NCBI RefSeq assembly: GCF_030019515.1
Contig: NZ_JASEEQ010000001.1
Location: 248,001-312,000, forward strand
Source of the DNA: Nocardioides sp.
GTDB taxonomy: Bacteria; Actinomycetota; Actinomycetes; Propionibacteriales; Nocardioidaceae
Length of the DNA: 64,000 nt
Direction of reading: 5' to 3'
Position 1 is the stretch's first letter; each line of letters opens with the position of its first letter. The notes beneath the pieces are model-generated. The model ran no database searches. It was not told where the DNA came from and saw only the letters and a list, made by a program, of their open reading frames with translations. Made by a program: the position numbers and the translations under genes. This document shows positions 1 to 64,000 of the stretch, piece by piece.

Positions 1-1
1 C

Positions 2-26
2 AACCCTCAACCTCTGGCTGAGGGTT
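2..26. promoter_or_regulatory. Inverted repeat, candidate FtsR/MerR operator
   Basis: Perfect 8-bp arms AACCCTCA (2-9) and TGAGGGTT (19-26) are separated by 9 bp. The same geometry recurs before garA at 2060-2084. The resident MerR gene ftsR lies between the two copies, so it is the obvious candidate binder. This copy probably belongs to a minus-strand gene beyond the left edge, where a second MerR gene sits in mycobacteria. Function is inferred. Confidence 0.45.
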
Positions 27-110
27 AGGGTTCTGGTCGACCCGGGGTCGACCTCCCGCAAGCAGGTCGCCGTGCGGCGCTCCCCTGCCAGCTGCCGTGC
101 CTGGGTGCGC

Positions 111-587
111 TCAGGGCTCGGTGGGGGCGTCGAAGTCCTCCGGGGTGACCTGGTCGAGGAACTCGCGGAACTTCTCGACCTCGTCCTCCTGCTCGGCGGG
201 TACGGCGAGGCCGGCCTCGTCGAGCACCTCCTCCGCGCAGACGATCCGGCTGCCGGTGCGCAGCGCCAGCGCGATCGAGTCCGACGGGCGCGCGCTCACC
301 TCGGCCCCGGATCCGAGGACCAGGGTCGCGAAGAACACCCCGTCCTTGACGTCGGTGATCTGCACCTCGGTCAGCTCGTTGCCGGTCGCCTCGAGCACGT
401 CCTTGAGCAGGTCGTGCGTCAGCGGCCGCGGCGGGACCACCCCTTGCTGGGCGAAGGCGATCGCGGTCGCCTCCACGGCACCGATCCAGATGGGGAGGTA
501 GCGCTCGCCCGAGACCTCGCGCAGCAGCACGATCGGCTGGTTCGAGGGCATCTCCACCCTGACTCCCATGACATCGACTTCGCGCAC
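111..587 (-). CDS. DUF151 bifunctional nuclease family protein
   Basis: About 158 aa, the usual length for DUF151/bifunctional nuclease-domain proteins (Rv1829 type). The N-terminus carries MGVRVEMPSNQPIVLLRE, followed by YLPIWIG, the RPLTHDLL segment and the SARPSDSIALALR block that is conserved in the family; the C-terminus is acidic and ends with EKFREFLDQVTPEDF. I chose a GTG start at 587 (or the adjacent GTG at 590) because homologues begin a few residues before MGV; the ATG at 569 is the alternative. A longer frame up to 662 has no family similarity. It lies downstream of ftsR, as in mycobacteria. Cellular role in actinobacteria is unknown; nuclease activity is known only for plant and a few bacterial relatives. 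Confidence 0.85.
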   Translation of the reverse strand: MREVDVMGVRVEMPSNQPIVLLREVSGERYLPIWIGAVEATAIAFAQQGVVPPRPLTHDLLKDVLEATGNELTEVQITDVKDGVFFATLVLGSGAEVSARPSDSIALALRTGSRIVCAEEVLDEAGLAVPAEQEDEVEKFREFLDQVTPEDFDAPTEP

Positions 588-702
588 CACTCCACAGTAC
601 CCCCGGCGCGAGAGCCGGCCCGGCGGCGCGGGGGCCCGCACCCCGGCGTACTTGTCGGCCAATACCAGTACTTCTGGGCCGAAGTTTCGCCCGAACAGTG
701 CT

Positions 703-728
703 GGTTTCCCCGGGTACCCGGGGAAACC
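703..728. terminator. 26-bp perfect palindrome after ftsR
   Basis: The arms GGTTTCCCCGGGT and ACCCGGGGAAACC meet without a loop, giving a very strong hairpin 23 bp past the ftsR stop on the minus strand. There is no U-tract, as is common for actinobacterial terminators. It could end the garA-ftsR transcript or protect its 3' end before the DUF151 gene. Confidence 0.5.
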
Positions 729-751
729 GACGGCGGCGGCCGGGCGGGCCG

Positions 752-1504
752 TCAGGTCGAGCGCAGCGCGCTCTTCACCAGGGTCGCGTGCAGGCGCACC
801 GAGAGGGCCGCGATCTCGCTGACGGTCTCCTCGGCGCGGGCCTTCGCGGCGGCGTCGCGACCCCGCTTCTGGGGGGCGACCACCTGCTCGACCAGACCGA
901 CCTCACGGTCCGCGGCGGTCTTGAAGGCCCGTAGGTGCCGGGGCTCGAAGCCGAAGTCGGCCAGCTCGCGCGCGGTCTGCGCGATCACCAGGGCGTCGGT
1001 GTCGTAGTGGCCGGTGCCGCGGTGCGGGGCGATCAGCCCGAACTGCTCGAGCTGGTCGAGCAGGTCCTCGGTGATCTCGGCGATCTTGACCAGCTCGCGG
1101 CGCGAGAGCCGCACGTTGTCACGCCGGGTGAACGACGCCGGGCTGGGCAGGCCGTCGGCCGCGAGCGCGACCCGCGGCACCGTCGGCACGACCGGGTCGA
1201 TCGGCGGCGGCTCCAGGCCGCGGTCGATCGCGTCGAGGTGCTCACCGATCACCTTGAGCGGCAGGTAGTGGTCGCGCTGCATGCGCAGCACGTAGCGCAG
1301 CCGCTCGACGTCGGCGTGGGAGAACTTCCGGTAGCCGGCCGCCGTGCGCTCGGGCTTGATCAGTCCCTTGTCCTCGAGGAACCGGATCTTCGGGATCGTG
1401 ACACCCGGGAAGTCGGGGCGCAGCTGGTCGAGCACCTGCCCGATGTTCATCCGCGCCCGCGCTGCCGAGGACGCCCCCGAGGCGGTGGACACGGCCCGGC
1501 TCAC
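752..1504 (-). CDS. ftsR: MerR-family regulator FtsR
   Basis: A 250-aa protein with an N-terminal winged helix-turn-helix of the MerR class: MNIGQVLDQLRPDFPGVTI, then RFLEDKGLIKPERTAAGYRKF and a VERLRYVLRMQRD helix. A long C-terminal part (about residues 110-250) contains a second helical segment (SRRELVKIAEITEDLLDQLE) typical of the Rv1828/FtsR group rather than metal-sensing MerR proteins. In corynebacteria FtsR activates ftsZ, and the mycobacterial homologue sits in the same gene order. The GTG start overlaps the garA stop by 4 bp (GTGA), so the two are probably co-translated. The cell-division role is inferred from homologues. Confidence 0.88.
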   Translation of the reverse strand: MSRAVSTASGASSAARARMNIGQVLDQLRPDFPGVTIPKIRFLEDKGLIKPERTAAGYRKFSHADVERLRYVLRMQRDHYLPLKVIGEHLDAIDRGLEPPPIDPVVPTVPRVALAADGLPSPASFTRRDNVRLSRRELVKIAEITEDLLDQLEQFGLIAPHRGTGHYDTDALVIAQTARELADFGFEPRHLRAFKTAADREVGLVEQVVAPQKRGRDAAAKARAEETVSEIAALSVRLHATLVKSALRST

Positions 1505-2034
1505 CTCGCCGCGTGTCCGGAGAAGAACACGAGGCGGTACTTGCCGATCTGGACCTCGTCACCGTCGGTCAGCTGGACCCGGTCGATCCGGTCCCGGTTG
1601 ACGTAGGTGCCGTTGAGGCTGCCGACGTCGCTCACCGTGAACGTGTCGCCGGACCGGTGGAACTCGGCATGCCGGCGGGAGACGGTGACGTCGTCGAGGA
1701 AGATCTCGCTGTCGGGGTGACGGCCGGCGTTGACGACGTCGGCGTCCAGCAGGAACCGGCTGCCGGCCCCCGGGCCGCGCTGCACCACGAGCAGGGCGTG
1801 GCCGGCCGGGAGCGCGTCCACGGCCGCCGCGTCCACGGCGTTGAGCTGGCGGTCGGAGGTCTCGACCTTGTCGGCGCCGAGACCGATCGCGATCGTCGCC
1901 GTCGACTCCTCGGACGGCTCCCGGGTCGCGGCGGGGCCCGCCGGCGGCGACGCGGTGACCAGGCGGGTGCCGCACTGGGAGCAGAAGCGTGCGTCGTCGG
2001 GGTTCTGCGTGCCACACGCTGTGCAGAACGGCAT
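1501..2034 (-). CDS. garA: GarA-type FHA protein with N-terminal zinc ribbon
   Basis: A 177-aa protein. Residues 4-21 form a zinc ribbon (C4-x2-C7 and C18-x2-C21). An FHA domain follows from about residue 78, with the phosphothreonine-binding signature G104-R105, S119-R-R-H122 and N141-G-T. GarA in mycobacteria and OdhI in corynebacteria inhibit 2-oxoglutarate dehydrogenase and modulate glutamate enzymes until phosphorylated on an N-terminal ETT motif. That exact motif is missing here; the nearest candidate is STAT at 44-47 in an acidic stretch. The start is ATG 2034 with a GAAGGA ribosome-binding site. It lies directly downstream of gcvH, as in mycobacteria. The metabolic switch role is inferred. 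Confidence 0.85.
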   Translation of the reverse strand: MPFCTACGTQNPDDARFCSQCGTRLVTASPPAGPAATREPSEESTATIAIGLGADKVETSDRQLNAVDAAAVDALPAGHALLVVQRGPGAGSRFLLDADVVNAGRHPDSEIFLDDVTVSRRHAEFHRSGDTFTVSDVGSLNGTYVNRDRIDRVQLTDGDEVQIGKYRLVFFSGHAAR

Positions 2035-2059
2035 CGGTCTGTCCTTCGGTCGGGGGGCA

Positions 2060-2084
2060 AACCCTCAGGGCCGGGTTGAGGTTG
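2060..2084. promoter_or_regulatory. Second FtsR-like inverted repeat, before garA
   Basis: The left arm AACCCTCA (2060-2067) is identical to the copy at 2-9. The 9-bp spacer is the same length, and the right arm TGAGGTTG keeps 6 of 8 symmetric bases; a GGTT follows at 2087-2090, as after the first copy. It lies 26 bp upstream of the garA start, in the promoter of the garA-ftsR operon, which would allow ftsR autoregulation. Confidence 0.45.
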
Positions 2085-2117
2085 ACGGTTGGTCCGAACC
2101 TATCAGCCCGACCCGGC

Positions 2118-2187
2118 CGATCAAGACCGATCAGGACCGCTCAGGACCGATGAGGATCGATGAGAACCGCTCAGGACCGGTCAGGCG
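2118..2187. repeat. Tandem 10-bp repeat, about seven copies
   Basis: The unit is CGATCAGGAC with small changes (CGCTCAGGAC, CGATGAGGAT, CGATGAGAAC). Seven units run head to tail from 2118, and the last overlaps the gcvH stop codon (2181-2183). The array fills most of the gcvH-garA gap. On the gcvH strand most units carry an extra stop codon. Confidence 0.75.
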
Positions 2188-2567
2188 TCGAGCGAGGCCT
2201 CGTACGCCGCCGCGTCGAGCAGCGCGTCCAGGCCGGTGCGATCGCTCGGGACCACCTCGAAGAGCCAGCCGCCGCCGTACGGGTCGTTGTTGACGAGCTC
2301 GGGGGTCGCGTCCAGGGCGTCGTTGCGGGCCACGACCTCACCGGAGACCGGCGCGTAGACGTCGCTCACCGACTTCGTGGACTCCAGCTCGCCGCAGGTG
2401 TCGCCGGCGTCGACCGTCGACCCGAGCTCGGGGAGCGAGACGTAGACGATGTCACCCAGCGCGTCCTGCGCGTAGTGGGTGATGCCGATCCGGACCGAGC
2501 CCTCGTGCTCCCCGGGCTCGCGGACCCACTCGTGCTCGGTGCTGTACTTCAGGTCGTCGGGGTACAA
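2181..2567 (-). CDS. gcvH: Glycine cleavage system H protein
   Basis: 128 aa, the standard H-protein length. It carries the lipoyl attachment site ESTKSVSDVYAPVSGE with the modified lysine at K65, preceded by the GDIVYVSLPELG strand and the conserved EHEWV at the N-terminus. The H protein shuttles the aminomethyl group between GcvP, GcvT and the L protein in cytosolic glycine oxidation. The start codon is TTG (2567) behind a GAGGAG ribosome-binding site; an upstream start in frame is not apparent. It lies between the DUF881 genes and garA, the order seen in mycobacteria. Confidence 0.95.
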   Translation of the reverse strand: MYPDDLKYSTEHEWVREPGEHEGSVRIGITHYAQDALGDIVYVSLPELGSTVDAGDTCGELESTKSVSDVYAPVSGEVVARNDALDATPELVNNDPYGGGWLFEVVPSDRTGLDALLDAAAYEASLDA

Positions 2568-2626
2568 GGCGTCTCCTCGGGGGATCGGTGCCGGGGTCGA
2601 GGGCGCACGGGCGCCCAGCGCTGAGG

Positions 2627-3364
2627 CTACTGCGCGCCGTCGGGTTCGGCGTACTCCGGTCTCTCGGGCTTGACCACACTCTCGATGTCCAGGGAGGCGA
2701 GCTCGTCGACCACGACGCTCGCGCCGTCGTCCTGGAACAGGTCGCGCGGCCCGTCGGGGAAGTCGATGCCCGAGCTGGCGAGGGTGTGCGGCTCCCCGAT
2801 CACGTCGATGACGTACGGCGAGGTGACCATCTGGCCGCCGACCAGGAGCCCGCCGGAGACGTCCTCCACCGCCGTGTCGGCCACCACCCGGACCTGGCCG
2901 TTGATCTGGATCGCCTCGGCGCCGGCGGTGCGCAGCTCCTGGAGGGTGTCGACCATGCTCTGCACCCCGACGACGCCGGTCTGCTCGGTGACGGTCACCC
3001 GGATGCCCGGGCCCGTCACGGGGACCAGCCCGGCGAGGATGGCGAGGGTGTCGGCCTCCTGCTGGGCCTGGGCGAGGGCGGCCTCGCGCGAGCCGGTGTC
3101 GGAGAGCAGGTCGTCGCGGGTGCGCTGCAGCCGGGCGATCTCGGCCTCGGCGCGCTGGCTGGTGCCGGCCAGGCCGTTGAGCACGTCGATCAGGTCCTGC
3201 TCGCGCAGGCTGCCGTAGGTGTTGTCGACCTCGTTGAAGCGGACCTGCGTGACGGCGGCGTAGCCGAGGACGGCGAGCAGCACCGCGACCACTGCCTGGC
3301 TGCGGCTGGGCCGCACCAGGGCGCGGAGCAGGCGCTGCCGTCCGGTCGGCTGCTCCTCAGGCAT
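2627..3364 (-). CDS. DUF881 family membrane-anchored protein
   Basis: 245 aa. One N-terminal transmembrane helix (about residues 22-42, AVVAVLLAVLGYAAVTQV) is followed by a coiled-coil region (residues 50-110) and the DUF881 domain with VTGPGIRVTV and AEAIQINGQVRVV. Length and layout match Rv1825 and Bacillus YlxW/YlxX-like proteins, probable envelope-associated proteins near division genes. Its start overlaps the end of sbp by 8 bp. It belongs to an operon of pgsA-like, DUF881, sbp and DUF881 genes. Biochemical function is unknown. Confidence 0.85.
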   Translation of the reverse strand: MPEEQPTGRQRLLRALVRPSRSQAVVAVLLAVLGYAAVTQVRFNEVDNTYGSLREQDLIDVLNGLAGTSQRAEAEIARLQRTRDDLLSDTGSREAALAQAQQEADTLAILAGLVPVTGPGIRVTVTEQTGVVGVQSMVDTLQELRTAGAEAIQINGQVRVVADTAVEDVSGGLLVGGQMVTSPYVIDVIGEPHTLASSGIDFPDGPRDLFQDDGASVVVDELASLDIESVVKPERPEYAEPDGAQ

Positions 3365-3689
3365 GGAACAGGTGCCTTCGGATGGCGGCGACGTTGGAGA
3401 AGATCCGGATCCCGAGCACCACGATCACGCCGGTCGACAGCTGGCCGCCCACGCCCAGCTTGTCGCCGAGGTAGACGATCGCGGCCGCGATCACGACGTT
3501 GCTGACGAACGAGACGACGAACACCTTGTCGTCGAAGATGCCGTCCAGGTAGGCACGGAGGGCACCGAAGACCGCGTCCAGCGCGGCGACGACGGCGATC
3601 GGCAGGTAGGGCTCGAGGCCGGCCGGGACGTCGGGCTGGAACACCACGCCCAGCACGATCCCGACCAGCAGCCCGAGTGCGGCGATCAC
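3357..3689 (-). CDS. sbp: Small basic membrane protein (DUF1290)
   Basis: 110 aa with three hydrophobic segments: IAALGLLVGIVLGVVF at the N-terminus, LPIAVVAALDAVFGALRAYLDGIFDDKVFV in the middle and GVIVVLGIRIFSNVAAIRRHLFHA at the end. FDDKVF and GIRIFSNVAAIRRHLF are hallmarks of the Sbp/DUF1290 family (Rv1824), found in actinobacteria and firmicutes beside DUF881 genes. The GTG start at 3689 overlaps the upstream DUF881 stop (GTGA). Function is unknown; the constant pairing suggests a membrane complex with the two DUF881 proteins. Confidence 0.88.
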   Translation of the reverse strand: MIAALGLLVGIVLGVVFQPDVPAGLEPYLPIAVVAALDAVFGALRAYLDGIFDDKVFVVSFVSNVVIAAAIVYLGDKLGVGGQLSTGVIVVLGIRIFSNVAAIRRHLFHA

Positions 3690-4546
3690 GGCGGTGTCTC
3701 CTTCCGACGCTTGACGAGGTTCTCCTTGGCGGTGCCCTCGACGGCCCAGCTCAGGCGCTGCAGGCGCTGCGGGGCCGCGGGGAGGGCGAGCCGGTCCACA
3801 TTGTCCATCTTCCAGGGGAAGCCGAAGTGGCTGGCCGTGTCGCGGAACGTCAGGCCGCTCGTGGTCTCCATCAGGTCGGCCTGGAGGGTGCGCGGGTCGC
3901 CGATGGCGAGCACGACGTACGGCGGCGACAGCGGCCGGAAGTTCACGTGGATCGCGGCGCCCGAGTTGCGGATCGGCGTGCGGGCGGTGAGCCGCTGGCC
4001 GTTGATCGAGATCGCCTCGGCCCCGGCGTTCCACAGCCCGTCGACCAGCGGGCGCAGGTCCCGGTCGCGGACCGAGAAGCTCTCGGCGTCGTCGACCGTG
4101 ACCCGGACGCCCGGGCCGGTGACGGCGCCGAAGCCGGTGACTGCCTCGAGGCGCTCGACCCGGGCGAGCGCCCCCTGCGCGGAGGCCGTGACGTCGACAA
4201 GGTTGTCCTGCAGCGAGACGTCGAGCTCGCGGAGGTCGACGATGCGCTCCTGGAGCGCCGCCACGTCGGCGCGGCCGCGGTCGATGTTGGCGATCAGCGA
4301 CGCCCGGCTGGCGCTCTCCACCCCGGCGCGCTGGGAGTTCTGGACGGCCGCGACCGTCACCAGCAGGCCGAAGACGGCCACCACCACGGTCGCGGTCCCC
4401 ACCCGCCGGCGGTGGGTGGGCATCGCGCCCTGGTCGGCCCGCCGCTCGGCGACGTGGCGGTAGTCCTCGTCGAGGGACTGCTGGGTGATCAGGGTCAGCA
4501 GCGGCGTGCTGACCCGCTCGGCGGCCGCGGCCGGGGTGTCAGGCAT
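3686..4546 (-). CDS. DUF881 family protein, upstream paralogue
   Basis: 286 aa. A charged cytosolic segment is followed by one transmembrane helix (about residues 50-68, TATVVVAVFGLLVTVAAV), a coiled-coil stretch and the DUF881 domain with VTGPGVRVTVDD and AEAISINGQRLTAR. It corresponds to Rv1823. It is about 40 residues longer than the downstream paralogue, with a cytosolic N-terminal tail and an extended C-terminus rich in basic residues. It overlaps the pgsA-like gene by 8 bp upstream and sbp by 4 bp downstream, so the block reads as one transcript. Confidence 0.85.
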   Translation of the reverse strand: MPDTPAAAAERVSTPLLTLITQQSLDEDYRHVAERRADQGAMPTHRRRVGTATVVVAVFGLLVTVAAVQNSQRAGVESASRASLIANIDRGRADVAALQERIVDLRELDVSLQDNLVDVTASAQGALARVERLEAVTGFGAVTGPGVRVTVDDAESFSVRDRDLRPLVDGLWNAGAEAISINGQRLTARTPIRNSGAAIHVNFRPLSPPYVVLAIGDPRTLQADLMETTSGLTFRDTASHFGFPWKMDNVDRLALPAAPQRLQRLSWAVEGTAKENLVKRRKETPP

Positions 4547-5141
4547 CGGGGACCGCCGCCCGGCGCCGCTCGGTGGTGGCCAGCAGGGTGCGGACCTGCC
4601 AGGCGTAGAGGATGCCCGCCCACCAGTAGAGGCCGATGCCCCACAGGGCGAACGCCCAGCCGAACACGTTCGCGAGGGTCGCCACGGTGCCCTCCCCGTC
4701 GCCGAGGAGCAGCAGGGGGAAGGCGTAGAGGAGGTTGAACGTCGCCGCCTTGCCCAGGAAGTGCACCGGCAGCGCGCTGTAGCCGCGGGTCCGCAGCAGG
4801 GGCACCAGACCCCAGAGCAGGAGGTCGCGCAGCGGCAGCGACAGCGCCGCCCACCAGGGGATCACGTCGCGCAGCGCGAGGCCCACGACGACCGCGAGGA
4901 TGTAGAGCCGGTCGGCGACCGGGTCCAGGATCTGGCCGAGTGCCGAGGTCTGCCCGAGCCGGCGCGCGAGGTAGCCGTCGAGGAAGTCGGTGACACCGGC
5001 GATCGCCAGCAGCGCCAGCGCCCAGCCGTCCGCCTCCGGGCCGAGCACCAGCCACAGGAACACCGGGACGCCTGCCAACCGGACCACGCTGAGCAGGTTG
5101 GGAAGTGTCCACACGCGGTTGCGCGTCGAGTCGTCCGCCAC
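4539..5141 (-). CDS. CDP-alcohol phosphatidyltransferase family protein (PgsA2-like)
   Basis: About 200 aa with several membrane segments. The full CDP-OH-P signature is present: D52-x2-D55-G56-x2-A59-R60-x8-G69-x3-D73-x3-D77. These enzymes transfer a phosphatidyl group from CDP-diacylglycerol to a small alcohol in the membrane; position and order match Rv1822 (PgsA2), whose exact substrate is unsettled. I chose GTG 5141, which has an AGGCGAG ribosome-binding site and begins just before the conserved RVWTLPNLLS; a start at 5195 would add 18 residues without similarity. It is the first gene of the DUF881-sbp operon. Confidence 0.82.
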   Translation of the reverse strand: MADDSTRNRVWTLPNLLSVVRLAGVPVFLWLVLGPEADGWALALLAIAGVTDFLDGYLARRLGQTSALGQILDPVADRLYILAVVVGLALRDVIPWWAALSLPLRDLLLWGLVPLLRTRGYSALPVHFLGKAATFNLLYAFPLLLLGDGEGTVATLANVFGWAFALWGIGLYWWAGILYAWQVRTLLATTERRRAAVPDA

Positions 5142-5225
5142 TGCTCGCCTGTCCGCTCTCCCGGGTCGTGCTGCCGCGCCAACCTTAGCGGCCACGGCGC
5201 CCGGATCGCTGGCAGCCGCACGCCG

Positions 5226-6275
5226 TCAGAGGTGGTCCTCCAAGTGCGCGGCGTCGCGGATCTCCCCCACCAGCTCCTCGATCACGTCCTCGAGCGTCGC
5301 CAGGCCGAGGGTGCGGCCCTTGTCGTCGATCACGCGCGCCATGTGCGCGCCGCGGCGCTGCAGTGTCTCGAGGGCGCCGTGCAGCGGCTCGTCGGCGCTC
5401 ACCGGGGCGAACGGCCGGATCCACTTGTCCTCGACCGGGCGGGCCCGGCGGGCCTCGTCCGGCTCGAGGACGTCCTTGATGTGCAGGTAGCCGAGCAGCC
5501 CCCCGTCCTCGCCCACGACGGGGAACCGGCTGAATCCGGTCGAGGCGCACAGTGCCTCGACCTCGGCGCCGGTCGAGCCCCGGGCCACGGTGGTCAGCGA
5601 GTCGGGCGGCATCAGGACGGCGCCGACCGTCTTCTCGGTGAACCCGAGTGCGCCGGCGAGCCGGTCGTACTCGTCGGCCTCCAGGAGACCCTCGCCCCGC
5701 GACTCCTCGACGAGGGCGGCGACCTCCTCGCGCGTGTACGTCGAGCTCACCTCGGTGGTCAGCCGGGCGCCCATCAGGCGCAGCACGCCGGCCGCGATCG
5801 CGTTGATGACCACGACGACCGGCCGGAGCACCGTCACGATGCCCCAGATCGGCGGTCCCAGGACGAGCGCGGCCCGGTCCGGTCCCGCCAGGGCGATGTT
5901 CTTCGGGATCATCTCCCCCAGCACGACGTGCAGGTAGACGACCACCGACAGGGCGACGACGAACGAGACCGGGTGCACGAAGTCCTCCGGGACGTGCACC
6001 GCGTGCAACACGGGCTCGACCAGGTGGGCGACCGCGGGCTCGCCGACCGCGCCGAGCACCAGCGAGCAGACGGTGATGCCGAGCTGGTTGACTCCGATCA
6101 CCAGGGAGATGTTCTCCATGGCCTTGATCGTGGTGCGAGCCATCCGCGAGCCGGCCTCGGCACGGGGCTCGAGCTGCGTGCGGCGCGCGGAGACCAGCGC
6201 GAACTCGGCGCCCACGAAGAACGCGTTGCCGAGCAGCAGGAGGACGGCGAGCGCGATGGCGGTGAGGCTGTTCAC
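5226..6275 (-). CDS. CNNM-type transporter with CBS pair, no CorC_HlyC domain
   Basis: 349 aa. The N-terminal DUF21/CNNM membrane domain (about residues 1-190, with NAFFVGAEFALVSARRTQLE, then the LGEMIPKN signature) is followed by two CBS motifs ending in LEDVIEELVGEIRD. It stops right after the CBS pair, so it lacks the CorC_HlyC domain present in its neighbour. CNNM proteins are Mg2+ exporters or regulators in studied bacteria. The GTG start overlaps the stop of the upstream paralogue (GTGA). The pair resembles Rv1841c/Rv1842c. Confidence 0.85.
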   Translation of the reverse strand: MNSLTAIALAVLLLLGNAFFVGAEFALVSARRTQLEPRAEAGSRMARTTIKAMENISLVIGVNQLGITVCSLVLGAVGEPAVAHLVEPVLHAVHVPEDFVHPVSFVVALSVVVYLHVVLGEMIPKNIALAGPDRAALVLGPPIWGIVTVLRPVVVVINAIAAGVLRLMGARLTTEVSSTYTREEVAALVEESRGEGLLEADEYDRLAGALGFTEKTVGAVLMPPDSLTTVARGSTGAEVEALCASTGFSRFPVVGEDGGLLGYLHIKDVLEPDEARRARPVEDKWIRPFAPVSADEPLHGALETLQRRGAHMARVIDDKGRTLGLATLEDVIEELVGEIRDAAHLEDHL

Positions 6276-7627
6276 GACCCTTCCCCCCGGGTGGGCGTGT
6301 CGAGCAGCCGCAGCGTCAGCCGGTCGATGCGCAGCCCCTCCATCCGCTCGACGGTGAGTACGGCGAGCTGCTCGCGCGGCTCGTCGGGGTCGGACCGGTC
6401 GGGGACGCTCACCTCCGCGAGGTCGCCCACCTGCGGCACCCGACCGAGCACCTGGAGGACCAGCCCCGCGATCGTGTCGTAGTCCTCGTGGTCGGGCAGC
6501 ACGACGCCGGTGACGTCCTCGACCTCGTCGGGACGCAGCAGACCGGAGAGCGACCAGGTCCCGTCGCGCTGGAGCCGCGCGGTGGCGCTGAGCCGGTCGT
6601 GCTCGTCGGCGATGTCCCCGACGATCTCCTCGACCACGTCCTCGAGGGTCACGATGCCCGCGTAGCCGCCGTACTCGTCCATGACGACCGCGAGCTGGAA
6701 GCCGTCCTTGCGCAGCAGGGCCAGGAGCGGGTCGAGCCGCAGCGAGTCGGGGACCACGATCGGCTTGGCCATCAGGTGCTTGACCTTCGTGGTCGCACGC
6801 TCGTACACGGGCAGGGCGACGGCGTTCTTGACGTGCACGGTGCCGACGACGTTCTCGTCGGCGTCGAGCACCGGGAACCGCGAGTGCCCGGTCTCGCGCG
6901 TCAGCTCGATGACGACGTTGGCCCGGTCGTTGACCTCGAGGCTGCTGGACCGCACCCGCGGCGTCATGATCTCGCCCGCGGTGCGGGCGCCGAACTCGAC
7001 CGAGCGCTCCATCAGCTCGGCGGTCTCCAGGTCGAGGGTGCCGAGGTCGGCCGAGCGCTGGATCAGCGAGGCGAGCTCGGTCGAGCTGCGCGCCGAGCGC
7101 AGCTCCTCCTGGGGCTCGAGGCCGAGGCGGCGTACGACGGCGTTGGCCGAGCCGTTGAGCACCCGGATCGGGCCGCGGGCCAGCGCCGTGAACGCGCGCT
7201 GGAAGCGCTGCGTCGCGCGCGCCACCGCCATCGGCTTGGCCAGCGCGAGGTTCTTGGGCACCAGCTCGCCGAAGATCATCGTGAGGATGGTGCCGAGCGT
7301 CAGGCCGATCGCGACGGCGGCCGGCGTGATCGCGCGCTCCGGCGTCCCGAGGCTGCGCAGCGGCCCGTCGATCAGGTCCGAGATCGCCGGCTCGGCGAGG
7401 TAGCCGATGGCGAGGTTGGTGATGGTGATGCCGACCTGGGCCCCGGAGAGCTGCGTGGACAGGCTGCGCAGCGCGGCCTGCACCCCACTCGCCCCGGCGT
7501 CACCCGCTGCGGCAGCCCGCTCGACCTGGCTGCGGTCGACGGTGACGAAGGAGAACTCGGCGGCGACGAACACGCCGCAGGCGGCGATCAGGAGCAGCGC
7601 CGCCGCGAGCAGCAGCCACGCGGTCAT
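6272..7627 (-). CDS. CNNM/CorC family protein, full length
   Basis: 451 aa: DUF21 membrane domain (residues 1-195, VAAEFSFVTVDRSQVE and FGELVPKNLALA), a CBS pair (about 215-335, MTPRVRSSSLEV and VVMDEYGGYAGIVTLEDVVEEIVGDI), then a C-terminal CorC_HlyC domain (about 350-440, SLSGLLRPDEVEDVTG). It is probably the functional Mg2+/cation exporter of the pair; the shorter downstream gene may be a partner subunit. The leader region upstream is unusually structured (see 7648-7697). Cation specificity cannot be read from the sequence. Confidence 0.87.
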   Translation of the reverse strand: MTAWLLLAAALLLIAACGVFVAAEFSFVTVDRSQVERAAAAGDAGASGVQAALRSLSTQLSGAQVGITITNLAIGYLAEPAISDLIDGPLRSLGTPERAITPAAVAIGLTLGTILTMIFGELVPKNLALAKPMAVARATQRFQRAFTALARGPIRVLNGSANAVVRRLGLEPQEELRSARSSTELASLIQRSADLGTLDLETAELMERSVEFGARTAGEIMTPRVRSSSLEVNDRANVVIELTRETGHSRFPVLDADENVVGTVHVKNAVALPVYERATTKVKHLMAKPIVVPDSLRLDPLLALLRKDGFQLAVVMDEYGGYAGIVTLEDVVEEIVGDIADEHDRLSATARLQRDGTWSLSGLLRPDEVEDVTGVVLPDHEDYDTIAGLVLQVLGRVPQVGDLAEVSVPDRSDPDEPREQLAVLTVERMEGLRIDRLTLRLLDTPTRGEGS

Positions 7628-7647
7628 CGGTGCACTCCCCGGACACG

Positions 7648-7697
7648 ACCCGCGTCAGGCGGGTGGTGGCTCCCCCTGAGTCCGGTCAGGGGGAGCC
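7648..7697 (-). promoter_or_regulatory. Hairpin-rich 5' leader of the CNNM gene
   Basis: Two perfect hairpins lie 21-70 nt before the start codon at 7627. The larger has 12-bp arms GGCTCCCCCTGA (7668-7679) and TCAGGGGGAGCC (7686-7697) with a 6-nt loop; the smaller has ACCCGC/GCGGGT arms (7648-7653, 7659-7664) with a 5-nt loop. A cation-transport gene behind a structured leader suggests a metal-sensing RNA or attenuator, but I could not match the conserved core of the ykoK (M-box) or yybP-ykoY riboswitches. Confidence 0.4.
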
Positions 7698-7845
7698 GGG
7701 GACTTTGGGAGCCGTCCATGAGCTGGGCGTCGAGTCCTCACTGATCGGGGTTCCGGTGCCCCCGCACTCTACCGGCGCCACCCGCGCCGCGACATTCCCC
7801 GAAGCTTCCCGTCGCGGCCCGGTCCCGCCTTAGCCTGGTCGCCCC

Positions 7846-9432
7846 ATGTCTCGGACCCTCCCCACCCCGTCCCGCCGCGCCCTCGTCTCGGGTGCGGCGT
7901 CCGGCGTCGCCGCCGGCACCGTCGGCGCCGTCCTGGCCGGGTCGGGCGCCGCACGCGCCGGGTCGGCGTACTCCCCCGCCCGCTACCGCGGTCATCGGCT
8001 GCTCGGGGCATCGGGCCGGCACCTGGTCGGACGGTTCTCCTACGGCGTGACGCCCGCCCTGGCCGACCAGGTGCGCGCCGCCGGCGGCGCCCGGGCCTGG
8101 TTCGAGGCGCAGCTGGACCCCGACGCCGTGACCGACCCGGGCACCGACGCGGTGCGCGAGTGGTGGCCGAGCCTGTCGCGGGGGGCCACCGAGCTGTGGC
8201 AGCGGCAGCGCTCGGGTGTCGAGGGCGTCTGGGAGGTCATGTTCGACTACCAGCGCTGGGTGCTGGTGCGCCGGATGCGCTCGCGCCGCCAGCTGCTCGA
8301 GGTGATGACCGAGTTCTGGGAGAACCACTTCAACGTCCCCGTCAACGGCGACGCCCAGGGCTTCTGGCGCACTCAGTACGGCGACGCGATCCGGGCCGCG
8401 GCCCTGGGTCGCTTCGCGGACCTGCTGCAGGCGACCATCACCCACCCGGCGATGCTGATCAGCCTCGACAACGTCGACTCGACCAGGGCCCACCCGAACG
8501 AGAACCTCGGCCGCGAGCTCCTGGAGCTGCACACGGTCGGGCGCGGCGCCTACGGCGAGGACGACGTCAAGGCCTCCGCGCGGATCCTCACCGGGTGGAG
8601 CGTCGACATGTGGGACACCTTCCAGCCCGAGTACCGCCGCAAGTGGCACGCGACCGGTCCGGTGCAGGTCATCGACTTCAGCCATCCGAACGCCGACTCC
8701 GACGGCCGGGCGGTCACCGAGGCCTACCTCCGCCACCTCGCCCGGCACCCCGCCACCGCCCGGCGGCTGGCCCGCAAGCTCGCGGTGAAGTTCATCAGCG
8801 ACAGCCCCCCGGACGCCCTGGTCGACCAGCTCGCGCAGGTCTACCTCGACCACGACACCGCGATCGCCCCGGTGCTGCGGGCCCTGGCCGCGTCGACCGC
8901 GTTCACCCGGGCTGTGGGGGCCAAGGTCCGGGACCCGGGCGAGGACCTGGTCGCGTCCTACCGGGCCCTCGACGTCCGGCTCACGGCCCCGCCCGACGGC
9001 GACGCCGGCGACGAGTACGCCGCCAACGCGCTGCTCTGGCAGGTCGACGGGATCGGCACCAAGCCCTTCGACTGGCCGCGGCCCGACGGCCAGCCGGTCG
9101 ACAACGAGGCCTGGGCCTCGCCGTCGCGGCTCCTGGCCTCGATGGACGTGCACCTGAGCCTCGCCGGGCGCTGGTGGCCGACCCAGGGCGCGGCGTACCA
9201 CCCGCCGGCCCGGTGGGTGCCCCGGTTCCCGATCCGCTTCGACCTGCTGGTCGACCACCTCTCGCAGGTCCTCCTGCACCGCCGCTCGACCGTGCAGCTG
9301 CTGGAGGCGTGCTGCCTGGCCGTCGACGTCGGACCGCGCGAGCGGATCACCCGCGACCACGGCCTGGTCCGCTGGAACATGCCGCGGCTGCTCACGACGT
9401 TCCTCGACTCCCCCGCCTTCCTGACCCGGTGA
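7846..9432 (+). CDS. Tat-exported DUF1800 protein
   Basis: 528 aa with a twin-arginine signal (SRRALVSG followed by a hydrophobic run to about residue 40). The DUF1800 hallmark NENLGRELLELHTVG occurs near residue 220, after FWENHFNV and before ARILTGWSV. DUF1800 proteins are exported and nearly always paired with DUF1501 proteins, as here 4 bp downstream; their activity is unknown. It starts a plus-strand pair divergent from the CNNM operon. Confidence 0.88.
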   Translation: MSRTLPTPSRRALVSGAASGVAAGTVGAVLAGSGAARAGSAYSPARYRGHRLLGASGRHLVGRFSYGVTPALADQVRAAGGARAWFEAQLDPDAVTDPGTDAVREWWPSLSRGATELWQRQRSGVEGVWEVMFDYQRWVLVRRMRSRRQLLEVMTEFWENHFNVPVNGDAQGFWRTQYGDAIRAAALGRFADLLQATITHPAMLISLDNVDSTRAHPNENLGRELLELHTVGRGAYGEDDVKASARILTGWSVDMWDTFQPEYRRKWHATGPVQVIDFSHPNADSDGRAVTEAYLRHLARHPATARRLARKLAVKFISDSPPDALVDQLAQVYLDHDTAIAPVLRALAASTAFTRAVGAKVRDPGEDLVASYRALDVRLTAPPDGDAGDEYAANALLWQVDGIGTKPFDWPRPDGQPVDNEAWASPSRLLASMDVHLSLAGRWWPTQGAAYHPPARWVPRFPIRFDLLVDHLSQVLLHRRSTVQLLEACCLAVDVGPRERITRDHGLVRWNMPRLLTTFLDSPAFLTR

Positions 9433-9436
9433 CCCC

Positions 9437-10675
9437 ATGACCGACCCCTGCTGCGCCGAGTTCGCGCGCCTCTCGCGCCGTGGACTGTTCTCCGGTGCCG
9501 TGGCGCTCGCGGGCGCGACCACCGTCGTGGGCTCCGCGGCCATCACGACGTCGGCGGCCGCGCTGGCCCCGGCCCCGTCGGTCCTGGTCGTGCTGTCGCT
9601 GCGCGGCGCGGCCGACGGCCTCTCGCTCGTGGTCCCGCACGCGGACCCCGTCTACTACAGCGCCCGGCCGGGCATCGCGGTCCCGGCCGCGTCCCTGCTC
9701 GCCAAGGACGCGATGTTCGGCCTGCACCCCGCGCTCGAGCCGCTGCTGCCGCTCTGGCAGGCCGGCCGGCTGGCGGCCGTGCACGCCACCGGGCTCCCGG
9801 CGCCGAACCGGTCGCACTTCTCCGCGATGGAGGAGGTGGAGGACGCCGACCCCGGCTCCGACGTCCGGACCGGTTGGCTGAACCGGCTGATCGGGACCGA
9901 CCCCGGCCCCTCCCCGCTGCAGGGCTTCAACGTCGGCGGCGGCGTCGTACCGACCTCGCTCTACGGGCCGCAGGGCGTGATGTCCGCCGGGGACGTCGAC
10001 TCCGTGCGGATCCCCGGCGACGACAAGTGGGACACCACCAAGGGCCGCCGGTCCTCGCTGCACCGCCTCTGGGACGACGACCCGAGCACGTTGGGGACCG
10101 CGATGCGCTCCATGTTCGCGGCGCTCGACGACTTCGCGCCCGCGCGCGCGGCGGTCGACAACGCGAAGGCCTATCCGCGGACCGATATCGGGCGGGCGCT
10201 CTCGGAGGTGGCGCGGGTGATCCGGGGCGACGTCGGCGTCGAGGTGATCACCGTCGACCAGGGCGACTGGGACATGCACGCCGACCTGGGCACCGTCGAG
10301 CGCGGCTGGCTGCGCGACAACACCCGCGACCTGGCGGCCGCGATCGCGACGTTCTTCGACGACCTCGGCGACCAGGCTGCCAAGGTGACGCTGGTGACGA
10401 TCAGCGAGTTCGGGCGCCGCGTCGTCGAGAACGACAGCCACGGCCTCGACCACGGCTACGGCAACGTGATGTTCCTGGCGGGCGCCGGGGTCAAGGGCGG
10501 TCGGTACTACGGCACCTGGCCCGGGCTCACCGGCGACCTCGACTCCGACCTGCTCGTCACCACCGACTACCGCAGTGTGCTCGCCGAGGTCGTCTCGACC
10601 CGGTTCGGCGCGTCCACGGCGGCGGTGTTCCCCCGGTTCTCCCCCGAGCCGGTGGGCGCGATGACCTCGCTCTGA
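9437..10675 (+). CDS. Tat-exported DUF1501 protein
   Basis: 412 aa with an RR-type signal (LSRRGLFSGAVALAGATTVV). DUF1501 features include LRGAADGLSLVVPH, NRSHFSAME, DQGDWDMHADLG and TISEFGRRVVENDSHGLDHG; the last resembles the metal-binding end of alkaline-phosphatase/sulfatase-fold proteins. It follows the DUF1800 gene by 4 bp, so the two are probably co-exported partners. Substrate unknown. Confidence 0.88.
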   Translation: MTDPCCAEFARLSRRGLFSGAVALAGATTVVGSAAITTSAAALAPAPSVLVVLSLRGAADGLSLVVPHADPVYYSARPGIAVPAASLLAKDAMFGLHPALEPLLPLWQAGRLAAVHATGLPAPNRSHFSAMEEVEDADPGSDVRTGWLNRLIGTDPGPSPLQGFNVGGGVVPTSLYGPQGVMSAGDVDSVRIPGDDKWDTTKGRRSSLHRLWDDDPSTLGTAMRSMFAALDDFAPARAAVDNAKAYPRTDIGRALSEVARVIRGDVGVEVITVDQGDWDMHADLGTVERGWLRDNTRDLAAAIATFFDDLGDQAAKVTLVTISEFGRRVVENDSHGLDHGYGNVMFLAGAGVKGGRYYGTWPGLTGDLDSDLLVTTDYRSVLAEVVSTRFGASTAAVFPRFSPEPVGAMTSL

Positions 10676-10694
10676 GGCGCGCACACCCGTCGAC

Positions 10695-10708
10695 AAGAAC
10701 GTGTTCTA
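10695..10708. promoter_or_regulatory. KstR-like box
   Basis: AAGAACGTGTTCTA, a near-perfect palindrome identical to the box before fadA5 at 29391. It ends 10 bp before the GTG start of the downstream reductase gene, so a bound repressor would block its promoter. Confidence 0.75.
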
Positions 10709-10717
10709 TCTGCGACG

Positions 10718-11776
10718 GTGTCGCCCGTGCGCGTCATCCAGTGGGCCACCGGCGGCGTCGGCCGGGCGGCGATCGAGGGCATCCGGCTCCATCCCGACCT
10801 CGAGCTGGTCGGCTGCTGGGTGCACAGCGCGAGCAAGCACGGCCGGGACGTCGGCGAGATCCTCGGCACCGAGCCCCTGGGCGTGCGCGCGACCAGCAGC
10901 GTCGAGGAGATCCTCGCCCTGCCGGCCGACGCCGTGGTGTACGCGCCGCTGGTCCCCGACCGCGACGAGGTCGCCGCGCTGCTGCGCTCGGGCAAGAACG
11001 TGGTGACCCCGGTCGGCTGGTTCTACCCGACCGAGAAGGACGGCGCGCCGCTGGCCGCGGCCTGCGCCGAGGGCGGGACGACCCTGCACGGCACCGGCAT
11101 CATCCCGGGCGGCATCACCGAGCTGCATCCGCTGATGTTCTCGGCGCTCTCGTCGGCCGTCCGGTTCGTGCGCGGCGAGGAGTTCTCCGACATCCGCACC
11201 TACGACGCGCCCGACGTCGTCCGGCACATCATGATGTTCGGCGGCCGCCCGGAGGAGGCGCTGGGGGGCCCGATGCTCGGCCTGCTGTCGGGCGGCTTCG
11301 TCCAGTCCGTCCGGATGTGCCTGGATGCGTTGGGCTTCTCCCCCGGCGCCGAGATCCGCACCTCCCAGGAGGTCGCGGTCGCGACCGCCCCGATCGGGTC
11401 GCCGATCGGCGTCATCGAGCCGGGACTGGTCGCCGGCCAGCGGTTCGTCTGGGAGGCGTTCGTCCGCGACGAGTGCGTGGTCCGGATCGCGGTGAACTGG
11501 CTGATGGGCGAGGCGCACCTGGAGCCCGCCTGGGGCTTCGGCCCGGAGGGAGAGCGGTTCGAGGTCGAGGTGCGCGGCGACCCGAACGCGTTCGTGACGA
11601 TCAAGGGCTGGCAGCCGGAGACCGTCGAGGAGGGCCTGGTCCGCAACCCGGGGGTGGTCGCGACTGCGATGCACTGCGTGAACTCGGTCCCGTACGTCGT
11701 GGCCGCGGAGCCCGGGATCCGGACCTATCTCGACCTGCCGCTCATCGCGGGTCGGGCGCACCCCGACCTGCGCTGA
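10718..11776 (+). CDS. Dihydrodipicolinate reductase-like NAD(P)-dependent oxidoreductase
   Basis: 352 aa. The N-terminal Rossmann motif reads QWATGGVGRAAIEGI, followed by the DapB-like middle part (NVVTPVGWFYP, GTGIIPGG) and a C-terminal domain found in the 2,4-diaminopentanoate dehydrogenase-like group. True DapB catalytic residues are not evident, so lysine biosynthesis is unlikely. The KstR-like box immediately upstream places it in the sterol regulon, where it may oxidise or reduce a keto or hydroxy steroid intermediate; that is inference. GTG 10718 is used; GTG 10727 is possible. Its last 35 bp overlap the convergent nitroreductase gene. Confidence 0.75.
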   Translation: MSPVRVIQWATGGVGRAAIEGIRLHPDLELVGCWVHSASKHGRDVGEILGTEPLGVRATSSVEEILALPADAVVYAPLVPDRDEVAALLRSGKNVVTPVGWFYPTEKDGAPLAAACAEGGTTLHGTGIIPGGITELHPLMFSALSSAVRFVRGEEFSDIRTYDAPDVVRHIMMFGGRPEEALGGPMLGLLSGGFVQSVRMCLDALGFSPGAEIRTSQEVAVATAPIGSPIGVIEPGLVAGQRFVWEAFVRDECVVRIAVNWLMGEAHLEPAWGFGPEGERFEVEVRGDPNAFVTIKGWQPETVEEGLVRNPGVVATAMHCVNSVPYVVAAEPGIRTYLDLPLIAGRAHPDLR

Positions 11777-12689
11777 CCCGCACCCGCCGGCGAGGGGTGG
11801 GCCGGGCCGGCTCGCTCGGGCCGAGGCGTGCCACCATCTGGGGGACGTGCCCGTGCAGCACCGCGCCCAGGCGGGACCGCAGCGCCGGGCTGGCCTCGCA
11901 CGGCTGGTTCTCGAAGGCCGCGGACAGCCCCGCCGCCGTCGCGACCAGCAGCATCCGCTCCAGGGCCTGGCCGGCCCGCAGCCAGTCCGCCGGCTCGTCC
12001 TCGTGCGTGCCGAGCACGACCACCGCCGGGGCGTCCTCGACCAGCCGGGCGTTCGCGACACCCCGGCGCCGGCCGAGGTCGAGGTGGGCGACCGCGAACC
12101 GGGTCGGCACCAGCGCGGCCGTCGAGACGGTCAGCCCGTCCCCGCTGCGCCGGGTCCGGAGCCACCGGGCCAGCTCCCGCCGCCAGCCGCGGTCGCACCA
12201 CAGGACCCGGTCCCCCTCGGCGACCAGGCCGGCCACCGAGTCGCGCTGGAGCGCGTCCATGACGTGCAGGCACGCCCCCTCGGTCTGCACGGCCGCCCGC
12301 AGCGCGGCCAGCGTGTCCGGGGTGATCGACGCCCGGACGAACGGCCCGTGGTGGGTACGACGGGCGGCGAGCGCGCCGTACAGCGCGGCCTCGTCGCCGG
12401 GCGCGCCCGTGAGGTGGACGGTCGCGAGGTGGTCGGGGTCGGCGTCCGGGAACGGCTCGACGAGTGCGCCGGTGCCGTCCTGGGCGGCCGCCACCCGCAG
12501 CGCGAACAGTGCGGCGCCGCAGCTGATCACCAGCTCGCGGCCGCGCGGGTCGTTGACCGGGAGGGCCTGGCTGCGATCGGCGTACAGCTCGATCCGGCGC
12601 CCGTCCGCGGACGCGACCCAGCGCCAGGGCTGCGTGTTGTGGGACGACGGCGCCCGGGCCGCTGCTGCGACGAGCTCGGTGATCGACAT
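11742..12689 (-). CDS. Acg-type nitroreductase family protein
   Basis: 315 aa. SSHNTQPWRW near the N-terminus is the FMN-phosphate-binding segment of the Acg/Rv2032 group, and a second repeat of the nitroreductase fold begins near residue 190 (ALVPTRFAVAHLDLG). Acg proteins are about 330 aa, bind FMN without clear nitroreductase activity and belong to the hypoxia (DosR) regulon in mycobacteria. ATG 12689 has a good GGAGGT site; the GTG at 12701 overlaps that site and is less likely. A DosR-like box lies upstream (12732-12748). Confidence 0.8.
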   Translation of the reverse strand: MSITELVAAAARAPSSHNTQPWRWVASADGRRIELYADRSQALPVNDPRGRELVISCGAALFALRVAAAQDGTGALVEPFPDADPDHLATVHLTGAPGDEAALYGALAARRTHHGPFVRASITPDTLAALRAAVQTEGACLHVMDALQRDSVAGLVAEGDRVLWCDRGWRRELARWLRTRRSGDGLTVSTAALVPTRFAVAHLDLGRRRGVANARLVEDAPAVVVLGTHEDEPADWLRAGQALERMLLVATAAGLSAAFENQPCEASPALRSRLGAVLHGHVPQMVARLGPSEPARPTPRRRVRVSAGRGAPDPR

Positions 12690-12731
12690 GGGACCTCCCA
12701 CACCGAGCCTGCCGCGCCGGTCCGGGCGCGA

Positions 12732-12748
12732 TCAGGGGCGAAGGTCCG
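12732..12748 (-). promoter_or_regulatory. DosR/DevR-like box
   Basis: On the minus strand the site reads CGGACCTTCGCCCCTGA. It fits the DosR pattern GGGACYWWMGSCCC except at one base. It lies 43 bp before the start of an Acg-type gene, a family that is DosR-controlled in mycobacteria. Match made by eye. Confidence 0.4.
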
Positions 12749-12771
12749 CGCCGCGGGTGCCGGTGGGCCCG

Positions 12772-12954
12772 CTACCTCCCGGGGTGCTGCCCGACCCGCT
12801 GCCCGACGTGGTCGTAGCCGACCTGCTGCACGGCACTGTCGTCGTGGCGCAGCCGGTCGACGCCGTCCTGGACGTCGGAGACCTGCACGATGGTGCAGAG
12901 TGCTGCGATCGCGATGACGAGTGCGGTCGCGATGCCGTGAAGTACGTCGCGCAT
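12772..12954 (-). CDS. Small single-pass membrane protein
   Basis: 60 aa. MRDVLHGIATALVIAIAALCTIVQV forms one membrane helix, followed by a polar, histidine- and glutamine-containing tail. The ATG at 12954 has a G-rich ribosome-binding site. I do not recognise a family. It is transcribed in the same direction as the nitroreductase gene and ends 24 bp before the DosR-like box. Between it and the next gene (12955-13134) I see only a 7-bp hairpin (TGCCACG/CGTGGCA, 13024-13051). Confidence 0.5.
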   Translation of the reverse strand: MRDVLHGIATALVIAIAALCTIVQVSDVQDGVDRLRHDDSAVQQVGYDHVGQRVGQHPGR

Positions 12955-13134
12955 CTCGGTCCCCCCAGACCTGGTGATGGCGGTGGTGCGGTTCCCCTGG
13001 ACCCCTCCCCCTAGACCCCATGGTGCCACGCCACCGGTCACGGCCGTGGCAGGCGCGGCATGATTTTGCCGATGGACCGCTCAGGTCCGGCCCGGGCCGG
13101 CCGTGGTGCTGATCCTGGCCGAAGGCCGATCGCG

Positions 13135-14238
13135 CTACGTGCGGATCGACTCGAGGCGGGCGACGGTCTCCTCGAACTCGGCGACCAGGTCGGCCATCAC
13201 CTCGGCGACCGGGCGCACCTCGTTCATCCGGCCGACGATCTGGCCGATCGGCATCGAGATGACGTCGGGGTCGCCGGAGGCGTTGATCCGGTTGTGGGCG
13301 TCGGCGACCAGGAGGTTCTGCAGCGGCATCGGCAGCGGCTCGGGCGCGTCCTGCTCGGCCCAGGCCTCGGTCCACCTCGTCTTGAGCAGCCGCGCCGGCT
13401 TGCCGGTGTAGATGCGGGTGCGGACGGTGTCGGAGGACGTCGCGCGGGTGAACGCCTGGGTCCAGCCCGCGTTGGACTGGAGGTTCTGGTACTCCTCGGT
13501 GCCCAGCCAGATCGAGCCGGTCCACACGCCCTGCGAGCCCAGCGCCAGGGACGCCGCGACCTGGCGTCCCGAGCCGATCCCGCCGGCGCCGAGCACCGGC
13601 ACGTCGGGGCCCACGGCGTCCACGATGTCGGGCTGCAGCACCATGCTCGCGACCTCACCGGTGTGCCCGCCGGCCTCGTAGCCCTGGGCGACGATGATGT
13701 CGACGCCGTTGGCGACGTGCGAGCGCGCGTGCTTCGCGGCCCCGGCGAGCGCGGCGACCAGGATGCCGTGCTCGTGGCACTTCTCGATCACGTCGACCGG
13801 GGGCGACCCGAGCGCGTTGGCGATCAGCACCGGCCGGTGGTTCAGGGCGACGTCGAGGTGCGACCGGGCGACCGAGTGCAGCCAGCCGAGCACCCCGTCA
13901 CGGCCCTCGCCCTCCGGGAGCGGGGGGACGCCGAGCCGCTGCAGCGTGCGCTCGACGAAGCTCACGTGCTCCTCGGGGATCATCGACTTGAGGTCCACCG
14001 AGCTGCCCTCGGTCGGGATCTTCATCGGCATCACGATGTCGACGCCGTACGGCTTGCCATCGGTGTTGTCGTCGAGCCAGCTCAGCGTGCGCTCGAGCTC
14101 GTCGGTGTCGTTGAAGCGGACACAGCCGAGCACTCCCAGGCCCCCGGCACGCGAGACCGCGGCGGCGACGTGCTCGGAGGGGGTGAAGGCGAAGATCGGG
14201 TGGTCGATCCCGAACGTGTCGCAGATCGGGGTGCGCAT
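13135..14238 (-). CDS. Nitronate monooxygenase-like flavin oxidoreductase (IpdC-type family)
   Basis: 367 aa, a TIM-barrel FMN protein of the nitropropane dioxygenase family. It shows HPIFAFTPSEHVAAAVSRAGGLGVLG at the N-terminus, the ANALGSPP strand, AQGYEAGGHTGE for phosphate binding and LGAGGIGSGRQVAASLALG. The canonical nitronate-oxidising histidine cannot be placed with confidence. It sits 40 bp downstream of fadD19 on the same strand, so it probably shares the KstR-controlled transcript. The family also contains IpdC (another copy at 34753), so a flavin reductase or isomerase role on a steroid CoA ester is plausible. Confidence 0.8.
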   Translation of the reverse strand: MRTPICDTFGIDHPIFAFTPSEHVAAAVSRAGGLGVLGCVRFNDTDELERTLSWLDDNTDGKPYGVDIVMPMKIPTEGSSVDLKSMIPEEHVSFVERTLQRLGVPPLPEGEGRDGVLGWLHSVARSHLDVALNHRPVLIANALGSPPVDVIEKCHEHGILVAALAGAAKHARSHVANGVDIIVAQGYEAGGHTGEVASMVLQPDIVDAVGPDVPVLGAGGIGSGRQVAASLALGSQGVWTGSIWLGTEEYQNLQSNAGWTQAFTRATSSDTVRTRIYTGKPARLLKTRWTEAWAEQDAPEPLPMPLQNLLVADAHNRINASGDPDVISMPIGQIVGRMNEVRPVAEVMADLVAEFEETVARLESIRT

Positions 14239-14278
14239 GAGGACTCTCTCTCCCGAGGACGGATCGGCTGGCGTCGGG

Positions 14279-15931
14279 TCAGGGTCCGACGGAGGTCGGG
14301 TCGACCGTCGGCGCCTTGGCGGCGAAGCCGGCCAGGGCCAGCTCCTTGGCCTTCGGGTACTGCGCCTTGCCGGTGGCGTTGCGCGGGATCCGGTCGACGA
14401 CGGTGAGGGCGCGGGGCAGCTTGTAGCCCGACAGGTGGGTGCGCAGGTAGCTGCGCAGGTCGTCCAGCTCGAGAGAGGCCCCCTCGCGCAGCTCGACGAC
14501 CGCGGCCACGGCCTGGCCGTACCGCTCGTCGGGGATCCCGACGACGAGGACGTCGTACACCGACGGGTGTCCCTTGACGGCCATCTCGACCTCTTCGGGG
14601 TAGACCTTCTCGCCACCGGTGTTCACGCAGTTGGAGCCACGGCCCAGCAGGGTGACCCGGCCGCCCTCCTCGATCCGCGCGAAGTCGCCGGGCACGGAGT
14701 AGCGCTCGCCGTCGATGGTGAGGAAGGTGGCGGCCGACTTCGTGGGGTCCTTGTAGTAGCCGACCGGGACGCTGCCGCCGCGGCCGAGCCGGCCGACCTT
14801 GCCGATGTCGGTGGCGACGTCGAGGACCCGGTTGTCCTCGTCGATGACCACGCTGTGCGGACCGAGCCCGACGACCGGGCCGTCCGGACTGATGTTGTCC
14901 TTCTCCTGCATGCCCATCCCCTGGAAGCCGGTCTCCGAGGCCCCGATGGAGTCGGTGAACACGGCGTTGGGGAAGGCGTCCATCCAGCGCTTCTTCACCG
15001 GCGGGCTGAAGATCGCGGCGCTGCTGGAGATCGCGAACAGGCTGGATCCGTCGAAGCCGCCGGCCTCGTAGGCCTCGATCAGGGGCCGGGCCATGGCGTC
15101 GCCGGTCATGAAGATCAGCTGGACCTGGTTCTCGTCGATGATCTGCCAGGTCCGCACCGGATCGAACTTGGGCTCCAGGATCGTCAGGTGCCCGGCGAAC
15201 AGGTGCATGAGCAGGCCGGCCTGGGCGCCGCCGTGCATCAGCGGGCTCAGCGGGAAGGTGACCATCCGGGGGTCGTTGGCCTGCGTGGACTGGTCGTACT
15301 CCTCCAGCGGCGCGCCGGTGTAGAAGTCGATGCCGCCGCCGAGCACCCGCCAGAAGTCCTCGTGGCGCCACATCACGCCCTTCGGGAAGCCGGTCGTCCC
15401 GCCGGTGTAGATGATGTGGATGTCGTCGGGGCTGCGCTCGCCGAAGTCGCGCTCGGCGCTGCGGCCGGCCAGGGCGTCCTCCCACAGGACCCCGCCGTAC
15501 GACGAGACGTCGGAGTCGTCGTCCGGCTCGATGGCGTCACGCACCGCCACGGCCAGGCGCAGCTTCTCGTGCTTCGGGAGGCACGCGGCGACCAGCGACG
15601 CGTAGGTGCGCTCGTGGATCACCGCGACCACGTCCGCGTTGTCGAAGAGGTAGTCGAGCTCGGCCTCGACGTAGCGGTAGTTCACGTTGATGCTGACGGC
15701 GCGGATCTTGGCGACCGCGAGCACCGCCACGACGTGCTCGATGCTGTTCTTGGCGTAGATCGCCACGTGGTCCCCGACCCCGACCCCCTGGGCCTGCAGG
15801 AAGTGCGCGAGGCGGTTGGCGTCGGCCTCCAGCTCGGCGTAGGTCACGACCCGATCACCGACCTTGAGGGCGCGGTTGTCGGGTGCGGCATCGACGGCGT
15901 GTTCGAAGAGGTCAGCGATGTTGTGAGCCAC
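14279..15931 (-). CDS. fadD19: Steroid-CoA ligase FadD19
   Basis: 550 aa, the FadD19 length. The AMP-binding motif YTGGTTGFPKGVMWRHED and GERSPDDIHIIYTGG closely follow mycobacterial FadD19; further blocks are FMTGDAMARPL, DSIGASETGFQG, PVGYYKDPTKSAATF and NTGGEKVYPEEVE. FadD19 activates the sterol side-chain C26 acid (3-oxo-cholestenoate type) to its CoA ester and is needed for C24-branched sterols in rhodococci. It is divergent from echA19 across a KstR-like box, the same arrangement as Rv3515c/Rv3516. Confidence 0.9.
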   Translation of the reverse strand: MAHNIADLFEHAVDAAPDNRALKVGDRVVTYAELEADANRLAHFLQAQGVGVGDHVAIYAKNSIEHVVAVLAVAKIRAVSINVNYRYVEAELDYLFDNADVVAVIHERTYASLVAACLPKHEKLRLAVAVRDAIEPDDDSDVSSYGGVLWEDALAGRSAERDFGERSPDDIHIIYTGGTTGFPKGVMWRHEDFWRVLGGGIDFYTGAPLEEYDQSTQANDPRMVTFPLSPLMHGGAQAGLLMHLFAGHLTILEPKFDPVRTWQIIDENQVQLIFMTGDAMARPLIEAYEAGGFDGSSLFAISSSAAIFSPPVKKRWMDAFPNAVFTDSIGASETGFQGMGMQEKDNISPDGPVVGLGPHSVVIDEDNRVLDVATDIGKVGRLGRGGSVPVGYYKDPTKSAATFLTIDGERYSVPGDFARIEEGGRVTLLGRGSNCVNTGGEKVYPEEVEMAVKGHPSVYDVLVVGIPDERYGQAVAAVVELREGASLELDDLRSYLRTHLSGYKLPRALTVVDRIPRNATGKAQYPKAKELALAGFAAKAPTVDPTSVGP

Positions 15932-15941
15932 GACGCGAGAC

Positions 15942-15955
15942 TAGAACACGTTCTC
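15942..15955. promoter_or_regulatory. KstR-like box between fadD19 and echA19
   Basis: TAGAACACGTTCTC lies inside the 45-bp gap between divergent starts. A TAGGCT -10-like hexamer at 15964-15969 sits 8 bp before the echA19 ATG, suggesting a very short leader. One site could repress both promoters. Confidence 0.85.
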
Positions 15956-15976
15956 GTTTTTGGCTAGGCTCCCGCC

Positions 15977-16777
15977 ATGACCTCCCCGGGACCGGACGCA
16001 CCCCACTGCCTCGTCGAGCAGGACGGCCACAAGCTGGTCGTCACGATGAACCGGCCCGAGACCCGCAACGCCCTCTCCGGGGAGATGCTCGCGATCATGG
16101 AGGAGGCCTGGGACCGGGTCAACCAGGACGACGCGATCCGGGCCTGCATCCTCACCGGGGCCGGGGGCTACTTCTGCGCCGGCATGGACCTCAAGGCCGC
16201 GACCCAGCGGCCGCCGAGCGAGAGCTTCGAGTCCGGCTTCGACCCCTCGGTGATCAAGGGGCTGCTCAAGGGCTTCCGGCTCACCAAGCCGCTGATCGCC
16301 GCGGTCGAGGGCCCCGCGATCGCGGGGGGCACCGAGATCCTCCAGGGCACCGACATCCGCATCGCCGGGGAGTCGGCTCGCTTCGGCATCTCCGAGGCCA
16401 GGTGGAGCCTCTACCCGATGGGCGGCTCCGCGGTCCGCCTGCGGCGACAGATCCCGTACACCGTCGCGATGGACCTGTTGCTCACCGGCCGGCACATCAA
16501 GGCGCCGGAGGCCAAGGAGGTCGGGCTGATCGGGTACGTCGTCCCCGACGGCGAGGCGCTCGCGAAGGCCCATGAGGTCGCCGACCTGGTCTGCGCCAAC
16601 GGCCCGCTCGCGGTGCAGGCGATCCTGCGGACCGCCCGCGCCTCGGAGGGCCGGCACGAGGAGGACTGCTGGGCCGACGACGCCGCCGTCGGCATGGCGG
16701 TCTTCGCCTCCGACGACGCCAAGGAGGGTCCCCGGGCCTTCGCCGAGAAGCGGCCCCCGGAGTTCCGGGGCCGCTGA
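15977..16777 (+). CDS. echA19: Enoyl-CoA hydratase EchA19
   Basis: 266 aa crotonase-fold protein. The oxyanion-hole segments [13 protein letters not shown] and [16 protein letters not shown] are present, and the catalytic helix region is followed by [15 protein letters not shown], the usual crotonase C-terminus. EchA19 hydrates the steroid enoyl-CoA formed in the first side-chain beta-oxidation cycle. Divergent pairing with fadD19 and a shared KstR box support the assignment. ATG 15977 lies right behind the promoter. Confidence 0.88.
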
Positions 16778-16840
16778 GCCTCCGTTCACCGAGCCGGGGG
16801 TTCTCCGGCGCCGCTCGCGGGCCGCTGGCAGACTGGACGG

Positions 16841-17683
16841 GTGCCGTGGCCGACCTGGGATCAGGCCGCTCTGGCCGCCGTCCTCAGCGTCGCGCTGTGG
16901 TGGACGCTGCGCCGGATCCGCTCTGAGCCGACGCGCTTCCTGGAGCCCGTCGCTGCCGAGTTCGCGCTGGTCTCCACCCTCTACGCGGTGTGGCGGCTGG
17001 CCCGGATGCTGCCGCTGGCGACCGACTCCGGCGCGATGGACCGGGCCCGCGACATCGTGGCCGCGGAGTACTGGCTGCACCTGCCGACCGAGCTGTCGCT
17101 GCAGCAGTTCGTGCTCCGTCACGACTGGCTGGGCGAGCCCACCACCGTCTACTACGCCACCCTCCACGTGCCGGCGCTGATCGCGTTCCTGGTCTGGCTG
17201 TTCTTCCGGCACCGGGACCGCTACCCGCACTGGCGCAACGGGCTCGTGCTCGTCACCGCGGGCTGCCTGGTGATCCGATTCGTCCGGGTCGCCCCGCCGC
17301 GCTTCTTCCCCGACCTCGGCTACCAGGACCTGTCCCACCACTACGGCGTCTCGGTCTACGGCTCGGACGTGGCCACCGGCGTGTCCGACCAGTTCGCCGC
17401 GATGCCCTCGATCCACGTCGCCTGGGCGGCCGTCGTCTCGTTCGGCATCGTGGCGGCGAGCACCAGCCGGTGGCGTTGGCTGTTCCTGCTGCACGTCGTC
17501 CTCACCACGCTCGTGGTCGCGGCGACCGCCAACCACTGGTGGCTCGACGGCATCGTCGCGGTCCTGCTCCTGTGGGGCGGCCTCGCCCTGGACACCGGGG
17601 TCCGGTCCCTGCTCGCCCGGCACCGGGGCGTGCCGCCCGCGATCGAGGTCGTCTCCGCGCCGGCGTACGCCGAGGAGCGCTGA
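16841..17683 (+). CDS. PAP2-type membrane phosphatase / inositolphosphotransferase-like protein
   Basis: 280 aa with about six membrane helices. The PAP2 signature is split in the usual way: VRVAPPRFFPDLG, then AMPSIHVAWA (phosphate-binding histidine) and ANHWWLDGI (catalytic H and D). It belongs to the Aur1/Ipt1-like branch of actinobacterial envelope proteins that act on lipid phosphates. GTG 16841 is used. It follows echA19 by 63 bp with no KstR site of its own; a link to sterols is not evident. Confidence 0.8.
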   Translation: MPWPTWDQAALAAVLSVALWWTLRRIRSEPTRFLEPVAAEFALVSTLYAVWRLARMLPLATDSGAMDRARDIVAAEYWLHLPTELSLQQFVLRHDWLGEPTTVYYATLHVPALIAFLVWLFFRHRDRYPHWRNGLVLVTAGCLVIRFVRVAPPRFFPDLGYQDLSHHYGVSVYGSDVATGVSDQFAAMPSIHVAWAAVVSFGIVAASTSRWRWLFLLHVVLTTLVVAATANHWWLDGIVAVLLLWGGLALDTGVRSLLARHRGVPPAIEVVSAPAYAEER

Positions 17684-17773
17684 CCGGGCGGATGTCGCGC
17701 AGCATCGGCGCCATCTGTCCGACCTCGGGGTCGTACGGGCACGGCGAGCGGCCGGTGCGAGATGCCGCGGCGG

Positions 17774-19393
17774 TCAGCCGACCGCGCGGTCGCCCGTCCA
17801 GTACTGCGCCCGCAGCGCCTTCTTGTCCGGCTTGCCCAGCCCGGTCAGCGGGAGCGAGTCGGCGACGACCACCTGCTTGGGCGCCTGCACGGAGCCCTTC
17901 CGCTCCTTGACCATCTCCTTGATCTCCGCGGTCATCCGGCTGATCGCCTCCTCGTCGCGCGGCGCGTCGGAGCGCAGCACGACGATCGCCGTGACGGCCT
18001 CGCCGAACTTCTCGTGCGGGGTGCCGATGACCCCGACCTGGGCGACCGCGGGGTGGGCGGCGACGACGTCCTCGACCTCGCGCGGGAACACGTTGAAGCC
18101 GCCGGTGACGATCATGTCCTTGGTGCGGTCGACGATGTACCAGAAGCCGTCCTCGTCCTCACGAGCCACATCGCCGGTGTGCATCCAGCCGCCGCGGAAG
18201 GTCTCCCCGGTCTCGTCGGGCAGGTTCCAGTAGCCGCCGGCCACCAGGGGGCCCGCCACGCAGATCTCGCCGGGCTCGCCGACCGGGACCGGGCGGCCGT
18301 CCTCGTCGAGCAGCGCGGTCCGGATGAACGCCGAGGGCCGACCGCACGAGGCGAGCCGGCGCTGGTCGCCGCCCTCCTCCAGTGCCTCCGCGTGGTCTCC
18401 CTTGGGCAGGTATGTGATCGCCATCGGTGCCTCGGACTGGCCGTAGTACTGCGCGAAGATCGGGCCGAAGCGGCCGATGGCCTCCTGGAGCCGGACCGGG
18501 TTGATCGCCGATGCGCCGTAGTACACGGTCTCCAGCGAGGACAGGTCGCGGGTCCGGCTGTCCGGGTGGTCCATCAGCGCGTAGAGCATCGACGGCACCA
18601 GCATCGTCGCGGTGATCCGCTGCTCCTCGATCGTGCGCAGCACCTCGGCCGGGTCGAACTTCGCAAGCACGTAGAGACAGCCACCCTTGAGCACGGTCGG
18701 CACGAAGAACGCCGCGCCGGCGTGCGAGAGCGGCGTGCACATCAAGAACCGCGGCGCCTCCGGCCACTCCCACTCGGCCATCTGGATCTGAGTCATCGTG
18801 TGCATCTGCCGCGAGGTCCCGATCACGCCCTTGGGCTTGCCGGTGGTGCCGCCGGTGTAGGTGATCGAGACGATGTGGTCGGGCGCGAGGGTCACCGCCT
18901 CGAGCGGCGCCGGGTCGAACGACGCGGCCGCCGCGTTGAGGTCGTAGCCGACGTGGCCGAGCTCCTCGGGCACCGGGCCGATCGTGAGGACCTTCTCCAG
19001 CTTGGGGCAGCGCTCGAGCAGCCCGAGCGTGCGCTCGACGAACATCGGGACCGGGTCGATCGTGATCGTGGTGATCTCGGCGTCGTTGATGACGTAGGCG
19101 TGGTCGTCCAGGGACCCGAGCGGGTGGAGCGACGTACGCCGGTAGCCCTGGGTCTGCCCGGCCCCGAGGATGAACAGCACCTCTGGTCGGTTGAGCGCGA
19201 GCAGGGCGCCCGCGGTCCCCCGGCCGGCGCCGAGCGACTCGTAGGCCTGCACGTACTGGCTCATCCGCTCCGCGGCCTGGCCCCCGGTGATGGTGGTCTC
19301 GCCGAGGTGCATCACGGGCTTGGTCCGGTGCCGCTTGAGCGCGGAGACCATGAGGTGGCCGTTGTGGGTCCCGAGTCGCAGGTCGTCCGTCAT
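17774..19393 (-). CDS. Acyl-CoA synthetase (FadD8-like), KstR-controlled
   Basis: 539 aa with all AMP-ligase blocks: YTGGTTGKPKGVIG, YYGQSEAPMAITYLP, GWMHTGDVAREDEDGFWYIVDRTKDM, GGFNVFPREVED and the C-terminal lysine motif LTGLGKPDKKALR. The N-terminal LMVSALKRHRTKPVMHLGE recalls FadD8 rather than FadD17 or FadD19; that is from memory. ATG 19393 lies 10 bp from a KstR-like box, so it is probably a steroid or side-chain acid ligase. The same frame stays open far upstream, but that part is antisense or shadow sequence of neighbouring genes. Confidence 0.85.
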   Translation of the reverse strand: MTDDLRLGTHNGHLMVSALKRHRTKPVMHLGETTITGGQAAERMSQYVQAYESLGAGRGTAGALLALNRPEVLFILGAGQTQGYRRTSLHPLGSLDDHAYVINDAEITTITIDPVPMFVERTLGLLERCPKLEKVLTIGPVPEELGHVGYDLNAAAASFDPAPLEAVTLAPDHIVSITYTGGTTGKPKGVIGTSRQMHTMTQIQMAEWEWPEAPRFLMCTPLSHAGAAFFVPTVLKGGCLYVLAKFDPAEVLRTIEEQRITATMLVPSMLYALMDHPDSRTRDLSSLETVYYGASAINPVRLQEAIGRFGPIFAQYYGQSEAPMAITYLPKGDHAEALEEGGDQRRLASCGRPSAFIRTALLDEDGRPVPVGEPGEICVAGPLVAGGYWNLPDETGETFRGGWMHTGDVAREDEDGFWYIVDRTKDMIVTGGFNVFPREVEDVVAAHPAVAQVGVIGTPHEKFGEAVTAIVVLRSDAPRDEEAISRMTAEIKEMVKERKGSVQAPKQVVVADSLPLTGLGKPDKKALRAQYWTGDRAVG

Positions 19394-19403
19394 GAGGCGA
19401 GAG

Positions 19404-19417
19404 TAGAACGTGTTCCA
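19404..19417. promoter_or_regulatory. KstR-like box before fadD (17774-19393)
   Basis: TAGAACGTGTTCCA, one mismatch from symmetry. It lies 10 bp upstream of the minus-strand start at 19393 and 23 bp from the stop of the gene behind it, so it can only serve the fadD gene. Confidence 0.8.
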
Positions 19418-19440
19418 GTTCCGGGCAACGGCCGGACCGG

Positions 19441-20202
19441 CTACCGGAGCCGGATCCTGGTCACCAGGCGCGGGTGGTCGGACCCGGCGTTCCCCTCGCT
19501 GTGGGCCCGGCGGGCGCGCACGCCCCGGGTGTCGCGGTAGAGGTGGTCGAGGCCGGTGCGTCCGCCCTGCCTCCTGATCGGGTCGAGGCCGGGCAGGTCG
19601 AGGTAGCGCACCCGGTTGAAGTCGCCGCACGCGAGGACCGGGATGTCGCGGTCCGCCCGTCGCAGCTCTCGGCGCAGCACCCGGGCGTGTTCGCGCCAGT
19701 TGCGCTGCCGCATCTGCTTGAACGGCTTGCGCCGGCCGTTCCAGGCGCCCTGGACCAGGTGGGTGTTGTAGATCGCGACCAGACGCCCGGTCCGGCTGTC
19801 GCGCAGCACGGTGCGGGAGATGAAGCGCGGCGGCGAGTAGGACTTCACTCGCGGCGCGGCCTGGACCGTGTCGGCGTCGACCAGGCTGAACCGGGCCGCG
19901 CGCCAGGACGTCGGGACCTGGCCGGCGACGCCGGGCTCGATGTAGTGGTCGTAGTCGCGCAGGCTCCTCAGGAGCTTCTCCTTCGACTGCGGCAGCGCGA
20001 CCTCCTGCCAGCAGATGATGTCGGCGAAGCCCGTGAAGCGCCCGTGGCCCCGGTGGCTGTTGTGGGTGCCGAACGTGAACGCGGCGCTCTCGGCCCGCTG
20101 GGGGCTGGCGGAGGTCGGTACGACCGAGGCGGTGGCCAGGAGGACGGGGACCAGCGTGAGGAGCGCGACCCACAGCGGCGCGCGACGGGACAGGCGAGGC
20201 AC
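19441..20202 (-). CDS. Exported endonuclease/exonuclease/phosphatase family protein
   Basis: 253 aa with an N-terminal signal (RRAPLWVALLTLVPVLLATASVV). EEP-fold motifs follow: FGTHNSHRGHG, IICWQEV (metal-binding glutamate), YNTHLVQG, ACGDFNR (catalytic D and N) and GSDHPRLV (catalytic D and H). It resembles secreted DNase I-like phosphodiesterases; the substrate is unknown. GTG 20202 has a GGAAGG site; a longer frame to 20310 has no signal-like start. Position between two KstR-controlled genes seems incidental. Confidence 0.8.
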   Translation of the reverse strand: MPRLSRRAPLWVALLTLVPVLLATASVVPTSASPQRAESAAFTFGTHNSHRGHGRFTGFADIICWQEVALPQSKEKLLRSLRDYDHYIEPGVAGQVPTSWRAARFSLVDADTVQAAPRVKSYSPPRFISRTVLRDSRTGRLVAIYNTHLVQGAWNGRRKPFKQMRQRNWREHARVLRRELRRADRDIPVLACGDFNRVRYLDLPGLDPIRRQGGRTGLDHLYRDTRGVRARRAHSEGNAGSDHPRLVTRIRLR

Positions 20203-20290
20203 GGGAACCTTCCGGACGGGAGGAAGCGGCGCGTCGTCGCGCCCGAGACTCCTCCAGCATCGGCAGGTCCGGGCGAGACCTGAATCCGGC

Positions 20291-20308
20291 GAGCGGGTGC
20301 TCCCGCTC
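20291..20308 (-). terminator. Hairpin after the LLM oxidoreductase gene
   Basis: GAGCGGG and CCCGCTC arms with a TGCT loop, 21 bp past the stop of the minus-strand gene that ends at 20329. No U-tract follows. Confidence 0.45.
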
Positions 20309-20328
20309 ACAACCGGTCCGGGTCAGGC

Positions 20329-21387
20329 TCAGGCGAGCAGCTCGGCGACCGAGCGCACCTCCGCCGGCGAGCCGAGGCTGAGCATCAGCGTCGTCACGCC
20401 GGTCTCCTCCCACTGGGCGACCTTCTCGCGGACCTCGCCCGCCGTGCCGATGATGTGCATGTCGTCGACGAGCTCGTCGGGGATCAGCGCGGTGGCGCGC
20501 TCCTTCTCCCCCGCGAGGTACAGCGTCTGGACCTCCGCGGCGAGGTCCTCGTAGCCCATCCGGACGAACACCTGGTTGTGGAAGTTGGCCTCCTTCGCGC
20601 CCATCCCGCCCATGTAGAGCGAGACGAACGGCCGCATCGCGTCGAGCACGGCCTGCTTCTCGTCGGCGCCGGAGACCACCTGGAGGTGGCAGGTCGCGGC
20701 GATCTCGAAGTCGGAGCCGCCCTGCCACGGAGCAGAGTGCCGCGCGCCGGGCCGGGCGAACCCCTCGTCGAGCCAGGGCCGGTACATCCCGGCGGACTTC
20801 GGCGTGTAGAAGATCGGGATCCAGCCGTCGGCGATCTCCGCGGTCTGCGCGACGTTCTTGGGCCCCTCGGCGCCCAGCCAGATCGGGACGTCGGCCCGCA
20901 GCGGGTGCACGATCGGCTTGAGCGGCTTGCCGAGCCCGACCGAGCCCTCGCCGGCGTACGGCAGCGGGTAGTGCGGGCCGTCGCTCGTCACCGGCGCCTC
21001 GCGGGCGAGCACCTGGCGGATGATGCCGACCACCTCGCGGGTGCGCGCGAGGGGCTTGGCGAACGGCTGGCCGTACCAGCCCTCGACGACCTGCGGGCCG
21101 CTGACGCCCATGCCGAGCACCACCCGGCCGCCGGAGAGGTGGTCCAGGGTGAGCGCGTGCATCGCGATCGAGGTCGGCGTCCGGCCCGACATCTGCACGA
21201 TCGAGGTCCCCAGCCGGATCCGCGACGTCTCGCGACCCCACCAGGCGAGCGGGGTGAACGCGTCGCTCCCCCACGCCTCGGCCGTGAACACCGCGTCGAA
21301 CCCGGCCTCCTCGGCCGCGGCGACCAGCTCGCCGACGCCCTGCGGGGGCTGCGCTCCCCAGTAGCCGAGCTGCAGTCCCAGCTTCAT
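20329..21387 (-). CDS. LLM-class F420-dependent oxidoreductase (Rv3520c-type)
   Basis: 352 aa luciferase-like monooxygenase fold. MKLGLQLGYWGAQPP, AEAWGSDAFTPLAWWG, ALTLDHLSGGRVVLGMGVSGPQVVEGWYG and IWLGAEGPKNV match the Rv3520c type closely. Such proteins use F420 or FMN for hydride transfer. Rv3520c belongs to the KstR regulon, but its reaction is not established. It is divergent from the double DUF35 gene; the KstR box at 21458 lies 71 bp upstream of its ATG. Confidence 0.87.
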   Translation of the reverse strand: MKLGLQLGYWGAQPPQGVGELVAAAEEAGFDAVFTAEAWGSDAFTPLAWWGRETSRIRLGTSIVQMSGRTPTSIAMHALTLDHLSGGRVVLGMGVSGPQVVEGWYGQPFAKPLARTREVVGIIRQVLAREAPVTSDGPHYPLPYAGEGSVGLGKPLKPIVHPLRADVPIWLGAEGPKNVAQTAEIADGWIPIFYTPKSAGMYRPWLDEGFARPGARHSAPWQGGSDFEIAATCHLQVVSGADEKQAVLDAMRPFVSLYMGGMGAKEANFHNQVFVRMGYEDLAAEVQTLYLAGEKERATALIPDELVDDMHIIGTAGEVREKVAQWEETGVTTLMLSLGSPAEVRSVAELLA

Positions 21388-21457
21388 CGATCGGTCTCCT
21401 CAGGGTCAGATTTCGTTGATCGAGCTTCACATGGCGGTCACTGAGCTTGTCGAAGTG

Positions 21458-21471
21458 TAGAACGTGTTCTA
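21458..21471. promoter_or_regulatory. KstR-like box, perfect palindrome halves
   Basis: TAGAACGTGTTCTA, the most regular copy in the window. It is 11 bp before the DUF35 gene start and serves that operon directly, and possibly the divergent LLM gene. A CACTGAGCTTGTCGAAGTG sequence just upstream (21439-21457) looks like a common actinobacterial interspersed repeat. Confidence 0.88.
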
Positions 21472-21481
21472 GTTTCAGACC

Positions 21482-22489
21482 ATGGCACGAACACTGTCAG
21501 CACCGGTCACCGTAGCGTTCGACTACACCCGCTCGACCGGACCGGTGCTCGGGCGCTTCCTCACCGGGCTGCGCGACGGCAAGGTCCTCGGCGGCCGCAC
21601 GTCCGAGGGCCGGGTCGTGGTGCCACCACCGGAGTTCGACCCGGTGACGCACGCGGCGATCGACGAGTTCGTCGAGGTCGCGCCGACCGGCACGGTCACG
21701 TCCTGGACGTGGGTCCCGGAGCCGGTCAAGGACCAGCCGTTCGACCGGCCCTTCGCGTTCGCGCTGGTGACGCTGGACGGCGCGGACGCCCCGCTGCTGC
21801 ACGCGCTCGACGTCACCGCCCCCGACCAGGTCTCCACCGGGATGCGGGTGCGGGTGCGCTGGGCGGACGAGCGGGTCGGCGCGATCACCGACATCGCGTG
21901 CTTCGAGCCCGTCGTCGGGCTCGATGGAGTCGAGTCCGACGACCCCGGGCCAGATCGAGCGCGACCGCAGCCGAGGAACGAGGCTGCGACGGAGCGGTCG
22001 AGACCCACCGACGTGAGCGGCGTCGTCACTCCCGTGTCTCTCGACTACCTCTACGCCGCCAGCCCCGAGGAGAGCGCCTTCTACCGCGGCCTCAACGAGG
22101 GCCGGATCCTCGGCCAGCGCTGCCCGAGCTGCCAGAAGGTCTACGTCCCGCCGCGCAGCGCGTGCCCGTCCGACGGCACACCGACCGCCGAGGAGGTCGA
22201 GGTCTCGCAGACCGGCACGATCACGACGTTCTGCATCGTCAACGTGCCGTTCCTGGGCCAGAAGATCACCCCGCCCTACGTGTCGGCGTACGTGCTCCTG
22301 GACGGCGCCGACATCGCGGTGCTCCACCTGATCCTGGGTGTCGAGGCCTCGGAGGTCCGGATGGGCATGCGGGTCGAGGCGGTCTGGAAGCCGGAGGAGG
22401 AGTGGCAGTACTCGCTGGAGAACATCGACCACTTCGAGCCGACCGGCGAGCCGGACGCCGACTACGAGTCCTACCGGCACCACCTCTGA
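21482..22489 (+). CDS. Double DUF35 OB-fold protein (Rv3521-type)
   Basis: 335 aa made of two DUF35 (ChsH2-like) modules. The N-terminal one (about residues 15-142) lacks zinc cysteines; the C-terminal one (about 180-335) has a rubredoxin-like zinc ribbon CPSCQKVYVPPRSACP followed by an OB fold. DUF35 proteins pair with thiolase-like lipid-transfer proteins; here ltp4 and ltp3 follow directly, the Rv3521-Rv3523 order, so it is probably the partner of a steroid aldolase. The linker between modules (residues about 144-178) is encoded by palindromic sequence (21911-21988) and is longer than I expect for the family. Confidence 0.88.
   Translation: MARTLSAPVTVAFDYTRSTGPVLGRFLTGLRDGKVLGGRTSEGRVVVPPPEFDPVTHAAIDEFVEVAPTGTVTSWTWVPEPVKDQPFDRPFAFALVTLDGADAPLLHALDVTAPDQVSTGMRVRVRWADERVGAITDIACFEPVVGLDGVESDDPGPDRARPQPRNEAATERSRPTDVSGVVTPVSLDYLYAASPEESAFYRGLNEGRILGQRCPSCQKVYVPPRSACPSDGTPTAEEVEVSQTGTITTFCIVNVPFLGQKITPPYVSAYVLLDGADIAVLHLILGVEASEVRMGMRVEAVWKPEEEWQYSLENIDHFEPTGEPDADYESYRHHL
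21911..21988. repeat. Palindromic elements inside the DUF35 gene linker
   Basis: First hairpin: 14-nt arms 21911-21924 and 21930-21943, 13 of 14 paired, with loop TGGAG. Second: CGCAGCC (21966-21972) and GGCTGCG (21982-21988) around GAGGAACGA. The sequence continues into GAGCGGTCGAGACC, a style seen in intergenic repeats of this window. The frame is kept throughout. Confidence 0.65.
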
Positions 22490-22513
22490 CGCGACGACCG
22501 AAGGGCGAGTGAG

Positions 22514-23581
22514 ATGAGAGACGTTGCGGTCGTGGGCTTCGCCCAGCGACAGATGGAAGTGTTCGACGGGTCGCCGACCTGTGTGGAGCTGCTGGTCCCG
22601 CTGTTCGCGGAGTGCTACGAGCAGACCGGCTGGACCCGACGGGACATCGGGTTCTGGTGCTCGGGCTCCTCGGACTACCTGGCCGGGCGGTCGTTCTCGT
22701 TCGTGTCCGCGGTCGACGCGATCGGCGTGATCCCGCCGGTCAACGAGTCGCACGTGGAGATGGACCTGGCCTGGGCCATGTACGAGGCGTGGCTCAAGAT
22801 CCAGACCGGCGAGGTCGACACCGCGCTGGTCTACGCGTTCGGCAAGGCGTCGGCCAGCGTGCTGCGGCGCAGTCTCGCGCTCCAGCTCGACCCGTACACG
22901 ATGACCCCGCTCTGGCCGGACACCGTCTCGCTCGCGGGCCTGCAGGCGCGCGCCGGGATCGACGCCGGGGTCTGGGACGAGCGGGCGATGGCCGAGGTGG
23001 CCAACCGCTCGCTGACCGACGCCGAGAAGAACGAGTACGCGATCCGCAAGGGCGGCTCGTCGGTCGAGGAGCTGCTGTCCCGACCCGTGTACGCCGACCC
23101 GCTGCGCAAGCACGACTGCTCCCCCGTCACCGACGGCGCGGCGGCGATCGTGCTCGCGGCCGGTGACCAGGCGCGCGAGGTGCGCGACCGGCCCGCCTGG
23201 ATCGAGGGACTGGCGCACAACATCGACCCGATCAGCATCGGCACCCGCGACCTGACCCGCGCGCCATCGGCGGCCCGCGCGGCCGCGGCGGTCGACCTCG
23301 ACGGCGTCGAGCTCGCCGAGCTGCACGCGCCGTTCAGCCACCAGGAGCTGATCCTGCGCCGCGAGCTGGGCCTGGCCGACGACGTCCGCGTCAACCCGTC
23401 GGGCGGCGCCCTGACCGGCAACCCGATGTTCTCGGGCGGCGGCATCCGGATCGGGGAGGCGGCCTCCCGGATCTGGTCCGGCGAGGTCGGCAGGGCCGTC
23501 GCGCACGCGACGTCCGGCCCGGCCCTGCAGCAGAACCTGGTCTGCGTCCTGGGCTCGACTACTGAAGGGGCAAGCAACTGA
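22514..23581 (+). CDS. ltp4: Thiolase-like steroid aldolase subunit Ltp4
   Basis: 355 aa, the length of Rv3522. A thiolase fold without the acyl-transfer cysteine: MRDVAVVGFAQRQME, FWCSGSSDYLAG, HDCSPVTDGAAAIVLA and NPSGGALTGNPMFSGGGIRI. Ltp3 and Ltp4 are required for C24-branched sterol side-chain removal in rhodococci and act as retro-aldolases with DUF35 partners. ATG 22514 follows the DUF35 stop by 24 bp; the stop overlaps the ltp3 ATG by one base. Confidence 0.86.
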   Translation: MRDVAVVGFAQRQMEVFDGSPTCVELLVPLFAECYEQTGWTRRDIGFWCSGSSDYLAGRSFSFVSAVDAIGVIPPVNESHVEMDLAWAMYEAWLKIQTGEVDTALVYAFGKASASVLRRSLALQLDPYTMTPLWPDTVSLAGLQARAGIDAGVWDERAMAEVANRSLTDAEKNEYAIRKGGSSVEELLSRPVYADPLRKHDCSPVTDGAAAIVLAAGDQAREVRDRPAWIEGLAHNIDPISIGTRDLTRAPSAARAAAAVDLDGVELAELHAPFSHQELILRRELGLADDVRVNPSGGALTGNPMFSGGGIRIGEAASRIWSGEVGRAVAHATSGPALQQNLVCVLGSTTEGASN

Positions 23582-24747
23582 TGGCCAAGCAGCCCGCAGC
23601 CGTGGTCGGGGTGGGCCAGACCCACCACCGCGCCAAGCGCGAGGACGTCTCGATGGCAGGCCTGTGCCGCGAGGCGATCGACCGCGCCCTGCTCGACGCG
23701 AACCTGACCCTCGACGAGATCGACGCGATCGTCGTCGGCAAGGCACCCGACCTGTTCGAGGGCGTGATGATGCCCGAGCTGTTCCTGGCCGACGCGCTCG
23801 GCGCGGCCGGCAAGCCGCTCCTGCGCGTGCACACCGCGGGATCGGTCGGCGGCTCGACCGCCATCGTCGCCTCCTCCCTCGTCCAGGCCGGCGTGCACAA
23901 GCGGGTCCTGACCGTCGCCTTCGAGAAGCAGTCGGAGTCGAACGCGATGTGGGCGCTGTCGGTGCCGCTGCCGTTCAACATGCCGGTGCACGCCGGCGCG
24001 GGCGGCTACTTCGCCCCCCACGTGCGCTCCTACATCCGCCGGTCCGAGGCGCCCACCCACGTCGGCGCGATCGTGGCCGCGAAGGACCGGCAGAACGCGC
24101 TCAAGAACCCCTACGCCCACCTGAAGAACCCGGACACCACGGTCGAGTCGGTGCTCGCCTCGCAGATGCTGTGGGACCCGATCCGCTACGACGAGACCTG
24201 CCCGTCCTCCGACGGCGCGTGCGCCCTGGTGATCGTGGACGAGGACACCGCCGCCGCGTCGCCCAACCCTGCGTGGATCCACGGCACCGTGATGCGATCG
24301 GAGGCGACCACCGCCGCCGAGCGCGACCAGGTGAACCCGCAGGCGTCGCGCGACGCGGCCGCAGTCCTCTGGAAGCAGGCCGGCATCACCAACCCGATCG
24401 AGGAGATCGACGCGGCCGAGATCTACGTGCCGTTCTCCTGGTTCGAGCCGATGTGGCTGGAGTCGCTCGGCTTCGCCGAGGCGAACGGCGGCGGCTGGCG
24501 GCTCACCGAGTCCGGCGCGACCGCGATGGACGGGAGGCTCCCGGTCAACTGCTCGGGCGGGGTGCTCTCGTCCAACCCGATCGGCGCCTCCGGCATGCTC
24601 CGCTTCGGCGAGGCCGCGCTCCAGGTGCGCGGGGCCGCCGGGGAGCACCAGGTCGACGGCGCTCGGCGGGCCCTCGGCCACGCCTACGGCGGCGGGTCGC
24701 AGTTCTTCGCGATGTGGGTCGTCGGGTCCGAGAAGCCCTCCAACTGA
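23581..24747 (+). CDS. ltp3: Thiolase-like steroid aldolase subunit Ltp3
   Basis: 388 aa, near the Rv3523 length. VVGVGQTHHRAKREDVSMAGLCREA at the N-terminus, then VHTAGSVGGSTAIVASSLV where a thiolase would have its nucleophile (no cysteine here), CPSSDGACALVIVDED and NCSGGVLSSNPIGASGMLRF with HAYGGGSQFFAMWV at the end. It probably assembles with Ltp4 and the upstream DUF35 protein. Last gene of the KstR-boxed operon; a separate HTH gene follows 17 bp later. Confidence 0.86.
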   Translation: MAKQPAAVVGVGQTHHRAKREDVSMAGLCREAIDRALLDANLTLDEIDAIVVGKAPDLFEGVMMPELFLADALGAAGKPLLRVHTAGSVGGSTAIVASSLVQAGVHKRVLTVAFEKQSESNAMWALSVPLPFNMPVHAGAGGYFAPHVRSYIRRSEAPTHVGAIVAAKDRQNALKNPYAHLKNPDTTVESVLASQMLWDPIRYDETCPSSDGACALVIVDEDTAAASPNPAWIHGTVMRSEATTAAERDQVNPQASRDAAAVLWKQAGITNPIEEIDAAEIYVPFSWFEPMWLESLGFAEANGGGWRLTESGATAMDGRLPVNCSGGVLSSNPIGASGMLRFGEAALQVRGAAGEHQVDGARRALGHAYGGGSQFFAMWVVGSEKPSN

Positions 24748-24764
24748 CGGGCTACAGTCGCTGC

Positions 24765-25085
24765 ATGGGTGACGTCCTCGCATTCCCGGTCCCCCCGCAA
24801 CGCTCCCCCGTCCCCCGGCCCGAGCCGGAGCCGCTGTGGCGCGAGGCGGTGGGGCACGAGCTGCGCGAGGAGCGGCGTACGACGGGACGCACCCTGGCCG
24901 ACGTCGCCGGACGAGCCGGCGTGTCCACGCAGTACCTCTCCGAGGTCGAGCGCGGCCGCAAGGAGCCGAGCTCGGAGGTGCTCGGCGCCGTCGCCGGGGC
25001 CCTCGGCCTGCGTCTGGTCGACCTGACCTCGCGGGTCAGTCGGCGCCTGAGCCGGATCAGCGGCCCGGTCTGCCTGGCGGGCTAG
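24765..25085 (+). CDS. XRE-family regulator, ClgR-like
   Basis: 106 aa. A proline-rich N-terminus (residues 8-25) is followed by an HTH_3 domain (about 32-88): LREERRTTGRTLADVAGRAGVSTQYLSEVERGRKEPSSEVLGAVAGALGL in outline. The YLSEVERGxKExSSE signature is that of ClgR/PopR regulators, which activate clp genes in actinobacteria. Two clpP genes lie 0.9 kb downstream on the other strand, with a twin palindrome containing CGC-N5-GCG before them (27215-27239). It lacks the longer C-terminal tail of ClgR that is degraded by ClpP. A link to clpP is inferred. Confidence 0.78.
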   Translation: MGDVLAFPVPPQRSPVPRPEPEPLWREAVGHELREERRTTGRTLADVAGRAGVSTQYLSEVERGRKEPSSEVLGAVAGALGLRLVDLTSRVSRRLSRISGPVCLAG

Positions 25086-25110
25086 CGGGGACGCGCCAGC
25101 GGACCCGCTG

Positions 25111-25169
25111 ATGGTGGTCGAGCGAGCGGCGCGACTGAGCTGGCGAGGTCGCGACCCGCGTGTCGAGAC
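25111..25169. repeat. Intergenic palindromic repeat
   Basis: Starts ATGGTGGTCGAGCGAGC and ends GTGTCGAGAC, with GCGACT/AGGTCGC-type symmetry inside. It fills the gap between the convergent XRE and DinB-like genes. The GGTCGAG...TCGAGAC outline resembles the elements inside fadE31, fadE32 and the DUF35 gene. Confidence 0.5.
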
Positions 25170-25173
25170 GGGA

Positions 25174-25953
25174 TCAGTACCCGGGGAAGACCTTCCGCAG
25201 GTCGTCCAGCGTCACGTTCCCGGTGACCTGGACCTCCTCGGGCGTGTGCTCCGGCTTCAGGCGTCCGCTCAGCAGCCGGACCACGGCCTCCTGCGGGCCG
25301 TCGAAGGTCGCGGTGGGGTCCGCGAGCCCCGTCCTCAGGGCGACCTCGTCGGCGATCTCGATCGCACCGCCTCCCGGGATCGAGACCCGGGCCGGCTCGG
25401 CCAGCTCGTCGGCCCTGGCGGCGAAGCCGAGCAGGAACGAGACCGGCCCGGCGAGCAGCTCCAGGACGAGGGTCGCGGAGTCCGGGTTGACTCCCGCGGC
25501 CGGGTCGAGGCCCACCCGGACGTCCCAGGCGTGGGCGGAGACCTCGTTGAGGCGCATGCCGAGCGCGACGACCAGCGGCACCGGCTCGGGCAGGAATCCG
25601 AGGTCGACGATCAGGGACTCGCGCTGCTCCGGGGTGAGCGACTCGATCGTGTCCAGGTAGGCCTGGCCGTGGCGGACGAACCCCGCGGCCTGGTCGACGG
25701 GGCCGGCGGCGTCCCACCGCGCCCAGATCGACTCGTTGTCCTCGTCCGGCACCGACTCGCCCAACGCGCGGGCGATCGGCAGACGGCCGATCTCAGCGCC
25801 GCTGCCCAGGTGCGAGAGCACCTGCGCGATCGTCCACTCCGACGCGCCGCTGGGGCCCGCCAGCTGCTCGTCGGTGAGGTTCGGGAGCAGCGTCGTCAGT
25901 GAGTCGTGCTCGGCTCGGAGGGCGACGATGGTGCGGTCCGCGAGTTCGCTCAT
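25174..25953 (-). CDS. Maleylpyruvate isomerase N-terminal/DinB-type family protein
   Basis: 259 aa. The first 170 residues form a four-helix DinB/MDMPI domain (ADRTIVALRAEHDSLTTLLPNLTDEQLAGPSGASEWTIAQVLSHL in outline) with metal-ligand histidines in SHLG and SAHAWDVRVGL; the C-terminal half is a sterol-carrier-like MDMPI C domain with VTGNVTLDDLRKVFPGY. These proteins are usually mycothiol-dependent enzymes of unknown substrate. It is 15 bp upstream of neither clpP start but lies just downstream of the clpP pair on the same strand, so it may be co-transcribed. Confidence 0.8.
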   Translation of the reverse strand: MSELADRTIVALRAEHDSLTTLLPNLTDEQLAGPSGASEWTIAQVLSHLGSGAEIGRLPIARALGESVPDEDNESIWARWDAAGPVDQAAGFVRHGQAYLDTIESLTPEQRESLIVDLGFLPEPVPLVVALGMRLNEVSAHAWDVRVGLDPAAGVNPDSATLVLELLAGPVSFLLGFAARADELAEPARVSIPGGGAIEIADEVALRTGLADPTATFDGPQEAVVRLLSGRLKPEHTPEEVQVTGNVTLDDLRKVFPGY

Positions 25954-25968
25954 GCCTGCGCCAACCGC

Positions 25969-26580
25969 TCAGGCGACGACTTTCTTCCGGCTGTCCAGGA
26001 CGGCGTCGGCCAGCCCGTACGCCACGGCCTGCTCCGCGGAGAGGACCAGGTCCCGGTCGGTGTCCTCGCGCACCTGCGCCACCGAGCGCCCGGTGTGCTC
26101 GGCGAGGATCTCCTCCATCGCGGCGCGCAACCGCACGATCTCCTTGGCCTGCAGCGCGAGGTCCGGCAGCGTGCCCTGCGCACCGCCGGAGGGCTGGTGC
26201 AGCACCACCCGTGCCCGGGGCAGCACGGTCCGGCTCCCGCGCTCGCCGCCGGCGAGGAGCACCGCCGCCGAGGAGGCGGCCTGGCCGACGCACGTCGTAC
26301 CGACCGCCGGCCGGATGAACTGCATGGTGTCGTAGATCGCGAGCATCGCGGTCACCGAGCCGCCGGGTGAGTTGAGGTACAGGCTGACCGGCTGGTCGGG
26401 CGCCTCGGACTCCAGGTGCAGGAGCTGCGCGATGACCACGTTCGCCACCCCGTCGTCGATCTCGGTGCCGACGTACACGATCCGGTCGGTCAGCAACCGG
26501 CTGTAGATGTCCACAACCCGCTCGCCACGCACGGTCCGCTCGACCACGCTGGGGATGGTGTAGCTGCTCACCGCGCTCAC
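25969..26580 (-). CDS. clpP: ATP-dependent Clp protease proteolytic subunit, second of pair
   Basis: 203 aa with the catalytic triad S103 (GQAASSAAV), H128 (VLHQPSGG) and D177 (EDTDRD). [24 protein letters not shown] is the ClpP N-terminal block. It is the partner-type subunit (ClpP2-like, with the SGGAQG loop). The GTG at 26580 overlaps the stop of the first clpP (GTGA); GTG 26571 is in frame too. As no tig or clpX lies nearby, this is perhaps an accessory ClpP pair like ClpP3P4 of streptomycetes rather than the housekeeping one. Confidence 0.9.
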
Positions 26581-27179
26581 CTCGGCCCGAACGACGGGGC
26601 CGGGCGCGCGGGCGTCACCGCGGACACGTCGGTCAGGACCCGGTCCACGAAGCCGTAGTCGCGGGCCTGCTCGGCGGTGAACCACCGATCCCGCAGCGAG
26701 TCCCGCTCGATCACCTCGACCGGCTGGCTCGTGTGCTCGGCGATCAGGCCGATCATCACGTTCTTGGTGTGCTCGAGGTTCTCGGCCTGGATCTCGATGT
26801 CGATCGCGGTGCCGCCGATGCCGGCCGAGCCCTGGTGCATCAGCACCCGCGAGTGCGGCAGCGCGTACCGCTTGCCGGGGGTGCCGGCCGAGAGCAGGAA
26901 CTGGCCCATGCTGGCGGCCAGCCCCATCGCCAGGGTGCTGACGTCGTTGGGGATCAGCCGCATCGTGTCGTAGATGGCCAGGCCGGCGCTCACCGAGCCG
27001 CCCGGCGAGTTGATGTAGAGCGCGATGTCGCGCTTCGGGTCCTCCGCCGAGAGGAGGAGCAGCTCGGCGCAGAGCTTGTTGGCGATGTCGTCGTCGACCT
27101 GCTGGCCGAGCACGATGATGCGCTGGTGCAGCAGGCGGTCGGCCGCGGACGGGCCGGCGAGGGAGGGCGTCTGGGTCAT
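26577..27179 (-). CDS. clpP: ATP-dependent Clp protease proteolytic subunit, first of pair
   Basis: 200 aa with catalytic S90 (GLAASMGQ), H115 (LMHQGSAG) and D164 (RDRW). The [21 protein letters not shown] block is of the ClpP1 type. It probably forms mixed 14-mers with the overlapping downstream subunit and degrades proteins delivered by ClpC or ClpX in the cytosol. The 103-bp promoter region, divergent from map, holds a twin GCGGATCCGC palindrome 36-60 bp upstream. Confidence 0.92.
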
Positions 27180-27214
27180 GGCCCGAGCCTGCGGCGTACG
27201 GCGTCGCGATCCCA

Positions 27215-27239
27215 GCGGATCCGCTGTCGGCGGATCCGC
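27215..27239. promoter_or_regulatory. Twin GCGGATCCGC palindrome before clpP/map
   Basis: GCGGATCCGC occurs at 27215-27224 and 27230-27239 with TGTCG between, so centres are 15 bp apart and the whole forms a larger dyad. The central CGC-N5-GCG matches the core of known ClgR sites, though flanks differ. It lies between the divergent clpP and map starts. Confidence 0.55.
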
Positions 27240-27282
27240 CCTCAGCAGAGGAGCCACCCGTCCGCTGGATAGGGTCGCCCCC

Positions 27283-28050
27283 ATGATCGAGCTCCGCACG
27301 CCCGCCCAGATCGAGCAGATGCGCCCGGCCGGCCGGTTCGTCGCCGACGTCATCACCGCGCTCGCCGAGCGCGCCGCCGTCGGCGTCAACCTGCTGGAGC
27401 TGGACGCGCTGGCGCACCAGATGATCCGCGACCGCGGCGCCGAGTCCTGCTACATCGACTACCACCCGTCCTTCGGCGCCTCGCCGTTCGGGAAGGTGCT
27501 GTGCACCTCGGTCAACGACGCGGTCCTGCACGGCCTGCCGCACGACTACCGGCTCGCCGACGGCGACCTGCTCAGCGTCGACTTCGCGGCGAGCGTCGAC
27601 GGCTGGGTGGCCGACTCCGCCCTCAGCCTGGTCGTCGGCACGCCGCGCCCGGAGGACCTCGAGCTGATCGAGGTGGCCTCGCGAGCGCTGGACGCCGGCA
27701 TCGAGGCCGCGCGACCGGGCAACCGGCTCGGCGACGTCTCCGCGGCGATCGGCGACGTCGCGCGTGCGGCGGGGCTGGGGATCAACCTCCAGTTCGGCGG
27801 GCACGGGGTCGGCCGGACGATGCACGGCGAGCCGCACGTCTCCAACGACGGCCGTCCCGGGCGCGGGCTGAAGCTGCGCCCGGGCCTGGTGATCGCGATC
27901 GAGCCGTGGTTCCTGCACACCACCGACGAGATCTACACCGACGACGACGGCTGGACCCTGCGCAGCAAGGACGGGTCCCGGGGCGCGCACATGGAGCACA
28001 CGGTGGCGATCACCGCGGACGGCCCCGTCGTGCTCACCGCACGCGGCTGA
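27283..28050 (+). CDS. map: Type I methionine aminopeptidase
   Basis: 255 aa. H83 (VLHGLP), metal ligands D100 (LSVDF) and D111 (VADS), the [10 protein letters not shown] block, IAIEPW and MEHTVAI supply the five-ligand dinuclear metal site. It removes N-terminal methionine from nascent proteins. No N-terminal zinc-finger extension. It is likely a second map copy, since the essential one usually sits with secY/adk. Divergent from clpP, and 12 bp from the convergent cyp125. Confidence 0.92.
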
Positions 28051-28062
28051 GCGGCGCCCCGG

Positions 28063-29304
28063 TCAGGCGTACCGGACCTGCAGGTCCTTGATCCCGTTGA
28101 CCCAGGAGTGCCGCAGCCGCTTCGGCTCGGCGAGCTTGGTGATGTCCGGCGCGTAGTCGGCGATCGCGTTGAAGATCGCCCGCATCTCCTGGCGGGCCAG
28201 GTTGTGGCCGAGGCAGTAGTGGGCACCGTGTCCACCGAAGCCCAGCTGCGGGTTGGGGTCACGCAGGATGTTGAACGTGTACGGGTCCTCGAACACGTCC
28301 TCGTCGAAGTTCGCGCTGGCATAGAACAGCGCGGCGCGCTGGCCCTTCTTGAACTGCACGCCCCCCAGCTCGACGTCGTTGAGCGCGGTGCGCTGGAAGA
28401 CGCTGACCGGGGTGGCCCAGCGAACGATCTCGTCGACCATCGTCGCCGGCCGGTCGTTCTTCCAGATCTCCCACTGCTCGGGGTTGTCGAAGAACGCGTT
28501 CATGCCGTGGGTGATCGCGTTGCGGGTGGTCTCGTTGCCGGCGACCGCCAGGAGGATCACGAAGTAGCCGAACTCGTCGTCGGTCAGGCCACGCTCGCCC
28601 TTGTGCGCGTTGATCAGCTTGGTGATCAGGTCGTCGCGGGGGTTGGCCTGCCGGTCGGCGGCCAGCATCATCGAGTAGCCGAGGATCTCGGCCGCGGCGA
28701 CGTCGTTCTCGCCGGCGAAGTCCGGGTCCTCGCCGGCGAGCATCTGGTTGGACCACTCGAAGAGCTTGTGCCGGTCCTCCTGCGGGACACCGATCAGGTC
28801 GGCGATCGCCTGCAGCGGGAGCTCCGCGGCGACCTCCTCGACGAAGTTGCCGGTGCCGCGGGCGACGGCCTCCTTCATGATCGCCGTGGCCCGCTGCACC
28901 ATGGTGTCCTCGAGCTCGGCGATCGAGCGCGGGGTGAAGCCGCGCGAGACGATCCCGCGGGTCGCAGTGTGCTCGGGCGGGTCCTGGTTGATCAGGATCA
29001 CCCGCTGGAGCTCGACCTGCTCGCGCGCCATCTCGCCGGGGAACCGGATGATCGCGCCGTTCTCGTACGTCGACCAGTTCTTGCTGTCCTTGGAGATCGC
29101 CGCGACGTCCTCGTGGCGGGTGACCGCGTAGTAGCCGGTGCCGGCCTCCGCGGCGAAGCCGCTGCGCGGCTCCCACGGCTGCTCGATCCAGGTGATCGGA
29201 GCCTTCTGCCGGGCGGCCCGGAACTGCTCGTGCGGGATCGCCTCCTGGATCAGGTCCGGGTCGGTGAAGTCGAAACCCTCGGGGAGGACGTCGGATGCGG
29301 TCAC
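28063..29304 (-). CDS. cyp125: Steroid C26-monooxygenase CYP125
   Basis: 413 aa cytochrome P450. LPEGFDFTDPDLIQE at the N-terminus, YENGAIIRFPGEMAREQVELQR, the I-helix AVAGNETTRNAITHGM, DEIVRWATPVSVFQRTA (E-R pair) and the heme loop FGFGGHGAHYCLGHNLAR all follow mycobacterial CYP125A1. CYP125 oxidises the terminal sterol side-chain carbon to start its breakdown, with a ferredoxin/reductase. The GTG at 29304 has a GGAGCT site; homologues have about 20 more residues. It is divergent from fadA5 across two KstR-like boxes, as in Rv3545c/Rv3546. Confidence 0.93.
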   Translation of the reverse strand: MTASDVLPEGFDFTDPDLIQEAIPHEQFRAARQKAPITWIEQPWEPRSGFAAEAGTGYYAVTRHEDVAAISKDSKNWSTYENGAIIRFPGEMAREQVELQRVILINQDPPEHTATRGIVSRGFTPRSIAELEDTMVQRATAIMKEAVARGTGNFVEEVAAELPLQAIADLIGVPQEDRHKLFEWSNQMLAGEDPDFAGENDVAAAEILGYSMMLAADRQANPRDDLITKLINAHKGERGLTDDEFGYFVILLAVAGNETTRNAITHGMNAFFDNPEQWEIWKNDRPATMVDEIVRWATPVSVFQRTALNDVELGGVQFKKGQRAALFYASANFDEDVFEDPYTFNILRDPNPQLGFGGHGAHYCLGHNLARQEMRAIFNAIADYAPDITKLAEPKRLRHSWVNGIKDLQVRYA

Positions 29305-29327
29305 TGGAGCTCCCTCAGCTGGCTGGC

Positions 29328-29341
29328 TGGAACACGTTCTA
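29328..29341. promoter_or_regulatory. KstR-like box on the cyp125 side
   Basis: TGGAACACGTTCTA, 24 bp before the cyp125 start. It is one of two boxes in the 110-bp divergent promoter. Confidence 0.78.
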
Positions 29342-29390
29342 GTGACAGAGACTACATACCGGAAGTACGCAGGGGAAGGTTGTCCAGGAT

Positions 29391-29404
29391 AAGAACGTGT
29401 TCTA
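29391..29404. promoter_or_regulatory. KstR-like box on the fadA5 side
   Basis: AAGAACGTGTTCTA, 10 bp before the fadA5 ATG; identical to the box at 10695. Its centre is 63 bp from that of the cyp125-side box. Confidence 0.82.
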
Positions 29405-29405
29405 G

Positions 29406-30578
<1,173 letters not shown>

Positions 30579-30602
30579 GGGGTCGGGCGGCTTTGCGGCT
30601 TG

Positions 30603-30634
30603 GCCAGTTTCATCGGCCGGCCGATGAAACTGGC
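30603..30634. terminator. 32-bp perfect palindrome between convergent genes
   Basis: The arm GCCAGTTTCATCGGCC (30603-30618) is followed at once by its exact reverse complement. It ends 2 bp before the stop codon of the convergent SDR gene and 24 bp after the fadA5 stop. Best read as a bidirectional terminator or 3'-end repeat. Confidence 0.65.
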
Positions 30635-30636
30635 GC

Positions 30637-31515
30637 CTACGCCCCGTACACCGGCTCGGGGGCAGGCGCGGCGGCGAGCAGGTCACGCAACGCGGGACCG
30701 ACCTCGGCCGCCTCCCACCTGCGGCCGAGGTCGTTCGACGGGCCGTGCGCCCAGCCGGTCTCGACGGTGATCGTCGAGCCGTCGATCTCGATCACCCGAC
30801 CGGTGACGTCGCCGGCCTCCGCCGAGGCGAGCCACGCGACGATCGGGGAGTTGTCCTCGGGCAGCGCCATGTCCGAGGTGTCGAACGCGCCCTCGGTCAT
30901 CCGGGTCCGCGCGACCGGGGCGATCGCGTTCACGGTGACGCCGTAGCGGCCCAGCTCCTGGGCGGCGACCAGCGTCAGGCCGGCGATGCCGGCCTTCGCC
31001 GCGGAGTACGTCGCCTGGCCGACCGAGCCCTGGAGGCCGGCGCCCGAGGAGGTGTTGACGACCCGGGCGGCGCGCTCACGGCCGGCCTTGGCCTCGGCGC
31101 GCCAGTAGGCACCCGCGTGCCGCAGCGGCGCGAAGTGGCCCTTGAGGTGGACCCGGATCACGGCGTCCCACTCCTCCTCGGCGGTGGTCACCAGCATCCG
31201 GTCGCGCACGAAGCCGGCGTTGTTCACGAGGATGTCCAGGCCGCCGAAGGTCTCGATCGCCTGGCGAACCATCGCCTCGGCCTGGGCGAAGTCGGCGACG
31301 TCGGCGGTGTTGACCACCGCCCGGCCACCGAGGGCCTCGATCTCGGCGACGACCGACTCGGCCGGCGTCTCCCCCGTGCCCTCGCCGGCGAGCGAGACGC
31401 CGTAGTCGTTGACGACGACGGCCGCACCGTGCCGCGCGAGCTCGAGCGCGTGGGCGCGGCCGATACCGCGGCCCGCACCGGTGACGATCGCGACGCGACC
31501 CTCGAGGAGTGTCAT
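30637..31515 (-). CDS. Short-chain dehydrogenase (Rv3548c-type)
   Basis: 292 aa classical SDR: VTGAGRGIGRAHALELARHG for NAD(P) binding, NNAG, and the catalytic S-Y-x3-K in NTSSGAGLQG and YSAAKAG. The VVVNDYGVSLAGEG stretch is typical of the 17-beta-hydroxysteroid dehydrogenase 4-like subgroup. A C-terminal tail of about 35 residues follows. It corresponds by order to Rv3548c in the KstR2 regulon. Probably oxidises a hydroxyacyl-CoA of ring C/D breakdown; substrate not established. The ATG overlaps the stop of the next gene upstream. Confidence 0.84.
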   Translation of the reverse strand: MTLLEGRVAIVTGAGRGIGRAHALELARHGAAVVVNDYGVSLAGEGTGETPAESVVAEIEALGGRAVVNTADVADFAQAEAMVRQAIETFGGLDILVNNAGFVRDRMLVTTAEEEWDAVIRVHLKGHFAPLRHAGAYWRAEAKAGRERAARVVNTSSGAGLQGSVGQATYSAAKAGIAGLTLVAAQELGRYGVTVNAIAPVARTRMTEGAFDTSDMALPEDNSPIVAWLASAEAGDVTGRVIEIDGSTITVETGWAHGPSNDLGRRWEAAEVGPALRDLLAAAPAPEPVYGA

Positions 31516-32273
31516 GGCAGTCCCTTCTGGACGATCAGGAAGGCGGGCGGCTCCCCCCCGCCGTGACAGGCGACGGTCGCGCCCGAGACGTACGACGCCA
31601 GGTCGCTCGCCAGGAAGGCGGCGACGTTGCCGACCTCCTCGGGCCGGGCCATCCGGCCGAGCGGGATGGTCTGCTCGATCGCCGCGACTGAGGCGTCGTC
31701 GCCGTAGTGGTCGTCGGTCTGCTCGGTCCGGCACAGCCCGACGTCGATCGCGTTGACGCGCACCCGGGGCGCCCACTCCATGGCGAGCGACGCGGTGAGC
31801 GAGTCGAGCCCGGCCTTGGCCGCGCCGTACGCCGCGATGGTCGGCGCCGGGCGGTTGGCGGAGACCGAGGAGATGTTCACGATCACGCCGCCGGCCTCCT
31901 GCTGCTGCATGACCGCGTTCGCGGCCTGGGCGCAGATCAGCGGGGCGAGCAGGTTGAGGCCGACGATCGCCTCATGGAGCCGCGGCGAGGCGGTCGCGGC
32001 GTCGCTCGCCGGCGCTCCCCCGGCGTTGTTGACCAGGATGTCGAGCCCCCCGAAGGACGACACGACCGAGGCCACCATCGCCTGCACGGCGTCGGGCTCC
32101 CGGACGTCGCACACCCGGTGCGTCGTCCCCGGGGCGGGCTCGACCTCCGAGCGCGAGCAGGTGACCACCGACGCACCGGCGGCCAGGAGCGACCTGGTGA
32201 TGCCGAGGCCGATCCCCCGCGTCCCGCCCGTGACGAGCGCGACGCGTCCGGAGAGGTCCACCGTCAACGTCAT
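31512..32273 (-). CDS. Short-chain dehydrogenase (Rv3549c-type)
   Basis: 253 aa SDR: VTGGTRGIGLGITRSLLAAGAS, NNAGGAP, NISSVSANRP and YGAAKAGLDSLT. It corresponds by position to Rv3549c and is the first gene behind the KstR2-like box, 12 bp from its ATG. The two SDRs form a minus-strand pair divergent from echA20-ipdABC. A role in HIP breakdown is inferred from order and operator. Confidence 0.84.
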   Translation of the reverse strand: MTLTVDLSGRVALVTGGTRGIGLGITRSLLAAGASVVTCSRSEVEPAPGTTHRVCDVREPDAVQAMVASVVSSFGGLDILVNNAGGAPASDAATASPRLHEAIVGLNLLAPLICAQAANAVMQQQEAGGVIVNISSVSANRPAPTIAAYGAAKAGLDSLTASLAMEWAPRVRVNAIDVGLCRTEQTDDHYGDDASVAAIEQTIPLGRMARPEEVGNVAAFLASDLASYVSGATVACHGGGEPPAFLIVQKGLP

Positions 32274-32284
32274 GCTGCTACCCT

Positions 32285-32302
32285 ACCAAGCACTTGCTTG
32301 GT
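32285..32302. promoter_or_regulatory. KstR2-like operator
   Basis: ACCAAGCACTTGCTTGGT, an 18-bp near-palindrome fitting the KstR2 pattern ANCAAGN2CTTGNT. It lies between the divergent SDR start (32273) and echA20 start (32333). TTTCGACAGGCTC right after it resembles an interspersed repeat. Confidence 0.9.
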
Positions 32303-32332
32303 TTCGACAGGCTCCGCCGACGTGAGGACGCC

Positions 32333-33115
32333 ATGCCCATCACCTCCGAACTGCGCCCGGACGGGATCCGGGTGGTGACGATGGACCACCCTCCGGTCAA
32401 CGCGCTGACCGTGCAGGGCTGGTACGACGTCGCCGCCGCGCTCGACGAGGCCGGCCGCGATCACGACACGAAGGTCGTCGTGCTGCGCGCCGAGGGGCGC
32501 GGCTTCAACGCCGGGGTCGACATCTTGGAGATGCAGAACACCGCCGGGTTCGACGCGCTGATCGGCGCGAACAAGGGGTGCTTCGCGGCGTTCAAGGCGG
32601 TCTACGAGTGCGCGGTGCCGGTCGTCGCCGCGGTCAACGGCTTCTGCCTCGGCGGCGGCGTCGGCCTGGTCGGCAACGCCGACTGCGTGGTCGCCAGCGA
32701 CGACGCCTACTTCGGGGTGCCCGAGGTCAAGCAGGGCGCGCTCGGCGCCGCCACCCACATGGCGCGCCTGGTGCCGCAGCACCTGATGAGAACCCTCTAC
32801 TTCACCGCGCGAACCATCAGGGCCGCCGACCTGGTGCAGTTCGGGAGCGTGCTCGAGGTGGTCCCCCGCGACCGACTCGACGACGCCGCGCTGCAGGTCG
32901 CCGGCGAGATCGCCGCGCACGACACCCGGGTGATCCGGGCCGCCAAGGAGTGCCTCAACGGGATCGACCCGATCGACGTGAACAAGAGCTACCGGTTCGA
33001 GCAGGGCTTCACGATGGAGCTCAACCTCGCCGGCGTGAGTGACGAGCTGCGCGACACGTTTGTGGATCGGCATCGCGAGGGCACGGACCAGGCAGCCAAG
33101 AAGGGCTCGGAGTGA
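32333..33115 (+). CDS. echA20: Ring D hydrolase EchA20
   Basis: 260 aa crotonase-fold protein. FNAGVDILEMQN and NGFCLGGGVGLVGNADCVVAS form the oxyanion hole; GVPEVKQGALGAATHMARLVP follows. EchA20 hydrolyses ring D of the indene-type HIEC-CoA to give COCHEA-CoA. ATG 32333 has a GTGAGGAC site. Its stop overlaps the ipdA GTG (GTGA). First gene of the plus-strand KstR2 transcript. Confidence 0.92.
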   Translation: MPITSELRPDGIRVVTMDHPPVNALTVQGWYDVAAALDEAGRDHDTKVVVLRAEGRGFNAGVDILEMQNTAGFDALIGANKGCFAAFKAVYECAVPVVAAVNGFCLGGGVGLVGNADCVVASDDAYFGVPEVKQGALGAATHMARLVPQHLMRTLYFTARTIRAADLVQFGSVLEVVPRDRLDDAALQVAGEIAAHDTRVIRAAKECLNGIDPIDVNKSYRFEQGFTMELNLAGVSDELRDTFVDRHREGTDQAAKKGSE

Positions 33116-33993
33116 CCAAGGGACCACGCGACAAGCAGATGTCGCTCGACGAGGTCGTCGGCGAGCTGCAGGACGGCATGACCATCGGCATCGGGGGCTG
33201 GGGCTCGCGCCGCAAGCCGATGGCGCTGGTGCGCGCCATCCTCCGCAGCGACCTGAAGGACCTGACGATCGTCAGCTGGGGCGGTGCCGACGTGGGTCTC
33301 CTCGCCCGGGCCGGGAGGATCCGCAAGCTGGTCTTCGCGTTCGTGTCGCTCGACTCCGTGCCGCTGGAGCCGAACTTCCAGCGGGCTCGCCAGGAGGGCG
33401 CGATCCCCGAGGTCGTCGAGCTCGACGAGGGCATGTTCCAGGCCGGGCTCCGGGCCGCCGCCGAGCGGCTGCCGTTCCTGCCGATGCGTGCGGGGCTCGG
33501 CACCGACGTGCTGGTCAACCAGCCGTGGATCAGGACCGTCACGAGTCCCTATGCGGACGGCGAGGAGCTGGTCGCCGTACCCGCGCTGAGGCTCGACGTC
33601 GCCCTGGTGCACCTCAACCGGTCCGACCGGCACGGCAACGCGACCTACCTCGGCCCGGACCCGTACTTCGACGACCTGTTCGCGATGGCCGCCGACCGCA
33701 CCTTCGTCTCCTGCGAGCAGGTGGTCGACACCGCCGGGCTCACCGTCGACACCCCCGTCCAGCGGCTGCTGCTCAGCCGGATGCTGGTCAGCGGCGTGGT
33801 CGAGACGCCCCATGGCGCCCACTTCACGACCTGCACACCCGACTACGAGCGCGACGAGAGGTTCCAGCGGGCGTACGCCGCGGCGGCGTCCGGCAGCGAC
33901 GAGGACTGGGCGGCGTTCGAGTCCCGGTTCCTCGCCGGCGACGAGGCGAGCTACCAGGCCGCGGTCCGCTCCTTCGGGGAGGAGCAGGCATGA
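33112..33993 (+). CDS. ipdA: COCHEA-CoA hydrolase subunit alpha, IpdA
   Basis: 293 aa of the class I CoA-transferase fold. DGMTIGIGGWGSRRKPMALVRAI at the N-terminus, GTDVLVNQPWI, HLNRSDRHGNATYLGPDP and CEQVVDTAGL match IpdA. IpdAB opens ring C of COCHEA-CoA by a retro-Claisen hydrolysis although the fold is that of a CoA transferase. GTG start; the ATGA overlap with ipdB suits equal expression of the two subunits. Confidence 0.93.
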   Translation: MTKGPRDKQMSLDEVVGELQDGMTIGIGGWGSRRKPMALVRAILRSDLKDLTIVSWGGADVGLLARAGRIRKLVFAFVSLDSVPLEPNFQRARQEGAIPEVVELDEGMFQAGLRAAAERLPFLPMRAGLGTDVLVNQPWIRTVTSPYADGEELVAVPALRLDVALVHLNRSDRHGNATYLGPDPYFDDLFAMAADRTFVSCEQVVDTAGLTVDTPVQRLLLSRMLVSGVVETPHGAHFTTCTPDYERDERFQRAYAAAASGSDEDWAAFESRFLAGDEASYQAAVRSFGEEQA

Positions 33994-34763
33994 GCGACCC
34001 CAGGAACGGCAGCACCCGCGCGGACGTGTGCGCCGCGGCGATCGCGGACGCGTTCAGGGACGACGGCGAGATCTTCGGCAGCCCGATGGGGCTGCTGCCG
34101 ATGCTCGGCGTCCGGCTGGCCAAGCTGACCAGCAACCCCGACCTGGTGATCTCCGACGGCGAGTCGCTGTTCCTCGCCGGCGTCCCGCCGCTGTTCGGCA
34201 CGGGTGACGTGGTCGAGGGCTGGATCCCGTTCCGCAAGGTCTTCGACGTGGTCGCGCACGGGAAGCGGCACGTGATGATGGGCGCCACCCAGGTCGACCG
34301 GCACGGCAACCAGAACATCTCGGCCATCGGCGACTGGGCCCGGCCGAAGCGCCAGCTGCTCGGCAGCCGCGGCGCGCCGGGCAACACGGTCAACAACCGG
34401 ACGTCGTACTGGGTGCCGAGGCACTCCCCCCGCGTGTTCGTCGAGCGGGTCGACATCGTCACCGGGGTCGGGCCGCGGCTCGCCCGGGAGGCCGGCCCCG
34501 CGGCCGCCCGCTACAACGACATCCACCGGATCGTCAGCAACCTCGCGGTGCTCGACGTCCAGGGTCCCGACGACACGGTGCGGCTGCTCAGCGTCCACCC
34601 CGGCGTGAGCGTGGAGGAGGTACGGGCGGCGACCGGCTTCGAGCTCGACGCGCCCGCCGACGTGCCCACCACGCGCGAGCCGACGACCGAGGAGCTGATC
34701 CTGATCCGCGAGGTGCTCGACCCCGAGGGACTGCGCTTCAGGGAGGTCCCGGATGGCGACTGA
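33990..34763 (+). CDS. ipdB: COCHEA-CoA hydrolase subunit beta, IpdB
   Basis: 257 aa, class I CoA-transferase beta-type fold: GSPMGLLPMLGVRLAKLTSNPDLVISDGE, FDVVAHGKRHVMMGATQVDRHGNQN and RIVSNLAVLDVQGPD in outline. Heterotetramer partner of IpdA for ring C opening. It overlaps ipdA by 4 bp and ipdC by 11 bp. Confidence 0.93.
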   Translation: MSDPRNGSTRADVCAAAIADAFRDDGEIFGSPMGLLPMLGVRLAKLTSNPDLVISDGESLFLAGVPPLFGTGDVVEGWIPFRKVFDVVAHGKRHVMMGATQVDRHGNQNISAIGDWARPKRQLLGSRGAPGNTVNNRTSYWVPRHSPRVFVERVDIVTGVGPRLAREAGPAAARYNDIHRIVSNLAVLDVQGPDDTVRLLSVHPGVSVEEVRAATGFELDAPADVPTTREPTTEELILIREVLDPEGLRFREVPDGD

Positions 34764-35838
34764 GCAGCTGCTCCGCACCCCGCTCACCGACCTCGCCGGC
34801 GTCCGCCACCCGGTGGTGCAGACGGGCATGGGCTGGGTGTCCGGCCCGCGCCTGGTCAGCGGCACCGCCAACGCCGGCGGCCTCGGGATCCTCGCCGGCG
34901 CCACCATGACGATCGCCGAGCTGGAGCAGGCGATCATCGAGGTCAACGGCCGCACCGACCAGCCGTTCGGCGTCAACCTCCGCGCGGATGCCGCCGACGC
35001 CCCCGACCGCTGTCGGCTCCTCGTCGACCACGGCGTCAAGGTGGCGTCGTTCGCCCTCGCGCCGAAGCCCGAGCTGATCGCGAACCTGAAGGAGCACGGC
35101 ATCGTCGTGATGCCCTCGATCGGCGCCGCCAAGCACGCGGTCAAGGTCGCGTCCTGGGGCGCGGACGCCGTGATGGTGCAGGGCGGCGAGGGCGGCGGCC
35201 ACACGGGCCCAGTGCCGACCACGCTGCTCCTCCCGAGCGTCCTGGACGCCCTGCGCGACGCCGGGAGCGAGATCCCCGTCGTGGCGGCGGGCGGCTTCTT
35301 CGACGGCCGCGGGCTCGCGGCCGCGCTGTCGTACGGCGCGGCGGGGATCGGCATGGGCACCCGGTTCCTGCTGACCCGGGACTCGGCCGTCCCCGACGCC
35401 GTCAAGCAGCTCTACCTCGAGCGGGGGCTGACCGACACGGTCGTCACCGCGAAGGTCGACGGGATGCCGCACCGGATGCTGCGCACCGACCTGGTCGCGC
35501 AGCTCGAGGAGAGCAGCTCGCTCAAGCGCCTCGGCCCGACCGTGCGGCGCACCGTCGAGTTCAAGCGCAGCAGCGGCATGACCTGGCTCGGCCTCGCGAA
35601 GGACGGCCGGTCGATGCGGAAGGCGCAGGGTCGCACCCTGGGCCAGATGGCGCTCGCCGCGAACACGCCGACGATGCTCAGGGCCGGCCTGGTCGAGGGC
35701 GACACCGGCGCGGGCGTGCTGGCGAGCGGCCAGGTGGTCGGCGTGATCGACGACCTGCCGACCTGCGAGGAGCTGATCGACCGCGTGGTCACCCGAGCCG
35801 CGGACGAGCTGCGCCGCGCCGCGTCGTACGTGCGCTGA
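34753..35838 (+). CDS. ipdC: Flavin-dependent reductase IpdC
   Basis: 361 aa TIM-barrel FMN protein of the nitropropane dioxygenase family: HPVVQTGMGWVSGPRLVSGTANAGGLGIL, FGVNLRAD, MVQGGEGGGHTG and VVAAGGFFDGRGLAAALSYGAAGI in outline. IpdC acts on the indene CoA ester to set up double bonds before EchA20. It closes the echA20-ipdABC operon. Its stop is 4 bp from the convergent sulfotransferase stop, so no separate terminator fits. Confidence 0.92.
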   Translation: MATEQLLRTPLTDLAGVRHPVVQTGMGWVSGPRLVSGTANAGGLGILAGATMTIAELEQAIIEVNGRTDQPFGVNLRADAADAPDRCRLLVDHGVKVASFALAPKPELIANLKEHGIVVMPSIGAAKHAVKVASWGADAVMVQGGEGGGHTGPVPTTLLLPSVLDALRDAGSEIPVVAAGGFFDGRGLAAALSYGAAGIGMGTRFLLTRDSAVPDAVKQLYLERGLTDTVVTAKVDGMPHRMLRTDLVAQLEESSSLKRLGPTVRRTVEFKRSSGMTWLGLAKDGRSMRKAQGRTLGQMALAANTPTMLRAGLVEGDTGAGVLASGQVVGVIDDLPTCEELIDRVVTRAADELRRAASYVR

Positions 35839-35842
35839 CGAT

Positions 35843-36499
35843 CTAGCTGCCCGGGACGAGCCCGCGCGGGGGCGCCCACTCGCCGGTCGTGCGGAGCTCC
35901 TCGTAGATCGCGTACTCCGGGGCGAAGAACTCGTCGAGCCGGGCCCGCATCGTGCGGCTCAGATCAGGCTCGGGGCGCACGGTCGACTTGTTGTCCGTCC
36001 GTACGTCGATCCCGCCGCCGACCTTCGCGCCGATCCAGGTCTGCCAGACCTCCGGCTGCTCGAGTGCGAACAGCCGGTCGACCCCGAGGTCGAGGCGGTC
36101 GCTCAGCGCGACGAACCGGGCCGGTCGACCGCGCAGGGTGCCCGGCCGGGGGTCGCCGTCGACGTACCGTCCGACGAACTCCTCGAAGCTCAGGTCACCG
36201 GTGTACTTCGCGGCGTCCTCCTTCGCGAGCGCAGGGCGCTGGCGGTAGCGCCACCACGACTCCAGCCACGCGGTCGGCTCCCGGAACAGCGAGACCAGCT
36301 CGTAGTCGTCGCGCTCGTAGCCCGCGTTGCGCAGCACCGGGACGATCAGGGTGTGGAAGGACCGGCAGTTCATGTGCTTGAGCCGCGGGTTGATCCGCAG
36401 CAGCAGCTCCGCATGGCCCTGCAGGGAGCGCACCAGCGAGGTCGAGGCGCACTTGGGCATCGACAACAGCACGAAGCCGTGGGCCGGAAGCCCGATCAT
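35843..36499 (-). CDS. Sulfotransferase family protein
   Basis: 218 aa. The PAPS 5'-phosphate loop is PKCASTSLVRSL near residue 15, and the 3'-phosphate segment is SLFREPTAWLESWWRYRQ. The rest is a compact sulfotransferase fold, shorter than typical eukaryotic members. ATG 36499 has an AGGGG site. The acceptor is unknown. It stands alone between the ipd operon and a PHP gene; a 7-bp inverted repeat (CCCCTGT/ACAGGGG, 36505-36546) lies in its upstream region. Confidence 0.8.
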   Translation of the reverse strand: MIGLPAHGFVLLSMPKCASTSLVRSLQGHAELLLRINPRLKHMNCRSFHTLIVPVLRNAGYERDDYELVSLFREPTAWLESWWRYRQRPALAKEDAAKYTGDLSFEEFVGRYVDGDPRPGTLRGRPARFVALSDRLDLGVDRLFALEQPEVWQTWIGAKVGGGIDVRTDNKSTVRPEPDLSRTMRARLDEFFAPEYAIYEELRTTGEWAPPRGLVPGS

Positions 36500-36612
36500 C
36501 TGGTCCCCTGTCGCCGATCTGCCGGACGCCGGGCAGCCTACAGGGGCGGGAGTTCACCCTTCGTTCGCCCGATCGACCGTCACCCCGGGGCGCGGCGGGC
36601 GTTGGGCCGGGC

Positions 36613-37905
36613 ATGTGCGACGGCCACCACCACCACGCGACGCTGCCCTGCCGACCGCTCACCCGGCGAGCGACGATCGCGGCGGGCGCGGGCCTGCTGC
36701 TGGCCTCGTCGGTCGGCACCGCCACGGGGGCGATCGCGGGCACGGGTGCCGCCCGCACGTCGCGGCTCGGCCGAGGGACCCGCCTCGTGCACGCCGACCT
36801 GCACAACCACACGCTGCTCTCCGATGGCGACGGCGACCCGGGGCTGGCGTTCGACTCGATGCGCGCCGCCGGGCTCGACGTCGCCGCGCTGACCGACCAC
36901 GCGACGCTGTCCGACAACGTGCTCGGCGACGCACTGACCGGGATCCTGCCGCCGGAGTACACCCAGCTCGCCGGGCTCACGCCCGGCGGCTGGGCGCGGA
37001 CGCGGGAGTACGCCGACGCCGCGAACCAGGACGGCGCCTTCACCGCGATCCGCGGCTTCGAGTGGTCCGAGCCGCTGCTGGGCCACGTGAACGTCTGGTT
37101 CACCGAGCACTACACCGATGTCCTCCAGGCCGGGCTGATGCAGCCGCTGCTGGAGTGGTTGCGGCGCGAGCCGGGGCTGGTCCTGGACGGCGGCGCGGAC
37201 GGGCTGGCCGGGTTCAACCACCCGGGCCGCGAGCCGGGGCGCTTCCAGGAGTTCACCTACGACGAGCGGGTCTGCGACCAGGTCGTGTCGCTGGAGATGT
37301 TCAACCGCCGCGACGACTTCCTGTTCGAGGGCTGGGCCGACGACAGGTCGTCTCCCCTGGTCGCCTGCCTCAACGCGGGCTGGCGCACCGGCATCACCGG
37401 GGTCACCGACGAGCACGGCACCGACTGGGGCCACCCAGAGGGCAAGGGCCGCACCGGCCTGTGGGTCCGCGAGCACTCGCGGGCCGGCGTGAAGGATGCG
37501 ATGCGGGCGCGGCGGTTCTTCGCGACCCGTACGTCGGGGTTGCGGGTCGATGCGATCGCGGCGACGCCCGCCGGCACCGTGCGGCGGATGGGGTCGGAGC
37601 TGCCGCTGCGGGCCGGGACGGTCCGGTTCCGGCTGGACCTGGCGCGCGACACCTCGTGGATCGGGCGGCCGCTGACCGTGCAGGTGCTGCGGCCCGGCAC
37701 GGACGCGCCCACCGTCACCCACGTCGCGGAGTTCCGGGTCGGTCCCGTCGTGGACTTCGCCGTACCCCTCGACGTCGCGGACGGCGACTGGGTGCTGCTG
37801 CGGGTCGCCGACCCCAGCCAGCCCAACGCCACGCCCGGGCCCGACGGACATCCCTGCAACGACCTCGGCGTCGCCTACACCAGTCCGTGGTGGCTGGTGC
37901 CCTAG
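36613..37905 (+). CDS. Tat-exported PHP-domain phosphoesterase-like protein
   Basis: 430 aa. An RR signal (LTRRATIAAGAGLLLASSVG) follows a histidine-rich CDGHHHH start. The PHP metal-binding motif VHADLHNHTLLSDG appears near residue 60, then LTDHATL, RGFEWS and FNHPGREPG. PHP proteins hydrolyse phosphoesters with three metals. The C-terminal 120 residues form a beta-rich extension of unknown role. Metal-dependent exported hydrolase; substrate unknown. Confidence 0.82.
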   Translation: MCDGHHHHATLPCRPLTRRATIAAGAGLLLASSVGTATGAIAGTGAARTSRLGRGTRLVHADLHNHTLLSDGDGDPGLAFDSMRAAGLDVAALTDHATLSDNVLGDALTGILPPEYTQLAGLTPGGWARTREYADAANQDGAFTAIRGFEWSEPLLGHVNVWFTEHYTDVLQAGLMQPLLEWLRREPGLVLDGGADGLAGFNHPGREPGRFQEFTYDERVCDQVVSLEMFNRRDDFLFEGWADDRSSPLVACLNAGWRTGITGVTDEHGTDWGHPEGKGRTGLWVREHSRAGVKDAMRARRFFATRTSGLRVDAIAATPAGTVRRMGSELPLRAGTVRFRLDLARDTSWIGRPLTVQVLRPGTDAPTVTHVAEFRVGPVVDFAVPLDVADGDWVLLRVADPSQPNATPGPDGHPCNDLGVAYTSPWWLVP

Positions 37906-37916
37906 CCTGTGCGTTC

Positions 37917-38375
37917 GTGAGCACCCTGGGCCGCACCACCCTGCTGTGGATGATCCCCGTCAACCTGGTGCTGGTCGCCTGGGTCTGGATCGGTCGGATC
38001 GTGTTCGGCGTCGGCGGGTGGTTCTTCCTGATCTTCCTGGTCTCGGTGGTCCCCGTGGTCCTGGTCGCGCTGCTGGTCACCACGGTCCTCGCCTACACCC
38101 AGGACGGCCGGCCGCGCGCGCTCACCGGGCTCCAGGCCTCCGCCCAGGTCGTCACCTGGGGCGGGTTGTTCGTGCTCGGCGCGTTCATGCCCGACTTCGG
38201 CGACACCGACGACAGCCGGCTCTCGCTGCTCACCCAGGTGTTCGGCTACTCCGACGGGCTGTTCGACCTGAGCTTCACCATCACGCTCGCCGGCGCGGCG
38301 ATCGCGCTGGTCGGGTACGTCGTCCTCCTCGGCGCGCTGGTGTTCGCCCGGCGTCCCACGCCCGTGCCCGCGTGA
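37917..38375 (+). CDS. Multi-pass membrane protein
   Basis: 152 aa with four hydrophobic segments: LLWMIPVNLVLVAWVWIG, GWFFLIFLVSVVPVVLVALLVTTVLA, VTWGGLFVLGAFM and TITLAGAAIALVGYVVLLGALV. No motif that I recognise. The GTG at 37917 lies 12 bp behind the PHP gene stop. It may be co-transcribed with it. Confidence 0.6.
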   Translation: MSTLGRTTLLWMIPVNLVLVAWVWIGRIVFGVGGWFFLIFLVSVVPVVLVALLVTTVLAYTQDGRPRALTGLQASAQVVTWGGLFVLGAFMPDFGDTDDSRLSLLTQVFGYSDGLFDLSFTITLAGAAIALVGYVVLLGALVFARRPTPVPA

Positions 38376-38400
38376 CGCGCCCGTCGAGGATCCGGGGACA

Positions 38401-38769
38401 ATGGTGGTCGTGAGCGAGCAGCAAGTCCGGAAGCGCCCCCGGCACCTGATGGACCCCGACAACCTGCGCCGCGAGATCATCCGGCCGACCGGCCCGGGCG
38501 TGCTGGCCCTCGAGCCGGTGCAGCGCTGGGTGCTGTCCGTGCTCGCCGCGACCACCATCGGGCACCTGGCCGCCGGACTGGTGATCGCCGCGCTGACCAT
38601 CGAGGAATCGCGCCCCGGGGCGCAGGTCGGCCTCAGCGTCCTGGCCGGGGCGTTCGGGGTCCTCGCGGTCGTCGTGTCCCGGGTCATCCACCAGAAGAGG
38701 TTCCTCTCCCCCTGGCTGCTCCTCGGGCTGGTCCCGGCGATCGTCGGGCTGGTCCTGGTCCGGGGCTGA
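38401..38769 (+). CDS. Small membrane protein
   Basis: 122 aa. A basic N-terminus (about 40 residues) is followed by three hydrophobic segments (WVLSVLAATTIGHLAAGLVIAALT, VGLSVLAGAFGVLAVVVS, WLLLGLVPAIVGLVLV). ATG 38401 has a GGGGAC site; GTG 38410 is also possible. No family recognised. 25 bp after the preceding membrane protein gene. Confidence 0.58.
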   Translation: MVVVSEQQVRKRPRHLMDPDNLRREIIRPTGPGVLALEPVQRWVLSVLAATTIGHLAAGLVIAALTIEESRPGAQVGLSVLAGAFGVLAVVVSRVIHQKRFLSPWLLLGLVPAIVGLVLVRG

Positions 38770-38787
38770 CGCTCCGGGTCGTGGCTC

Positions 38788-39285
38788 TCAGCCGCGCCGT
38801 CCCGCGGCGGCACGGCCCGTGCGGTGCTCGAGGGTCTCGATCAGCCGGGCGGCGACGTGCGCCGCCGCTCGCAGGTCCTCCTCCGACCAGTCCGCCAGGA
38901 GCGCCTCGTAGACGGTCCGAGCGGTCCGCTTCGTGCGCCGGTGGCGGGCGGCGCCGGCGCGGGTGGCCCTGACCAGGACCGCGCGACCGTCCTGCGGGTC
39001 CGTGGCGCGCGAGACGAGGCCCCACGACTCGAGCCGACGCACCTCGGTGCTCATCGTGGACCGGTCCACCTCCTGCCAGTCCGCCAGCGTGGAGAGCCGC
39101 AGCGGGCCGGTGTCGGCGATCCGGCCGAGCAGCCACGCATCCGTGGCCGAGAGGGCCGGATCGGCGTCCGCGAGCATCGACCTCCTGACGTCGCTGCGCG
39201 TGAACCATCGCACCAGCATCGGGACGGCGCGCTCGAGCCCCGCCGCGGCCTCAGCGGCCGCTTCCGCATCCTCTTCGGTCGTCAC
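38788..39285 (-). CDS. MarR-family regulator
   Basis: 165 aa winged-helix protein: LSATDAWLLGRIADTGPLRLSTLADWQEVDRSTMSTEVRRLESWGLVSRATDPQDGRAVLV in outline, with the wing DPQDGR. It is divergent from a three-gene operon ending in nhaA. Two small dyads in the shared promoter (39336-39369) are candidate operators. Ligand unknown. Confidence 0.85.
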   Translation of the reverse strand: MTTEEDAEAAAEAAAGLERAVPMLVRWFTRSDVRRSMLADADPALSATDAWLLGRIADTGPLRLSTLADWQEVDRSTMSTEVRRLESWGLVSRATDPQDGRAVLVRATRAGAARHRRTKRTARTVYEALLADWSEEDLRAAAHVAARLIETLEHRTGRAAAGRRG

Positions 39286-39335
39286 ATGGTGAGGCTACAC
39301 CAACTATTTTACTTTGGTCTCTCCAACCGTTATGG

Positions 39336-39369
39336 TTGACGTGTCAAATACTTCGCACCTGTGCAGGTG
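39336..39369. promoter_or_regulatory. Dyad symmetries in the marR / nhaA-operon promoter
   Basis: TTGACGTGTCAA (39336-39347) is a near-palindrome with TTGAC/GTCAA halves; CACCTG-TG-CAGGTG follows at 39356-39369; CAACC-GTTAT-GGTTG (39324-39338) overlaps the first. The stretch is unusually AT-rich for this window. MarR proteins bind such 12-16 bp dyads; assignment is inferred from position. Confidence 0.45.
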
Positions 39370-39394
39370 CCGACCAAGAAGGAGAGTGCCCACC

Positions 39395-39562
39395 ATGTAC
39401 GAGCTCGGCGCAGTGACCTGGCTCATCGCGATCGCGGTGATGATCATCCTGATTCTCGCGGTCGGCACCCTCGCGGCCGCCGGCATGCTGGGCCGGGACG
39501 AGGCCACGCCGGTCCCCGTGCTCCTCGAGGAGGAGGCCGAGCGCGACGAGGCCCGGCGATGA
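39395..39562 (+). CDS. Small single-pass membrane protein
   Basis: 55 aa. One helix ([24 protein letters not shown]) and an acidic tail ending [14 protein letters not shown] 39395 has an AAGGAGAG site. Its stop overlaps the ATG of the next gene. No family known to me; conserved operon position with nhaA would make it a candidate accessory subunit. Confidence 0.62.
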
Positions 39563-40014
39563 AGGCCTACCGGATCGCCTGGACCGTCGCCGTCGGCGTC
39601 CTCGTCGCCCGGGGCGTCACGCTCGGCCTCGACCACCACCCGGGCCTGGCGGGTACGGCGCTGCTGCTCGGCGCGGGCGCGGGAGCCGCCTGGTCGGCCG
39701 GCGGTCCGCCGCGGCGGACCGCTGCGACGGCGCTGGCCGCCGGCACCGTCCCGGCCGCCATCGTCGGCCACCTGCCTGCCCTCGGTGCCGGCCTGGTCGT
39801 GGTCGGGTTCGTCGTCCTCGTCACCTCGCCGGGCTTCCTCGCGGCGCTCGAGCGGTGGCTCGGGTCCCCGGGCGAGTCGTCGAGGGTCGACTCGATCGTG
39901 CGCGGCCTCGCCCACGCGGCGCCGGGGTACGTCCCGCCGCCTCCCACCGACGACCTGGACCGGGACGACGCGGGACGAACCGGATCCCTGCTCCCGCCGC
40001 GTGGTCGCCCGTGA
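39559..40014 (+). CDS. Membrane protein of unknown function
   Basis: 151 aa with three or four hydrophobic segments (ARGVTLGLD..., [37 protein letters not shown]) and a soluble, proline- and aspartate-rich C-terminus. Overlaps the previous small gene by 4 bp and nhaA by 4 bp. No motif recognised. Confidence 0.6.
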
Positions 40015-41789
40015 GGGCCGGTGGTCGGGCCCGGCGCGTGCTGAGGTCGGAGACAGGCAGTGCCGGGCTGCTGTTGGCCGCGGTCCTCGTCGCGCTCGCC
40101 TGGGCCAACTCACCGTGGTCGGGCGCCTACCAGTCCCTGTGGTCGACACCGGCCTCGCTCTCGGTCGCCGACTGGCGGCTGTCGATGCCCCTCGGCCAGT
40201 GGGTGAACGACGGGCTGATGGCGCTGTTCTTCTTCATGATCGGCCTCGAGGTCCGCCGGGAGTTCTCCATCGGCGCGCTGACCACGCCCCGCCGGGCCGC
40301 CATCCCCCTGGTCGCCGCCGTCGGCGGACTGGTGGTCCCCGCCGCCCTGTACGTCCTGCTCGCACCCGCCGAGACGCAGAGCGCCTGGGGTGTCGTGATC
40401 GGCACCGACACCGCGGTCATGCTGGGCGCACTGGCCGTCGTAGGGCCGCGGCTGGCGACGAAGCTGCGCGTCTTCCTCCTCACGCTCACCGTCATCGACG
40501 ACATCGTCGCCGTCGGCGTCATCGGCGTCTTCTACAGCGACTCCGTCGACGCGGTCGGCCTGCTGCTCGTCGCGGCCCTCGCCACCGTGGTCGGGCTGCT
40601 GAGCCGGTACGGCGTGTGGACGGTCGCGCCGTACTTCCTGAGCGTCCTGGGGCTGTGGCTCGCGACCCTGCAGGCCGGCCTGCACGCCTCCATCGCCGGG
40701 ATGCTCGGCGGTCTCCTGGTCGCCGCGCACCGCCCGCGACCGACGGCCGTCAAGCGCGCGGCGGATCGGTTCCGCGCCTTCCACGAGTCGCCGGGCGTCG
40801 ACGTCGGCCGGTCCGCGCACCGGGAGCTGGTGCGCGCGGTGTCCGTCAACGAGCGCATGCAGCGGCGCCTGCACCCCTGGGGCAACCTCGTGGTCGTCCC
40901 CCTGTTCGTGCTCGCCAACGCCGGGGTGGACCTGCGCGGCGGGGTGCTGGCCGACGCGCTCACGTCCCGGCTCACCTGGGCCGTGACCATCGCGCTGGTC
41001 GTCGGGAAGCTCGTCGGCATCCTGCTCTTCACCTGGGCCGGGGTGCGCAGTCGGGTCGGCGGTCTCCCGTCCGGCGTCGACCTCGGTCACGTCGCGGGTG
41101 GCGCGGCGCTCTCGGGCATCGGGTTCACCGTGTCGCTGCTGGTCGCCGGTCTCGCCTTCCCCGACCGGGCCAGCCACGACCGCGCCGTCGTCGGCATCCT
41201 GCTCGCGGCCGTGATCGCGACCGCGGCCGGGTGGGCCGTGTTCCGCGCCGCGGCAACGCGGCGGGCCCGTTCGGCGGTCCCGTCAGAGTCGCTCGATGAT
41301 GGTGACGTTCGCCTGGCCGCCACCCTCGCACATGGTCTGCAGCCCGTAGCGGCCGCCGGTGCGCTCCAGCTCGTTGAGCAGGGTCGTCATCAGCCGGGCG
41401 CCGGTCGCGCCGATCGGGTGCCCGAGGGCGATCGCGCCACCGTTCACGTTGACCCGCTCGTGGGGCGCGCCGGTCTCCTTCATCCAGGCCAGCACGACCG
41501 ACGCGAACGCCTCGTTGCACTCGAACAGATCGATGTCCTCGATCACGAGCCCGGTGCGCTCCAGCGCGTGGCGGGTGGCACGGATCGGCCCGGTGAGCAT
41601 CCAGACCGGGTCGTCCCCACGCACCGAGAGGTGGTGGATCCGGGCCCGGGGCGTAAGGCCGTGGTCGCGCACCGCCTGCTCGGAGGCGATCAGCATCGCC
41701 GCGGAGGCGTCGCTGATCTGGGAGGCCACCGCCGCGGTGATCCGACCGCCCGGCACGAGCGGGTCGAGCGCCGCCATCTTCTCCAGTGA
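40011..41789 (+). CDS. nhaA: Na+/H+ antiporter NhaA with antisense-derived tail
   Basis: The first 420 or so residues are a normal Nha[39 protein letters not shown], the assembly motif [11 protein letters not shown] and the ion-binding pair [11 protein letters not shown]. It exports Na+ for protons at the membrane. The core ends near [16 protein letters not shown] (about 41.26 kb), but no in-frame stop occurs before 41787, so the frame runs about 507 bp into the reverse strand of fadA6. The tail looks like antisense shadow sequence. Either the gene has lost its stop by a small indel or the protein has an unusual extension. GTG 40011. Confidence 0.8.
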
Positions 41790-42446
41790 GGTCTCGCGCG
41801 GGCACTGGTCGGTGTCGACCACCGTCCCGTCCGGCAGCGTGACCGGCTCGATCTCGTCCTTGAACCGGCCCTCGGCGATCGCGGCCTTGGCGCGCTCGTG
41901 CGAGGTGAGTGCCAGCTCCTCCATGTCGACGCGCGAGACGCCCCACTTCTCCGCGATCAGCTCCGCGGAGCGGAACTGGCTGACCTCCTGGTCGCCGTAC
42001 CTCGACCGCCAGCCCGGAGACTCGGCGAACGGTGTCGAGAAGCCGTACTGCTGGCCGACGACCATCGCGGACGAGATCGGGATCGCGCTCATGTTCTGCA
42101 CGCCTCCGGCGACCACGAGGTCCTGGGTGCCGGAGAGCACGCCCTGAGCGGCGAAGTGCACCGCCTGCTGGGCGGAGCCGCACTGGCGGTCGATGGTCAC
42201 GCCCGGCACGTGGTCGGGCAGCCCAGCCACCAGCCACGCCGTGCGGGCCACGTCTCCGGCCTGCGAGCCGATCGTGTCGCAGCAGCCGAGGATCACGTCG
42301 TCCACGGCGCCCGGGTCCACGCCGGTACGCCGCATCAGGGCGGCGATCGAGTGCGCGCCGAGGTCGGCGGAGTGGACGCCGGCCAGCGCTCCCCCGCGCT
42401 TGCCGACCGGGGTGCGGACCGCGTCGACGATGTAGGCCTCAGGCAT
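41283..42446 (-). CDS. fadA6: Thiolase FadA6
   Basis: 387 aa. Active-site C89 ([10 protein letters not shown]), [23 protein letters not shown] and QTMCEGGG supply the thiolase residues. FadA6 cleaves the open-ring CoA ester after IpdAB in ring C/D degradation. It is the last gene of the fadE30-ipdF-kstR2-fadA6 transcript; its ATG overlaps the kstR2 stop by 8 bp. The 3' half overlaps the open nhaA frame on the other strand. Confidence 0.92.
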
Positions 42447-43059
42447 GGGCGATCCCTTCGAGCAGGATGGACAGGTACTGCCGCGCGATCTCGGTGTGCG
42501 TGCGCCGGCCGCCGGGCCGGTACCAGGACACGGCGACCCAGACGGTGTCGCGGATGAAGCGGTAGGTCAGCTCGAGGTCGAGGTCGTCGCGCAGCACCCC
42601 GGCGTCGACGCCGGTGCGCAGCAGGGTCAGCCAGACCTCCTGGGACTGCCGGTTGCGGTCGGCGAGGTAGGCGAACCGGTCGAACGTGAGCAGGTAGGCC
42701 GCCTCGTTCTGGAAGATCGCCACCTCGTCGCGGTGCTTGTCGATCGCCTCGAAGGAGACGAGTACGGCCTGCTCGAGCTTGGCCCGCGGGTCGAGGTCGC
42801 CGCCGAGGATGTCGTCGTACTGCCCAAAGAGCTCCTCCTGGAAGGTCCGCAGGATCTCGTCGACCATCGACTCCTTGGAGTCGAAGTGGTGGTACAGGCT
42901 GCCCGAGAGGATGCCGGCGGCGTCGGCGATGTCGCGCACCGTGGTGTTCTTGAAGCCCTTCTCGGCGAACAGACCGGCGGCGATCTGCAGCAGCTCGGCA
43001 CGGCGGGTGTGCGGAGCCTCGGACTCGGGCGTCTTCTGCGCGGACTTCTGGGCGGACAT
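42439..43059 (-). CDS. kstR2: TetR-family repressor KstR2
   Basis: 206 aa. TetR helix-turn-helix at residues 20-66: RRAELLQIAAGLFAEKGF, TTVRDIADAAGILSGSLYHHF. The ligand domain contains VWVAVSWYRPGG near the C-terminus. KstR2 is released by HIP-CoA and controls ring C/D genes. It has no promoter of its own here: it lies inside the fadE30 transcript, so it would be autoregulated through the 45037 operator. Confidence 0.9.
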   Translation of the reverse strand: MSAQKSAQKTPESEAPHTRRAELLQIAAGLFAEKGFKNTTVRDIADAAGILSGSLYHHFDSKESMVDEILRTFQEELFGQYDDILGGDLDPRAKLEQAVLVSFEAIDKHRDEVAIFQNEAAYLLTFDRFAYLADRNRQSQEVWLTLLRTGVDAGVLRDDLDLELTYRFIRDTVWVAVSWYRPGGRRTHTEIARQYLSILLEGIAHA

Positions 43060-43063
43060 GTCC

Positions 43064-43846
43064 CTAGCCTCGCTGACTGCTCACGGAGACGACCTCGCCG
43101 GTCAGGTACGACGAGTAGTCGCTCGCCAGGAACACCATCACGTTGGCGACCTCCCACGGCTCCGCGGCCCGGCCGAACGCCTCGCGGCCCGTGAGCTCGG
43201 CGAGCAGCTCGTCGGAGGTGACCTTCGCCAGGAACGGGTGCATCGCCAGGCTCGGCGCCACGGCGTTGACCCGGATGCCGTGCGGAGCCAGGTCGAGCGC
43301 CGCGCACCGGGTCAGCGCCATCACCCCCGCCTTGGCGGCGGCGTAGTGCGCCTGGCCCTCCTGGGCACGCCAGCCGATCACCGAGGCGTTGTTGACGATC
43401 ACCCCGGCACGACCGGACGCCGTCATCCGTTGCCCGGCGGCTCGCACGCACCGGAAGGTCCCGGTCAGCGTGATGTCGAGGACCCGCGACCACTGCTCGT
43501 CGGTCATCTCCAGCACGCTCGCCGTGCCACCCAGGCCGGCGTTGTTGACCATCACCTCGACGCCGCCGAGCTCCTCGGCCGCGTCCAGCAGCGCCTGCAC
43601 CTGCGCCTCGTCGGTGACGTCGCAGACCAGCTGGCGGACCCGGTCGCGGCCGAACTCCCCCGCCAGCGCCTCCTCCGCCTCGGCGAGCCGGCGCTCGTGG
43701 GTGTCGCTGAACACCACCGCCTTCGCGCCCTCCTCGAGCGCGCGGCGTACGACGGCGGCGCCGATGCCCGCGCCGGCGGCGGCGGTCACGACGACCACCT
43801 TCCCGGCGAGCAGGTCGTGGCCGGGGACGTAGGCGGGAGCGGTCAT
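43064..43846 (-). CDS. ipdF: Short-chain dehydrogenase IpdF
   Basis: 260 aa SDR: VVVVTAAAGAGIGAAVVRRALEEGA for cofactor, NNAGLGG, NNASVIGW and YAAAKAGVMALTRC. IpdF interconverts the 5-oxo and 5-hydroxy forms of the HIP-CoA series. The ATG overlaps the fadE30 stop (ATGA) and a GGAGGC site precedes it. The C-terminal EVVSVSSQRG is typical of Rv3559c. Confidence 0.88.
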   Translation of the reverse strand: MTAPAYVPGHDLLAGKVVVVTAAAGAGIGAAVVRRALEEGAKAVVFSDTHERRLAEAEEALAGEFGRDRVRQLVCDVTDEAQVQALLDAAEELGGVEVMVNNAGLGGTASVLEMTDEQWSRVLDITLTGTFRCVRAAGQRMTASGRAGVIVNNASVIGWRAQEGQAHYAAAKAGVMALTRCAALDLAPHGIRVNAVAPSLAMHPFLAKVTSDELLAELTGREAFGRAAEPWEVANVMVFLASDYSSYLTGEVVSVSSQRG

Positions 43847-45024
43847 CCGCGAGCCTCCTTCGGTAGGCCGAGCACCCGCTCGGCGAGGATGTTGCGCTGG
43901 ACCTCGTCGCTGCCGCCGTAGATCGTGTCGGCGCGCGAGAACAGGAAGAGCCGCTGCCAGCGGTCCAGCTCGTACGGTGACTCCGGGGAGCCCGGGAGCG
44001 AGGTGAGGCCTGCTGCGCCGGCGACGTCCATCGCGACCTCGCCCAGGCGCCGGTGCCAGCCCGCCCACACCAGCTTGAAGACCGAGGCGCCGCCGGGGTC
44101 GTCCGAGGCGAGCCCGCGCAGCGCCTGGAACCGCATCACCTCGAGCTCGACCTTCAGCGCGGCCAGCCGGTCGCGGAGCACCGGGTCGTCGATCGCGCCG
44201 GTCTCCCGGGCCAGCCCGACGACGCCGTCCAGCTCGCGGGCGAAGCCGACCACCTGGCCGAGGACCGACACCCCGCGCTCGAACCCGAGGAGCGCCATCG
44301 CGACCTGCCAGCCACCCCCGGGCTCCCCCACGACCAGGTCGGCGGCGGTCCGGGCACCGGTGAAGAACACCTCGTTGAACTCCGAGCCGCCGGTCAGCTG
44401 CTCGATCGGCCGGATCTCCACGCCGTCCTGCTCCAGTGGCACCAGCAGGAACGACAGCCCGTGGTGGCGTGTGGACCCCGGCACGGTGCGGCAGACGACG
44501 AACGCCCACTGGCTGAGGTGGGCGTTCGACGTCCACACCTTCTGCCCGTCGATCACCCACTCGTCGCCGACGAGTCGTGCCTTGGTCTGCACGTTGGCGA
44601 GGTCGGAGCCGGCGTCCGGCTCGGAGTAGCCCTGCGCCCAGAGCTCCTCGACCGCGACGATCCGCGGCAGGAACCGTGCCTGCTGCTCGGGGGTGCCGAA
44701 CGCGATCAGGGTCGGGCCGAGCAGCTCCTCCCCGAGGTGGTTGACCCGGCCGGGCGCGTCGGCCCGGGCGTACTCCTCGTGGAAGATCACCTGCTGGACC
44801 AGGCTCAGCCCGCGGCCGCCGTGCTCCTCGGGCCAGCCCAGGCAGGTCCAGCCGTGCTCGGCCAGCAGCCGGTTCCAGGCGACCCGCTCCTCGTGCGCCT
44901 CGTGGTCGCGGCCGGCGCCGCCGAGCCCCTTGAGCGCGGCCCACCTGCCGGTCAGGTGCTCCTCGAGCCAGGCTCGCACCTCGGCGCGGAAGGCCTGGTC
45001 CGCGTCGGAGTAGGTCAGGTCCAC
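43843..45024 (-). CDS. fadE30: Acyl-CoA dehydrogenase FadE30
   Basis: 393 aa full-length ACAD: LGWPEEHGGRGLSLVQQVIFHEEYARADAPG, YSEPDAGSDLANVQTKA, GQKVWTSNAHLSQWAFVVCRT and GGSDEVQRNILAERVLGLP in outline. FadE30 dehydrogenates the 5-hydroxy indane-carboxyl-CoA intermediate in ring C/D breakdown. The GTG at 45024 is used because the longer frame would run into the KstR2 operator. First gene of the minus-strand operon. Confidence 0.9.
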   Translation of the reverse strand: MDLTYSDADQAFRAEVRAWLEEHLTGRWAALKGLGGAGRDHEAHEERVAWNRLLAEHGWTCLGWPEEHGGRGLSLVQQVIFHEEYARADAPGRVNHLGEELLGPTLIAFGTPEQQARFLPRIVAVEELWAQGYSEPDAGSDLANVQTKARLVGDEWVIDGQKVWTSNAHLSQWAFVVCRTVPGSTRHHGLSFLLVPLEQDGVEIRPIEQLTGGSEFNEVFFTGARTAADLVVGEPGGGWQVAMALLGFERGVSVLGQVVGFARELDGVVGLARETGAIDDPVLRDRLAALKVELEVMRFQALRGLASDDPGGASVFKLVWAGWHRRLGEVAMDVAGAAGLTSLPGSPESPYELDRWQRLFLFSRADTIYGGSDEVQRNILAERVLGLPKEARG

Positions 45025-45036
45025 GAGTGGTACCCT

Positions 45037-45054
45037 ACCAAGCAATTGCTTGGT
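45037..45054. promoter_or_regulatory. KstR2-like operator, perfect palindrome
   Basis: ACCAAGCAATTGCTTGGT reads the same on both strands. It lies between the divergent fadE30 (45024) and fadD3 (45072) starts and differs from the 32285 site only in the centre. Confidence 0.93.
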
Positions 45055-45071
45055 TGGCTGACGGAGGTGAC

Positions 45072-46559
45072 ATGGCGGACACGATCCCGGGCGCGCTCCG
45101 CGCCGCGGTGGAGCGCTTCGGCGACCACGCGGCGTACGTCGAGGGCGGGGTCGCGACCAGCTTCGCGGGCCTGCTGGAGCGGGTGCGTCGTACGGCGGCG
45201 GGCTACCGCGCCCGCGGCCTCGCCCCCGGCGGCCGGGTCGTCGTGTGGGCGCCGAACAGCGTCGACTGGGTGGTCGCGGCGCTCGCCGTGTCGTACGCCG
45301 GCGGCACGCTGGTGCCCGCGAACTCCCGCTACACCGGCCACGAGGTCGCCGACCTCGCCGACCGGACCGGCGCGGTGCTGGTCGTGGTCGCCGACGGCTT
45401 CCTCGGCCGCACCCAGATCGCCGACCTGCGCGCGGCCAGCGCGCTGCCGAGCGTGCGCGAGGTCATCGACATCGCCCGGCTCGTCGCGGTCGAGGCCGAG
45501 CCCGGTGGGATCGACGACGTGGCCGCGGCGGTCTCCCCCGACGACGTCGCGGACATCCTGTTCACCTCGGGCACCACCGGCCGGCCCAAGGGCGCGATGT
45601 CGGCCCACCGGCAGACCGTCGGCGTGGCCGAGGCCTGGGGCTCGCTCGGCGGGGTGGGCGCCGACGACCGCTACCTGGTGGTCAACCCGTTCTTCCACTC
45701 CTTCGGCTACAAGGTCGGCATCGTCACCGGCCTCCTCACGGGGGCGACGCTCTACCCGCTCGCGACGTTCGACCTGGACGAGACGATGCGGCTGATCGAG
45801 TCCGAGCGGATCACGGTGCTGCCGGGCGCCCCGACCGTCTACCAGTCGCTGCTGGCCGCCCCGGGCCGCGCCGAGCGGGACCTGTCCTCGCTGCGGCTCG
45901 CGGTGACCGGCGCCGCCGTCGTACCCGTCGTGCTCATCGAGCGGATGCGCGAGGACCTCGGCATCGACCGCGTGGTCACCGCGTTCGGCATGACCGAGGC
46001 GGTCGTGGTCACCATGTGCCGCGACGGCGACCCCGCCGAGACCGTGGCGACCACGTGCGGGCGCGCGATCCCCGGGATGGAGACGAGGATCGGCGAGCGG
46101 GGCGAGCTGCTCGTGCGCGGCGCCTACGTGATGCTCGGCTACCTCGACGACCCCGCGGCGACCGCGGAGGCGATCGACGCGGACGGCTGGCTGCACACCG
46201 GCGACGTCGGCACCCTCGACGAGCACGGCAACCTCTCGATCACCGACCGCCTCAAGGACATGTACATCTCCGGCGGGTTCAACGTGTACCCCGCCGAGGT
46301 GGAGCAGGCGCTCGCGCGGATGGACGGAGTGGCCGACGTGGCGGTCGTCGGGGTCGCCGACGAGCGGCTGGGCGAGGTCGGCAAGGCGTACGTCGTCCTC
46401 TCCTCGGCCACGCCGGCCCCGCCGTCGAGGGACGACGTGATCTCGTTCGCCAAGGAGCGGCTCGCGAACTTCAAGGTCCCGCGCTACGTCGAGGTCATCG
46501 ACGCGCTGCCGCGCAACCTGTCCGGCAAGGTGCTGAAGAACGAGCTGAGGGGCTGTTGA
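45072..46559 (+). CDS. fadD3: HIP-CoA synthetase FadD3
   Basis: 495 aa acyl-CoA ligase: FTSGTTGRPKGAMSAHRQ, FGMTEAVVVTMC, GWLHTGDVGTLDEHGN, GGFNVYPAEVEQ and NLSGKVLKNELRG. FadD3 forms the CoA ester of HIP and so commits rings C/D; its product is the KstR2 ligand. ATG 45072 has a GGAGGTGA site. The stop overlaps the fadE31 ATG. Confidence 0.93.
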   Translation: MADTIPGALRAAVERFGDHAAYVEGGVATSFAGLLERVRRTAAGYRARGLAPGGRVVVWAPNSVDWVVAALAVSYAGGTLVPANSRYTGHEVADLADRTGAVLVVVADGFLGRTQIADLRAASALPSVREVIDIARLVAVEAEPGGIDDVAAAVSPDDVADILFTSGTTGRPKGAMSAHRQTVGVAEAWGSLGGVGADDRYLVVNPFFHSFGYKVGIVTGLLTGATLYPLATFDLDETMRLIESERITVLPGAPTVYQSLLAAPGRAERDLSSLRLAVTGAAVVPVVLIERMREDLGIDRVVTAFGMTEAVVVTMCRDGDPAETVATTCGRAIPGMETRIGERGELLVRGAYVMLGYLDDPAATAEAIDADGWLHTGDVGTLDEHGNLSITDRLKDMYISGGFNVYPAEVEQALARMDGVADVAVVGVADERLGEVGKAYVVLSSATPAPPSRDDVISFAKERLANFKVPRYVEVIDALPRNLSGKVLKNELRGC

Positions 46560-47731
46560 TGGATCTGACCCTGTCCGCGTCCGAGCTCGCGTTCCGCGAC
46601 GAGGCGCGCGCCTGGCTGGCCGCGAACGTGCCGGCCGAGCCGCTGCCCTCGATGGACACCGCCGAGGGCTTCCGCGCCCACCAGGAGTGGGAGCAGCGGC
46701 TCGCCGACGCGAGGTGGTCGGTCGTGAGCTGGCCCGCGGCGTACCACGGCCGCGAGGCGTCGCTGGTCGAGTGGGTGGTCTTCGAGGAGGAGTACTACCG
46801 CGCCGGCGCGCCCGGCCGGGTCTCCCAGAACGGCATCTTCCTGCTCTCCCCGATCCTCTTCGACCACGGCACCCAGGAGCAGCAGGACCGGTTCCTGCCG
46901 TCGATGGCGACCGGCGAGCAGATCTGGGCGCAGTGCTGGTCCGAGCCCGAGGCCGGCTCCGACCTCGCCGCGCTGCGCTCGACGGCCACGCGTGACGACG
47001 AGCGCGGCGGGTGGGTCCTCAACGGCCAGAAGACCTGGTCGTCGCGGGCGTCCTTCGCCCACTGGGGCTTCGGGCTGTTCCGCTCCGACCCGCAGGCGCA
47101 GCGGCACTCGGGGCTCACCTACTTCCTCTTCCCGCTCGACGCCGACGGCATCACGGTCCGCCCGATCGCGCAGCTCGACGGCGAGGCGGGCTTCGCCGAG
47201 GTGTTCCTCGAGGACGTCTTCGTGCCGGACGCCGACGTGCTCGGCGCGCCCGGCGACGGCTGGCGGGTCGCGATGTCGACGGCCGGCAACGAGCGCGGCC
47301 TGTCGCTGCGCTCCCCCGGCCGGTTCTGCGCCGCCGCCGACCGGCTGGTCGACCTGTACCGGGAGCGGACGGAGGCCTCGAGGCTCGCTCCGCTCGCAGC
47401 TCAAGCACCGTCCGCCGCCGACGGCGTCGTCGACGCCTGGATCAGGGCCCAGGCCTACCGGCTCTACACCTGGGGCACGGTGACCCGGGTCGCGCAGGGC
47501 GGCGACCTGGGCGCCGCCGGGTCGGCCAACAAGGTGTTCTGGTCCGAGCTGGACGTCGCGCTGCACGAGACCGCGCTCGACCTGCTCGGGCCGGAGGCCG
47601 AGGTGGAGTCGGCCTGGCTGGACGGCTACACGTTCTCGCTCTCGGGGCCGATCTACGCCGGGACCAACGAGATCCAGCGCAACATCGTCGCCGAGCGGAT
47701 CCTCGGCCTGCCGAGGGAGGTGCGGACGTGA
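46559..47731 (+). CDS. fadE31: Acyl-CoA dehydrogenase FadE31
   Basis: 390 aa ACAD: YHGREASLVEWVVFEEEYYRAGAPGRVSQNG in outline, CWSEPEAGSDLAAL, GQKTWSSRASFAHW and YAGTNEIQRNIVAERILGLP. KstR2-controlled in mycobacteria, with FadE32 and FadE33, acting late in ring C/D degradation. Residues about 272-284 (EASRLAPLAAQAP) are encoded by a palindromic repeat (47374-47409) shared with fadE32, an insertion I do not expect in the family. Confidence 0.88.
   Translation: MDLTLSASELAFRDEARAWLAANVPAEPLPSMDTAEGFRAHQEWEQRLADARWSVVSWPAAYHGREASLVEWVVFEEEYYRAGAPGRVSQNGIFLLSPILFDHGTQEQQDRFLPSMATGEQIWAQCWSEPEAGSDLAALRSTATRDDERGGWVLNGQKTWSSRASFAHWGFGLFRSDPQAQRHSGLTYFLFPLDADGITVRPIAQLDGEAGFAEVFLEDVFVPDADVLGAPGDGWRVAMSTAGNERGLSLRSPGRFCAAADRLVDLYRERTEASRLAPLAAQAPSAADGVVDAWIRAQAYRLYTWGTVTRVAQGGDLGAAGSANKVFWSELDVALHETALDLLGPEAEVESAWLDGYTFSLSGPIYAGTNEIQRNIVAERILGLPREVRT
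47374..47409. repeat. Palindromic element inside fadE31
   Basis: 36 bp beginning GGCCTCGAGGCTCGCTCC and ending CTCAAGCACCG. It matches 48177-48212 in fadE32 at 30 of 36 positions and lies in the same reading frame, encoding SRLAPLA. It resembles actinobacterial GGTCTCGA...TCGACC interspersed repeats. Confidence 0.75.
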
Positions 47732-48627
47732 GGTTCGAGCTCGACGACGACCAGAGGGACTTCGCCGGCGCCCTGGAGAGCCTGCTCGCCAACGCGGACA
47801 CCGTCGGTGCGGCCCGCGCCTGGGCGGACGGCGACCACGCCCCCGGCCTGAAGCTCTGGGCCCGGCTGGCCGAGCTGGGCGTCACCCAGCTGGCGGCCGA
47901 GGCGAGCGCGGTCGAGGTCGTCATCGCGTTCGAGGCGCTGGGCCGGCACGCCGTGCCCGGCCCGTGGGTCGAGTCGGCGGCGTACCTCCCGGTCGCCCTC
48001 GGCCACGAGGTGGCCGGCATCGCGACCGTGGCGCTGCCACCGGTCGTGCCCTACGCGCTCGACGCCGACGTCGCCGACCGGGTGTACGTCGGGTCCGACG
48101 ACTCGATCGACGAGGCCGAGGTCGGGGAGATGGTCGGCTCGGTCGACCGGACGCGCCGACTCTTCCACGTCACCGGGGTCTCGAGGCTCGCGCCGCTCGC
48201 ACCTCGACCGCCGGTGCCCGCGTTCGACCTCGCCGTGCTCGCGACCGCCGCCGAGCTGCTCGGGGCGGGCGAGCGGATCCTGCACGACACGGTGGCCTAC
48301 GCCGGGCAGCGCACGCAGTTCGGCCGCCCGATCGGCTCCTACCAGGCGATCAAGCACGCCCTCGCCGACGTCCGGATCGCCCTCGACTTCGCGCGACCGC
48401 TGGTCCTGGGCGCGGCGCTCGGCGAGGTGCCGGCCTCCGCCGCCAAGGTCGCGTGCGCGGACGCGGCGTACCTCTCCTCGCGCACCGGGCTGCAGGTGCA
48501 CGGCGCGGTCGGCTACACCCAGGAGCTCGACCTGAGCCTCTGGCTGACCAAGGTCCGGGCGCTCGTGACCGCGTGGGGCACCCCCGCCTTCCACCGCGCC
48601 CGGGTGCTCGAGGGGCTGGTGGGCTGA
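47728..48627 (+). CDS. fadE32: Acyl-CoA dehydrogenase FadE32
   Basis: 299 aa, a short ACAD subunit typical of the alpha-2-beta-2 steroid dehydrogenases. RTQFGRPIGSYQAIKHALADVRIALD, the LQVHGAVGYTQELDLSLWLTKVRAL block are clear; the N-terminal and middle domains are reduced. It probably pairs with FadE31 or FadE33. Residues about 150-162 (GVSRLAPLAPRPP) come from a repeat element. GTG start overlapping the fadE31 stop. Confidence 0.86.
   Translation: MRFELDDDQRDFAGALESLLANADTVGAARAWADGDHAPGLKLWARLAELGVTQLAAEASAVEVVIAFEALGRHAVPGPWVESAAYLPVALGHEVAGIATVALPPVVPYALDADVADRVYVGSDDSIDEAEVGEMVGSVDRTRRLFHVTGVSRLAPLAPRPPVPAFDLAVLATAAELLGAGERILHDTVAYAGQRTQFGRPIGSYQAIKHALADVRIALDFARPLVLGAALGEVPASAAKVACADAAYLSSRTGLQVHGAVGYTQELDLSLWLTKVRALVTAWGTPAFHRARVLEGLVG
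48177..48212. repeat. Palindromic element inside fadE32
   Basis: 36 bp beginning GGTCTCGAGGCTCGCGCC and ending CTCGACCGCCG, with TCGAGG (48181-48186) and CCTCGA (48202-48207) as inverted ends. It encodes SRLAPLA in the same frame as the fadE31 copy. Confidence 0.75.
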
Positions 48628-49598
48628 TGGAGTTCGCACTGTCCGAGGAGCAGCAGGAGCTGGCCGCCACCGTGCGCGGGCTGCTCGCCAGGCGGGCCGA
48701 CCCCCGCGTCGCATCCTTCGACGAGGCCCTGTGGCAGACCCTCTGCGAGCAGATCGGCGTGGCGGCGCTCGGCATCCCGGAGGAGTACGGCGGTGCCGGA
48801 TTCACGCTGTTCGAGTCCCTGGTCGCCCTCGAGGAGATCGGCCGCTCGCTGGCACCCTCGCCCCTGCTGGCCTCGCTGGTCACCTCGGAGGCGCTGCTCG
48901 CCGGCGCCGGCGAGGACGCCAGGCAGCGGCTGCTGCCGCGCCTCGCGGCCGGGGAGGTCGGGGCCCTCGCCGACGGCGCGGACGCCTCCGACGTGCTCGA
49001 CGGCGACCACGCGACGGTGCTCGTGGTGGCCACCGACGACGGCCTGTTCGAGGTCGCCCCCGAGACCGCCGACCGGGCCTGGACGCCGTCCATGGACCAG
49101 ACGATCCGGCTCGCGACCGTCCGCTCCGACCTCACCGCGGCGACCCGGATCGGTGAGGGTCGGGCCGCCCGCGACCGGGCCGGCCTGGTCGGCGCGGTCG
49201 CCACCGCCGCACTCGCCGTCGGCGGCGCGGCCCGCGCCCTGGAGATGACCGTGGCCTACTCCAAGGAGCGGGTCCAGTTCGGCCGGCCGATCGGCTCGTT
49301 CCAGGCGCTCAAGCACCGGATGGCCGACCTGCACGTGCGACTCGAGATGGCCCGGTCGGCGTCCTGGGCCGCGTCGTACGCCGTCGCGCTCGGCACCGAC
49401 GACGCCGGCCAGCTCGCGCACGTCGCCAAGGCCTACTGCAGCGAGGCGTTCGCCCACATCGCGGGCGAGACCGTCCAGCTGCACGGCGGGATCGCGATCA
49501 CCTGGGAGCACGACGCCCACCTGGTGTTCAAGCGCGCCCACGCGCTGGGTCAGCTGTTCGGCGCCCCGCACACACACCGCGCGGCCGTGGCCCTCTGA
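48627..49598 (+). CDS. fadE33: Acyl-CoA dehydrogenase FadE33
   Basis: 323 aa ACAD subunit: GIPEEYGGAGFTLFESLVALEEIGRSLAP in outline, VAYSKERVQFGRPIGSFQALKHRMAD and QLHGGIAITWEHDAHLVFKRAHAL. Last gene of the fadD3 transcript, in the Rv3561-Rv3564 order. Probably part of a heteromeric dehydrogenase with FadE31/32. The ATG overlaps the fadE32 stop (TGATG). Confidence 0.88.
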   Translation: MEFALSEEQQELAATVRGLLARRADPRVASFDEALWQTLCEQIGVAALGIPEEYGGAGFTLFESLVALEEIGRSLAPSPLLASLVTSEALLAGAGEDARQRLLPRLAAGEVGALADGADASDVLDGDHATVLVVATDDGLFEVAPETADRAWTPSMDQTIRLATVRSDLTAATRIGEGRAARDRAGLVGAVATAALAVGGAARALEMTVAYSKERVQFGRPIGSFQALKHRMADLHVRLEMARSASWAASYAVALGTDDAGQLAHVAKAYCSEAFAHIAGETVQLHGGIAITWEHDAHLVFKRAHALGQLFGAPHTHRAAVAL

Positions 49599-49633
49599 GG
49601 GCATCCGACGGCGAGGAGGCTCGCTCGCTCACC

Positions 49634-49694
49634 GTCGAGTGACGTGGATCGGCTGCGAGATCCACCTGCGGAGAGCCAGTTGACGTCACTCGAC
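49634..49694. terminator. Long inverted repeat between fadE33 and hsaB
   Basis: 12-bp perfect arms GTCGAGTGACGT (49634-49645) and ACGTCACTCGAC (49683-49694) enclose a second small dyad TGGATC/GATCCA. It fills most of the 112-bp convergent gap. Likely a bidirectional terminator or an interspersed repeat used as one. Confidence 0.55.
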
Positions 49695-49710
49695 GCGAAA
49701 TGGCCGGGGT

Positions 49711-50361
49711 TCAGCGGCGGTCGGTGGTGCGGTACTCGCCGCGGTAGAACAGCAGCGGGCCGGTCTCGGCGGCGTCGTCCTCGGTGATCAGGTCGACGAC
49801 CCGGCCGATGACGACGTAGTGGTCACCGGCCTCGTGCACCGTGTGGATCGTGCAGTCGAGGTGGGCCAGGGCGCCCTCGAGCATCGGCGATCCGGTGCCC
49901 GGCGACGGCGTCCACTTGACGTCCGCGAACTTGTCGACGCCGCGGCTGGCCATCGTGTTGGAGAGCTCGGCCTGGTCGGCGGCGAGGAAGTTCACGCAGA
50001 ACTTGCCCGAGCGCTGGATGAGCGGCCAGGCCCGTGAGGTCTTCGCCGGGATGAACAGCACCAGTGGCGGGTCCAGGGACACGCTCGAGAACGACTGGCA
50101 GGTCAGCCCGACCGGCTCGTCGCTGCTGGTGGCGGTGACGACCGTGACGCCCGAGGCGAACCGGCCGAGCACGTCGCGGAACAGGCGGGCGGCGGCGACC
50201 GTCTCGGGGTCGTCGCGGACGGCGAGGTCCTCGCCGGGGCGGAACTCGAAGTCGATGTCCTGGTCGCCCAGCCACGAGCTGATCAGCTCCGGACTCGGCC
50301 AGGTCTCACGCGCGTCCGGGCTCATGCCGTCCGGGATCTCGCGGCTCGGCTCGGAGGTCAT
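49711..50361 (-). CDS. hsaB: Flavin reductase HsaB
   Basis: 216 aa. The flavin reductase domain starts near residue 55: FRDVLGRFASGVTVVTA, LTCQSFSSVSLDPPLVLF, FCVNFLAADQ and LLFYRGEYR. HsaB supplies FMNH2 to HsaA for hydroxylation of 3-HSA. It has about 45 extra N-terminal residues (PSPELISSWLGDQDIDFEFRP region) compared with the mycobacterial protein. ATG 50361 is used; ATG 50400 is also in frame. Last gene of the hsaA-D-C-B operon. Confidence 0.9.
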   Translation of the reverse strand: MTSEPSREIPDGMSPDARETWPSPELISSWLGDQDIDFEFRPGEDLAVRDDPETVAAARLFRDVLGRFASGVTVVTATSSDEPVGLTCQSFSSVSLDPPLVLFIPAKTSRAWPLIQRSGKFCVNFLAADQAELSNTMASRGVDKFADVKWTPSPGTGSPMLEGALAHLDCTIHTVHEAGDHYVVIGRVVDLITEDDAAETGPLLFYRGEYRTTDRR

Positions 50362-50403
50362 GTGGTCGAGTTTCTCACTGCGCCCGAAATCGCTGAGCAT
50401 CGC

Positions 50404-51306
50404 TCACCCGGCCCCGGCGCCGAAGTCGTGACCCCAGTAGGACACCGCGGTGGACTCCCGGGCCACCCAGCGCCCGTCGTCCACCGTGAGCCCGTCGGTG
50501 CCGAACTCGACGTCGAAGCCGCCGGGCGACCTGACGTAGAAGGAGATCATCTCGTCGTTCATGTGGCGGCCGAGGGTGGCCGAGAGCGGCGCCTGGTGCT
50601 TGCGCACCCGCTCGAGCGCACGACCGACGTGGTCGAGCTCGTCGACCTCGAGCATGATGTGCACGCACTTGGCCGGGTTGGGCATCGGCAGGAAGGCCAG
50701 CGAGTGGTGGCGCGGGTTCACGCCGAGGAACCGCAGCCACACCTTGGACCCGGGCTCCTTGCCGACGAACTCTCCCGGCATGCTCATCGAGTCGCGCAGC
50801 CGGAACCCGAGCACGTCGGTGTAGAACCGCAGCGCCTCGACGTCGTCGAGCACGGGCAGCACGATGTGGCCCATCCCCTGGTCTCCGGTGACGAACCGGG
50901 CGGCGTACGGCGTCACCACGGGCCGCGACTCGTAGCTGATGCCGTGGAACAGCTCGAAGACGTTGTCCCACGGGTCGCGGAACCGGACCAGCTCCTGGAC
51001 CCGGCGCTCGTCGAGCTCCTCCCGGGTCCCCTCGTCGAAGTCGACGCCGGCCTTCTGCAGGTGCTCGCGGGCCTCCTGCAGGGCGCGGTGGTCGGCCACC
51101 TCCCAGCCCACGCAGGCGAGCTGGTCGACGTCGGCCGGGAACACCACGAGCCGCGCGGAGACCTCGTCGATGCGCCAGTACTGGTGGCCGGGGTTCGGCC
51201 CCCGACCGGCGGCGAGCCCGAGCACCTTGCCCGCGAAGGTCTCCCACTGGGACAGGTCCGTGCTGGCCACGCGGACGTAGCCCATGGACTTGATGTCGAT
51301 GGTCAC
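50404..51306 (-). CDS. hsaC: Extradiol dioxygenase HsaC
   Basis: 300 aa, the HsaC length, with two vicinal-oxygen-chelate domains. The iron ligands are H147 (GMGHIVL), H216 (CVHIMLEV) and E267 (FDVEFG); HHSLAF (200-205) supplies active-site histidines. It cleaves the catechol ring of 3,4-DHSA by meta fission. GTG 51306 overlaps the hsaD stop (GTGA). Confidence 0.95.
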   Translation of the reverse strand: MTIDIKSMGYVRVASTDLSQWETFAGKVLGLAAGRGPNPGHQYWRIDEVSARLVVFPADVDQLACVGWEVADHRALQEAREHLQKAGVDFDEGTREELDERRVQELVRFRDPWDNVFELFHGISYESRPVVTPYAARFVTGDQGMGHIVLPVLDDVEALRFYTDVLGFRLRDSMSMPGEFVGKEPGSKVWLRFLGVNPRHHSLAFLPMPNPAKCVHIMLEVDELDHVGRALERVRKHQAPLSATLGRHMNDEMISFYVRSPGGFDVEFGTDGLTVDDGRWVARESTAVSYWGHDFGAGAG

Positions 51307-52241
51307 GACTCCCCCTGCTCCGGTGATCGCGCCCGACGAGACTCGACGTGCCGGGCCAGGAACGCGATCGAGACCTCGGCGAACTCGTCGGCGGCCTCGA
51401 CCTGCGCCCAGTGCCCGCAGTTCGAGAAGACATGCAGCTGGGCCTTCGGGATCAGCTTGAGGGCGGCGAGCGCGCCGTCGAGCGGGTTGACCCGGTCCTC
51501 GCGGCCCCAGGTCAGCAGCGTGTGCTTGCGCAGCCGGTGCGCCTCGCGCCAGAGCATGCCGTCCTCGGCGGTCTCGGGGTTCCAGAACGACATCCCCATC
51601 GAGCGCATCGCGTCCTGCGCGCCCGGTGCGGTCGCGTCGGCGAACCGCTCCTCGACCAGCTCGTCGGTCACCAGCCGCTGGTCGACGACCATCGTCGAGA
51701 TGAACGCCCGCAGCTTCTCCCGCGTCGGGTCGGCGCCGAAGTCCATCAGCCGCTGCACGCCCTCGGTCGGGTCGGCGTGGAACAGGTTGAGCGAGAGCCC
51801 GCCGGGACCCATCAGGACCAGCCGCCCGACCCGGTCGGGGTGGTCGAGCGCGAGCCGCATCGCCGTACCGCCGCCGAGGCTGTTGCCGAGCAGGTGCACC
51901 CGATCGATGCCGAGCTCGTCGAGCAGCGCGACGACGTGGTCGGCGGAGTGACGGTAGTAGTTGCCCACCACCGGCGGCTTGTCGGAGGCGCCGAAGCCCG
52001 GCTGGTCGACCAGCAGGGTCCGGAACGACGCGGCGAACCTCGGCAGCGCGCTGCCGAAGTTCGACCACGCCGACGCTCCCGGCCCACCGCCGTGCAGCAT
52101 GATCAGCGGCAGGCCGCCGCCCACCGGCTCCCCGGTCGTCGAGCTCGCCGCGACGCCCGCCTCGTAGTAGCTGAGCGTGATGTCCCGCGCCTTCGCGGAC
52201 CTTCGGACGCTCTCCTTGGTGATGCTCACCGGCTCGGACAA
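51303..52241 (-). CDS. hsaD: 4,9-DSHA hydrolase HsaD
   Basis: 312 aa alpha/beta hydrolase of the meta-cleavage product hydrolase class. Triad S121 (GNSLGGG), D249 (GREDRVNP) and H277 (CGHWAQVE); oxyanion block LHGGGPGASAWSNF. It splits the meta-cleavage product into HIP and 2-hydroxyhexa-2,4-dienoate. It follows hsaA by one base. Confidence 0.95.
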   Translation of the reverse strand: MSEPVSITKESVRRSAKARDITLSYYEAGVAASSTTGEPVGGGLPLIMLHGGGPGASAWSNFGSALPRFAASFRTLLVDQPGFGASDKPPVVGNYYRHSADHVVALLDELGIDRVHLLGNSLGGGTAMRLALDHPDRVGRLVLMGPGGLSLNLFHADPTEGVQRLMDFGADPTREKLRAFISTMVVDQRLVTDELVEERFADATAPGAQDAMRSMGMSFWNPETAEDGMLWREAHRLRKHTLLTWGREDRVNPLDGALAALKLIPKAQLHVFSNCGHWAQVEAADEFAEVSIAFLARHVESRRARSPEQGES

Positions 52242-52242
52242 C

Positions 52243-53409
52243 TCAGTACATCCCCGGGTCGATCTTGTGGCCGAACTCGTGCGCGCCGTACATCTGGAGC
52301 GCCCGCTCGGGGTCGTTGGCGGCGTGCACCCGGCCGGCGTGCGCGTCGCGCCAGGCGCGCTGCAGGTAGGTGCCGGTCGCGAGCGCCCGGCCGCCGGAGG
52401 CCTCGAAGAGCGAGTCGATCGCGTCGATCGCGCGCTGGGTGCCGAGCACCTGGTCGCGGCGGACCTTCAGACGCAGGCCCAGCGGGATCTTCTCCCCGCG
52501 TTCGACGCAGGCCTGCTCCTCGCGGATGTTGTTGACCAGCAGCGCCCAGGCGGCGTCGATGTCGGAGGAGGCCTTCGCGATGCGTACGGCGGCGAACGGG
52601 TCGAGCGAGGCCTTCTCACCGAGGTACGCCGCACGCACCCGCTTCTGCTGCATGTCCACGTGCTCGGCGTACGCCCCCAGCGCCATGCCGATGATCGGCG
52701 TGGTGATCGTGCCGGTGAAGATCGAGTGGAACGGCAGCTTGTAGAGGTCGGAGGGGTTCTGCTCCTGGCCCGGGCCGAAGCAGCGGCCGGTGTCGCCCAT
52801 CGACAACGTGTTGTCCGCGGGCACGAACACGTCCTCGACCACGATGTCGTTCGAGCCGGTGCCGGAGAGGCCGACGACGTTCCAGACGTCGTTGATCGTG
52901 TAGTTCGCGCGCGGGACCAGGAACGTCTTGAAGTCGATGACCTGGCCCTCGTCGTTGAACACCAGCCCGCCCAGCAGCACCCAGCTGCAGTGGTCGCAGC
53001 CGGAGGAGAAGCTCCACTTGCCCGACAGCGTGTAGCCACCGTCGGTCACCACCGCCTTGCCGGTCGGGGCGTACGACGAGCTCACCCTGGTCGCGGTGTC
53101 GCTGCCCCAGACGGCCTGCTGGGCAGCGTCGGGGAACAGCGCGATCTGCCAGGGGTGGACCCCGACCACGCTGGAGACCCAGCCGGTGGAGCCGCACGCG
53201 CCGGCGATGTCGCGCACAGCGGTGTAGAAGTCGACCGGGTCGGCCTCGTGGCCGTCGAACCTGCGGGGCTGGAGGAGCCGGAAGAACCCGACCTCCTCGA
53301 GCTCCTTGATCGACGCCTCCGGGACGACGCGAAGACGCTCGGCCTCGTCGGCCCGCTCCCGGATCCCGGGCAGCAGGTCACGGACGCCATCGAGAACAGC
53401 CTGGGACAT
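52243..53409 (-). CDS. hsaA: 3-HSA monooxygenase oxygenase subunit HsaA
   Basis: 388 aa flavin-dependent monooxygenase with an acyl-CoA dehydrogenase fold: RLLQPRRFDGHEADPVDFYTAVRDIA in outline, GKWSFSSGCDHCSW, VVGLSGTGSNDIVVEDVFVP and GGRALATGTYLQRAWRDAHAG. It hydroxylates 3-HSA with FMNH2 from HsaB. An AGGAG site precedes the ATG, and a TAGTAT -10-like hexamer overlaps the KstR box upstream. Confidence 0.95.
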   Translation of the reverse strand: MSQAVLDGVRDLLPGIRERADEAERLRVVPEASIKELEEVGFFRLLQPRRFDGHEADPVDFYTAVRDIAGACGSTGWVSSVVGVHPWQIALFPDAAQQAVWGSDTATRVSSSYAPTGKAVVTDGGYTLSGKWSFSSGCDHCSWVLLGGLVFNDEGQVIDFKTFLVPRANYTINDVWNVVGLSGTGSNDIVVEDVFVPADNTLSMGDTGRCFGPGQEQNPSDLYKLPFHSIFTGTITTPIIGMALGAYAEHVDMQQKRVRAAYLGEKASLDPFAAVRIAKASSDIDAAWALLVNNIREEQACVERGEKIPLGLRLKVRRDQVLGTQRAIDAIDSLFEASGGRALATGTYLQRAWRDAHAGRVHAANDPERALQMYGAHEFGHKIDPGMY

Positions 53410-53443
53410 CGCATCTCCTGTCGTGGTCGGACAGGAGCAATAC

Positions 53444-53457
53444 TAGAACACGTTCTC
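53444..53457. promoter_or_regulatory. KstR-like box before hsaA
   Basis: TAGAACACGTTCTC, identical to the fadD19/echA19 box. On the hsaA strand a TAGTAT -10-like hexamer (complement of 53440-53445) overlaps its end, so binding would exclude polymerase. Confidence 0.87.
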
Positions 53458-53567
53458 GTTTGGGTCGAGACGACGCCCCCGGGATCCTGCCCGACCCGAC
53501 CAGGTGGGTCGACCGCGAGCCTCCGGAGCCCGCCTGCGCGCGCGGACCGGCGCGGCGGGCCCGGCGG

Positions 53568-53623
53568 CTCAGTCGTTCAGTCGCTCAGCGGCTCAGCAGC
53601 TCAGCGGCTCAGTGGCTCAGCGA
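53568..53623. repeat. Tandem 8-bp repeat, seven copies
   Basis: Unit CTCAGCGG with variants CTCAGTCG, TTCAGTCG, CTCAGCAG, CTCAGTGG and CTCAGCGA, exactly 8 bp apart. The last unit contains the stop codon of the small gene at 53617. Confidence 0.8.
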
Positions 53624-53835
53624 GCGAGCCGGAACGCCGGGTAGCTGAAGTCCGCGACGAAGTCGAGCAGGCCCGCGTCGACGAGGTCCCACAGGGTCGC
53701 GATGACGTCGCAGCGGTCGGCGTGCTGGTCGGCGACGGCGACGAGGATCTCGGCGGGAGACCAGGCGCCGGTCCCGACCGCGGCGAGCACGGCCTCGGTG
53801 AGGGTGGCGGGTGCGACCAGCGTGCTGAGCGTCAT
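53617..53835 (-). CDS. Small hypothetical protein, possible winged helix
   Basis: 72 aa: TLTEAVLAAVGTGAWSPAEILVAVADQH followed by VIATLWDLVDAGLLDFVADFSYPAFRLAR. The spacing of predicted helices and the final beta pair suggest a mini winged helix, but I do not recognise a family. It sits between hsaF and hsaA where kshB lies in mycobacteria, and lacks a KstR box. Its stop is inside a tandem 8-bp repeat. The upstream gap (53836-53972) holds two weak DosR-like half sites (near 53916-53928 and 53933-53946). Confidence 0.55.
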   Translation of the reverse strand: MTLSTLVAPATLTEAVLAAVGTGAWSPAEILVAVADQHADRCDVIATLWDLVDAGLLDFVADFSYPAFRLAR

Positions 53836-53972
53836 GGCGAGTCCTGGTGGACGAGGGGATCGGTCTTTCTGACATCTCCAGGATCGGCCCGCTCGTCGCG
53901 GCGCGCAGCGGCGGAAGGTCCCGACCTCCGGTGTCTTCGGTCCTTGATGTGCCGAAGTCGCCGGGCCAGCGC

Positions 53973-55064
53973 TCAGGAGTTGGCGGCCTGCTTGTCGGCC
54001 TCCCGCTTCAAGATCAGCGCGATGTCGACGAGCTGGTCCTCCTGGCCGCCGATCAGCTTGCGGCGGCCGGCCTCGAGCAGGATCTGCGCGCCGGAGACGC
54101 CATACCGCTCCGCGGCGTTGCCGGCATGCTTCAAGAAGCTGGAGTAGACCCCGGCGTACCCCATCATCAGCGTCATCCGGTCGAGCTGGCACTCCTCGGG
54201 CATCGTCGGCCGGATCACGTCCTCGGAGGCGTCGACGAGCTGCAGGAAGTCGATGCCGGTCTCCCAGCCGAGCTTGTCGCACACCCCGACGAACGCCTCG
54301 AGCGGCGTGTTGCCGGCGCCGGCGCCGAAGCGGCGCACCGAGCCGTCGATCTGGGTCGCGCCCGCGCGGGCCGCGATGATCGTGTTGGCGACGCCCAGGC
54401 CGAGGTTCTCGTGGCCGTGGAAGCCGACGTCGGCCTGCTCGCCGATCTCGGCGACCAGTGCCGACACCCGATCCGCGGTCTGCTCCATGATCAGCGCGCC
54501 GGCGGAGTCGACGACGTACACGCACTGGCAGCCCGCGTCGACCATGATCCGCGCCTGCTTCGCGAGCACCTCGGGCGGCTGGGTGTGCGACATCATCAGG
54601 AAGCCGACCGTCTCCAGCCCGAGCTCACGCGCCAGCCCGAAGTGCTGGATCGAGACATCGGCCTCGGTGCAGTGCGTGGCGATCCGGCAGATCTGGCCGC
54701 CGTTGTCCTGGGCGGCGCGGATGTCGTCCTTGGTGCCGACGCCCGGGAGCATGAGGAACGCGATCTTGGCCCGCTTCGCGGTCTCGGCCGCGATCTTGAT
54801 CAGCTCCTGCTCCCACGTCCGGGAGAACCCGTAGTTGAACGACGAGCCGCCGAGCCCGTCGCCGTGGGTCACCTCGATGACCGGGACCCCCGAGGCGTCC
54901 AGGGCCTCGACGATGTCGTGGCACTCCGTTGCTGTGAACAGGTGGCGCTTGTGGTGCGACCCGTCGCGCAGACAAGTGTCCGTCAGGCGCAGGTCGAGCT
55001 TGCCCCACGGGTCGTCACCGTGGGTGCCGGACCAGGTACGGGCGAGTGCGTTGACGTCGTTCAT
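53973..55064 (-). CDS. hsaF: 4-hydroxy-2-oxohexanoate aldolase HsaF
   Basis: 363 aa, DRE-TIM fold: [17 protein letters not shown] (catalytic arginine and metal aspartate region), [12 protein letters not shown] and [16 protein letters not shown] (metal-binding histidines). It splits 4-hydroxy-2-oxohexanoate to pyruvate and propanal, channelled to HsaG. One base separates its ATG from the hsaG stop. Last gene of the hsaE-hsaG-hsaF operon. Confidence 0.94.
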
Positions 55065-55065
55065 C

Positions 55066-56013
55066 TCAGACCTCCGCGAGGATCGAACGGGCGATGTTCT
55101 CGCCGACCTGCGTCGCGGCGGCGGTCATGATGTCGAGGTTGCCGGCGTACGGCGGCAGGAAGTCGCCCGCGCCCTCCACCTCCACGAAGATCGAGACCTT
55201 CGCCTGGCCGCGGGTGGCCGGGGACGGGTCGTCGATCTGCGGCTCCTGGAGCAGCCGGTAGCCGGGCACGTACTCCTGCACGGCCTTCTCCATCGCGGCG
55301 ATCGACTGCACGATCGCGTCGCGGTCGGCGTCCGGGTCCACGGCGCAGAAGATCGTGTCGCGCATGATCATCGGCGGCTCGGCCGGGTTGAGGATGATGA
55401 TCGCCTTGCCCTCGGCGGCTCCTCCGATGGCGGCGACGCCGGCGGCCGTGGTGCGGGTGAACTCGTCGATGTTGGCGCGGGTGCCCGGCCCGGCGGAGAC
55501 CGAGGAGACCGACGCGACGATCTCGGCGTACGACACTCCCCCGAACGGTGCGGTCGCCCGCGAGACCGCGGCCACCATCGGGATCGTGGCCTGGCCGCCG
55601 CAGGTGATCATGTTGACGTTCATCGCGCCGCCCACACCGCAGTGCTCCTCGCCGTTGACCGGCGGGATCACGGCGGGGCCGACCGCGGCGGGCGTGAGGT
55701 CGACCGCGCGGATGCCGGCCTCCTCGTAGCGCGGCGCGTACTCGCGGTGCACGTAGGCCGAGGTCGCCTCGAAGATCAGGTCGGGCAGCTCGTCCTGCTT
55801 GAGCAGCCAGTCGACCCCCTCGTGGGACGTCTCCAGGCCCTTGCCGGCGGCGAGCTTGAGGCCCTCGCTGGTCGGATCGACGCCGATCATCCATCTCGGC
55901 TCGATGCTCCCCCCGTTCTCGGCGGACCGGAGCAGCTTGTACATCAGGTCGGTGCCGATGTTGCCCGGTCCCACGATCGCTGCCGTCAGCTTGGCTCTGC
56001 TCGTCTCTGGCAT
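55066..56013 (-). CDS. hsaG: Acylating aldehyde dehydrogenase HsaG
   Basis: 315 aa. N-terminal [14 protein letters not shown] for NAD+, active-site C138 in [11 protein letters not shown], and [15 protein letters not shown]. It oxidises propanal from HsaF to propionyl-CoA in a bifunctional complex. ATG 56013 is chosen because its GAGGAG site has proper spacing; the GTG at 56019 lies too close to that site. Overlaps no more than the hsaE stop region. Confidence 0.94.
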
Positions 56014-56015
56014 GC

Positions 56016-56834
56016 TCACTCCTCGAAGGTGACGCTGAGCGGCTCGAAGCCGCTGATGGTCGCGACGACCCGGTCACCCGGGACGAACGGCACGAACGGG
56101 CCCAGGGCCCCGGACAGGATCAGGTGGCCTGCGCGCAGCGGGTCGCCGAAGCGCGCCGCCTGCACGGCCAGCCAGCGCAGCGCCTCGAGCGGGTCGCCGA
56201 GGCAGGCGGCGCCGTTGCCGGCCGAGCGCTCCTCGCCGTTGATGGTCAGCGACATGACCACGTCGCGCGGCTCGATGTCGTCGAGGGAGCGGCCGTCGGC
56301 GCCCACGACGAACAGCCCGCTGGAGGCGTTGTCCGCGACGGTGTCGGTGAAGCCGATCCGCCAGTCGGCGATCCGCGAGTCGACGATCTCGAGCGCGGGC
56401 AGCGCGACCTCGACGGCGGCACGCACCGCGTCGAGCGTGATCTCGTCCTCGGGCAGGTCCAGGTCGCGAGCCAGCACGAACGCGACCTCCGCCTCGACCC
56501 GGGGCTGGAGCAGGGTGCGCATCGAGATGGGTCCCCGGCGCCCCTCGCGGGGCGAGACGTCCATGTCGTCGAGCAGGTAGCCGAAGTCCGGCTGGTCGAC
56601 GCCGAGCTGGGTCTGCACCGCCTCCGACGTCGCGCCGATCTTCCGGCCGACCACGGTGGCGCCGTGGGCGAGCCGACCCTGCACCAGGCCCTGCTGCACG
56701 GCGTACGCCGCGGCGAGGTCCTCGGTGCCGATCAGGTCACGGACCGGCGCGCACGGGACACGGGTCGCCTGGGCCTGAGAGAGTCGCTCGACGGCGGCAT
56801 CGATCGAGGTCGCGCTCGAGTCCTGGGAGGTCAC
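56016..56834 (-). CDS. hsaE: 2-hydroxyhexa-2,4-dienoate hydratase HsaE
   Basis: 272 aa of the MhpD/4-oxalocrotonate decarboxylase family: [31 protein letters not shown] in outline, [14 protein letters not shown] (metal-binding glutamates) and [24 protein letters not shown]. It hydrates the dienoate released by HsaD. GTG 56834 lies 12 bp from the KstR box and has no clear ribosome-binding site, so the transcript may be leaderless. Confidence 0.93.
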
Positions 56835-56845
56835 GTGACCGATAG

Positions 56846-56859
56846 TAGAACCTGTTACA
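56846..56859. promoter_or_regulatory. KstR-like box between hsaE and kstD
   Basis: TAGAACCTGTTACA, the most degenerate of the eight boxes. It fills the 35-bp gap of the divergent hsaE and kstD starts and must serve both. Confidence 0.78.
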
Positions 56860-56869
56860 GTTTCACGCC

Positions 56870-58552
56870 ATGACGGCCCCCCTGCCTCCCCGGGACCTGG
56901 AGGAGAGTGTCGACGTCGTCGTCGTGGGCGCCGGCGGTGCCGGCATGACGGCTGCGCTCGCAGCCGCAGCGCACGGCCTCGACACGGTGCTGATCGAGAA
57001 GAGCTCCTACTTCGGCGGGTCGACCGCGCGCAGCGGCGGCGGGGTCTGGATCCCCGGCAACTACGCGCTGAAGGCGGCCGGGCAGGACGACCAGCTGGAG
57101 AGCGCCAAGCTCTACCTCGACTCGATCGTCGGGGACGTGGTGCCCAAGGTGCGCCGCGACACCTACCTCGAGCGCGGCCCCGAGGTCATGGACTTCATCA
57201 GGGAGCGGACGCCGCTGCGGTTCACCTGGGTGCCGCAGTACGCCGACTACCACCCCGAGGCGCCTGGCGGCCGGGCCGCGGGGCGCTCGGCGGAGCCGAT
57301 CCCGATGGACGCCCGGTTCCTCGGCGAGGAGCTGAGCCGGCTGCACCCGCAGTACACCAAGGCACCGGCGAACATGATCGTGACCCAGGCCGACTTCCGG
57401 AAGATCAGCCTCGGCCTGCGCACCCTCCGCGGTCCGCTGACGATGGTCAAGGTGCTGCTGCGCCGGGTCGTCAGCCTGGTGCGCGGCCAGCGGATGTACG
57501 CGATGGGCAACGCGATCGCCATCGGGCTGCGCAAGGGCCTGATGGACGCGGGCGTGCCCGTCCACTACGACACCGAGCTGCGCGACCTGGTCCTCGAGGA
57601 GGGTCGCGTGGTCGGCGTACGCGTGCTCCGCGACGGCGTCGAGACCGTGATCCGCGCCGAGCGCGGGGTGATCCTCGGCAGCGGCGGGTTCGAGAAGAAC
57701 CTCGAGCTGCGCGAGAAGTACCAGCCGCAGCCCACCTCGGTGGACTGGACGACCGGCTCGCAGTTCAACACCGGCGGCGGCGTGCTCGCCGGCATCGCGG
57801 CGGGCGCGCAGGTCGACCTGATGGACGACGCGTGGTGGGGCCCGACGATCCCGCTGCCGTCCGGGCCGTGGTTCTGCCTGGCCGAGCGCAACCTGCCGGG
57901 CTCGATCATCGTCAACCAGGCCGGCCGGCGGTTCATGAACGAGGCGCTGCCGTACGTCGAGGCCGTGCACGAGATCTACGCCGGCGAGGCGACGGGCGTC
58001 GGGCACGTGCCGGCGTGGATGGTCGTCGACCAGCGCTACCGCAACCGGTACCTGTTCGCCGGGCTCTCGCCGCGCCAGCCGTTCCCGGGCCGCTGGTACA
58101 AACACGGCACCGTGCGGAAGGCCCCGACCCTGGAGGCCCTCGCCGCGGAGATCGACGTACCGGCCGACGCGCTGGTGGAGACCGTGACCCGCTTCAACGG
58201 CTTCGCCGCGGCCGGCGTCGACGAGGACTTCCACCGCGGTGAGAGTGCCTACGACAAGTACTACTCCGACCCGCGGGTCAGGCCGAACCCGTCCCTGCAC
58301 GTCATCGACCAGGGGCCGTTCTACGCCGTGAAGATCGTCCCGGGCGACCTCGGGACCAAGGGCGGGCTGGTCACCGACGAGCGCGCCCGGGTGCTGCGCC
58401 CCGACGGCTCGGCGATCCCCGGCCTGTACGCCGCCGGCAACGTCTCGTCCGCGGTGATGGGACGCACCTACGCCGGGCCGGGCGCGACGATCGGACCCGC
58501 GCTGGCCTTCGGCTACCTGGCCGCCGAGGACATCGCGAAGGAGAACCCCTGA
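56870..58552 (+). CDS. kstD: 3-oxosteroid 1-dehydrogenase KstD
   Basis: 560 aa flavoprotein. FAD motif VVVVGAGGAGMTAALAAA at the N-terminus, SSYFGGSTARSGGGVWIP, the catalytic tyrosine region FTWVPQYADYHPE, FYAVKIVPGDLGTKGG (tyrosine and glycine of the active site) and GPGATIGPALAFGYLAAE at the end. It inserts the C1-C2 double bond in ring A, leading to B-ring opening. Its stop overlaps the MaoC gene ATG. Order hsaF-hsaG-hsaE/kstD-hsd4B equals Rv3534c-Rv3538. Confidence 0.95.
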   Translation: MTAPLPPRDLEESVDVVVVGAGGAGMTAALAAAAHGLDTVLIEKSSYFGGSTARSGGGVWIPGNYALKAAGQDDQLESAKLYLDSIVGDVVPKVRRDTYLERGPEVMDFIRERTPLRFTWVPQYADYHPEAPGGRAAGRSAEPIPMDARFLGEELSRLHPQYTKAPANMIVTQADFRKISLGLRTLRGPLTMVKVLLRRVVSLVRGQRMYAMGNAIAIGLRKGLMDAGVPVHYDTELRDLVLEEGRVVGVRVLRDGVETVIRAERGVILGSGGFEKNLELREKYQPQPTSVDWTTGSQFNTGGGVLAGIAAGAQVDLMDDAWWGPTIPLPSGPWFCLAERNLPGSIIVNQAGRRFMNEALPYVEAVHEIYAGEATGVGHVPAWMVVDQRYRNRYLFAGLSPRQPFPGRWYKHGTVRKAPTLEALAAEIDVPADALVETVTRFNGFAAAGVDEDFHRGESAYDKYYSDPRVRPNPSLHVIDQGPFYAVKIVPGDLGTKGGLVTDERARVLRPDGSAIPGLYAAGNVSSAVMGRTYAGPGATIGPALAFGYLAAEDIAKENP

Positions 58553-59400
58553 TGCCCATCGACCCGTCCGTCGCGATCGGCGCCGAGCTCGGCTCGGTCG
58601 AGTTCAGCTGGTCGGAGAGCGACGTGCTGCTCTACCAGCTGGCGATCGGTGCGACCGACCTCTCGTACACGCTCGAGGGCCCGGCGCTCCAGGTGCTGCC
58701 GTCCTTCGGCGTGGTCGCGCCGACCTTCCACATGACCGACCCGCCGCCGCTGGACCTGCCCGGCTGCGACATCAACCTCGCCCAGGTCGTGCACGGGTCG
58801 CAGTCGATCGCCGTGACCGGGCCGGTGCCGACCGCCGGCTCGGCCAGGGTCACCACCCGGATCAGCGACGTCTGGGACAAGGGCAAGGCGGCCGTGATCT
58901 GGCAGGAGGGTGTCGCGGTCTCGCCCGAGGGCGAGCCGCTGTGGACCACCCGCTCGTCGATCTTCGTCCGGGGCGAGGGCGGCTGGGGCGGCGACCGCGG
59001 GTCATCGACGCCGGTCGAGCTCCCCGACCGGACGCCGGACGCGGACGCGGCGTACGACGTGCTGCCGCAGCAGGCCCTGCTCTACCGGCTGTGCGGCGAC
59101 CGCAACCCGCTGCACGCCGACCCGGATTTCGCGAAGGCCGCGGGCTTCCCCGCCCCGATCCTGCACGGGCTGTGCTCCTACGGGATCGTGCTGCGCACCC
59201 TGACCGAGGAGCTGCTCGGCGGCGACGCCACGCAGGTCGGCGGCTTCGGGGTGCGGTTCGCCGGCGTGCTGTTCCCCGGCGAGACGATCCGGGTGCGGGG
59301 CTGGCGCGAGGACGACAGGATCGTCGCCTCGGCCACCGTCGCCGGCGGTCAGCGCGACGGCGCCCCGGTGCTCGGCGACGTGGTGCTGGACCTGGCCTGA
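58552..59400 (+). CDS. hsd4B: MaoC-like enoyl-CoA hydratase (Hsd4B, Rv3538-type)
   Basis: 282 aa double hot-dog fold. The hydratase motif is in the C-terminal half: YRLCGDRNPLHADPDFAKAAGF with catalytic D and H, then PILHGLCSYG. The N-terminal half has YQLAIGATDLSYT. It hydrates a steroid enoyl-CoA of the side chain. Translationally coupled to kstD. Confidence 0.9.
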   Translation: MPIDPSVAIGAELGSVEFSWSESDVLLYQLAIGATDLSYTLEGPALQVLPSFGVVAPTFHMTDPPPLDLPGCDINLAQVVHGSQSIAVTGPVPTAGSARVTTRISDVWDKGKAAVIWQEGVAVSPEGEPLWTTRSSIFVRGEGGWGGDRGSSTPVELPDRTPDADAAYDVLPQQALLYRLCGDRNPLHADPDFAKAAGFPAPILHGLCSYGIVLRTLTEELLGGDATQVGGFGVRFAGVLFPGETIRVRGWREDDRIVASATVAGGQRDGAPVLGDVVLDLA

Positions 59401-59404
59401 CCGT

Positions 59405-59461
59405 CGCACCTGACGCATCTGTCGCGGATCGACGGGAAGCACGACCCAGGGGTCAGGTGCG
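59405..59461. terminator. Inverted repeat spanning a convergent junction
   Basis: 10-bp arms CGCACCTGAC (59405-59414) and GTCAGGTGCG (59452-59461). The right arm contains the stop codon of the minus-strand methyltransferase gene. Likely bidirectional 3'-end structure. Confidence 0.5.
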
Positions 59462-60676
59462 TGCTCGGCTCGGCTTGCGGGCCACCACGTAGAGCCGGTC
59501 GGTGGTCTCGCCCCGGGCGGCCAGCGCGCCGCGGTGGTACCACTCGACGTCGACCAGGCCGGCCTGCTCGACCAGCCCGACGACCGACGCGGGATCCTGC
59601 AGCACGAAGTCCAGGTCGACCGGCTCGTCGAACCACTCGTCGACGTGACGTACCTCGGCACCCGCGTGGAGGGCGAGCACCAGCCAGCCGCCCGCGTCGA
59701 GCGGCCGGGCCAGGGCCGCGATCGCGGCGGGCAGCTCGGACGACCCCAGGTGGATCAGGGAGTACCACGCGAGCACGGCCTGCCAGCTCGGGCCGGTCGC
59801 CGGCCGGATCAGCCGCCGCAGGTCGCCGACCTCGTAGCTCCCGTCGGGGAACCGACGCCGGGCCGCCGCGATCATGCCGGGCGAGAGGTCGATCCCGGTC
59901 GCGTCGGCGCCGGCGGCCGCGAGGTACGCCGTCACGTGGCCCGGGCCGCAGCCGACATCGACCACGGGCCCACCGTCGGCGTGGCGAGCGACCCGGTCGA
60001 GCAGCCAACGCTCGAACGGCAGGCTGGCGAGCTCGTTGAACATCCGCTCGGAGTAGCTCGTCGCCACGGCGTCGTACGCCGAGCGCACCCGGGCGTCCCG
60101 CGCCTCGGCCCCGTCCGCGAGCACCGCGTCGCGGTCCACCGCGGGGGTGGCGACCACGGCTGCCACTGTCGGCTCGCCCAGCAGGTGCACCCACCGTGGG
60201 TCGTGCTGGCCCGGCTGGCGCGGCAGCTCGCGGACCAGACCGCGCTCGGCCATCCGGGACAGCGTCACCTCGACCGCGGCCCGGTCGGCGAACCCGTGCA
60301 GCCGGTCGGTGCGCGTCCTGAGCTCGCCGGGCGCCTGCGGCCCGCGCAGCAGCAGCACGGTGAGCAGCGCCCGCTCGTCCTCGGCGAGTCCGAGCGCCTC
60401 GTCGAGCGCCTGGTGGTACTTCAGCGTCCGCCGGCCCTTGTCGGACCACACGATGCGCACCAGGCCGCGCTCCTTGAGCCGCTTGGCGGTGTGCTCGACG
60501 GTCTGCTCGTCGTACTCGGCGACCGGGTCGCGGCTGCTGGACTGGTTGCAGGCGGTGCGCAGCGCGTTCAGCGTCAGCGGGTAGGAGTCGGGCACGGTGC
60601 GCTGCTTCTCCAGCAGGCTGCCCAGCACGCGCTGTTCCTCGGCGTCGAGCTCGGGGAGGCCAGGACGATCGGGCAT
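59453..60676 (-). CDS. YceH (DUF480)-SAM methyltransferase fusion
   Basis: 407 aa. Residues 1-175 are a DUF480/YceH tandem winged-helix domain (LDAEEQRVLGSLLEKQRTVPDSYPLTLNALRTACNQSS in outline, then VHLLGEP). Residues about 195-400 are a class I methyltransferase: VVDVGCGPGHVTAYLAAAGADATGIDLSPGMIAAARRRFP in outline with an acidic loop, SLIHLGSSELPAA and YVVARK. The two usually occur as separate proteins. Substrate unknown; a small-molecule methyltransferase tethered to a possible DNA-binding domain is possible. Confidence 0.85.
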   Translation of the reverse strand: MPDRPGLPELDAEEQRVLGSLLEKQRTVPDSYPLTLNALRTACNQSSSRDPVAEYDEQTVEHTAKRLKERGLVRIVWSDKGRRTLKYHQALDEALGLAEDERALLTVLLLRGPQAPGELRTRTDRLHGFADRAAVEVTLSRMAERGLVRELPRQPGQHDPRWVHLLGEPTVAAVVATPAVDRDAVLADGAEARDARVRSAYDAVATSYSERMFNELASLPFERWLLDRVARHADGGPVVDVGCGPGHVTAYLAAAGADATGIDLSPGMIAAARRRFPDGSYEVGDLRRLIRPATGPSWQAVLAWYSLIHLGSSELPAAIAALARPLDAGGWLVLALHAGAEVRHVDEWFDEPVDLDFVLQDPASVVGLVEQAGLVDVEWYHRGALAARGETTDRLYVVARKPSRART

Positions 60677-60685
60677 GGGACGACC

Positions 60686-61198
60686 CTACTGACGCGCCTG
60701 GGCGATCGTGGTCACCCTCCCGGCGTCCGGGTCCCACCGCCGCAGCTCGGTGAGCGTCAGCACGACGTCCTCGTGTCCGAGCACCTCGAGCGCGCGCTGG
60801 GCGTCGGCACGATCCACCCTGCGCGCCAGCGTGACGTGCGGCAGCCAGCCCACGTGCTGCCGGTCGGGGACCTGCACGCGCACGGCCAGCACCCGGCGTA
60901 CGACGTCGTCGTCGATGTCCACGGCCCGGGCGATCGTCAGGCGGTCCCCGCCGAGGAGCAGCAGGCCCGCCGTCCGCGCGCGCACGGGCAGCAGCGAGCC
61001 CAGCCGGACCTGGGCCACGTCGATGGCGGCGTCCGGCAGCAGCGGCGCCGCGACCACGGTGAGGTGCGGCGAGTTCGTCCGGGCCGGGTGGTCGAGCTGG
61101 CTGGGCAGCCCGGCGTCGCGCAGCCGCTGCCAGTCCCGGCGTACGGCCTCGACGCCGTCGTCGTCGGGGACCAGCTCGAGGGCGTGCAGCTTCGGCAT
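60686..61198 (-). CDS. 2H phosphoesterase / RNA ligase-like protein
   Basis: 170 aa with two HxT motifs, SPHLTVVA (about residue 48) and LPHVTLAR (about residue 124), the signature of 2'-5' RNA ligase/cyclic phosphodiesterases. ATG 61198 has an AGGGAG site 10 bases upstream; the ATG at 61207 would leave one base. Only 19 bp separate it from the divergent oxidoreductase start. Confidence 0.8.
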   Translation of the reverse strand: MPKLHALELVPDDDGVEAVRRDWQRLRDAGLPSQLDHPARTNSPHLTVVAAPLLPDAAIDVAQVRLGSLLPVRARTAGLLLLGGDRLTIARAVDIDDDVVRRVLAVRVQVPDRQHVGWLPHVTLARRVDRADAQRALEVLGHEDVVLTLTELRRWDPDAGRVTTIAQARQ

Positions 61199-61217
61199 GC
61201 GGTCCATACTCCCTGGC

Positions 61218-62012
61218 ATGACCCGATCCGGAGCACGGCGCGGCCTCTTCGTCGCCCCGTTCGACGCGCTGGCCGACCCTCGGGTCGTCGGCGACCTCGC
61301 GGCGAGCGCCGAGGCTGCCGGGTGGGAGGGGCTCTTCGTCTGGGACCACCTGCAGTACGGCGATCGCGTGCAGGAGATCGCCGACGTCTGGGCCTGCTGC
61401 GCCGCCGTGGCCCTGCGCACGGAGAGGCTGCTGTTCGGACCGATGGTCACGCCGCTGGCCCGCCGGCGGCCGCAGGTGCTCGCCCGGCAGGCCGCCAGCC
61501 TCGCCGTGATGTCGCAGGGCCGGTTCGTGCTGGGCCTCGGCCTCGGCGACGACTGGGTCGGAGAGTTCAGCAAGTACGGCGACGAGGTCGACCCTCGCAC
61601 GCGGGGCCGGATGCTCGACGAGGGCCTCGAGGTCCTCACCGCTCTGCTCTCGGGCCGGCCGGTCGACCACGACGGCGAGCACTACGTGGCGCGCGGCGCG
61701 CGTCACCTCCCCGCTCCCCGGGTGCCGATCTGGCTGGGGGGACGGTTCGGCAACGGCGTACCGCTGCGGCGCGCGGCGCGCCACGACGGCTACTTCGTGA
61801 TCGGGCTGGACGACCCGTCCGGCGTCGCGAAGGTCCGGACCGGCCTCGGCGAGCAGGGTCCGCGGCCCGGCTTCGACGTGGTCGTCGACCTGCGGCCCGA
61901 CCAGGACCCGGCACCGTGGCTGGACTCGGGGGCGACCTGGGTGCTGACCCGGGTCGGCCCCTTCGACCTCGACCTGGCGCGGGTGCGGGAGCTGGTCGAG
62001 GCCGGTCCCTGA
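61218..62012 (+). CDS. Luciferase-like flavin-dependent oxidoreductase
   Basis: 264 aa, a short LLM-class protein: GLFVAPFDALADP, EGLFVWDHLQYGD, GPMVTPLARRRPQVLARQAASLAVMSQGRFVLGLGLGDD in outline and VPIWLGGRFG. Cofactor F420 or FMN is not decidable. It is far shorter than the Rv3520c-type paralogue at 20329 and lacks a KstR box. Confidence 0.78.
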   Translation: MTRSGARRGLFVAPFDALADPRVVGDLAASAEAAGWEGLFVWDHLQYGDRVQEIADVWACCAAVALRTERLLFGPMVTPLARRRPQVLARQAASLAVMSQGRFVLGLGLGDDWVGEFSKYGDEVDPRTRGRMLDEGLEVLTALLSGRPVDHDGEHYVARGARHLPAPRVPIWLGGRFGNGVPLRRAARHDGYFVIGLDDPSGVAKVRTGLGEQGPRPGFDVVVDLRPDQDPAPWLDSGATWVLTRVGPFDLDLARVRELVEAGP

Positions 62013-62129
62013 CGAGTCTCCCCTCCCGCGGGAGCGCGTGACCAGCGTCGGGACGTGGGAGGTCTCGGAGGCGGCGCACCGACCGCTGCTCGGCTGCTCA
62101 GCCACGCAGGGTCGGGGCATACTGCCGCC

Positions 62130-62882
62130 ATGGCGCTCCTCGACTCCTGGACCACGGGACAGCACACCGCGGGCGGGGTCACCCACCCGACGTACCGCAA
62201 GGGCACCGGGCCCGGGGTGATCGTGATCCACGAGATCCCGGGGCTGACCCCGGAGGTGGTCGGGTTCGGCGAGGACGTCGTCGACGCCGGCTTCACCGTC
62301 GTGCTGCCGCACCTGTTCGGCACGCCCGGGGCGCCGATGAGCGTCGGGGCGGTCGCGAAGGTGCTGCCGCGGGTGTGCGTCAGCAAGGAGTTCACCACGA
62401 TGGCGACCGGGCGGACCTCGCCGATCGCGCTCTGGCTGCGCGACCTCGCCCGGACCCTGCACGACGAGCTGAGCCGGTCCGGCACGGGTGGGCCCGGCGT
62501 CGGCGCCCTCGGCATGTGCTTCACCGGCGGGTTCGCGCTGGCGATGATGGTCGACACCTCCGTGGTCGCGCCCGTCCTCGCCCAGCCCTCGCTCCCGTTC
62601 CCGGTCGGCCGGGCGCGGGCCGCCGACCTCAACCTCTCCCCCGCCGACCTCGCGGCCGTGAAGGACCGGGCCGCGGGCGGCTGCGAGGTGCTCGGGCTGC
62701 GCTACCGCGGCGACCGGGCCGTCGGCACCCGCTTCGAGACCCTGTCGCGCGAGCTGGGCGACGCGTTCCTGCACGTCGACCTCGACGGCAAGGGCCACTC
62801 GACGCTCACCGAGCAGCGCTCGCAGGAGGCCGTCGACCGGGTCATCGCGTTCTTCCGCGAGAAGCTGTCGCCTCCCGCCTGA
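62130..62882 (+). CDS. Dienelactone hydrolase family protein
   Basis: 250 aa alpha/beta hydrolase: GVIVIHEIPGLTPEVVGFGEDVVDAGF in outline, the nucleophile motif GALGMCFTGGFAL with cysteine as in DLH, and DGKGHSTLTEQRSQEAVDRVIAFF with the catalytic histidine. A CATACT -10-like hexamer just before the ATG (62118-62123) suggests a very short leader. Substrate unknown. Confidence 0.82.
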   Translation: MALLDSWTTGQHTAGGVTHPTYRKGTGPGVIVIHEIPGLTPEVVGFGEDVVDAGFTVVLPHLFGTPGAPMSVGAVAKVLPRVCVSKEFTTMATGRTSPIALWLRDLARTLHDELSRSGTGGPGVGALGMCFTGGFALAMMVDTSVVAPVLAQPSLPFPVGRARAADLNLSPADLAAVKDRAAGGCEVLGLRYRGDRAVGTRFETLSRELGDAFLHVDLDGKGHSTLTEQRSQEAVDRVIAFFREKLSPPA

Positions 62883-62895
62883 GCGTGCGCGCGGG

Positions 62896-62913
62896 GCGGG
62901 TCAGCCGACCCGC
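62896..62913 (+). terminator. Hairpin after the dienelactone hydrolase gene
   Basis: GCGGGTC (62896-62902) and GACCCGC (62907-62913) with an AGCC loop, 13 bp past the stop. The rest of the gap to 63020 shows nothing clear. Confidence 0.5.
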
Positions 62914-63020
62914 AGCACCTGGCGGCGTACGGCGCGGCCGTCCGCCTGGTCGGACCACGCGGCACCTCCTCGAGCGGCAGCAGGCGGTCAGACCCACCGG
63001 CCGTCGGGCGGATCGGGCGG

Positions 63021-64000
63021 TCAGGCGGAGAGGATCAGGCCGCTGGTCGGGACTCCGGTGCCGGCGGTGACGACCAGGTGCTCGACGCCCTCGACCGGGT
63101 TCACCGACGTGCCGCGGACCTGGCGGACCGCCTCGGCGATCCCGTTCATGCCGTGGATGTAGGCCTCGCCCAGCTGGCCGCCGTGGGTGTTGAGCGGGAA
63201 CCGCCCGTCGACCTCGATCGCGCCGTCGGCGATGAACCCCGGCGCCTCGCCGCGCCCGCAGAACCCCAGCTCCTCGAGCTGCATCAGCACGTACGGCGTG
63301 AAGTGGTCGTAGAGGATCCCCATCCGCATGTCGTCCGGGCCGAGGCCGGACTGGCGCCACAGTTCGCGGCCGACCACGCCCATCTCGGGGATGCCGATGT
63401 CGGCGCGGTAGTACGAGGTCATCACGAACTGGTCGGCGCCGCTCCCCTGCGCCGCCGCCGAGATGTACGCCGGTCGCTGCGCCAGGTCGCGGGCCCGCTC
63501 GGCCGAGGTCACGACCAGGGCGACCGCGCCGTCCGACTCCTGGCAGCAGTCCAGCAGGTGCAGCGGGTCGACGATCATCCGCGATGCCTGGTGCTCCTCG
63601 AGCGTGATCGGCCGGCCGTGGAAGAACGCGGCAGGGTTGGTCGCCGCGTGCCGCCGGTCGGCGACGGCGACGCGGCCGAAGTCCTCGGAGGTCGCGCCGT
63701 ACTCGTGCATGTACCGGCGGGCCTGCATCGCGACGGTCGCGGCCGGGGTGCCGAGGCCCATCGGGTAGGTCCAGGCGTTGTCGAGTCCGTTGGTGTTGAC
63801 CTGGGTGGCGGCGGCGACCGAGAACTGGCCGAAGCGCGACTCCGAGCGCTCGTTGAAGCCGCGGTAGCAGACCACGACGTCGGCGACGCCGGTCGCGACC
63901 GCCATCGCGGCCTGCTGGACCGTCGCGCACGCCGCGCCGCCGCCGTAGTTGATCCGGCTGAAGAAGCGCAGCTCGGGGATCCCCAGCTCGCGTGCGACGG
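63021..64000 (-). CDS. ltp2: Steroid side-chain aldolase Ltp2 (5' end cut by the window)
   Basis: 326 visible residues of a thiolase-like protein, running off the right edge. INYGGGAACATVQQAAMAVATG, VVVCYRGFNERSESRFGQ, LLDCCQESDGAVALVVTSAERARDLAQRP in outline, and GGQLGEAYIHGMNGIAEAVRQVRGTSVNPVEGVEHL up to VTAGTGVPTSGLIL closely follow mycobacterial Ltp2 (Rv3540c). Ltp2 with the DUF35 part of ChsH2 performs the last retro-aldol step, releasing propionyl-CoA and androstenedione-type products. chsH1, chsH2 and chsE genes are expected just beyond the edge. Confidence 0.9.
   Translation of the reverse strand, partial: VARELGIPELRFFSRINYGGGAACATVQQAAMAVATGVADVVVCYRGFNERSESRFGQFSVAAATQVNTNGLDNAWTYPMGLGTPAATVAMQARRYMHEYGATSEDFGRVAVADRRHAATNPAAFFHGRPITLEEHQASRMIVDPLHLLDCCQESDGAVALVVTSAERARDLAQRPAYISAAAQGSGADQFVMTSYYRADIGIPEMGVVGRELWRQSGLGPDDMRMGILYDHFTPYVLMQLEELGFCGRGEAPGFIADGAIEVDGRFPLNTHGGQLGEAYIHGMNGIAEAVRQVRGTSVNPVEGVEHLVVTAGTGVPTSGLILSA

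Follow-up and report, generated by a model that had tools for sequence, protein, structure and literature searches.

A REP-like palindromic repeat family of Nocardioides lies in frame within two neighbouring acyl-CoA dehydrogenase genes, and different repeat families recur at the FadE31 linker

In-frame palindromic repeats are already known as a kind of event, from tagged REPs (PMC3733652) and from the Rickettsia palindromic elements (RPEs). As passages of PMC3767692 describe them, RPEs are 100-150 bp long, occur in Rickettsia and Wolbachia, form several families and are found in frame in genes unrelated to each other, where they code for solvent-exposed regions; different groups lie near each other in some orthologues, and hot spots are considered there. 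In-frame fusions of RPEs are among the subjects reviewed in PMC10969869. Passages of PMC3733652 describe GTAG/CGTC-tagged REPs, palindromes of 20-40 bp that are mostly intergenic, with some wholly within ORFs, in several species, and a recB gene in which X. campestris and X. oryzae carry different REPs at nearly the same position; the phyla named in those passages do not include Actinobacteria.

The element described here, family 1, is likened to RPEs by description, not by sequence: it resides in frame in unrelated conserved genes (10 of 21 copies in its own genome), but it is only about 41 bp long, its host is a high-GC actinobacterium of the genus Nocardioides, and its recurrence could be quantified across 98 orthologues and mapped onto a tree. 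With the tagged REPs it shares the short palindromic form and a mostly intergenic position with some copies within ORFs. However, it has no tag at either end, since no conserved columns that would correspond to an unpaired GTAG/CGTC tetranucleotide were seen when 22 copies from its own genome and 42 others were inspected, and its own genome has no Y1 transposase.

The window, as we call the whole 64-kb stretch of DNA that was analysed, carries two adjacent fadE genes in which the original prediction had noticed a pair of 36-mers, at 47374-47409 and 48177-48212, alike at 30 of 36 bases, in the same codon phase and both encoding SRLAPLA. This was reproduced exactly: direct comparison gave 30 identical bases and six differences, both 36-mers begin at codon position 3 of their own gene (gene starts 46559 and 47728), and SRLAPLA is the peptide of both. 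The features concerned are the following.

46559 to 47731, plus strand: host gene 1, an acyl-CoA dehydrogenase (FadE31 of the original prediction) with N-terminal, middle and C-terminal domains (Pfam PF02771, PF02770 and PF00441).
47369 to 47413, plus strand: family-1 element inside FadE31, residues about 271-285 (EASRLAPLAAQAP), hairpin decayed, 57.2 bits with the covariance model.
47728 to 48627, plus strand: host gene 2, acyl-CoA dehydrogenase-like (FadE32 of the original prediction), with Pfam PF00441 at residues 171-296.
48172 to 48216, plus strand: family-1 element inside FadE32, residues about 149-163 (GVSRLAPLAPRPP), 61.9 bits with the covariance model.

The pair is not a product of chance, because 100 shuffles of the window give an expectation of 0 matches for a 33-base pattern taken from the second copy. 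Within the 64 kb there is no third copy that differs from a 21-base core at fewer than 3 positions, and besides the two copies no covariance-model match in the window exceeds 17 bits. The element is longer than 36 bp, with conservation reaching about six bases further 5' and up to CCACCG at the 3' end, and an Rfam scan of 46000-49500 gave no match at it. In FadE32, for which Pfam shows no N-terminal domain match, the element sits immediately ahead of the C-terminal helical domain; in the predicted model (mean pLDDT 85.7, pTM 0.88) its peptide is modelled as the loop joining strand 143-150 to helix 163-192, where model confidence is lowest (residues 151-160 being the lowest-confidence block). 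For FadE31, a weak model (mean pLDDT 60.7, pTM 0.51) only suggests that the element peptide connects two helices.

Other repeats were seen in the window. Four copies of a TAGAACnTGTTCTAGTTT-like site lie at 19390-19431, 21444-21485, 29377-29418 and 56832-56873, and we presume them to resemble the operator of the KstR steroid regulon. Positions 2107-2186 hold a short tandem array with a 10-bp unit in six registers, and a sub-threshold Rfam CRISPR-repeat match at 48957-48996 (22.2 bits against a cut-off of 39) is probably due to chance.

Family 1 is an interrupted palindrome that forms an imperfect hairpin, a REP-like element found genus-wide in Nocardioides; it is dispersed, its stem covaries and it lies mainly outside genes. 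Column conservation puts the length of the element at about 41 bp (CGGTGGTYTCGAGGCTCGCTSCGCTCGCACCTCRACCACCG); its 3' border is sharp, its 5' border fuzzier. The stem consists of 15 pairs and a 2-base bulge, with 85.3% of cells paired; seven of the 15 pairs are changed on both sides, and the covariation score lies above those of all 500 shuffles and of slid versions. The word palindromic in the original prediction thus holds for the family and fails for the FadE31 copy itself, whose hairpin is decayed and whose folding is no stronger than that of shuffles (z +1.11); the FadE32 copy folds slightly better than shuffles (z -1.08). A derivation of the outer stem from an inverted duplication of the target was rejected, pairing beyond the element being near the expected level.

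A lack of further copies in the genome had been named as a result that would speak against a repeat family; this objection fails because the source genome (35 contigs, 4.6 Mb in all) has 14 sites that match a 23-base core with at most one mismatch and 22 that do so with at most 3. A covariance model built from 20 copies scores 20 own copies at more than 50 bits and one at 42.4, followed by a series of weaker matches. With this model 27 of 58 genomes were positive, the source genome included, and all belong to the same genus; matches range from 0 to 98 per genome, the high counts being "at least" values since no more than 108 candidates per genome were scored. No family-1 match was present in 21 genomes from other families of the order, and viral contigs gave 0 exact matches to the element. 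Among the matches listed for the exact core, 73 of 80 named records are Nocardioides and the other seven stand under higher names (Propionibacteriales, Nocardioidaceae, Actinomycetota bacterium). Two tandem arrays of the element were noticed in G020 (genomes are denoted by G, loci by L), with period 60 and seven copies in L087 (contig C34) and period 66 and six copies in L088 (contig C3).

To locate the copies relative to genes, 21 own copies, namely the 20 best and a weaker, 33-bit copy in LarC, were scored over the 50 codons to either side with a codon model that had been trained on the window. Ten of the 21 have coding signal on both flanks and one open frame running through the element. 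The hosts are an Lhr-type helicase, an MFS transporter, an AlkB-rubredoxin fusion, a hydantoinase-like protein, an amidohydrolase, FadE32, TreY, FadE31, a biotin carboxylase and LarC, all with domains recognised by Pfam or NCBIfam. In these otherwise normal proteins the copies occupy linkers and loops. Six of the ten internal copies fall between or just outside domain matches.

Lhr-type helicase, residues about 363-378: between DEAD (to 264) and Helicase_C (from 402).
AlkB-rubredoxin fusion, residues about 424-439: between domain matches, 372 and 446.
LarC, residues about 467-482: between NCBIfam LarC1 (to 466) and LarC2 (from 485); a single Pfam match spans it.
Biotin carboxylase, residues about 498-512: between domain matches, 496 and 514.
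Amidohydrolase, residues about 34-49: ahead of the domain match from 52.
FadE32, residues about 149-163: ahead of the domain match from 171.

In TreY the element stretch is a 12-residue insertion relative to the solved homologue 6lcv, and in Lhr the element lies within a stretch of unlike sequence when homologues are compared. Some other own copies stand at gene starts, for example ahead of MazG and DapC.

Elsewhere the family keeps mainly to other places. We examined 130 distinct exact-core copies from 104 of the 108 loci listed, a further seven being too near contig ends. Among these listed matches six lie within coding sequence and in its frame; no coding signal flanks 80 of them, it flanks 35 on a single side, and in nine it is found on both sides with other frames or strands or a stop, so that the 124 copies that are not in frame inside a gene need not all be intergenic; this agrees with the likeness to intergenic repeats of related genomes that had been proposed. 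As a short palindrome with many dispersed, mostly intergenic copies, family 1 is a REP in the broad sense. Internal copies are more frequent in the source genome (10 of 21 against 6 of 130 among the matches listed; Fisher p 1.4e-6), a comparison that sets diverged copies against exact-core ones, two sets differing in age by construction.

The expected preference for one reading frame took the form of a restriction: all 16 in-frame internal copies are confined to three of the six frames, which read as peptides of the GLEARSARTSTT, SRLAPLAPRPP and VVEVRAQRAS types. The unused frames are two that begin with Arg-Trp and one with a stop in the A form. The chance figure for this restriction is 3e-4, calculated post hoc.

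Taking these observations together, we consider it probable that the copies arise by REP-like dispersal of a palindrome and that in-frame copies survive in tolerant linkers. Copies would enter DNA largely irrespective of genes; any that disrupt a protein would be purged, and those in frame in tolerant linkers would persist, their GLEARSARTSTT, SRLAPLAPRPP and VVEVRAQRAS peptides acting as neutral, flexible spacers. Intragenic copies may also outlast intergenic ones because the reading frame holds them, which would explain why half of the copies are intragenic in a genome where few remain, such as this one. Longer retention is unsupported by divergence, since nine intragenic copies did not differ from 11 other own copies in pairing or conservation (p 0.66 and 0.53).

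The history of the two copies could be followed across the genus, where all 196 genomes match the FadE31-FadE32 pair, the weaker matches being partial and possibly paralogous. The nearest relative, G032 (88% DNA identity), has the same family-1 copy in FadE31 (55.1 bits); its FadE32 is free of the element and has a linker seven residues shorter, which agrees with the original prediction that SRLAPLA is an insertion there. The FadE32 copy is therefore younger than the split or was lost in G032, and the FadE31 copy is older. From the strong matches among the 196 genomes, which are not a random draw, 110 loci were taken, and the linker was parsed in 98 for FadE31 (12 left out) and in 90 for FadE32 (20 left out). 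Among the latter, family 1 was also seen by eye in G034, in G113 and, reversed, in G072.

The 98 FadE31 linkers are mostly 45, 51 or 57 nt long, and most are short and element-free. Three distinct palindromic families occur in this linker, differing by species: family 1 in G000, G032, G034, G141, G025 and G027, family 2 (GGTTGAGGAGGTTGCGCAGCAACCGTCTCGAAACC) in G140, G166, G173 and G186, and family 3 (GCTGACCCGCCCGAAACTTTCGGGCGGGTCAGC), whose 16+1+16 palindrome is perfect, in G165, with a degenerate form in G009. Families 1-3 are found in 12 of 20 linkers longer than 57 nt against two of 78 shorter ones. By local alignment to these families, 14 of the 98 linkers score at least 32, a level that none of 1272 control windows (78 nt each, taken from this region) attains; the 14 include L339 and L396, which match family 2 in part only and were left out of the tree count. 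Folding energy failed as a marker and alone would miss these linkers: long linkers have a median z of -0.9 against -0.1 for short ones, and z falls below -2 in 3 of 20 against 7 of 78.

On a tree of the FadE31 protein minus its linker, the 12 clear carriers need 11 changes, five for family 1, four for family 2 and two for family 3; nine rows with other, partial or doubtful repeats were set aside, and the number is approximate, 36 forks being open among 95 inner branches. The original prediction had taken presence of the motif at the same positions in distant orthologues as a sign against it. Family 1 does lie at the FadE31 place in G034, G141, G025 and G027, in agreement with that sign to the letter only: these four are scattered on the tree among non-carriers, and some hold the element in another frame or on the opposite strand. 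Together with the other palindromes at this site, this argues for repeated entry and not for an old conserved part of the protein. The G034 copy is surrounded by near-identical relatives without it, and its frame reads GLEAR against SRLA in G000.

Further repeats were observed in these linkers, our claims being limited to families 1-3; family 7 was left out of them, and so were families 5, 6 and 8, whose strings were drawn from the very linkers that were then scored. The FadE31 linker of L332 (G168), of 44 residues, has two tandem copies of another repeat (GGTGGTCGAGCAGCGACGAGCG...). In L318, L338 and L359 a repeat of about 44 bp (GTCTCGATACGTCCTCGCC...CTACTCGACGA) lies in FadE31 of one species and FadE32 of two, in the same frame and with small changes.

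Families 2-4 are dispersed repeats in most of the scanned genomes that carry them at these sites. Within nine genomes, the matches to family 2 number 31 in G166, 19 in G165 and 11 in G140, and no more than two in any of the remaining six. Family 3 occurs at 48 places in G165 and at 55-60 in G009; G000, G032 and G166 have a few, and four genomes lack it. Family 4, which came to light at the hydantoinase site, is matched 58 times in G059 and nine times in G032. Reversed-pattern controls for families 2-4 gave 0, 0 and one match in one genome; the genome-wide counts leave out G173 and G186 for family 2 and G141 for family 1.

The AlkB-rubredoxin linker resembles that of FadE31 in holding family 1 in G000 and family 2 in G032, G059, G008 and G140, five of 21 parsed linkers (nine of 30 were not parsed). 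The element is on opposite strands in G000 and G059, and this difference, like the frame of the G034 FadE31 copy, speaks for separate entries. In G032 the one genomic match to the family-2 pattern lies elsewhere. The AlkB copy is the sole family-2 match in G059, which fits genes keeping the last copies of a family and not a simple link with current copy number. By eye, a family-2-like element was recognised in the MFS loop of G059 and family 4 at the hydantoinase site of G032 and G059. The sites of the source genome's own elements are empty or otherwise filled in G032, G059 and G123. It seems that such flexible links have repeatedly been remade from repeat DNA with the enzyme left intact.

Such findings could also be read as Nocardioides linkers serving as DNA-level docking sites that palindromic repeats repeatedly re-enter or replace, which we consider unlikely; if it were true, the linker of a core enzyme would be continually rewritten by whichever family is spreading, giving a standing route from selfish DNA to protein sequence. 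We regard it as quite improbable that the linkers are hot spots of insertion or exchange at the DNA level, with a palindrome already in place being exchanged for another via termini common to both (GGTGGTTGAG...CGAAACCACC), through recombination or template switching. The outer arms common to families 1 and 2, the different families at single sites in the FadE31, AlkB, MFS and hydantoinase genes and the clean control windows elsewhere in the FadE31 region would all suit such an exchange, yet families 3 and 4 lack the shared termini and nevertheless sit at the FadE31 and hydantoinase sites, orientation and frame vary between species at one site (FadE31, AlkB) as separate entries would give, and most parsed FadE31 linkers carry no element.

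That the hairpins function in mRNA or DNA, through translational pausing at domain borders or by binding a regulatory or nucleoid protein, and are retained on that account, appears highly improbable. Covariation of the stem across copies and the position of six of ten internal copies at domain borders would be expected of such a function, but the FadE31 hairpin is decayed, intragenic copies pair no better than those outside, which argues against hairpin function inside genes, and most parsed FadE31 orthologues manage without any element there. Gene conversion between the neighbouring paralogues, suggested by their adjacency and by the identical phase and peptide, is barely conceivable as the source of both copies, being contradicted by the presence elsewhere in the genome of 18 more copies scoring over 50 bits, by the non-homologous genes among the hosts, by the FadE31 copy standing alone in G032 and by family-1 copies in FadE32 of G034 and, by eye, of G113 and G072.

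Dispersal of a REP-like palindrome, with survival in tolerant linkers, remains the reading that we prefer, and the interpretation of the original prediction is supported. Its analogy with RPEs stands as regards dispersal and in-frame copies; it is qualified by the family's place in other genomes, mainly outside genes, and by the net gains, which are mostly smaller than the element. Relative to tree neighbours the linkers have gained about +6 to +39 nt, which is not one element length, so that simple insertion with target duplication is unsupported. No clean empty site with target duplication was found among tree neighbours or in G032, G059 and G123, where linkers have diverged; the target site duplication by which a MITE is recognised could not be read, the linkers being too diverged to offer an exact empty site.

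Two candidate movers were rejected. A Y1 (RAYT-type) transposase, the partner of RAYT-mobilised REPs, is absent from the source genome (0 matches to PF01797; the same search was positive in 5 of 14 control genomes). DUF222-HNH proteins, which we take to be of the 13E12 type, were suggested by five loci of G019 (L082-L086), in which the reading frame of a DUF222-like gene runs through the element and on towards what, judged by eye, is a likely HNH part, with one to four inverted tandem copies of the element (48-bp period) just upstream; the L086 gene is frameshifted, and Pfam recognised DUF222 in one of two scanned G019 genes. However, DUF222 gene number does not track element number (Spearman -0.10, p 0.57, 37 genomes), and one of 20 other DUF222 loci has a match above 20 bits.

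The literature searched, mostly outside subscription journals, held no report of such elements in Nocardioides or other Actinobacteria, and a search with six core strings returned one match, unrelated by its title. As far as these searches reach, what is new are untagged actinobacterial families that lack a Y1 partner, and a counted, recurrent capture at one linker.

The FadE31 linker, of about 15 residues, amounts to a natural replicate experiment, with about 11 separate entries by three families and close relatives without them, and it makes testable whether the repeats choose the site or selection does. The length and composition of a linker in a conserved enzyme can thus be set by repeat DNA, and annotators and enzyme engineers are warned that such stretches are repeat-derived.
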